From an uncultured Spirochaetaceae bacterium (lineage in GTDB: Bacteria; Spirochaetota; Spirochaetia; Treponematales; UBA12059): 25,864 nt of DNA. The stretch spans positions 1-25,864 of the forward strand of contig CALKWG010000381.1 in the NCBI GenBank assembly GCA_938004315.1. Reading direction: 5' to 3'. How positions within the stretch are numbered: the stretch's first letter is position 1; each line of letters starts with the position of its first letter. The notes under the pieces are model-generated. The model searched no databases, was not told the DNA's origin, and was given only the letters and a program-made list of their open reading frames with translations. Of this stretch, positions 1 through 25,864 are shown piece by piece. A program made the position numbers and the translations under genes.

Positions 1-48
1 CGAGCTCGTATTCGGTGACTGGAGTTCAGACGTGTGCTCTTCCGATCT
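1..48. other. Illumina library adapter left on the contig end (not genomic)
   Basis: Bases 15-48 match the TruSeq read-2/index adapter exactly as I know it (begins GTGACTGGAGTTCAGACGTG and ends CTCTTCCGATCT). The 14 bases before it could be the index plus the tail of the index primer (inference). Translated, the stretch gives the well-known artefact peptide TGVQTCALPI, which would be fused falsely to the N-terminus of the first gene. The genome begins at about base 49. Confidence 0.97.
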
Positions 49-812
49 CCTCGGCCATCCTGATCCTGCCGGTGGCCTGGGGCGTCCTCCTCCTCTTCTT
101 CCCGCCCGAGATGGCTAGGCTCAAGGTGAGCAAGGATGAGCTCAAGGCCGAGCTCAAGGCCATGCCCCCCATGAACCGCGAGGAGAAGATCACGCTCTTC
201 GTGTTCGCCTTCACCGTCGTCACCTGGGTGGCGACGCCGCTCATCGAAGGGCCCTTGGGCATGGCCATAGAGATATCCATGCCTGCGCTCCTGGCCGCCT
301 GCCTCTTCTTCATGCCCGGCATGAGCAAGGCCAAGTGGAAGGAGATCGAGTCCGAGATCGACTGGGCCGGCATACTCCTCATCGTGTCGGGCATATCGCT
401 AGGCACCTACCTCTATAAAACCGGCGTGGCCGAGTGGCTGGCTATCACGCTCCTGGGGCGCATCGGCGAGGTGCCGATCTTCCTGCAGCTCTTCCTGGTC
501 ACCCTGGGCGTTTGCCTCCTTAAAGTGGTGTTCTCATCGAACAGCGTGACGGCCACCATACTGATCCCACTCATCATAGGGCTCGGGAAGGCGACCGGCA
601 TCGACGTGACGGGTATCACCCTGGCCGCGGGGCTTACGACCAGCTTAGCTTTCATCCTGGTGACCACGACGCCGACGAACGTGATCCCGTTCAACGCCGG
701 CTACTTCAGCATCAAGGACATGGCCAAGGCCGGCCTCGCACTCACGGTCGGCGCCTCCCTGGTCATAGCCCTGACCTTCATGGCTATCAGCGCCGTTAAA
801 GGCGGATTTTAG
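49..812 (+). CDS. DASS/SLC13-family anion:Na+ symporter, 3' part only
   Basis: This is the C-terminal ~254 residues of a divalent anion/sodium symporter, an inner-membrane importer for dicarboxylates, sulfate or similar anions. The sequence is a run of hydrophobic helices. Two family hallmarks are visible: SNSVTATILIPL, which corresponds to the second SNT-type sodium/substrate hairpin of VcINDY, and near the end TTTPTNVIPFNAGYFSIKDMAKAG, split here as TTTPTNVIPF and YFSIKDMAKAG. The family is usually 450-500 residues, so about half is missing. The 5' end is not a biological truncation: the gene runs directly into adapter sequence, and the GTG at 15 is an artefact. The substrate cannot be told from this half. 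Identification of the family is firm. Confidence 0.9.
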
Positions 813-844
813 GCGGTTTTTAGGCCATAGGCCCCGGCTGGATA

Positions 845-873
845 TTGAAGCCGTGGGATAGCTGACTCATACT
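845..873 (+). promoter_or_regulatory. Candidate promoter, leaderless, for the binding lipoprotein gene
   Basis: TTGAAG (845-850), a 17-base spacer and CATACT (868-873) form a plausible sigma-70-type promoter. The ATG at 881 follows 7 bases later and has no Shine-Dalgarno sequence, so transcription would start at or next to the start codon. A 7-bp inverted repeat, CTCATAC (866-872) and GTATGAG (879-885), overlaps the -10 box and the start codon and could be an operator or an RNA hairpin. Confidence 0.45.
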
Positions 874-880
874 CTACGGT

Positions 881-2062
881 ATGAGGCTCTTTAGATCCAT
901 GCCCGTTCGGACGGCGGCGCGCCGCCGTCCGAAGCCGTCCGTCCGTCCGTCGCTTGCCGCCGCGCTCCGCTCCCGGCTCCTCCTAAGCTTGGCGATCCCC
1001 GCGTTGGGTTTATCTTGCTCGCCGCCGCCGAGCGAGCTGGTCGTCGGCTTCGTCGCCAGCCTTTCAGGCCCGGATTACGTCCTGGGCACCGAGGGGCGCG
1101 ATGCGGCGGAGCTGTACGTCGCGGAGTTGAACGAGCGCGGCGGCATAGGCGGGCGCCGGGTCCGGCTCGAGACCCGCGACTACGCGAGCGATAACGCCGC
1201 CCTGCCCGGCGCGCTGCGCGAGCTGTCCGCCGCCGGCGTCCGCGTAGCGGTCGGCGCCTATACGAGCGGCGCGGCCCAGGCGGCCCTTCCTGTCCTGGAC
1301 GAGCTCGGCCTCGTGCTCGTGAGCCCGTCCGCTACCGCCGCGAGCCTCTCGGGGCTACGCGACCGCTTCTTCAGGACCATCATGAGCTCGGAGCGCGACG
1401 CCGTCGTGCTCGGCGGTATCATCCGCGCGGAGGGCCTGGCTCCGGTCCTCATACTCTCTACCGAGCTCAACGCGGCCTACGCCGAGACCTATGAGCTCCC
1501 CCTGCTCGAAGCGGGGCTCGCCTTCGAGCCCATACGCTTCAGGAACCCCGTCGGCATCGATTTTGAGCGTATCGCGGAGCTCCGCCGTTCCGCGGCGCCC
1601 TATAAGAGCGTCCTCATCGTAGCCAGCCCGCTCGATACCGGTACCGTCGGCCAGGCGCTCGCGCTACGCGGGCTAGCCGCTCCGCTGTTCGCCTCTGGCT
1701 GGGCCGCGAGCGAGGACCTCATACGCGGCGGCGGCAGGGCAGTCGAGGGCCTTCGCTTCGTGCATCAGATAGACCTCGAGGATACGGCGCTGGAAGTTTT
1801 CGTCGCCCGCTATGCGGCGGTCTACGGCTCGGCGCCCGGTTTCTCGGCCATACAGACCTGGGACGCCATGCGCTTCGTCGAAGAAGGCCTGAAGCGGGCC
1901 GGTAAGGGCGGCCAAGATCCGTATCCCGTCTTCTCAAGCCTGCGCGAATTCTCGGGAGAGGGAGGGACGATACGCCTCGACGAGTTCGGCGACGCGACGC
2001 GTAGCCTGTACCTTAAAGTCGTGCGCGACGGGCGGATAGCCGTGCTCGGTAAGGTAGAATGA
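881..2062 (+). CDS. Periplasmic binding lipoprotein, Leu/Ile/Val-binding (Peripla_BP_6) type
   Basis: The product is a 393-residue substrate-binding protein with a basic, long N-region, a hydrophobic stretch and a lipobox (LGLSC, Cys46), so it is probably a lipoprotein outside the inner membrane. After the Cys comes the start of a type I periplasmic fold (VVGFVASLSGPDYVLGTEGRDAA), then NERGGIGGRRVRL and VGAYTSGAAQAALPVLDE, typical of branched-chain amino-acid or amide binding proteins. No ABC permease or ATPase lies beside it. Instead it overlaps by 4 bases (ATGA) with a sensor kinase, so I infer that it presents a ligand to that kinase and does not feed a transporter. The ATG at 881 is chosen because a promoter ends just before it; Met7 (899) is the alternative. 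The ligand is unknown. Confidence 0.82.
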   Translation: MRLFRSMPVRTAARRRPKPSVRPSLAAALRSRLLLSLAIPALGLSCSPPPSELVVGFVASLSGPDYVLGTEGRDAAELYVAELNERGGIGGRRVRLETRDYASDNAALPGALRELSAAGVRVAVGAYTSGAAQAALPVLDELGLVLVSPSATAASLSGLRDRFFRTIMSSERDAVVLGGIIRAEGLAPVLILSTELNAAYAETYELPLLEAGLAFEPIRFRNPVGIDFERIAELRRSAAPYKSVLIVASPLDTGTVGQALALRGLAAPLFASGWAASEDLIRGGGRAVEGLRFVHQIDLEDTALEVFVARYAAVYGSAPGFSAIQTWDAMRFVEEGLKRAGKGGQDPYPVFSSLREFSGEGGTIRLDEFGDATRSLYLKVVRDGRIAVLGKVE

Positions 2063-4083
2063 TACCCAAGGGCCATAGGCTCCGCGCGACGACCCTGCTC
2101 GGTTTCGTGTTCATAGGCCTGAGCGCCGTATCGCTCGCGGCGGTAGGGCTGTTCTCGGCCGCGCGCCTGCGTCGGGAGCTCCGTTACGGCGTCGAGAGCT
2201 CCAGCCGGCTCTTATGCGCGGCATTGGCCCATGAGCTGTCGACCTACCTCTCCCAGCATGCTGCGGCGCTCGAGCTCGCGGCCGCCATAGGCGACGCCTC
2301 GCTCGACGCGTTGCGCGAGCTCTATCCCGCCGTCGAACGGGCCTTCGTCCTGGATGAACGCGGGGTGCTCGTCGCGCCGCGTTCGTCGCCCGAGTACGGC
2401 TTCGATTTATCCTCGACTGAATTCTTTAGGCAGGGCTATTCGGCCCAACGATACTACGTGTCGTCATCTTTCGTGCAGGACGGTCAGTACGAACCGATCG
2501 TGGCTATCTACAAGGCCCTGCCGGACGGAATGAACGCCGTCGCCTACCTGAACCTGGGCGCGATAGGGCGTTACGTGGCGGAGCTCCCGACCAACGGCCG
2601 CGGGGCGGTCGCCGTGCTCGGGCGAAGGGGCATCTATATCGCCCACCCCGACGCCGCGTACATAGGTCAGCGGCGCTCGGCGGCGCTCGAGACCTGGTTC
2701 CCCGGCCGCGAGCGGCCGGGGCAACTCTGGGACGAGGGCGACGGGAGCGGCGAGCTCGTCAGCTGGCACCCGGTTTCGGACGAGTCGCGCTGGACGGTGG
2801 TGTATAGGCTACCGCTCGACACCCACGCGGCGGCCGAGCGTAGCATCCTATCGTCGGTCTCAGTCGTGGCTTTAGCCTTCCTCGCGTCGGCGGCCGCCTT
2901 TAGCGGCCTTATGCTCTATGCGACGCGCCGCGACCTGGAACGTCTGCTATCGAGGGCTCGCTCGATCGCCAAAGGCGACTATACGGCGGGCGCCGGCGTT
3001 CCCGAGAGCCGTTTCAAAGAGTTCGCCAGCATGGGCCGCCAGCTCGGCGCCATGGCCGAGGCCCTGGCGTTCCGCGAGCGCGCCCTGCAGGAGGACGAGC
3101 GGCGCATGGCCGCCGTATTGGACTTCATGCCCGCGCCCCTGGCCTTGATAGAGGCCGACGGCGCCGTATCGCTCATGAACAAGGCCATGCGGGCCGCCTA
3201 CGGCTGGACTAAGGAGGACGCGTCCGACTTAGACGCCTGGTGGCCCCTGGCCTATCCGGATCCGGACTATCGCGCCGAGGTTAGGCGCTATTGGGACGCG
3301 TACCTAGGCGCGCTGGCGACAGGCGGCCCGGATCTCCCGCCGTTTAGCGGTCGGCTGGCGTGCAAGGACGGCGGCTTCAAGCTCATCCGGGGCCAGGCCG
3401 CCCTCATAGGCGAGCGCATCGTCGTCGTCTTCATCGACGTGACCGAGGCGACCGAGGCCGCCCAGCGCACCATGGCCAACCTCGCCGAGAAGGAGGTGCT
3501 CCTCAAGGAGATACACCACCGCGTCAAGAACAACCTGCAGATGGTCGCCAGCCTCCTCGCCTTGAGCGCCGAATCGTCGGAATCCGGCGCTCGGAGCCTC
3601 GTCGGCGATTCCATGGACCGCATCCAGGTCATGGCGACCATACACGAGCTGCTCTATCAGTCCGAGGACCTGGCTCACATACAGCTGGACGAATACGTCC
3701 GGACCATCGCGTCCTGGTTGGTCGCCAGCTACGCCGCCGACTGTCAGCCGGAGCTCGCCTTAGAGCTCGAGGCGATCCCTATCGACATAGACCGGGCCAT
3801 ACCCTGCGGACTTATCTTAAACGAGCTCCTGACGAACGCCATGAAGTATGCGTTTAGGGCGCGCTGCGTCGAGCCGAGCATACGGGTTCGGGTCGAGCTC
3901 GACGGCGGCGAGGTCGTCATGGCTATCGCGGACAACGGCGGCGGCGTGCCCCCGGGCTTCGATCCGGAGCGGACCGAGTCCTTGGGCATGCAGCTCGTGC
4001 TGTCGCTCTGCCAGCAGCTCAAAGGCCGCTGGGCGCTCGATAGGGCGGATGGGACGGCCTGGGAGATACGCTTCCCGGCTTAG
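2059..4083 (+). CDS. Membrane sensor histidine kinase (Cache-HAMP-PAS-HisKA_2-HATPase)
   Basis: The protein has 674 residues. A first membrane helix (~11-32) is followed by an extracytoplasmic sensor region (~35-262) that looks like a dCache domain (VERAFVLDERGVLVAPRS; GRRGIYIAHPDAAYIG). A second membrane helix (~265-287), a HAMP-like linker (~288-340) and a PAS domain (~345-465) come next. The kinase core is of the HisKA_2 class: EIHHRVKNNLQ (484-494) carries the phospho-acceptor His, NELLTNAMKYAF (588-599) is the N box, DNGGGVP (625-631) the G1 box and SLGMQLV (641-647) the G2 box. It overlaps the lipoprotein gene by 4 bases, implying translational coupling and a joint signal. No response regulator is present in the window, so its partner must be encoded elsewhere. 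The domain assignment is strong; the signal is unknown. Confidence 0.92.
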   Translation: MIPKGHRLRATTLLGFVFIGLSAVSLAAVGLFSAARLRRELRYGVESSSRLLCAALAHELSTYLSQHAAALELAAAIGDASLDALRELYPAVERAFVLDERGVLVAPRSSPEYGFDLSSTEFFRQGYSAQRYYVSSSFVQDGQYEPIVAIYKALPDGMNAVAYLNLGAIGRYVAELPTNGRGAVAVLGRRGIYIAHPDAAYIGQRRSAALETWFPGRERPGQLWDEGDGSGELVSWHPVSDESRWTVVYRLPLDTHAAAERSILSSVSVVALAFLASAAAFSGLMLYATRRDLERLLSRARSIAKGDYTAGAGVPESRFKEFASMGRQLGAMAEALAFRERALQEDERRMAAVLDFMPAPLALIEADGAVSLMNKAMRAAYGWTKEDASDLDAWWPLAYPDPDYRAEVRRYWDAYLGALATGGPDLPPFSGRLACKDGGFKLIRGQAALIGERIVVVFIDVTEATEAAQRTMANLAEKEVLLKEIHHRVKNNLQMVASLLALSAESSESGARSLVGDSMDRIQVMATIHELLYQSEDLAHIQLDEYVRTIASWLVASYAADCQPELALELEAIPIDIDRAIPCGLILNELLTNAMKYAFRARCVEPSIRVRVELDGGEVVMAIADNGGGVPPGFDPERTESLGMQLVLSLCQQLKGRWALDRADGTAWEIRFPA

Positions 4084-4113
4084 GCCCCGCTTTGCCCTGC
4101 GTCGGGGCTTTCT
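4084..4113 (+). terminator. Weak intrinsic terminator after the sensor kinase
   Basis: The stem GCCCCG (4084-4089) / CGGGGC (4103-4108) with a 13-base loop is followed by TTTCT. It begins at the first base after the kinase stop codon. It is short-tailed and overlaps the proposed -35 of the next promoter, so termination may be partial. Confidence 0.45.
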
Positions 4114-4121
4114 GCTAGTAT
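4092..4121 (+). promoter_or_regulatory. Candidate leaderless promoter of the carboxypeptidase gene
   Basis: TTGCCC (4092-4097), an 18-base spacer and TAGTAT (4116-4121) are followed by GCCGGC and then the ATG at 4128. There is no Shine-Dalgarno sequence. The geometry (-10 box, six bases, ATG) is the same as at 11849 and at 23932. ATGCCGGCAT (4120-4129) is also a 10-bp palindrome across the start. Confidence 0.5.
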
Positions 4122-4127
4122 GCCGGC

Positions 4128-5459
4128 ATGGCAACGACACCCAGAGGCCGCCGCGCCGCGGCTGCTTTCGTCTTACTCTTCGCCGCCCTTGTCCTAGGCG
4201 CGGTCCCGGGCTTCGCCGAACCGGCGCCCGCCTACCAGGCGCTCGATTGGAGCCTCTCTCCCCTGCGGCCCGCCTTCGGGCCGGTCGAGGCCAAGGCCGC
4301 CGTCTTAGTCGAGGTCGGAACTGGCGCCGTCCTCTACGCTCAAGAGGCCGATCTGTCGCTGGCCCCCGCCTCGCTCGTTAAGATCATCGTGATGCGCGAG
4401 CTCCTGGACGAGGTAGCCGCCGGCCGCCTGTCCCTGTCGCAGGACGTGCCCCTGCCGCCCGAGGCCTGGGCGCGTAACGCGCCGCCGCGCTCGTCCCTCA
4501 TGTTCCTGGGGCCGGGCCAGCGGGCCAGCCTCGACGATATCTTGGCGGGCTTGGCCGTGCCCTCGGGCAACGACGCCGCCGCCGCGGCCGCCATCCTCGT
4601 CTCGGGGTCGGTGCCGGCCTTCGTCGATCGCTTGAACCAGAGGCTCGCCCGCGAGGGCTACGCCGCGACGCGATTGGCCGATGCCTCCGGCTACTCCGAC
4701 GACAATCGGACGAGCGCCCGGGATTTCGCCGCCATCGCGCGGGGCTACCTGGCCGCCTACCCTTGGGTCACCGAGCGCTACCATGCCCAAAAGACCTTCG
4801 CCTACCCTAGGCCTGAGAATCTCCTTCCCGGCCATCGCGAAGGGGCGGTGGTACAAAGCAACTATAACCGCCTTTTGTGGTCGATGCCCGAGGCCGACGG
4901 GCTGAAGACCGGCACCACGCCCTTGGCCGGCTATAACCTGGCCGCCACGGCCCTGCGGCGACAGGCCGACGGATATCCTCTGCGGCTGGTCGCGGTGGTG
5001 CTAGGCGTGGAGGAGGAGAACTCGGCGCGCGGCAACGAAAAACGGGCCCGGGTAGCCCAGGGCCTCCTTGAATACGGCTTTAGCTCATTCCGTTACGTGA
5101 CGCCGCCCGAGCCGCCCGCGGCCGTCGTGGAGCTCTTCGGCGCGACCGAGCGCTTCATGGAGCTTAAGGCCGACGATAGCTGGCTCAGGGGCTTGATCGT
5201 CCCGATCGGCGCGGCCGAGGGCCTCTTTTATCGCCTGGCGTACCAGGAGCGTATCCTTGCCCCGGTGGCGGCGGGCGCCGCCCTCGGCCGCCTGGAGCTC
5301 CTAGCGGGCGACCATATTATAGCGCAGGCCACCCTACGGGCCCCGCGTGCGGCGGCCAAGGGCGGCTTCTTCCGCCGCGCTTGGGACGGTATACGGGCGC
5401 TCTTCGGACGCCTTGCCGGTAAGCCCGCGCCGCGCCGTCCCGAGGAGCTCAGCTGGTAG
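4128..5459 (+). CDS. D-alanyl-D-alanine carboxypeptidase (PBP5/6 family)
   Basis: This is a low-molecular-weight penicillin-binding protein that trims the terminal D-Ala from peptidoglycan stem peptides in the periplasm. The 443 residues start with a signal peptide (~1-30, cleavage likely after GFA). The three catalytic motifs are present: SLVK (Ser82 nucleophile, Lys85), SGN (146-148) and KTG (260-262). The segment after about residue 320 resembles the beta-rich C-terminal domain of PBP5. The end RAWDGIRALFGRLAGKPAPRR is basic and may be an amphipathic membrane anchor. The start follows from the -10 box six bases upstream. It is convergent with the sulfoquinovosidase gene, with only two bases between the stop codons. 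The symbol (dacA, dacC or dacF) cannot be decided. Confidence 0.93.
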   Translation: MATTPRGRRAAAAFVLLFAALVLGAVPGFAEPAPAYQALDWSLSPLRPAFGPVEAKAAVLVEVGTGAVLYAQEADLSLAPASLVKIIVMRELLDEVAAGRLSLSQDVPLPPEAWARNAPPRSSLMFLGPGQRASLDDILAGLAVPSGNDAAAAAAILVSGSVPAFVDRLNQRLAREGYAATRLADASGYSDDNRTSARDFAAIARGYLAAYPWVTERYHAQKTFAYPRPENLLPGHREGAVVQSNYNRLLWSMPEADGLKTGTTPLAGYNLAATALRRQADGYPLRLVAVVLGVEEENSARGNEKRARVAQGLLEYGFSSFRYVTPPEPPAAVVELFGATERFMELKADDSWLRGLIVPIGAAEGLFYRLAYQERILAPVAAGAALGRLELLAGDHIIAQATLRAPRAAAKGGFFRRAWDGIRALFGRLAGKPAPRRPEELSW

Positions 5460-5461
5460 GG

Positions 5462-7582
5462 CTACAGCTGCGCCGCGCGGGCGGCGGCCTTGAAGCATTC
5501 GGCCCAGGGCGAGCCCGCCCGGTAGAAGGCCGGCGGCCTCCCCAGCGGCGCCTCGGCCTTGATCCAGGCCCGGCCCGGATGCCGCGAACCGTCCCAGAGC
5601 CCGACCCAGTCGCCCAAGGGCAGCCAGACGCGGCGCGCCTTGGCCCCCTTCTTTACGACCGGCGCGGCGATGAGATCCGGCCCGACCAAGAACTGGTCCT
5701 GAATGCGCCAGGCCGCCTCGTGGCCTTCGTCGGCCATGAACAGCGGCCGGAGAATCGGCTCGCCCTTCGTCGAAAAGCTCTTCGCCAAGTCCTTGAAGTA
5801 GGGCGCGAGGCCGGCCCGGAGCCGACCCATGCGCGCGAGCCCGTGCAGGGTCTCCTCGTCCGAATCGAACTGCCAGTTGGAGGCCGGGCGATTCCCTTCA
5901 TGGCTGCGCATTACCGGCGTAAAGGCGGCCAGCTCGGCCCAGCGCAGGAAGAGCTCCTTCGTACGCTTCAAGTGGAAGAGGGTGGTGTAGCCGCCTATGT
6001 CCGAATGGTGGTAGCCGTGGCCGAGCGCCGCCAGCGACAGCGCCGCCGGGATCACCGAGGGCAGGCCGTCGTGGCGCGACCAATCGACGTTCTGGTCGCC
6101 GGCCCACATGAGCGGGCACCAACGTTGGCTGCCGGTGAAGCCCGCGCGCATGAAGTAGCTGGCGTCCTTCATGGCGCCGGCCTCCTCCAGGGCTTCATAG
6201 TTGACCTTAGCCCAGAGCACCGGCCAGAGATTATGCGCCAGCTCCGCCGGCGTGCCGTCGTAGAGGACGCAGTCGGCCGGCAGGTACTCGCCGAAGTCGG
6301 CCATCCAACCCATGATGCCCAGGTCCAGGAGGTTCCGCTTAATGAGCTCCTTAAACCAGGCCCTGGCGGCGGGATTGGTCAGGTCGGGGATGCCCGCGTC
6401 GAATTCGCCGGCGTCCATGCGGTAGCTCTTGCCTTCCTTATCCTTGACGAGGAGGCCCAGCCTATCGAGCTCGCCGAAGAGCGGCTTGTCGCAGGCGAAG
6501 TAGCAGTTGACGTAGCCCATGAAGCGGACGCCGCGCTCCTTGAGCTCGGCGCACATGCCCCTAAGGTCGGGGTAGAGGCCCTCGTCTACGACCCAGTTCC
6601 AGGATAGGCGCTTACCGAAGCTCGTGAAGCGCACGCCCGCCCAGTCTTGGGCCCAGATGCCGGCCACCGGCACGCCCGCGTCCTGGGCGGCCTTGAGCTT
6701 GGCCAGGCAGACGTCCTTGCCGCCCTGTATGCCTAAGATCACGCCGTCGTGCATCCAGGCGGGCAGCTCAGGCTGCAGGCCGAAGTAACGGGCGTTATCG
6801 GCCGCCAAGGCCGCCATGTCCGGGGCCGTCCCGAAGACGAGGCGGCGCGGTAGCTGGCGGGAGGCGAGGACGAAGCGGTTCTTGGGCTTAAAGTCGAACT
6901 CCGACCAGGCGTCGCTCTCTAGGTGCACGCGGAGGCGGCGGCTCGTGACGTACGAGGGCTGGGGGAAGAAGGTCCACCAGTAATCGCCGCCGGCGCCGTC
7001 GGCCGCGTCCGCCAAGCGGGTGGTCAAAGTCCATTTATTCCGGCCAACGCCCTGCTCGCTGGTCCAGAGCGGGAAGCGGCGGCCGCGGAGGTCGAAGTAT
7101 GAGAACTGCTCCCCGCAGCCGTAGGCGTGCTCGCCCGGCTCGGCCGCCAGGAGTACGCGGACGCGGTTGGCCCAGGACGGCCCGGCGATGAACTCGACGA
7201 CGAGGCTTTCAGGCTCGCTCCCCGGCTCGGGCAGGCCCGGTAGCGCGCGGCGATCGGCGTCCTCCGGCCCGCGCCGGGCGGCGCGCTCGAGGTAGACCCG
7301 GAGCTTGACCGCGCCGTCCTCCGCGCTAGCCCGCTCCGATCCGCCGCCGACGTACATGGTCAACGCGGCCTCGTCGCCGAGCCGCTCCAGCCTCCACGAG
7401 TCCAAGGCCAGGGATCGGACGGGGCGGTCGACGGTCTTGAAGTTGCCGCGGTACATGCTGTACTCGGCTTCGCCGCGGCCGATGGTCAGCCAGGGCCGCT
7501 CCGGCGCGTGCCGGATAAGACAGAGCCCGTCGAGCCTCAGCTCGAATCCGCGACCGACCTCTACGAATTCCCAACGCGCCAT
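5462..7582 (-). CDS. yihQ: Sulfoquinovosidase (GH31, YihQ type)
   Basis: This retaining alpha-glycosidase releases sulfoquinovose from sulfoquinovosyl glycerol or plant/cyanobacterial sulfolipid headgroups, the entry step of sulfoglycolysis. The 706 residues are close to the family length. The GH31 nucleophile is Asp429 in WMADFGEY and the acid/base is Asp496 in GDQNVDW. Residues that read the sulfonate in E. coli YihQ (from memory Gln288, Arg301, Trp304, Tyr508) are all conserved: Gln312 (AQDW), Arg325 (FGKR), Trp328 (LSW) and Tyr532 (DIGGY). Long blocks such as GCGEQFSYFDLRG and WTSEQGVGRNK also match YihQ as I remember it. There is no signal peptide, so it is cytoplasmic. AAGGAG sits 8 bases before the ATG. 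No other sulfoglycolysis gene is in the window, so import and downstream steps must be elsewhere. An ordinary alpha-glucosidase is unlikely given these residues. Confidence 0.93.
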   Translation of the reverse strand: MARWEFVEVGRGFELRLDGLCLIRHAPERPWLTIGRGEAEYSMYRGNFKTVDRPVRSLALDSWRLERLGDEAALTMYVGGGSERASAEDGAVKLRVYLERAARRGPEDADRRALPGLPEPGSEPESLVVEFIAGPSWANRVRVLLAAEPGEHAYGCGEQFSYFDLRGRRFPLWTSEQGVGRNKWTLTTRLADAADGAGGDYWWTFFPQPSYVTSRRLRVHLESDAWSEFDFKPKNRFVLASRQLPRRLVFGTAPDMAALAADNARYFGLQPELPAWMHDGVILGIQGGKDVCLAKLKAAQDAGVPVAGIWAQDWAGVRFTSFGKRLSWNWVVDEGLYPDLRGMCAELKERGVRFMGYVNCYFACDKPLFGELDRLGLLVKDKEGKSYRMDAGEFDAGIPDLTNPAARAWFKELIKRNLLDLGIMGWMADFGEYLPADCVLYDGTPAELAHNLWPVLWAKVNYEALEEAGAMKDASYFMRAGFTGSQRWCPLMWAGDQNVDWSRHDGLPSVIPAALSLAALGHGYHHSDIGGYTTLFHLKRTKELFLRWAELAAFTPVMRSHEGNRPASNWQFDSDEETLHGLARMGRLRAGLAPYFKDLAKSFSTKGEPILRPLFMADEGHEAAWRIQDQFLVGPDLIAAPVVKKGAKARRVWLPLGDWVGLWDGSRHPGRAWIKAEAPLGRPPAFYRAGSPWAECFKAAARAAQL

Positions 7583-7676
7583 CGTTTCGCTCCTTCGTCG
7601 GGGTCGGTCCGGACCTGAAATTCACCGGCGGCCCCTCGGTGCGAGCGCCGCCTCGAGGCGTCGCCTTCGCCCGTCC

Positions 7677-7705
7677 ACTCAAGCACGCGGCCGGAGCCTT
7701 GTCAA
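7677..7705 (-). promoter_or_regulatory. Candidate promoter of the sulfoquinovosidase gene
   Basis: On the minus strand there is a perfect TTGACA (7705-7700), a 17-base spacer and TTGAGT (7682-7677), a poor -10 box. The leader to the ATG at 7582 would be about 90 bases. The weak -10 is compatible with a regulated promoter. Confidence 0.35.
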
Positions 7706-7709
7706 GGCA

Positions 7710-7730
7710 TTGGTTAAAGAGATTAACCAA
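7710..7730 (-). promoter_or_regulatory. Palindromic operator candidate upstream of the sulfoquinovosidase promoter
   Basis: TTGGTTAA (7710-7717), AGAGA, TTAACCAA (7723-7730) is a perfect 8-bp inverted repeat with a 5-base spacer. It stands out as AT-rich in a GC-rich region and lies 4 bases upstream of the TTGACA box. On the minus strand it has no T-tract after it, so a terminator is unlikely. A transcription-factor site (for example LacI-, DeoR- or GntR-like) is my inference. Confidence 0.45.
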
Positions 7731-7790
7731 AAATGCCCTGAAGCGCGCCGGCGAACGGCGTACCGCCGATCCGCCGCCGGCCGGCTCTCG

Positions 7791-8579
7791 TCAGCGGCGA
7801 CCCGCCTCCATAAATGATTCGACCAGGGTCTCGTGCAGGGCCTCCGGCGCGACGCCCTTGAGCTCGGCTAAATAGGCTTCTATGCGGGGGAGATCCTCGA
7901 AGCTTGAAAAGGCTCGGACGACCGGCGCGCCGGGCCTAGGAGCGGCCCGCGGCGGCTGGAAAGGCGCGTCGCTCTCGACTAAGAGTGCGGAGAGCGGCAG
8001 GCGGGCGGCGCTGGCGGCGGCGCGCTTGTTGCCGTTTATGAGCCCCGTACCGAAGGAGAAAAAGGCGCTTGGGCAGCGCGTTAAGAAGGCTTCGGCTTCG
8101 TTCGGCGGCCCCGCCCAGCCGTGCAGTATGGCCGCGGGTAGCCTAGCCAGGCGGGCCGCGTATCGGAACAGGAGATCGGTAGCGCGGCGCAGGTGCAGGA
8201 TGATCGGGAGCCCGTGGCGCTCGGCCAGCTCCAACTGATACTCGAATACCGCCGACTGGATGCGTAGATTGGGCTCGTCGCGGACGCGGCCGGGGGCGTC
8301 GCCATAGAAATCGAAGCCGCATTCGCCCACGGCGAAGAGCTCGCCCGCGGCCGCGAGGCGGGCCAGGGTATCGGCCTCGTCCATAATCGGCAGCTGGGGG
8401 TGCAAGCCGAAGCTCAGGCGCCAAGGCCCGGCGTCCGAAAGGAGGGCCCGCGTCCTATCGAGGCCGGCGCCGTCGTGGACGCTGGCAATGCCGAAGGCGG
8501 CGAGGCGCCGGTAGGCCCCTGGGAACTCGGGCCAAAGGTCCGCCAGGTCGTCGGCGTGGAAGTGGGCGTCGATCAGCAT
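7791..8579 (-). CDS. tatD: TatD-family metal-dependent hydrolase
   Basis: This 262-residue protein is a cytoplasmic TIM-barrel metallohydrolase of the TatD group, whose members act as 3'-5' exonucleases or D-aminoacyl-tRNA-type hydrolases. The expected metal ligands are visible in order: His6 and His8 (DAHFH), Glu86 (GECGFDFY), His129 (ILHLRRA), His153 (ILHGWAG) and Asp204 (VESDAP). GLHP (58-61) is also typical. The usual length is ~255-265, so the gene is complete. No Shine-Dalgarno sequence is seen before the ATG. It lies 67 bases downstream of the FecR-domain gene on the same strand and could be read through from it. The exact substrate cannot be given. Confidence 0.9.
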   Translation of the reverse strand: MLIDAHFHADDLADLWPEFPGAYRRLAAFGIASVHDGAGLDRTRALLSDAGPWRLSFGLHPQLPIMDEADTLARLAAAGELFAVGECGFDFYGDAPGRVRDEPNLRIQSAVFEYQLELAERHGLPIILHLRRATDLLFRYAARLARLPAAILHGWAGPPNEAEAFLTRCPSAFFSFGTGLINGNKRAAASAARLPLSALLVESDAPFQPPRAAPRPGAPVVRAFSSFEDLPRIEAYLAELKGVAPEALHETLVESFMEAGRR

Positions 8580-8646
8580 GCGCGCTTACGTGATCCGGGA
8601 TGGACGGGCGACGCCCGCCTAAGGCTGCGGGCCGGTCCCGTCGTGA

Positions 8647-9453
8647 CTACGGCGCGAGCGCCTTGGCCAAGGCTTGCGCGTCGGCCAACATGGTCGGGTC
8701 GTCGAACCACGCGCGCGCCAAGGCCGCGTCTAAGAGCGCCTTCGCCTCCGAAGGATTGCCGAAGCGGGCGTTCAAGGTAGCCAGAGCCAGGACGTACTGG
8801 CCGCGGAGGGCGCCGGCGTCGTCGGCCCGAGCCGAACGCAGGGCTGCCAAGGCCTTACCGCCCGAGCCCTGCGCCAAGGCCGCGAGGGAGGCGTGCCAGG
8901 CCGAGCGGGCGGCGCCGGCGGCGTCGGCCGCCTCGTCGTAGAGCTCGCGGGCCTCCATATACCCGGTCCAGGCCTCGGCCAAGCGCCCCTCCTGGGCGGC
9001 CTTCCTCGCGGCCTCGAAGGCGGCTTCGGCCTCGACCCCGGCGCCCGCCCACATGAGCGAGCTCGCGTCGACCGATGAGCCGCGTACGCCGGCCACCGAC
9101 GACTCCTGCCTGGCCCCGGATTGGGCGAGCCGTTCGAGCTTCCCGGCCACGTTCGCCAGCGCGCTCGATTCCTGCCTAGGCCTTAAGAGGGTATCGACGA
9201 CGTAATTCCCCGCGCTGCTGATGACGACCGTGGCGCCGCCGCGCACGCTCAGCTCCAAGATGGCCTTGGCTCCGAGGCGCACGGTCTGGGCGGAATCGAA
9301 GGAGTCGCCGAAGTCCAGGTTCTTCCAGGTCCCGCCGCTTTGCACTTGTACGCTACCCTCGACGTAGCTGACGCTAACCGGGACGGCGGCGGCCGTCGCG
9401 ACCGCGTAAAGCGCTAGGATAATGGCGCCGAATGGCCGAATCACTTTTCTCAT
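8647..9453 (-). CDS. Exported FecR-domain protein with helical repeat tail
   Basis: The product has 268 residues. It begins with a signal peptide (~1-23, RKVIRPFGAIILALYAVATAAA). Residues ~25-130 form a FecR domain: VEGSVQVQSGGTWKNLDFGDSF, a beta-rich stretch, and the typical ending VAGVRGSS. Residues ~140-268 are Ala-rich helices with TPR/Sel1-like spacing. FecR domains occur in anti-sigma regulators, but stand-alone exported versions with TPR-like tails also exist and are presumably surface or periplasmic; no anti-sigma or transmembrane part is visible here. The start is supported by GAGGA about 6 bases upstream. The function is unknown. Confidence 0.8.
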   Translation of the reverse strand: MRKVIRPFGAIILALYAVATAAAVPVSVSYVEGSVQVQSGGTWKNLDFGDSFDSAQTVRLGAKAILELSVRGGATVVISSAGNYVVDTLLRPRQESSALANVAGKLERLAQSGARQESSVAGVRGSSVDASSLMWAGAGVEAEAAFEAARKAAQEGRLAEAWTGYMEARELYDEAADAAGAARSAWHASLAALAQGSGGKALAALRSARADDAGALRGQYVLALATLNARFGNPSEAKALLDAALARAWFDDPTMLADAQALAKALAP

Positions 9454-9488
9454 AGCTGTCCTCGCTCGGAATAGGAATTAGCTCGGGA

Positions 9489-9511
9489 TTACCCCGTAAG
9501 TATACGGTATC
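9489..9511 (-). promoter_or_regulatory. Promoter-like element of the FecR-domain gene, shared with the DUF427 gene
   Basis: On the minus strand this reads GATACCGTATACTTACGGGG followed by TAA. It contains TATACT (9504-9499), a good -10 box, 45 bases before the ATG. Nearly the same string occurs at 17853-17875 before the DUF427 gene. CCGTA/TACGG (9494-9498 / 9503-9507) is a short inverted repeat around the -10. No convincing -35 box is visible. Confidence 0.45.
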
Positions 9512-9582
9512 GCTTCGCGTTTATCACGCGAGTCGGCTGAAATGCCCCGGCTATGGCGCAGTCAAATCCTTTAAGGTATATT

Positions 9583-9617
9583 GCCAATTTCAAAAGTCGG
9601 TTACTATTGAAATTGGC
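9583..9617. repeat. Inverted repeat 1 of the hairpin cluster
   Basis: GCCAATTTCAA (9583-9593) and TTGAAATTGGC (9607-9617) are perfect 11-bp arms around a 13-base loop. The left part (TTTCAAAAGTC) resembles the left arm of the third repeat (TTTCAAAACTC). Confidence 0.7.
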
Positions 9618-9619
9618 TT

Positions 9620-9663
9620 TGCGATTGCTTGCGTTTGCGTTGCAAACGCTGCGCCCAATCGCA
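9620..9663. repeat. Inverted repeat 2, two nested stems
   Basis: The outer arms are TGCGATTG (9620-9627) and CAATCGCA (9656-9663). Inside are GCGTTTGC (9631-9638) and GCAAACGC (9642-9649) with a GTT loop. Together they could form one long interrupted hairpin. Confidence 0.7.
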
Positions 9664-9678
9664 GTTTTCTAAGGTAGC

Positions 9679-9707
9679 TCTTTCAAAACTCGCTGAGTTT
9701 TGAAAGA
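9679..9707. repeat. Inverted repeat 3, 13-bp perfect hairpin beside a -10 box
   Basis: TCTTTCAAAACTC (9679-9691) and GAGTTTTGAAAGA (9695-9707) pair perfectly around a 3-base loop. The hairpin ends five bases before the TATAAT at 9713 and occupies the -35 region. It has no T-run after it on the plus strand, so an operator or an AT-rich repeat element is more likely than a terminator. Confidence 0.75.
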
Positions 9708-9712
9708 TCCTG

Positions 9713-9718
9713 TATAAT
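9713..9718 (+). promoter_or_regulatory. Consensus -10 box (TATAAT) of the acyltransferase gene
   Basis: TATAAT lies 24 bases before the ATG at 9743, but no -35 match is found at 16-18 bases; that place is taken by inverted repeat 3. GGAG (9727-9730) is a rather distant Shine-Dalgarno candidate. Confidence 0.5.
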
Positions 9719-9742
9719 AGGGTACCGGAGCGAACGCCATAG

Positions 9743-11065
9743 ATGAAAGCCGGACCGAGAAAGACGCCTCCCTGGTACGCCCTCGACCACGCGGCGGTTA
9801 TATACCCGCCGACGATGAACGACCGGGCGCCAGCGTTCTTTCGCCTACAGCTAACGCTCGCCGAGGACGTCAATCTCGTCGCCCTGAAGGCCGCGCTCGA
9901 GAAGCTGGCGCGTCGATTCCCGCTCTTCCACGTCGAGCTACGCAGGGGCGCCTTCTGGTACTATTTCGAGCGGAACGACGCCCCGCCGCAGCCCATGGCC
10001 GATTCGCTCTATCCCATGCAGAAGCCGGAGGCGGGCAAGAAAGGCGCGCACCTATACCGCGTCCGCGCCCACCATAATCGGCTCGCCCTCGAAGTCAGCC
10101 ACGTCATCTGCGACGGCTACGGCGGGATCGCCTTGTTTAAGGCGCTTACCGCCGAATACTTCAGGCGCTGCGGCCTGGCGGTGCCCTGCGAGGAGGGGGT
10201 GTTCGATTTAGACGCCGCCCCGTCGCCGGAGGAGTGGGAGGACTCGTTCGCCCGCTATAGCCGTCCCGGCCTGCCGCCGCCCCCGCCGCAGGACCCCTCA
10301 TGGCATATCCCCGGCGCCCTCTTGCCCCGCGGTACGATTCGGATCACGACCGGGCGGCTATCGGTCGCCCAGCTCCTGGCGAAGGCTAAGGGCTACGGCG
10401 TTACGGCGACCGTGTACTTGGCGGCGCATTACCTCGCCGTCCTTCAGGAGTATCAAGAGGATGAGGCTCTGGCGTCCGGTTCGTCGGGGGACGCCTGGCG
10501 TCGTAGGACTAAGCCTCTTAGGCTCGAGGTGCCGGCCGATATGCGCAGGATCTTTCCGTCCTCGACCCTGCGCAATTTCAGCCTGTTCCTCGAGCCGACG
10601 CTACGGCCGCGCCTACAGCGCTTCGAATTTCCCGATATCCTCAAGATCGTCGAGGCGCAGATGGCGCTCGGGCTTCAGCGAGGCGAGCTAGCCAGGATCA
10701 TCTCGCGTAACGTCGAGGCGGCTAGGAGCCCGCTCGTACGCGCCATGCCCCTGCCGATCAAGAACGCGTTCATGCGCGCGCTCAACGATATCTACGGCGA
10801 TAGGATGTTCTCCGGCGTCCTCTCTAACCTCGGGGCGTTTAAGCTGCCCGCTATCCTGCGGGACCGCGTGCTCGCCGTCGACCTCATCATCAACACCTCG
10901 CCGATCATTAAGCAGACCGTGGCGGCGATAAGCTACGGAGACGTCTTCTCTATTTCCATCGGGAGTCTTTGCGAAAGTTCTGAGTTCGAACGCAGGTTCC
11001 TAACGAGCTTGGTTAAGGACGGCCTCCGCGTGAAGGTCGAATCGAATATTCCTCCTCGGAGATGA
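9743..11065 (+). CDS. HxxxD-motif acyltransferase (alcohol acetyltransferase / condensation-domain superfamily)
   Basis: This 440-residue protein belongs to the chloramphenicol-acetyltransferase-like superfamily, which transfers acyl groups from CoA or carrier proteins. The catalytic motif is HVICDG (His120, Asp124, Gly125) in EVSHVICDGYGGIALF. The N-terminal half also has FRLQLTLAEDVNLVALKAALEKLARRFPLF, split as FRLQLTLAED and LKAALEKLARRFPLF, the familiar opening of condensation-type folds. The later SNLGAFKLP resembles the second structural motif of these enzymes. No membrane helix is obvious. It lies 13 bases before the zinc-ribbon membrane protein gene, and I recall such pairs in other anaerobes, so the two probably work together. 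The acyl donor and acceptor are unknown; a lipid or alcohol acceptor is only a guess. Confidence 0.78.
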   Translation: MKAGPRKTPPWYALDHAAVIYPPTMNDRAPAFFRLQLTLAEDVNLVALKAALEKLARRFPLFHVELRRGAFWYYFERNDAPPQPMADSLYPMQKPEAGKKGAHLYRVRAHHNRLALEVSHVICDGYGGIALFKALTAEYFRRCGLAVPCEEGVFDLDAAPSPEEWEDSFARYSRPGLPPPPPQDPSWHIPGALLPRGTIRITTGRLSVAQLLAKAKGYGVTATVYLAAHYLAVLQEYQEDEALASGSSGDAWRRRTKPLRLEVPADMRRIFPSSTLRNFSLFLEPTLRPRLQRFEFPDILKIVEAQMALGLQRGELARIISRNVEAARSPLVRAMPLPIKNAFMRALNDIYGDRMFSGVLSNLGAFKLPAILRDRVLAVDLIINTSPIIKQTVAAISYGDVFSISIGSLCESSEFERRFLTSLVKDGLRVKVESNIPPRR

Positions 11066-11078
11066 ACGGAGGCTGAAC

Positions 11079-11798
11079 ATGGCCTATTGCTATAAATGCG
11101 GCGTCGAGCTCGAGAGAGGCGCGCCGGCTTGCCCCCTGTGCGGAGCCTCCGTTCCTACCGATTGCGTGGAGCCGGAAACGCCCGCCCGCCCGGCCTATCC
11201 AAATTTCGTACATGATCCCGAGTACGGCGACGACTTAAGCGGCCCGGAGCGCCGTAGGATAGCCTTGGAGATCCTATCGCTAGCCTTGGGATTGGCCGCC
11301 GCCGCGTCCGTCGTCATCGACCTGGCCGACGGCGGGCTCGCCTGGTCCCGTTTCGTCGCGGCCGCCGTCTTAGGCGTCTGGGGCGTCTGCGCCGGGGTTA
11401 TCGCCCTATGGAAACGGCCCGGATGGGCCGCGGCGGCGGCGGCTTCCGCATGCTCGGCGGCGATGGTAGGCATCGACGCCGCCGGCGGGTGGCGGGGATG
11501 GTCGCTGGCCGTCGGCCTACCGATGGCGGCGGCGGTCGCGCTAGGCTCTTTCGCCGTCGGCGCGTCGGTCAGGAAGTCGAAACGGCGGGGATTGAACGTC
11601 GCCGGACATTCGCTCATCGCGGTAGCGGCCTCGCTCTGCATCCTGGAGCTCGCCCTCGATCTCTACGCTGACGGTCGGATCTTCCTTCGTTGGTCGCTCA
11701 TCACCGCCGCGTCCATCGTGCCGGTCTCGCTCCTCTTCTATTACATGCATGCCAGGCTCCTACGCGGGGCAGACCTCAGGAAATTCTTCAGGCTCTGA
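11079..11798 (+). CDS. Zinc-ribbon membrane protein (DUF6320-like)
   Basis: The 239-residue product starts with a zinc ribbon (Cys4, Cys7, Cys18, Cys21 in CYKCG and CPLCG). A polar linker with RPAYPNFVHDPEYGDDLS follows (split: RPAYPNFVHD, PEYGDDLS). From about residue 65 there are roughly six hydrophobic segments consistent with membrane helices. GGAGG precedes the ATG by about 7 bases, and the gene is 13 bases after the acyltransferase, so they are likely one operon. The assignment to DUF6320 is from memory of similar N-terminal ribbons next to acetyltransferases and is moderate. No enzymatic motif is visible, and the molecular function is unknown. Confidence 0.68.
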   Translation: MAYCYKCGVELERGAPACPLCGASVPTDCVEPETPARPAYPNFVHDPEYGDDLSGPERRRIALEILSLALGLAAAASVVIDLADGGLAWSRFVAAAVLGVWGVCAGVIALWKRPGWAAAAAASACSAAMVGIDAAGGWRGWSLAVGLPMAAAVALGSFAVGASVRKSKRRGLNVAGHSLIAVAASLCILELALDLYADGRIFLRWSLITAASIVPVSLLFYYMHARLLRGADLRKFFRL

Positions 11799-11812
11799 GC
11801 CTCGCCTCCCGC

Positions 11813-11842
11813 TTTCCGCGCCGCGGCCCTCCGGTGTACGAT
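11813..11842 (+). promoter_or_regulatory. Candidate leaderless promoter of hslO
   Basis: TTTCCG (11813-11818), an 18-base spacer and TACGAT (11837-11842) are followed by GCGGGC and the ATG at 11849. The arrangement copies that at 4092-4130, including the 18-base spacer and the six bases before ATG. Confidence 0.45.
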
Positions 11843-11848
11843 GCGGGC

Positions 11849-12769
11849 ATGATAGCGCCTGAACTACGCGACGAAGCCCAGAAGGCCCGGCTGGCCGGCA
11901 TGGAGCCCGACGGCCTGACCGTCTTCACCCTCGAGGGGGACTCTATACGGGGCGCCTTGGTCACGGGTACGGCCATGGTCAGCCTCATGGCCGCCGCCCA
12001 CGAGCTCGGCCCCCTAGAGACGATGACGCTCGGCCAGGCCTACCTGGCCGCGGCGCTCCTCTCGAGCACGATCAAGGGCGGCGACCGCCTGGCGCTACGC
12101 GCCGAGGGCTCGGGCCCGGCCGGCGGCTTCGCGGTGGAATGCAACGCGGCGGGCTCGGTGCGCGGCCGGCTGTTCAACGCCCCCTTCGACCTATCGGCGC
12201 TCGGGGAGCGCTTCGAAAGCTCGGCCATCCTGGGGCCCGGCTCCATCTCTATCACGCGTTACCCCGAAGGCCGCGACATGGAGCCGGTCACCGGCACGGC
12301 CGCCGCACGGACGGGGCGCTTGGCGGAAGACCTAGCCTATTTTTTTCATATCTCGGAGCAGCTGCGCACGAGCTTCAGCTTGAGCGTGCATTTCGACGAC
12401 GCGGGGCGGCCCGCCGGCGCGGCCGGCCTCTATCTGCAGGCGCTGCCCTTCGCCTCGGTCGAGGCGCTCGATAGGGTGGAGCGCCTGGTCTACGGCCTTC
12501 CGAGCCTGGGAGAGTCGGCGGCCCGCGGCATGGCGCGCCGCGCGATCGCCATGCAGTCATTCGCGTTCTTCGACCTCAATCTCCTCGGCGAGGGGCGGGT
12601 CGCCTTCGACTGCCCCTGCGAGCGCGACCGTGTGCGCGGCTTTCTGGCCGCCTTGCCTCCCGATGAGCTCGCCGACTTGAAGGCCAACGGTCCCTTCCCC
12701 GTCGAGCTCCGCTGCCATAACTGCAATAGCGTGTATCGATACGAAAAACGAGAAATAGAGGCGCTATAA
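11849..12769 (+). CDS. hslO: Hsp33 redox-regulated chaperonin
   Basis: Hsp33 is a cytoplasmic holdase chaperone switched on by oxidation. The 306 residues match the family length. The redox switch is complete near the C-terminus: Cys255 and Cys257 (CPC) plus Cys289 and Cys292 (CHNC) bind zinc when reduced. The N-terminal fold includes TLGQAYLAAALLSSTIKGGDR (split: TLGQAYLAAALL, STIKGGDR), characteristic of the family. The reading frame is open further upstream, to 11690, but that part overlaps the zinc-ribbon gene and has no family similarity. The ATG at 11849 restores the normal N-terminus and has a -10 box six bases before it. Neighbouring an anaerobic hydrogenase operon, it fits protection when oxygen enters. 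Confidence 0.95.
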   Translation: MIAPELRDEAQKARLAGMEPDGLTVFTLEGDSIRGALVTGTAMVSLMAAAHELGPLETMTLGQAYLAAALLSSTIKGGDRLALRAEGSGPAGGFAVECNAAGSVRGRLFNAPFDLSALGERFESSAILGPGSISITRYPEGRDMEPVTGTAAARTGRLAEDLAYFFHISEQLRTSFSLSVHFDDAGRPAGAAGLYLQALPFASVEALDRVERLVYGLPSLGESAARGMARRAIAMQSFAFFDLNLLGEGRVAFDCPCERDRVRGFLAALPPDELADLKANGPFPVELRCHNCNSVYRYEKREIEAL

Positions 12770-12782
12770 AGGGGTTAACTAC

Positions 12783-12830
12783 TTGAAATTATCGATATAA
12801 AAATATATATTAAGGCGACGCGAAGGAGGT
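12783..12830 (+). promoter_or_regulatory. Strong promoter and Shine-Dalgarno of the hydrogenase operon
   Basis: TTGAAA (12783-12788), a 17-base spacer and TATATT (12806-12811) form a near-consensus sigma-70 promoter in an AT-rich island. The spacer holds the palindrome TATCGATA (12790-12797). AAGGAGGT (12823-12830) is an almost perfect Shine-Dalgarno four bases before the ATG at 12834. GTTAAC (12774-12779) just upstream might be half of a redox-regulator site, but no full Rex or FNR operator is seen. Confidence 0.75.
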
Positions 12831-12833
12831 CCT

Positions 12834-13094
12834 ATGGACGGCGATCGCCACACGATCCAGATATGTATGGGTAGCTCCTGCTTTTCCCGGGGCAACGGCC
12901 TCAACGCCGAGCTTATCCAGCGGCTCATCGATATGGGCGCGCTGGAAGGCGAGTGGCGCATGGCCGAGCTGACCGGGACGCTCTGCGAGGGGCGCTGCAA
13001 GGACGGCCCGGTCATAGTCGTCGACGGCGTCGTGCATACCCGCGTCTCGCCGCCGATGCTGCAGGATCTTTTGCGGGCGAAGCGCATAGCGTGA
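12834..13094 (+). CDS. Thioredoxin-fold [2Fe-2S] ferredoxin, first gene of the hydrogenase operon
   Basis: This 86-residue protein resembles the [2Fe-2S] domain of NuoE/HndA subunits. It has the four cysteines in the pattern CxxxxC and CxxxC: Cys11, Cys16, Cys51 and Cys55 (ICMGSSCF, LCEGRCKDGPV). It likely carries electrons to or from the hydrogenase proteins encoded next to it in the cytoplasm. It starts behind the operon promoter with a strong Shine-Dalgarno and is followed after 7 bases by the sensory hydrogenase. A second, different member of the family lies at 16056-16328, so each hydrogenase gene of the operon is preceded by one small ferredoxin gene. Confidence 0.88.
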   Translation: MDGDRHTIQICMGSSCFSRGNGLNAELIQRLIDMGALEGEWRMAELTGTLCEGRCKDGPVIVVDGVVHTRVSPPMLQDLLRAKRIA

Positions 13095-13101
13095 GGAAGG
13101 C

Positions 13102-14835
13102 GTGAACGTACTAAACCCGATTTTTACCGAGAAGGCAGCGTGCCAGGATTGCTATAAGTGCCTGCGCGAATGCGCGGTCAAGGCTATCAAGGTCGAGGGC
13201 GGCCGCGCCGCCGTGGTACCCGAGCTCTGCGTGCTCTGCGGGCACTGCGTCGACATCTGCCCCGCCGGCGCCAAGAAGGTCCGAGACGACTTAGGGCGCG
13301 CTCAGCTCCTCGCCGCCTCGGGCGGCGCGGTCGTATCGCTAGCGCCGTCCTTCGTCTCAGAATTCCCCGGACTCGACCCGGCCAAGCTGGTCGCGGCGAT
13401 ACGCGCGCTCGGCTTTATCGCCGTCTCCGAGACCGCCCGCGGCGCCGACCTCGTGGCTAGGCAGGTCGCCCAGGCCCTTCGCGACGACGACGCGGCGGCC
13501 GATCCGTCCGGCCGCGTTTTCATCTCTTCGGCTTGTCCTACGGTCGTCGAGTACCTTAAGAAGTATCGCCCGAGGCTCGGCTCCCGGGTAACGGCCATGT
13601 ATTCGCCGCTCCTCGCCCACGCCGCCGAGCTACGCGACGGCCCCCGGCCGGCGTCGTCGGTGGTCTTCATTGGCCCTTGCATCTCCAAGAAGCGCGAGGC
13701 CGACCTCTTCTCCGGCCTCGTCGACGTCGCCATCGACTTCTCCGACCTCAGGCGTTGGATGGCCGAGCGCGGCGTCGATCCCGAGGCCATGAGCCCCGGG
13801 GCGGACGACCGCTTCAGCCCGGGCCGCGCCGCCAAAGGCGCGCTCTATCCTATGGACGGGGGCATGATAGCCGCGGTCAAGCGCTATCCCGTACCCGAAT
13901 CGGCCAGGTTCATGGCCTTCTCGGGGCTCGACGAGATCGACCGCGCCCTTTCAGGGCTCGACGAGGCCGCCTTGGACGGACCGGTGTTCCTCGAGCTCCT
14001 GGCATGCCCCGGCGGCTGCGTGAACGGCCCCCGCGTCTCCGGCAGGGCGGGGACCATAGCCAAACGCCTGGCCGTGCAGGCCTACGCCGACGGGGCGCTC
14101 GAGCGAACCGAGGCCGAGACGCGGTCCCTCGAGCTAGCTTGGGAACCTAAGCCTATAGACGAAGCCAAGCCCGACCCGACGGCCCTGGCGGCGGTGCTTA
14201 AGTCAACCGGCAAGCAGGGGCCGGACGACGAGCTCAACTGCGGCGGCTGCGGCTACGACGCTTGCCGAGACTTCGCCGCGGCGGTGCTGGCGGGCAAGGC
14301 GGAGCGCGATATGTGCGTATCCTATATGCGCAGCCTAGCCCAGAAGAAGGCCAACGGGCTCATCGCCGCCATGCCCTCCGGCGTGGTCATCGTCGACAAG
14401 GACCTGAAGGTCGTCGAATGCAATGAGAACTTCGCCAAGCTCTTAGGCGAGGAGGCCGAGCGGCTCTGGGAGGCCAAGCCGGGCCTGGCCGGCGCCGAAC
14501 TCCATAAGCTCCTGCCCTTCGGCCGCTACTTCATGGACGCCTTGGCGGGGGCCCCGCCCTTGGATAAGGACCTGCGCCTGGGGCGGCGCATCCTGCACGC
14601 CAAGATCTTCGGGATCGAGGCGGGATCGTACGCCGGCGGCGTGATCCAGGACGTCACCGCGCCCTGGGTGCGTAAGGACCGCGTCGTCTCGCAGGCGCGC
14701 AAGGTCATCAGCAAGAACCTGGCCGTGGTGCAGAAGATAGCCTATCTCCTCGGCGAGAACGCCGCCGAGACGGAGGCCACGCTGAGCTCCATCATCGAGT
14801 CCTTCGACGAGGGCGAGGAGGGGGGCGAGCGGTGA
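13102..14835 (+). CDS. Sensory-type [FeFe]-hydrogenase with PAS domain (HydS-like)
   Basis: The protein has 577 residues and starts at GTG with GAGGAAGG just before it. Order: two ferredoxin-type [4Fe-4S] motifs (Cys14/17/20/24 and Cys43/46/49/53); the H-cluster domain (~75-330) with SSACP (L1, Cys145), GPCISKKRE (L2, Cys193) and ACPGGC (L3, Cys302, Cys306); an extra Cys cluster CGGCGYDAC...C (Cys380/383/388/405), probably another [4Fe-4S]; and a PAS domain (~415-520) with a helical tail. All H-cluster Cys ligands are present, but Ala144 replaces the proton-relay Cys that directly precedes the first ligand in catalytic enzymes. That swap is known in slow, sensory hydrogenases such as HydS. 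No kinase domain follows; the output is presumably the phosphatase whose gene overlaps by 4 bases. Confidence 0.88.
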   Translation: MNVLNPIFTEKAACQDCYKCLRECAVKAIKVEGGRAAVVPELCVLCGHCVDICPAGAKKVRDDLGRAQLLAASGGAVVSLAPSFVSEFPGLDPAKLVAAIRALGFIAVSETARGADLVARQVAQALRDDDAAADPSGRVFISSACPTVVEYLKKYRPRLGSRVTAMYSPLLAHAAELRDGPRPASSVVFIGPCISKKREADLFSGLVDVAIDFSDLRRWMAERGVDPEAMSPGADDRFSPGRAAKGALYPMDGGMIAAVKRYPVPESARFMAFSGLDEIDRALSGLDEAALDGPVFLELLACPGGCVNGPRVSGRAGTIAKRLAVQAYADGALERTEAETRSLELAWEPKPIDEAKPDPTALAAVLKSTGKQGPDDELNCGGCGYDACRDFAAAVLAGKAERDMCVSYMRSLAQKKANGLIAAMPSGVVIVDKDLKVVECNENFAKLLGEEAERLWEAKPGLAGAELHKLLPFGRYFMDALAGAPPLDKDLRLGRRILHAKIFGIEAGSYAGGVIQDVTAPWVRKDRVVSQARKVISKNLAVVQKIAYLLGENAAETEATLSSIIESFDEGEEGGER

Positions 14836-16046
14836 GCGGCCCGACCTTCGTCGAGCTCGGCCACTACCAGGTTCGCAAGCGCGGGCAGGGGGCCGACGGC
14901 GACGCCTTCCTATCGCGTAAGGCGAGCGACGGGCGCATCATCTCCGCGCTCTCGGACGGGCTGGGCTCCGGCGTCAAGGCGGGGGTGCTGGCCACGCTCA
15001 CCGCGAGCATGGCGGTGAAATTCGTCTCCGAGGACATCCCCATACGGCGCGCCGCCGGCATCATCATGAAGACGCTGCCGGTGTGCTCCGAGCGCCGCAT
15101 CAGTTACGCGACCTTCACCATCGTGGACATCGATAGCCAGGATACGGTGAAGGTCGTGGAGTACGACAACCCCTCGTACATACTCATACGCGAGCGCACC
15201 CAGGTCGAGCCCATCAAGGGCGAGATCAGGGTGACGAGGGCCGGCCGCGGCAGGGCCTCGGCCGCGCGCGGCGCGGTCGGCCGCGAGGCGATCATGCGCT
15301 ATTCAGAATTCCAAGCCCGGCCCGGCGACCGCCTCGTGTTCTTCTCCGACGGCGTGACGCAGGCGGGCATGGGGACCCGGGCCCATCCCCTAGGCTGGGG
15401 AGCCCCGGCGGTACAGGCCTACGCCCTGGGCCTCGTCGAGGAGAAGCCCGACATCTCGGCGCGCGAGCTGGCCAGGCGCATGGTCCAGGAGGCCGAGGCC
15501 GTGGACGCGTACGCGCCGAAAGACGACATCAGCTGCGCCGTGGTGTACTTCCGCAGGCCCAGGCGGCTCCTCGTCATGACCGGTCCCTCGATCGACCCCT
15601 CCCGCGACGCGGAGATGGCGGCGATCTTCGATCGCTACGAGGGGCGCAAGCTCCTCTGCGGCGGCACGACGGCCGCCATCGTGGCCCGCGAGCTCGGGCG
15701 GACGGTCACGATAGTCCTGGAGCGCGTCGCCCGCGACGTGCCGCCGGCCTCGACGATGGAGGGCGCCGACCTCGTGACCGAGGGCATCATCACCCTAGGC
15801 AAGGCGGCCGAGCTCCTGGAGCGCGGCGAGTCGGCCGTCAGGGCCGAACGCGGCCCGGCCGCGCGGGCGGCCGAGCTCTTCCTGGACTCCGACCACATCG
15901 AATTCGTCGTGGGCACCAAGATCAACGAGGCCCACCAGGATCCCAGCATGCCCGTGGAGCTGGAGATACGCAGGAATATCGTCAAGCGCGTCGCGGCTAC
16001 CTTGAGGGAGACCTATCTCAAGGAAGTCGAGCTGCGCTTCATTTAG
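14832..16046 (+). CDS. SpoIIE/PP2C-type serine phosphatase with a C-terminal domain of unknown function
   Basis: The 404-residue product has an N-terminal PP2C-like (SpoIIE) phosphatase domain (~1-240). Metal-binding motifs are SDGLGSG (Asp42), FFSDGVTQAG (Asp173) and DDISCAVVYF (Asp231/Asp232). Members remove phosphate from Ser/Thr of regulatory proteins. Residues ~245-404 (LVMTGPSIDPSRD, LCGGTTAAIVARELGR, FVVGTKINEAHQDP) form a separate domain I do not recognise, which is probably a partner-binding or sensing part. The gene starts at GTG, overlapping the sensory hydrogenase by 4 bases, so the two are translationally coupled. Similar phosphatases occur in hfs-type hydrogenase clusters. The target protein is unknown. 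Confidence 0.87.
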   Translation: MSGPTFVELGHYQVRKRGQGADGDAFLSRKASDGRIISALSDGLGSGVKAGVLATLTASMAVKFVSEDIPIRRAAGIIMKTLPVCSERRISYATFTIVDIDSQDTVKVVEYDNPSYILIRERTQVEPIKGEIRVTRAGRGRASAARGAVGREAIMRYSEFQARPGDRLVFFSDGVTQAGMGTRAHPLGWGAPAVQAYALGLVEEKPDISARELARRMVQEAEAVDAYAPKDDISCAVVYFRRPRRLLVMTGPSIDPSRDAEMAAIFDRYEGRKLLCGGTTAAIVARELGRTVTIVLERVARDVPPASTMEGADLVTEGIITLGKAAELLERGESAVRAERGPAARAAELFLDSDHIEFVVGTKINEAHQDPSMPVELEIRRNIVKRVAATLRETYLKEVELRFI

Positions 16047-16055
16047 GAGGCCGGG

Positions 16056-16328
16056 ATGGACGGCGAAAAACTCAAGGTTATCATTTGTTCAGGTACCGCC
16101 TGCTTCGTCATGGGCGGCTCCGAGCTCCTCCTCCTTGAGGACGAGCTGCCGGAGGCCTGGCGCGGGCGCGTGTCCGTGGAGGCCGCGCCTTGCCTGGGCT
16201 CCTGCAAGGACCGCTCATGCGGGCGGGCCCCCTTCGTCAAGGTCGGCGTAGAGGATTTGGCCGGCGCAACTATGCCGGCGCTCCTGGCCCTTATAGGCCG
16301 GAAGCTCGGCGAAACGCTCGGAGGTTAA
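16056..16328 (+). CDS. Second thioredoxin-fold [2Fe-2S] ferredoxin, with an extra Cys
   Basis: The protein has 90 residues. The cluster ligands are Cys11 and Cys16 (ICSGTACF) and Cys46 and Cys50 (PCLGSCKD). A fifth cysteine, Cys55 (CGRAPF), lies close to the second pair, which the first ferredoxin of the operon lacks. The product is expected to pass electrons to the catalytic hydrogenase six bases downstream. AGGAGG stands about 6 bases before the ATG. It shares the fold and general layout, but not close sequence, with the protein at 12834-13094. Confidence 0.85.
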   Translation: MDGEKLKVIICSGTACFVMGGSELLLLEDELPEAWRGRVSVEAAPCLGSCKDRSCGRAPFVKVGVEDLAGATMPALLALIGRKLGETLGG

Positions 16329-16334
16329 GGCTTT

Positions 16335-17771
16335 ATGCATTATAATAATAACGCCTCCTTGGTAAAACGCGAGCTCTTGATCCGCATGATACGCCTGGAG
16401 CTCGAGGGCCGGCTCGAAGGCGGCATAGACCGCGTCCCCTACGAGATGACCTGCGAGCCCGGCTACCAACCGATCCGCGTCTCGGTCTACCATGATAGAT
16501 CCATCTTGAAGAGCCGCATGGTGGCGCGCCTGGGCTTCGCCGTCGAGGGCTACGTGGACGACGGCACGAGCCTGGCCCCCCTCGTGCGCGCGGCGGCCGA
16601 GCGCCCCGCTCCCGAAGGCCCCATCCTGACCGTGCTCGACGAGGCGTGCAACGCCTGCGTGAAAAGCCAGTTCCTGGTAACCAACGCCTGCCAGGGCTGC
16701 CTGGCCAGGCCCTGCGTCATGAACTGCCCCAAGAAGGCCGTGCGCATGGTCGACGACAAGGCCGTCATCGATAAAGAGCTCTGCGTCAACTGCGGCATCT
16801 GCCAGAACGTCTGCCCCTTCCACGCGATCATTAAGATCCCCGTGCCCTGCGAGGAGGCCTGCCCCGTCGGCGCCATAAGCAAAGACGAGGAGGGAAAGGA
16901 GCGCATCGACTATAGCAAGTGCGTCTTCTGCGGCGCCTGCATGCGCGAATGCCCCTTCGGGGCGATGATGGACCGTTCTCAGGTACTGGACGTACTGCGC
17001 CGAAAGTGCGAGGGCGCCAAGCTCGCCGCCCTGTACGCGCCGGCCGTGGCCGGCCAGTTCAGGGCGCCCTTAGGCAAGCTGGTAGCGGCGCTTAAGAAGG
17101 CCGGCTTCGACGCCGTCTATGAGGTGGCCCGCGGCGCCGACATAACGGCGGAGAAAGAAGCGCATGAGCTTGCGGAGCGCCTTGAAAAGGGCGAGCCCTT
17201 CATGACGACGAGCTGCTGCCCCGCCTACGTGGAGACGGTCAGGAAGCACGTCCCGGCCCTCGCGCCGCGCGTGTCGGATACCCGCACGCCCATGCACTAT
17301 ACCGCCGCGCTGGCCGCCGCCGAGCGGCCCGAGTGCCTACGCGTCTTTATCGGCCCCTGCCTCGCCAAGCGCAAGGAAGGCATAGACGACCCCCTCGTCG
17401 ACTACGTCATTTCGGCTGAGGAGCTCGGCGCCCTCTTCGTGGCCATGGGCATCGAGCTCGGCGAGGAGGCGGAGGAGATCGTCGAAGCCCCCGCCGGCCA
17501 AGGCGGGCGATCCTTCGCCTGGTCGGGCGGCGTCGCCGCGGCGGTCGGCGCGCGCCTGCCCGCCGGCGTCCCCTTCAAGCCGGCCAAGATAGACGGCCTT
17601 AGCAAAGAAGGCATGAAGACCCTGAGGGCCTGGGCCGACGGCGCGCACGAGGGCAACCTCCTAGAGGTCATGGCCTGCCAGGGCGGCTGCGTCGCCGGCC
17701 CCTCGGTGATAGCCAACCCCAAGGTGGCGCTCATGCAGCTTAAGAAGATTGCCGAGGCGAGCGGGAACTAA
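16335..17771 (+). CDS. [FeFe]-hydrogenase, catalytic type
   Basis: This cytoplasmic enzyme interconverts protons and H2. The 478 residues carry many ferredoxin-type cysteines: Cys119/122/127/131, Cys150/153/156/160, Cys172/176 and Cys196/199/202/206, enough for several [4Fe-4S] clusters, plus Cys105/Cys108 before them. The H-cluster motifs are TSCCP (Cys294 is the proton relay, Cys295 the ligand), IGPCLAKRKE (Cys342) and MACQGGC (Cys448, Cys452). Unlike the sensory paralogue, it keeps the relay Cys. GPC in place of the MPC of standard group A enzymes, and TSCCPAY, suggest the group B lineage (tentative). There is no N-terminal [2Fe-2S] domain, so the small ferredoxin before it may supply that function. 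No hydEFG maturase gene is in the window. The last gene of the operon, it is followed by a strong terminator. Confidence 0.92.
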   Translation: MHYNNNASLVKRELLIRMIRLELEGRLEGGIDRVPYEMTCEPGYQPIRVSVYHDRSILKSRMVARLGFAVEGYVDDGTSLAPLVRAAAERPAPEGPILTVLDEACNACVKSQFLVTNACQGCLARPCVMNCPKKAVRMVDDKAVIDKELCVNCGICQNVCPFHAIIKIPVPCEEACPVGAISKDEEGKERIDYSKCVFCGACMRECPFGAMMDRSQVLDVLRRKCEGAKLAALYAPAVAGQFRAPLGKLVAALKKAGFDAVYEVARGADITAEKEAHELAERLEKGEPFMTTSCCPAYVETVRKHVPALAPRVSDTRTPMHYTAALAAAERPECLRVFIGPCLAKRKEGIDDPLVDYVISAEELGALFVAMGIELGEEAEEIVEAPAGQGGRSFAWSGGVAAAVGARLPAGVPFKPAKIDGLSKEGMKTLRAWADGAHEGNLLEVMACQGGCVAGPSVIANPKVALMQLKKIAEASGN

Positions 17772-17794
17772 GGCCCTTGCCGAGCGGTCTATCA

Positions 17795-17825
17795 CGGGAG
17801 ATCCTTCGGGCTCTCCCGTTTTTTT
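17795..17825 (+). terminator. Strong intrinsic terminator of the hydrogenase operon
   Basis: CGGGAGA (17795-17801) pairs with TCTCCCG (17812-17818), with CC-TTCG-GG inside the loop (a stable UUCG tetraloop), and seven T follow at 17819-17825. It lies 23 bases after the stop codon of the catalytic hydrogenase. Confidence 0.93.
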
Positions 17826-17852
17826 ATCGTCGAACGACACGATCGCCCTGTC

Positions 17853-17875
17853 GATTCGTATACTTATACGGGTAA
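17853..17875 (+). promoter_or_regulatory. Promoter-like element of the DUF427 gene
   Basis: The string GATTCGTATACTTATACGGG followed by TAA holds TATACT (17859-17864) and the inverted repeat CGTATA (17857-17862) / TATACG (17865-17870). It is nearly identical to the minus-strand element at 9489-9511. The ATG at 17894 is 29 bases after the -10 box. No clear -35 box is seen. Confidence 0.5.
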
Positions 17876-17893
17876 TGCAAACAAGGGGGGCAT

Positions 17894-18175
17894 ATGATTC
17901 GAGCGCGTTGGAACGGCGTCACGATCGCGGAAAGCGATCGAACCATAGTCATAGAAGGCAACCACTATTTTCCGCCTGAAGACGTCCGGGGCGAGTACCT
18001 GCTCGAGAGCGCCGCGCATACGCAGTGCCCGTGGAAGGGCCAAGCTTCGTATAAGACAGTCCGGGTCTCGGATCAGGAGCTCGTCGACGCAGCCTGGTAT
18101 TACGCCGACCCTAAACCTGCGGCCAAGGAGATCAAAGGTTATATAGCTTTTTGGAAGGGTGTCGAGGTCGGATGA
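17894..18175 (+). CDS. DUF427 family protein
   Basis: This small protein of 93 residues covers the whole DUF427 domain. Characteristic strings are NHYFPPEDV (23-31), TQCPWKGQASY (43-53), DAAWYYADPKPAA and the final IKGYIAFW. It has no signal peptide and should be cytosolic. The biochemical role of the family is not known. A run of G (AAGGGGGG) just before the ATG serves as Shine-Dalgarno. It has its own promoter-like element after the hydrogenase terminator and lies 38 bases before the osmolyte importer genes, which may therefore share its transcript. Confidence 0.88.
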   Translation: MIRARWNGVTIAESDRTIVIEGNHYFPPEDVRGEYLLESAAHTQCPWKGQASYKTVRVSDQELVDAAWYYADPKPAAKEIKGYIAFWKGVEVG

Positions 18176-18213
18176 TTCGGCTTCGTGCGCCGGAATAGAT
18201 CCTGGAGGTAGTT

Positions 18214-19152
18214 ATGCAACGTATAGGCTTTAAGTCGGCGGCCGTAGGGTTTGCCTTGATCGCCTCTGGCCTGACGCTCGGCTGCGCGCCTAAAGCCGCC
18301 GATGCCAAGGGGCCGGTGGTGGTCGCGTCGAAGATCGATACCGAGGGCTCCCTCCTCGGGTCGATGATCGTAGCCTTGCTCGAGGACGCCGGTTTCAAGG
18401 CGACCGACCGCGTGCAGCTAGGCGCTACCGGCATCGTGCGCAAGGCCATTCTCGCCGGAGAGATTGATATCTACCCCGAGTATACGGGCAACGCCGCGTT
18501 CTTCCACGACGAGCCCGATAATCCCGTCTGGAAGGACGCGTCGGCGGCCTGGGCCAGGGCTAAGGAACTGGACGCGCCGGCCGGCCTCGTTTGGCTACGC
18601 TCGGCTCCCGCGAATAACACCTGGGCCATCGCGGTACGGGGCGACTTGGCGAACCGGGAAGGGCTCAAGACCATGAGCGATTTAGGCCGCTACGTCAGTG
18701 GCGGCGGGCTATTGAAGCTCGCCGGCTCCGAGGAGTTCGTCTCGAGCGCGGCCGCCTTGCCGGCATTCCAGGAGACCTACGGTTTCAGGCTCAGGCAGGA
18801 TCAGCTGGTCGTGCTAGCCGGCGGCAACACGGCGGCCACGGAGCGCGCCGCCGCGGAAGGAACCGACGGAGTCAACGCCGCCATGGCCTACGGCACCGAC
18901 GGCCAACTGGCGGCCTTCGGCCTTATCGTGCTCGAGGACGATAAGGGCGTGCAGCCCGTCTACGAGCCGGCGCCGCTCATCAGGGCGTCCGTGCTGGGGC
19001 GCTACCCTGAGATAGCGGGCATACTCGAACCGGCTTTCGCTCAGCTCGATCTGGTGACGCTCCAATCTTTGAACGGCATGATCGCGGTCGACGGCCGCCC
19101 TGCGCGCGAGGTCGCGCGGGAATGGCTCAAGGCTCAGGGCTTGCTCCGTTAA
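18214..19152 (+). CDS. osmF: Osmolyte ABC importer, substrate-binding lipoprotein (OsmF/YehZ type)
   Basis: The 312-residue protein is the binding component of a glycine betaine/choline-type importer. It has a lipoprotein signal with lipobox LTLGC (Cys24), then an OpuAC-like fold that begins VVVASKIDTEGSLLGSMI and contains the signature IYPEYTGNAAFF (86-97), in which aromatic residues normally contact the quaternary amine. GGAGGT lies 5 bases before the ATG. It heads a four-gene set ordered binding protein, long permease, ATPase, short permease, the same order as E. coli yehZYXW. The exact solute is not shown by the sequence; YehZ-type systems bind betaine weakly, so another solute is possible. 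Confidence 0.88.
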   Translation: MQRIGFKSAAVGFALIASGLTLGCAPKAADAKGPVVVASKIDTEGSLLGSMIVALLEDAGFKATDRVQLGATGIVRKAILAGEIDIYPEYTGNAAFFHDEPDNPVWKDASAAWARAKELDAPAGLVWLRSAPANNTWAIAVRGDLANREGLKTMSDLGRYVSGGGLLKLAGSEEFVSSAAALPAFQETYGFRLRQDQLVVLAGGNTAATERAAAEGTDGVNAAMAYGTDGQLAAFGLIVLEDDKGVQPVYEPAPLIRASVLGRYPEIAGILEPAFAQLDLVTLQSLNGMIAVDGRPAREVAREWLKAQGLLR

Positions 19153-20304
19153 GTGGAGGCCATTGATCACGGCCCGAAGCTCGGTAGAATCGGGGCCGCC
19201 GCCGCCCTCGCCCTCTTACTGGCAGCCGCGTTTAGTCCGTTCGCCGAACTAAGGCCGAATCGCATCGTACGCGGCGAGTCCGTCGGAGTCATGAGCTCTC
19301 CCGCGGCGCTCGCAGGGCTGGCCGCCGCCGCCGCGGCCGTCGCCCTTTCGTCGGCGGCGTCGCGTCGAACGACCGGCGGCTTCCTCCCGCTCCTACCGCG
19401 CATCCTAACCCGCTCCTCCGCCCTGGCGCTCCTGGCCGCGCCGTCACTGACGGCTCGCTCCCTTGGTATGGCGAGGGCTTCGCCCGGTCCCGGATTCTGG
19501 CTCGCGGCCGGCGGCTTGGCCATAGCATGGCGAAGCGGCGCGGCGCGGCGGCCCCTAGCCCTCGCGCTCGACTTGGTCGCCGCGGCGAGCGTCGTCGCCA
19601 TGGCGTCGGCCGGCGGCCTCGACGCCTTCTCGCCTTACGCCGAGTTCCTAGCTCAGGGGCCGCGCTTCTGGGCCGAGTTGGCTCGGCACCTCGCCCTGTC
19701 GCTCGGGGCGTTCCTTACGGCCGCCGCCTTCGCGGTCCCGGCCGCCGCCTTGGCTGCCCGCGGCGGCCCGGCCGGCTCCCTCGTAACGGCCCTGGCGGGC
19801 GCGGCGCAGAACGTCCCGAGCCTCGCGCTCTTCGGCCTCTTGCTACCCGCCTTGGCCGCCTTGGCCGACGCCCTTCCCGGCCTCCGCGCTATCGGCGTCT
19901 CGGGTATAGGCCCGGCGCCGGCCCTCGTCGCCCTGACGCTCTACGCTCTCCTTCCCATGGCGCTCTCCGGCGCGGCCGGCCTGCGCATGGTCGACCCGGG
20001 CGTCAGGGACGCCGCCAAAGGCATGGGTCTTTCTAGGCGCCAAGTTTTCCGGCGGGTAGAATTCCCGCTCGCGCTTCCGTCCTTTCTGTCCGGGGCGAGG
20101 ACGGCCCTGGTACAGACCATAGGTACGGCCACCGTGGCGGCCCTAATCGGGGCCGGCGGCATGGGATACTTCGTCTTCCAAGGTCTGGGGCAGGCGGCCA
20201 TGGACATGGTCATCGTGGGGGTCGTCCCCGTCGTAGTCATGTCGGCGCTGGCGGACCGCCTCATGGGGGCGTTTCAAACCCGGGCTGAAGGCTATATAAG
20301 GTGA
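19153..20304 (+). CDS. yehY: Osmolyte ABC importer, long permease (YehY type)
   Basis: This 383-residue inner-membrane permease, close to the ~385 of E. coli YehY, has about ten hydrophobic segments. The N-terminal ~160 residues are additional helices rich in Ala, and the C-terminal ~220 are the conserved BPD-transporter core. The EAA-type loop that docks on the ATPase is at ~286-315 (DAAKGMGLSRRQVFRRVEFP). The gene begins with GTG directly after the stop codon of the binding protein gene. No Shine-Dalgarno lies upstream; GGAGG occurs just inside the start, so the exact start is a little uncertain, but no other in-frame start fits better. It ends four bases before the ATPase gene. Confidence 0.87.
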   Translation: MEAIDHGPKLGRIGAAAALALLLAAAFSPFAELRPNRIVRGESVGVMSSPAALAGLAAAAAAVALSSAASRRTTGGFLPLLPRILTRSSALALLAAPSLTARSLGMARASPGPGFWLAAGGLAIAWRSGAARRPLALALDLVAAASVVAMASAGGLDAFSPYAEFLAQGPRFWAELARHLALSLGAFLTAAAFAVPAAALAARGGPAGSLVTALAGAAQNVPSLALFGLLLPALAALADALPGLRAIGVSGIGPAPALVALTLYALLPMALSGAAGLRMVDPGVRDAAKGMGLSRRQVFRRVEFPLALPSFLSGARTALVQTIGTATVAALIGAGGMGYFVFQGLGQAAMDMVIVGVVPVVVMSALADRLMGAFQTRAEGYIR

Positions 20305-20308
20305 TGTT

Positions 20309-21400
20309 ATGGAGATTCTACGCTACGAAGGGGCCGGTAAACGGTACGGCTCGACCTGGGCGCTACGGGATTTTACCCTCGGCGTGGAGGAGGGGACCAT
20401 TACGGCGCTCATAGGCCCCTCGGGCTCCGGCAAGACCACGGCGCTTCGTATGGCCAACCGTATGGCCGAGCCTGACGAGGGCGTCATCCGCTACGATGGA
20501 CGGGCCTTACGCTCATATCGCCCTGAAATCCTGAGGCGGAGCATGGGCTACGTCATACAGAGCGTCGGGCTCTTCCCCCATTGGACGGTGCTCCAGAACG
20601 TCTGCGCCGTCCCGCGGCTCCTGGGCCGGCGGGCCCGAGAGGCGGAGGCCCGCGCCGACGAACTCCTCTCGCTCGTCGGGCTCGAACCGGCGCTCTACCG
20701 AGGCCGTCGACCGTCCGAACTCTCGGGCGGCGAGGCCCAGCGCGTCGGGGTGGCGCGGGCTTTGGCCGCCGACCCGCCCCTCCTCCTTATGGACGAACCC
20801 TTCGGCGCCGTGGATCCGCTGCAGCGCGCCAAGCTCCAGGCTTCGTTCCTTGATATCCAAAAAAGGCTGAAGAAGACCGTCCTCCTCGTAACGCACGACT
20901 TGGACGAGGCTGTCCGCTTGGCCGATCGCGTCGTCCTCATGCGCGGCGGCGTCGTGGTACAGGAGGATACGCCCGCCAGGCTCCTGGCCGAGCCTTCGGG
21001 CGATTTCGCGCGGGATTTCGTCGGCGAGGAGCGTTCGCTCAAGCGCTTGGCCCGGGTGGCCGCCTCCTCGTGCGCCAGGCCGCCGGCTACGGCGCTCGCG
21101 GGGAGCGACGCTCCCGAGGCGGACGGCTCCTGCGACGGTCCCTCCCTTTATTGGGTTATCGACGGGCGCGGCCGGCCCGTGGGACTGGTCCGCCCCGGCG
21201 GCCGCGCCAAGCCGGGCGAGAAGGCCCCGCCGGTTCTGCCCCTAGGCGCGACGCTCAAGGAAGTCCTGGCCCTCATGCTTGAGGACGGCCCCGAGCTCGT
21301 GGGCCTCGTGGACGACGAAGGCGCGATCCGGGGCGAGCTCGGCTTGGTCGATATAGCCAGGGCTTCTTCGCAGGCCGTCGTCACGGGCGAATCGCGATGA
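20309..21400 (+). CDS. yehX: Osmolyte ABC importer, ATPase (YehX/OpuA type)
   Basis: This ATP-binding subunit has 363 residues. The Walker A motif is GPSGSGKTT (36-44), the Q-loop Gln84 (YVIQ), the signature LSGGE (138-142), Walker B LLLMDEP with Glu163, and the switch His196 (THD). These energise the two permeases. Residues ~240-363 extend beyond the core. The last part (LGATLKEVLALMLEDGPELVGLVDDEGAIRG, split: LKEVLALMLEDG, LVGLVDDEGAIRG) looks like a single CBS-type repeat, which in OpuA-like systems can sense ionic strength or nucleotides; before it is a low-complexity linker. It overlaps the following permease gene by 4 bases. Confidence 0.92.
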   Translation: MEILRYEGAGKRYGSTWALRDFTLGVEEGTITALIGPSGSGKTTALRMANRMAEPDEGVIRYDGRALRSYRPEILRRSMGYVIQSVGLFPHWTVLQNVCAVPRLLGRRAREAEARADELLSLVGLEPALYRGRRPSELSGGEAQRVGVARALAADPPLLLMDEPFGAVDPLQRAKLQASFLDIQKRLKKTVLLVTHDLDEAVRLADRVVLMRGGVVVQEDTPARLLAEPSGDFARDFVGEERSLKRLARVAASSCARPPATALAGSDAPEADGSCDGPSLYWVIDGRGRPVGLVRPGGRAKPGEKAPPVLPLGATLKEVLALMLEDGPELVGLVDDEGAIRGELGLVDIARASSQAVVTGESR

Positions 21401-22113
21401 AGTTTCGAACCGTCGTCGGGGGCGGCTGCGCCTTGGCGGCCCTGGCCGCGGTCTCGAGCGAACGCTTCATGGGCTGGGCGCTCGGAAGCGCCTTCGGCCC
21501 GGGAGCGCTGTACCCGCTTTCGAGCCCCGCCGAGCTCTTGGCTCAGCACCTGTCGCTGGCCTTGGGCGCGAGCCTCGCGGCGGCCTCTGTCGGCTTCGTC
21601 CTAGGGATAATTGCCTCTATGGCCGGCGACGAGGCGAAGCGCCTCGTGATGGCGGCCGGCGCCTTGGCGCAGACCGTGCCGCCGGTAGCCGTCCTCGCCC
21701 TAGCCGTACCGGTGCTCGGCTTCGGCTCCCGTCCCGTCTTCGTGGCCCTGGCGCTTTACGGCATCCTCCCGGTTCTCCACGGTACGGCGACGGGCCTCAA
21801 CTCCGTCCCGTCGGCTAGCATAGACGCCGCCGTCGGCATGGGCATGGGACGGTCGTTCCGTTTCCTTCGGATAGAGCTTCCGCTCGGCTTGCCGGCGATC
21901 GTCGCAGGCTTACGAAGTTCAGTCGTGATCAACGTTGGGACCGCCGCCATAGGAGCGGCGATGGGCGCCGGAGGCCTAGGGCGGCCAATCATGGCGGGTC
22001 TCGTTCAGTTTAAGACGAGCTATGTGGCACAGGGGGCGGTCGCCGCGATGGTCCTGGCGCTTTCTTTGGATTGGGCTCTGGCTAGGATAGAGCGCGCCGT
22101 GACGAGAGCTTAA
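21397..22113 (+). CDS. yehW: Osmolyte ABC importer, short permease (YehW type)
   Basis: The second permease has 238 residues (E. coli YehW about 243) and roughly six membrane segments. The EAA-type loop is at ~143-172 (DAAVGMGMGRSFRFLRIELP). QTVPPVAVLALAVPVLGFG, split QTVPPVAVL and ALAVPVLGFG, corresponds to the Q-x-VPxLAL segment of betaine permeases. It starts within the ATGA overlap with the ATPase gene and closes the operon. The region between its stop codon and the convergent helicase gene contains only a terminator hairpin. Confidence 0.9.
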   Translation: MKFRTVVGGGCALAALAAVSSERFMGWALGSAFGPGALYPLSSPAELLAQHLSLALGASLAAASVGFVLGIIASMAGDEAKRLVMAAGALAQTVPPVAVLALAVPVLGFGSRPVFVALALYGILPVLHGTATGLNSVPSASIDAAVGMGMGRSFRFLRIELPLGLPAIVAGLRSSVVINVGTAAIGAAMGAGGLGRPIMAGLVQFKTSYVAQGAVAAMVLALSLDWALARIERAVTRA

Positions 22114-22118
22114 CAACT

Positions 22119-22148
22119 GAAAAAGAACGGCGCCCCGCGGGGCGCCGT
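22119..22148 (-). terminator. Intrinsic terminator of the DEAD-box helicase gene
   Basis: Bases 22127-22148 are a perfect 22-base palindrome (arms ACGGCGCCCCG / CGGGGCGCCGT). Read on the minus strand it is followed by TCTTTTT, giving a proper terminator for the helicase. On the plus strand no T-tract follows, so it would serve the yehW transcript poorly, although the strong stem may still stall polymerase. Confidence 0.85.
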
Positions 22149-22177
22149 CCCTCATCGTATGAGCCTAGCTCACGAGC

Positions 22178-23932
22178 CTATTCGGCCTTTATACCAAGGA
22201 GCTTCTTAAGGGCCGACAGTATGCCGCCCTTCTTGGCGGGGGCCTCCGCGACGCCCTGGGCGGGCGCGGCCTGGCCTGAGGGCTTCTGCGCCCCTCGGCC
22301 GCCGTCACGGCGGGCAGGGGCTTCAGCTCCGGCGGTCTTCGGGGCGCGCGCGGGCGCGAGGCCGCGGCCTTCCGCGGGCTTCCATCCGTCCTGGCGGGGG
22401 CCCCGCCCGCGGCCGTCCTGCCTAGCCTCGCGCTGGGGAACGGCGCCGTCCGCCTGTCCCTGAAAGCCGGACGCGTACTTGTCCTTGTAGCGCTTCATGC
22501 GCTCTTCGGCGCTCACCGCGTAGGGATTACGTTCGATGCCGCGGTCCGGCCGGCGCGCGTCGGCGCGCGGTTCGGCGGCGCGGGGCTGGGCGCGGCGGGC
22601 TTCGTCGCGGCCGCCGCGCTCGGCAGGTCGCCGTTCGCCGGCGTGCCTGTCGCCGGGGCGGCGATCGCCCGGCCTTCCGTCGCCGCGGGCTCCCGGCCGA
22701 CCCGTGCCGGCGCGGCGTTCGCCGTGCCGGTCTCCCGGACGGGCGCCCGGGCGGGCGCGGTCGCGCGCGTGGCCGAAGCGCATCGTCGAGCTCTTGTCCT
22801 CGACCAGAAGCTCCTCGGAGACGGCCTTCACCGGTATCTTCATCTCGATATACTTCTCGATAGCAGGCAGGCCGTAGACGAACTTCTCGCAGGCCAGGGT
22901 GATGGCCTTGCCGCTCGCGCCGGCGCGCGCCGTGCGGCCGATGCGGTGCACGTACGACTCGGGATCCATGGGCACGTCGTAATTGACGACGAGGTCCAGG
23001 CCGTTGACGTCCAGGCCGCGCGCGGCCACATCGGTGGCCACGAGCACCCGGATCTTGCCGGCCTTGAGCCGGTCGATCACCTGCAGGCGTTTGGCCTGGG
23101 GCAGGTCGCCCATGATGTACTCGCATTCGACGCCGTTCACGCCCAAGCGCCTGGCCAGCTCCTCGGCCATAAACTTCTGGTTGCAGAAGACGATGGCGCT
23201 CTCGGGCTTGTCTCGCCCCAGGATCCCCATGAGGATACGCAGCTTCTCGTCCGCGCCGACGTGGTAGAGCTCCTGCTCGACCAGGTCCACGGTGACCGTC
23301 TCGGCCTGGATCACGATCTCCTTGGGCTCGGTCATGTACTCCCAGGCCAGGTTCTTGATGCGGAAGTTCAGCGTGGCCGAATACAGGAAGGTCTGGCGCT
23401 CCTTGGGCGGGGGCAGGTAGCGCAGGAGCTTACGCAGGTCGTCTATGAAGCCCATGTCGAACATGCGGTCGGCCTCGTCGACGACGAGGAAGCCCACCTC
23501 GCGGAGGAGCATCTTGCCCTGCTGCACGAGGTCGATGATGCGGCCGGGGGTGCCGATGATCATCTGCACGTTGTCGCGCAGCATGTCGACCTGGGGGCCG
23601 TAGGAGACGCCGCCGTAGAAGGCGCCGATGGATACCGGCAGGTGGCGCCCGAGCTTCTTGGCCTCGGCCTCGATCTGCACCGCCAGCTCGCGCGTCGGCG
23701 CGAGGATCAGGGCCTTGCGATGGCGCAGGGCGTCCACGATCATCATGCGCTGGAAGATGGATACCAGGAAGGCGGCGGTCTTGCCGGTGCCGGTCTGGGA
23801 TTGGGCGTAGATATCCTCGCCCTGGAAGGAGTGGGGGAAGGTAGCGGCCTGCACGGGCATGCACGTTTCGTAGCCGGCTTCGGCTACGGCTTTGGCTAGG
23901 TCTGGGTGCAGGTCCAGTTCTGAATAGTTCAT
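22178..23932 (-). CDS. DEAD-box ATP-dependent RNA helicase with Arg/Gly-rich tail
   Basis: This cytoplasmic RNA helicase (584 residues from this start) belongs to the RhlB/RhlE/CshA group. Using numbering from the upstream ATG (23938): the Q motif is around Gln30; motif I AQSQTGTGKT (45-54); Ia PTRELA; II DEAD (154-157); III SAT (187-189); VI HRIGRTAR (331-338). After ~380 the chain is disordered and rich in Arg, Gly, Asp and Pro with repeated GDR/GER-type units (~388-470), then basic up to a lysine-rich end (KKGGILSALKKLLG). Such tails bind RNA and promote condensates or ribosome contact. I prefer the second ATG (23932) because a -10 box stands six bases before it; the first ATG adds only two residues. 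Confidence 0.94.
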   Translation of the reverse strand: MNYSELDLHPDLAKAVAEAGYETCMPVQAATFPHSFQGEDIYAQSQTGTGKTAAFLVSIFQRMMIVDALRHRKALILAPTRELAVQIEAEAKKLGRHLPVSIGAFYGGVSYGPQVDMLRDNVQMIIGTPGRIIDLVQQGKMLLREVGFLVVDEADRMFDMGFIDDLRKLLRYLPPPKERQTFLYSATLNFRIKNLAWEYMTEPKEIVIQAETVTVDLVEQELYHVGADEKLRILMGILGRDKPESAIVFCNQKFMAEELARRLGVNGVECEYIMGDLPQAKRLQVIDRLKAGKIRVLVATDVAARGLDVNGLDLVVNYDVPMDPESYVHRIGRTARAGASGKAITLACEKFVYGLPAIEKYIEMKIPVKAVSEELLVEDKSSTMRFGHARDRARPGARPGDRHGERRAGTGRPGARGDGRPGDRRPGDRHAGERRPAERGGRDEARRAQPRAAEPRADARRPDRGIERNPYAVSAEERMKRYKDKYASGFQGQADGAVPQREARQDGRGRGPRQDGWKPAEGRGLAPARAPKTAGAEAPARRDGGRGAQKPSGQAAPAQGVAEAPAKKGGILSALKKLLGIKAE

Positions 23933-23938
23933 GGCCAT

Positions 23939-23967
23939 ACAATACTCTATGCCGGCCGTCGTGTTAA
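23939..23967 (-). promoter_or_regulatory. Candidate leaderless promoter of the helicase gene
   Basis: On the minus strand TTAACA (23967-23962), a 17-base spacer and TATTGT (23944-23939) are followed by ATGGCC and the ATG at 23932. No Shine-Dalgarno is present. The six-base distance from -10 to ATG equals that at 4128 and 11849. Confidence 0.55.
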
Positions 23968-23989
23968 GGGCCGGCGGGGCGCCGAGGGC

Positions 23990-24850
23990 CTAGGCGTCTA
24001 TACCCAGGGCGGCCTTCAAGACCCAGCCTATGAGGAAGGAGAAGGCGGCCACGCCCAAGCTTATGGCCGTCATCTCGACGAAGCGCCTTTTGAAGTCCAG
24101 GTCCTTGGCGACCGCCAGGTAGTAGTTGAAGCAGAAGATGATCGCCACCACGATGCCTAAGGTCCATGCCAGGGCTACGAACTTCGCCCCGACCAGGAGG
24201 AAGGGCGCGATCATGAGCGCCACGGTGACGAGGTAGGCCGTGCCCGTATAGAGCGCCGACTTGGCGGCCCGCGGGTCGCCTTCGGCCTTGGACGAGAGGT
24301 AGTCCGAGGCCGCCATGGAGAAGGCCGCCGAGATGCCGGTGACGAGCCCCGCCAGGGAGATGAGCTTCGTATCGCCCAGGGCCAGGGTGAAGCCGGCCAG
24401 GGCGCCGGTCAGCTCGACGAGGGCGTCGTTCAAGCCGAGGACGATCGAGCCCACGTAGCGCAGGCGCTCCTCGTCCAACATGGCTAAGAGCTCGCGCTCA
24501 TGCCGCCCCTCGTCCTCGCTTAGGCGCTTGGCCTCCGGAACCGCCGTCTCGAGGGCCGCGTAGAGCTTGCTCGCGGTGCCTTCGCGCCTCTCCATGCGCT
24601 TCAAGACGAAGGTGAGCCCCAGGACGCGCGCCATGAGCACCGTCCACGCCACCTTGAGGCCGTTCGGCCGCGCTTTCGCGCCGGTCCTGGCCGCCCAGAA
24701 CTCGGCGTGCGCCCGTTCGGCCTCGGCAATGGAGCGCAATACCCGACCGTTCTCGCCTCCGGCCAGCTCGGACAGCCTCATGTACACGCTATGTTCGGTG
24801 ATCTCGTTGCGCTGCGCCGCGACGGCCAGCCTTCGTAGCTTAGGATCCAT
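23990..24850 (-). CDS. mbfA: Ferritin-like/VIT1 membrane iron (or manganese) transporter, MbfA type
   Basis: The 286-residue protein fuses two modules. Residues ~1-130 are a ferritin-like (erythrin) four-helix domain with di-iron ligands: Glu16/Glu19 (NEITEHS), Glu45-x-x-His48 (EAERAHAEFW) and Glu114-x-x-His117 (EDEGRHERELL). Residues ~131-286 are a VIT1/CCC1 membrane domain with about five helices, beginning GSIVLGLNDALVELTGALAG (split: GSIVLGLNDAL, VELTGALAG), the usual ion-path helix. MbfA-type proteins export iron and protect against iron plus peroxide. GGGAG precedes the ATG by about 6 bases. The start lies within the 3' end of srkA (11-base overlap), so both are one operon and point to metal/oxidative stress. 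Manganese is an alternative ion. Confidence 0.88.
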   Translation of the reverse strand: MDPKLRRLAVAAQRNEITEHSVYMRLSELAGGENGRVLRSIAEAERAHAEFWAARTGAKARPNGLKVAWTVLMARVLGLTFVLKRMERREGTASKLYAALETAVPEAKRLSEDEGRHERELLAMLDEERLRYVGSIVLGLNDALVELTGALAGFTLALGDTKLISLAGLVTGISAAFSMAASDYLSSKAEGDPRAAKSALYTGTAYLVTVALMIAPFLLVGAKFVALAWTLGIVVAIIFCFNYYLAVAKDLDFKRRFVEMTAISLGVAAFSFLIGWVLKAALGIDA

Positions 24851-25864
24851 GATCGTCTCCCGATGCGATATGCTCGACCTGCAGCCTCAGGTCCTCGGCC
24901 TCCTGTTCCCAGAAGGCGCGCCCGCCCCAGCGCGGGAAGTGGCGTAGGAAGCCGGGGTCGGCCGCCTGCCTGGCCTGCCAGGCCAGGTAGTGGACCATGC
25001 GGAGGAGTCGTAAGGGCTCGACGAGCCCAAGTTGGCTATAATCAAAGCTAGTAAATTCCTCATAACCTTCCAGCGCCGCTTCAAGCTCGCGCGGGCTGTC
25101 GGCGACGCGGCCGGGGAGGAGCATCCAGAGATCCTGGACGGCCGGCCCCACGCAGGCGTCGTCGAAATCGATGGCCAGGAGCCCCTCCGGGCCGCGGTCG
25201 AGGACGTTGCCGCGGTGGAAGTCGCCGTGCAGGAGGAGCGGCGCCGGGGCGAAAGGTCTTCCCGGCGCCGGGGCGGCCGGGCGCGCCGGCGCGCCGGGTT
25301 CCCCGCCCGCCGCCCCCGCCGCGACACCGGACCCGTAGCCGGCCAGGGCCTGGTCCACGGCCGCCGCGGCTTCGGCGAGTATCCCGAAGAGGGCATCCTC
25401 CGCCCGCCTGTCCACGCAGCCCGAGCGCCTGAGCTCCTCGGCGTAGGCCTGTAAGAGCCCCGGCGCCATACGCGGGCGGCGGGACGCGGCGACCGAGGGC
25501 ATGAAGGCGCGGCTCGCCGCGTGCATGCGTCCGGCTAGGGCGCCTAGGCGCCTAAGGTCGTCGCAGCCGTCGGCCTCGAAGCTACGGCCGCCGCGCTTAG
25601 GGAAGAGGCAAAACGAGATGGGCGGGCCGCCCAAGCCCAGGTCCAAAGCCGGAAGGTAGTCGCCTTCCAGGTCGGGCAGGGGGGCGACCACGGGAATCTC
25701 GGCCGCCGCCAGGGCCAGTACCAGCGACTGCTCCTCTGCTATGGCCTCGGTGCGCCAACGCCCGGGGCGGTAGAACTTGGCGACGAACTCGCGGCCGTCG
25801 TCGGCCCTGAAGCCGTAGACCCGGTTGATGTAGCTCGGGTACGAGAAGAACGAGCCGTCCGGCG
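24840..25864 (-). CDS. srkA: Stress response kinase A (SrkA/YihE), 5' end cut by the window
   Basis: This Ser/Thr protein kinase of the APH/choline-kinase fold counteracts stress-induced death in E. coli. The frame is open to the window edge; the upstream part reads SYINRVYGFRADDGREFVAKFYRPGRW (split: SYINRVYGFR, GREFVAKFYRPGRW), the typical SrkA N-lobe with its Lys, so the gene does not begin at the GTG at 25691. The catalytic loop is HGDFHRGN and the metal site IDFDDACVGPAVQDLWMLL (IDFDDA, then VQDLWMLL). At least 341 codons are visible against ~328 for the E. coli protein, due mainly to an inserted Ala/Gly/Pro-rich linker just before HGDFH. It overlaps mbfA by 11 bases. Confidence 0.92.
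   Translation of the reverse strand, partial: PDGSFFSYPSYINRVYGFRADDGREFVAKFYRPGRWRTEAIAEEQSLVLALAAAEIPVVAPLPDLEGDYLPALDLGLGGPPISFCLFPKRGGRSFEADGCDDLRRLGALAGRMHAASRAFMPSVAASRRPRMAPGLLQAYAEELRRSGCVDRRAEDALFGILAEAAAAVDQALAGYGSGVAAGAAGGEPGAPARPAAPAPGRPFAPAPLLLHGDFHRGNVLDRGPEGLLAIDFDDACVGPAVQDLWMLLPGRVADSPRELEAALEGYEEFTSFDYSQLGLVEPLRLLRMVHYLAWQARQAADPGFLRHFPRWGGRAFWEQEAEDLRLQVEHIASGDDHGS

What the first reader, a model, noticed from the sequence alone, without database searches (positions are those of the whole stretch)
12834..17771. Five-gene operon coupling a sensory [FeFe]-hydrogenase to a SpoIIE phosphatase and a catalytic hydrogenase
Two hydrogenases in one operon differ at the proton-relay position: Ala144 in the PAS-fused protein and Cys294 in the catalytic one. 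The PAS protein has no kinase or output domain but is translationally coupled (4-base overlap) to a PP2C-type phosphatase. I infer an H2 or redox sensing chain that acts by dephosphorylation. The signalling partner of such phosphatases is, to my knowledge, not established.
Basis: partly seen in the sequence, partly recalled or inferred. Interest (0 to 1): 0.8.

Follow-up and report, generated by a model that had tools for sequence, protein, structure and literature searches.

The report
Hydrogen-sensing operon with attached phosphatase
A spirochaete operon pairs a presumed hydrogen-sensing hydrogenase with a protein phosphatase and a working hydrogenase; this arrangement is already known from other bacteria, but what the phosphatase acts on, and what its unnamed, highly conserved second half does, is still open.

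Summary
In detail: five co-directional genes (12834-17771) encode a [2Fe-2S] protein, a PAS-fused [FeFe]-hydrogenase (HydS), a SpoIIE-type phosphatase overlapping it by 4 bases, a second [2Fe-2S] protein and a group B [FeFe]-hydrogenase; Ala144 and Cys294 are as stated. Added here: a HydS match lies directly upstream in 80 of the 80 best phosphatase loci, about ten phyla by record title, and in 19 of 23 further ones. In two spirochaetes the sensor lacks the hydrogenase part but keeps PAS, the conserved tail and the 4-base overlap, so PAS plus tail is the unit tied to the phosphatase. Phosphatase Asp residues are invariant (83 of 83); its C-terminal domain has no Pfam family. The target stays unknown: no STAS gene nearby, no tested kinase family in every genome. 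New member of a known kind.

The parts
12783..12811 (+). promoter-like site TTGAAA-17-TATATT before the operon (consensus match only)
   Evidence: 10 of 12 matches; 3 sites found in the region, shuffles mean 0.8
12823..12829 (+). AAGGAGG ribosome-binding-like sequence before gene 1
   Evidence: read by eye from the sequence
12834..13094 (+). gene 1, 86 aa, thioredoxin-like [2Fe-2S] protein (Cys 11, 16, 51, 55)
   Evidence: PF01257, 37 bits; Cys positions; a match found upstream of HydS in 64 of 71 loci with more than 2.1 kb upstream
13102..14835 (+). gene 2, 577 aa, HydS: PAS-fused sensory-type [FeFe]-hydrogenase, Ala144 at the proton-relay position
   Evidence: tree
13330..14031 (+). HydS H-domain (residues 77-310); H-cluster cysteines 145, 193, 302, 306
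   Evidence: PF02906; Cys kept in 70, 70, 67 and 70 of 70
14233..14319 (+). HydS extra Fe-S cluster domain (residues 378-406)
   Evidence: PF04060; Cys 380, 383, 388, 405 in 70 of 70
14344..14685 (+). HydS PAS region (residues 415-528)
   Evidence: PAS_8 PF13188 matches residues 420-457 above cut-off; borders set by me
14686..14808 (+). HydS C-terminal tail (residues 529-569), proposed output or docking segment
   Evidence: mean top-residue frequency 0.70, against 0.68 for PF04060, 0.54 PAS, 0.52 H-domain; 70 sequences, borders set by me; kept in H-domain-less sensors. Helical nature not predicted here.
14832..16046 (+). gene 3, 404 aa, SpoIIE-type PPM phosphatase plus C-terminal domain; overlaps gene 2 by 4 bases
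14832..15554 (+). phosphatase PPM part (residues 1-241), Asp 24, 42, 173, 231, 232
   Evidence: identical in 83 of 83 sequences
15555..16043 (+). phosphatase C-terminal domain (residues 242-404), no Pfam family, conserved loop around IN.AHQDP
16056..16328 (+). gene 4, 90 aa, thioredoxin-like [2Fe-2S] protein (Cys 11, 16, 46, 50, 55)
   Evidence: PF01257 at E 3e-4, 21.0 bits against cut-off 24.8; Cys positions; a match after the phosphatase in 26 of 59 loci with more than 2 kb downstream
16335..17771 (+). gene 5, 478 aa, catalytic-type group B [FeFe]-hydrogenase, Cys294
   Evidence: TIGR04105 507.5 bits, cut-off 450; tree
17794..17825 (+). hairpin plus T run, probable terminator
   Evidence: -16.6 kcal/mol, z -3.29, 0 of 200 shuffles as stable; not flagged by the pattern scan

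Best explanation
It is a phosphatase-linked (HydDB group C3-type) sensory [FeFe]-hydrogenase module in one operon with the group B [FeFe]-hydrogenase that it probably helps to regulate. Proposed working: HydS reads H2, or the redox state of the ferredoxin pool coupled to it, at an H-cluster whose usual relay Cys is Ala, so turnover is slow (inferred from published TmHydS work). Electrons or a shape change pass through the Fe-S clusters, perhaps with the [2Fe-2S] protein of gene 1, to the PAS domain and the conserved tail. The tail gates the separately encoded PPM phosphatase in a complex. The phosphatase then dephosphorylates a Ser/Thr-phosphorylated regulator encoded elsewhere, which adjusts hydrogenase and fermentation genes. 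Shown here: anatomy, gene linkage, conservation, intact active-site residues, and that PAS plus tail stay with the phosphatase when the hydrogenase part is absent. Inferred: signal, complex, direction of control, target. Deletions in Thermoanaerobacterium suggest that HydS restrains the phosphatase, but one hfsC frameshift in an evolved strain does not fit simply.
For: A HydS match directly upstream on the same strand in 80 of 80 loci fetched with the phosphatase alone and in 19 of 23 further loci. In L084 and L085 a 177- and 186-aa PAS protein without H-domain, with the same tail, lies between a [2Fe-2S]-type gene and the phosphatase with a 4-base overlap. The tail is as conserved as the Fe-S domain and more than the H-domain. 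Asp 24, 42, 173, 231, 232 identical in 83 of 83; PPM fold. H-cluster Cys kept. HydS-type and HydB rows lie on different sides of a 100/99 branch. R. albus 7 has rex, adhE, phosphotransferase, two [2Fe-2S] genes, HydS, phosphatase, group B hydrogenase in a row, 30-39% identical. PMC5707799 (passages): hfsA or hfsB deletion raises ethanol yield and adhE transcript, and wild-type hfsC and hfsD were needed. PMC6776011 (passages) proposes the same chain for R. albus.
Against: No test of H2 response, binding or phosphatase activity. Four of the 23 further loci show no HydS match: two have the PAS-only sensor, one contig starts at the phosphatase, and L109 has an unrelated 218-aa ORF instead. A phosphatase of this family also stands without HydS within 8 kb in Acetoanaerobium noterae. 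The long-protein search found no HydS-phosphatase fusion (4 hits among 7,995 scored candidates). HydS-phosphatase distance correlation (0.875) does not exceed HydS-HydB (0.875) in 27 sets. PMC5707799 notes that deleting hfsA lowers hfsB, C and D expression, and its whole-operon contrast does not separate hfsC from hfsD; PMC4898469 lists an hfsC frameshift among evolved ethanol strains (M0699).
Confidence: 0.6

Rival explanations
1. Redox sensor rather than H2 sensor: HydS and the [2Fe-2S] protein report ferredoxin or NAD(P)H state through the Fe-S clusters, and the H-cluster is only an electron sink or relay. The phosphatase output is the same.
For: Two natural sensors lack the H-domain altogether but keep the [2Fe-2S]-type gene, PAS, tail and phosphatase. 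Two [2Fe-2S] proteins here and several Fe-S motifs in HydS. The relay residue varies (A 46, N 10, C 4, others 10 of 70). In T. saccharolyticum hfsA (putative ferredoxin) deletion acts like hfsB deletion, though it also lowers hfsB expression.
Against: H-cluster cysteines are kept in 67-70 of 70 HydS. PMC10055695 (passages) cites high H2 affinity for the related TamHydS.
Confidence: 0.25
2. The phosphatase acts directly on the hydrogenases or fermentation enzymes of the pathway (post-translational control), not on a transcription regulator.
For: No conserved regulator gene was found next to the module. A stand-alone C-terminal domain is encoded directly upstream of, and overlapping, a flavoprotein and group A-type hydrogenase gene pair in one genome. 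[quoted passage not shown]
Against: The stand-alone domain was found in 1 of 247 spirochaete genomes (with a distant query). adhE transcript rises two- and threefold in hfsA and hfsB deletions, which needs a transcriptional arm.
Confidence: 0.15
3. HydS is an accessory subunit of the catalytic hydrogenase complex, and its link to the phosphatase is only operon membership.
For: PMC13277313 (passages) raises that HfsABC may form a functional hydrogenase without HfsD. HydS and HydB distances correlate as strongly as HydS and phosphatase.
Against: No HydB match directly downstream in 33 of 59 loci with more than 2 kb downstream, while a HydS match is upstream in 80 of 80. PAS-tail proteins without H-domain still precede the phosphatase.
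Confidence: 0.08

Closest known systems
HydDB [FeFe]-hydrogenase group C3, phosphatase-linked (putative)
   Same: Sensory [FeFe]-hydrogenase encoded with a serine/threonine phosphatase; proposed H2 sensing through the phosphatase (PMC5037454, passages)
   Different: HydDB's classifier was not run; placement rests on domains, gene linkage and the R. albus homologue. PMC11406978 (passages) reports group C3 members with a PAS domain and others with a histidine kinase domain, so C3 by sequence is not always phosphatase-linked.
hydS / hydA2 locus of Ruminococcus albus 7 (pRUMAL01)
   Same: [2Fe-2S] gene(s), HydS, phosphatase, group B hydrogenase in this order; HydS gene overlaps the phosphatase gene by 8 bases; three large proteins 30-39% identical over most of their length; same C-terminal domain and tail
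   Different: Both [2Fe-2S] genes lie upstream of HydS; rex, adhE and an APH-family phosphotransferase gene are added; HydS has Cys at the relay position; Pfam did not report its PAS domain at E 0.001; PMC6776011 calls the hydrogenase of this cluster group A1, while NCBIfam scores it group B (577 against 158 bits)
hfsABCD of Thermoanaerobacterium saccharolyticum
   Same: Putative ferredoxin, PAS-[FeFe]-hydrogenase, serine phosphatase, [FeFe]-hydrogenase in one operon (PMC11837493, PMC5707799, PMC4898469; passages)
   Different: Sequences not held here; the link is the published equation HydS = HfsB, HydA2 = HfsD. [quoted passage not shown]
RsbP of Bacillus subtilis (PAS, coiled coil, PPM phosphatase in one chain)
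   Same: PAS domain coupled to a PPM phosphatase (start of the abstract of PMC3183031 in the listing)
   Different: There sensor and phosphatase are one protein and the target RsbV is known (recalled); here they are two proteins and no STAS ORF was found in the 80 loci

Membership tests
[FeFe]-hydrogenase group C3 (phosphatase-linked) | H-domain with conserved H-cluster ligands | tested here: met
   PF02906 and Cys 145, 193, 302, 306
[FeFe]-hydrogenase group C3 (phosphatase-linked) | PAS domain in the same chain, no catalytic output domain | tested here: met
   PAS_8 23.1 bits against cut-off 21.8; no kinase, cyclase or chemotaxis domain listed
[FeFe]-hydrogenase group C3 (phosphatase-linked) | encoded with a serine/threonine phosphatase | tested here: met
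   4-base overlap; 80 of 80 best loci
[FeFe]-hydrogenase group C3 (phosphatase-linked) | phylogenetic or HydDB placement in group C3 | tested here: inconclusive
   separated from HydB (group B) and group A-like rows, but no reference set for C1, C2 or D and no HydDB classifier was available
[FeFe]-hydrogenase group C3 (phosphatase-linked) | H2 sensing | not testable with these tools
   needs biochemistry; 'Undetermined role' in HydDB too
Group B monomeric [FeFe]-hydrogenase (gene 5) | TIGR04105 score above cut-off | tested here: met
   507.5 bits against 450
Group B monomeric [FeFe]-hydrogenase (gene 5) | proton-relay Cys present | tested here: met
   Cys294
SpoIIE/RsbU-type PPM phosphatase (gene 3) | PPM fold and conserved Asp residues | tested here: met
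SpoIIE/RsbU-type PPM phosphatase (gene 3) | acts on a STAS anti-anti-sigma protein with an RsbW-type kinase | tested here: inconclusive
   0 STAS hits among 1,098 ORFs of the 80 loci. Elsewhere in genomes with the phosphatase: PF13581 over cut-off in 35 of 39, STAS in 38 of 39; PF13581 also hits histidine kinases. G018 has no PF13581 match and one STAS match, in a 568-aa frame; G014 has no STAS match. Completeness not given.
RsbP-like PAS-phosphatase | PAS and phosphatase in one chain | tested here: not met
   two genes; fusion search without a HydS-phosphatase chain

The most novel reading that the evidence does not exclude
The true unit is an interchangeable output cassette: [2Fe-2S] protein, PAS plus tail, and a phosphatase with its own new C-terminal domain. 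The sensory hydrogenase is only one possible input; where it is missing, the [2Fe-2S] protein and PAS report redox state, and the cassette still serves hydrogenase genes. The C-terminal domain (G361 and N365 in 83 of 83, H368 in 82 of 83) would be the part that docks on the target, possibly a hydrogenase itself, since its one stand-alone copy overlaps bifurcating-hydrogenase-type genes.
Probability: 0.25. Interest if true: 0.55.

Novelty: new member of a known kind. Interest (0 to 1): 0.35.

Why it matters
H2 level helps decide whether fermenters make ethanol, acetate or H2. Phosphatase-linked sensors occur here in loci of about ten phyla by record title, yet the passages that I saw name no signalling target. 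The comparison gives direct tests: a conserved tail, an invariant active site, an unannotated domain, and natural sensors without the hydrogenase part, which separate sensing from output.

Tried and rejected
Fusion search: HydS joined to the phosphatase as query, scored on the phosphatase part; 4 long proteins of 7,995 scored candidates (capped list). By eye P0245 is phosphatase plus a group B-like hydrogenase, P0243 phosphatase plus a group A-like end, P0244 phosphatase plus an unrelated part; P0242 is an arginyl-tRNA-synthetase-type piece plus phosphatase by its Pfam list (its sequence was not read). They look like deletions or assembly chimeras, none is HydS-phosphatase, and I do not use them as evidence.

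The 727-aa ORF in L025 looked like a fusion, but its first part is out-of-frame translation of the upstream gene.

Known kinases and targets as universal partners: PF13581 over cut-off 35 of 39, STAS 38 of 39 (40 of 80 loci given, L059 not held). In 12 genomes picked by me from these (low counts, not random): STAS_2 7, HprK 5 matched and 4 over cut-off, Pkinase 8. None is in all. Completeness is not given, so absences are weak.

Neighbours: only the 9 most frequent non-module clusters were given to Pfam; rarer neighbours were not annotated. Histidine kinases occur in 9 of 80 loci at varied distance and strand. Profiles built from 13 STAS and 11 HATPase stretches found 0 STAS and 5 weak HATPase ORFs (E 3e-7 to 9e-4) among 1,098 ORFs.

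R. albus APH-family phosphotransferase as a general counter-kinase: no homologue among the ORFs of the 80 loci at E 0.001.

Mirror-tree test: not informative. PADLOC: no hits for the five proteins. Rfam: none at gathering scores.

Full report
What is there. The five genes are real and in one direction: gene 1 12834-13094 (86 aa, PF01257), gene 2 13102-14835 (577 aa, HydS: 4Fe-4S, PF02906, PF04060, PAS_8), gene 3 14832-16046 (404 aa, PF07228), gene 4 16056-16328 (90 aa, PF01257 just below cut-off), gene 5 16335-17771 (478 aa). Genes 2 and 3 share GTGA. Gene 5 passes the NCBIfam model for group B monomeric [FeFe]-hydrogenases with 507.5 bits against 450. Ala144 and Cys294 are as reported. A promoter-like site precedes gene 1 (consensus only) and a stable hairpin with a T run follows gene 5. 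No whole genome is held for the window. In the H-domain tree the nearest row to each of the two hydrogenases is a MAG named Gracilinema caldarium (Breznakiellaceae, Spirochaetota).

Relatives. I searched public genomes with a phosphatase alignment alone. By tblastn a HydS match (over 50 bits) lies directly upstream on the same strand in 80 of 80; in contigs that end early it is only a part of HydS. A gene 1 match was found in 64 of 71 loci with more than 2.1 kb upstream; gene 4 and gene 5 matches each follow in 26 of 59 loci with more than 2 kb downstream. By title the records are Spirochaetes, Bacteroidota, Acidobacteria, Synergistaceae, Riflebacteria, Nitrospirae, Verrucomicrobia, Planctomycetota, Delta-proteobacteria, Myxococcales, Fibrobacter and Erysipelotrichia (MAG names may be wrong). 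Complex1_51K-type genes of bifurcating hydrogenases occur in 20 of 80 loci, HydF-type genes in 9 and radical SAM genes in 9 (clusters; one representative each scanned). Gene 1-HydS-phosphatase is thus the recurring unit, and the group B hydrogenase one of several clients.

Further copies and the telling exceptions. In 23 further loci (19 from a spirochaete search with a distant query; 4 second copies) a HydS match adjoins the phosphatase in 19 (only about 0.8 kb upstream is held for the first 19 loci, so the match is to the HydS end). Of the other four, L107 starts at the phosphatase and cannot be judged. L109, a second copy in a Bacteroidales genome, has a 218-aa ORF without Pfam match in front. 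L084 and L085 are the interesting ones: between a [2Fe-2S]-type gene and the phosphatase lies a 177- or 186-aa protein that is PAS plus tail with no hydrogenase domain, overlapping the phosphatase by 4 bases, followed by NuoE- and NuoF-type genes. A profile of the HydS PAS-plus-tail region matches both (72 bits), and so does the tail alone (38 bits); the tail profile hits 80 of 1,098 ORFs of the 80 loci, none without a HydS match. So what stays with the phosphatase is PAS plus tail, and the hydrogenase part can be absent.

Trees. An H-domain tree of 127 rows (129 collected; L004_HydS and L011_HydS dropped because their domain limits were too wide) has HydB rows in one group (98/97), the group A-like rows in one group (100/100), and all HydS-type rows on one side of a 100/99 branch. 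HydS of Fibrobacter, Delta-proteobacteria, Myxococcales, Verrucomicrobia, Bacteroidota, Nitrospirae and Acidobacteria share one 12-row group (96/89), which suggests transfer between phyla or mis-binned contigs. No reference set for groups C1, C2 and D was at hand.

HydS. In 70 aligned HydS (window plus 69 loci; 11 loci dropped by my 540-640 aa length filter or because the frame was cut or broken) the H-cluster cysteines are kept in 70, 70, 67 and 70, the PF04060 cysteines in 70 of 70. The relay position is A 46, N 10, C 4, T 3, L 2, V 2, M 2, H 1. PMC10055695 reports alanine in about 43% and cysteine in 17% of sensory enzymes (passages). Mean top-residue frequency is 0.70 in the tail (529-569), 0.68 in PF04060, 0.62 in the 4Fe-4S part, 0.54 in PAS, 0.52 in the H-domain and 0.38 in the linker. 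R. albus HydS keeps the tail. A conserved tail at the end of a sensor that has no output domain, directly before the phosphatase gene, is what a docking or output segment would look like; this is inference, and its helical nature was not predicted.

Targets. Among 1,098 ORFs of the 80 loci a STAS profile finds none and an RsbW-type ATPase profile five weak ones; histidine kinases occur in 9 loci at varied positions; rare neighbours were not annotated. In genomes that carry the phosphatase, PF13581 passes its cut-off in 35 of 39 and STAS in 38 of 39, but both are common families. In 12 genomes picked by me HprK passes in 4, Pkinase in 8, STAS_2 in 7. No tested family is in all, with the caveat that most are MAGs of unstated completeness. 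In R. albus an APH-family phosphotransferase gene lies in the same row, but no homologue lies in the 80 loci.

Comparison with the known. HydDB lists C3 as 'Phosphatase-linked (putative)', 'Undetermined role. May sense H2 and regulate processes via serine/threonine phosphatases' (PMC5037454, passages). R. albus 7 plasmid pRUMAL01 carries rex, adhE, phosphotransferase, two [2Fe-2S] genes, HydS, phosphatase and the hydrogenase in a row; the three large proteins are 31% (phosphatase), 30% (HydS) and 39% (hydrogenase) identical to the window's. PMC6776011 (passages) reports 111-fold down-regulation of that cluster in co-culture and proposes H2 sensing through a phosphatase that 'may modify downstream regulators'. 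In T. saccharolyticum, PMC5707799 (passages) deleted each hfs gene: loss of hfsA and/or hfsB gives high ethanol and two- to threefold more adhE transcript, loss of hfsC and/or hfsD does not, and deletion of the whole operon had not raised ethanol substantially. The simplest reading is that HydS restrains the phosphatase. Against a simple reading: hfsA deletion lowers expression of the genes behind it, hfsC and hfsD are not separated by the whole-operon contrast, and an evolved ethanol strain carries an hfsC frameshift with an hfsD change (PMC4898469). HfsC has been called a histidine kinase and a serine phosphatase, and the partner of R. albus HydS a protein kinase (citing Zheng et al. 2014, not held); the R. 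albus sequence says phosphatase. Ballor et al. 2012 on treponeme hydrogen sensors was seen only in reference lists. The listings of searches, open-licence papers only, showed no paper on a HydS-phosphatase interaction.

Verdict. Open are the target and the C-terminal domain. The H-domain-less sensors are the most useful new fact.

Noticed in passing
L085:3-1977 and L084:1306-3282: Sensors of 186 and 177 aa made of PAS plus the HydS-type tail, without hydrogenase domain, between a [2Fe-2S]-type gene and the phosphatase, next to NuoE- and NuoF-type genes.
   Followed up: partly
L109:2051-3906: Second phosphatase copy with the C-terminal domain in a Bacteroidales genome, preceded by a 218-aa ORF without Pfam match instead of HydS.
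   Followed up: partly
L058:1539-3506 (-): HydS-like protein fused to a histidine kinase (PF00512, PF02518, no PAS match) with bifurcating-hydrogenase-type genes, divergent from the gene 1-HydS-phosphatase block; several other Bacteroidales loci have a similar-sized gene there, not scanned. One locus may carry an H2-linked kinase and an H2-linked phosphatase.
   Followed up: partly
L081:4077-4523 (-): Stand-alone copy of the phosphatase C-terminal domain overlapping a flavoprotein gene next to a group A-type hydrogenase.
   Followed up: partly
L104:7998-9179: Phosphatase with the C-terminal domain in Acetoanaerobium noterae without a HydS match within 8 kb; the record is called a plasmid but is 2.6 Mb.
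   Followed up: partly
L052:12902-15798, L070:4380-7276, L059:11216-14542: A second HydS-phosphatase pair in tandem with the first (only the L052 pair was scanned).
   Followed up: no
L102:6040-6789: APH-family phosphotransferase gene between adhE and the HydS block in R. albus, a possible counter-kinase; PMC6776011 calls the cluster's hydrogenase group A1 while NCBIfam scores it group B.
   Followed up: partly
L005, L027, L031, L052: Rex-like genes within the fetched loci of 4 of 80 (E below 1e-28).
   Followed up: no
8647-9453 (-) and 9743-11065 (+): Two ORFs of 268 and 440 aa without a Pfam match at E 0.001.
   Followed up: no
11690-12769: Hsp33 (redox-controlled chaperone, recalled) lies directly upstream of the operon on the same strand; its ORF as listed overlaps the preceding DUF6320 gene, so the true start is probably later.
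   Followed up: no
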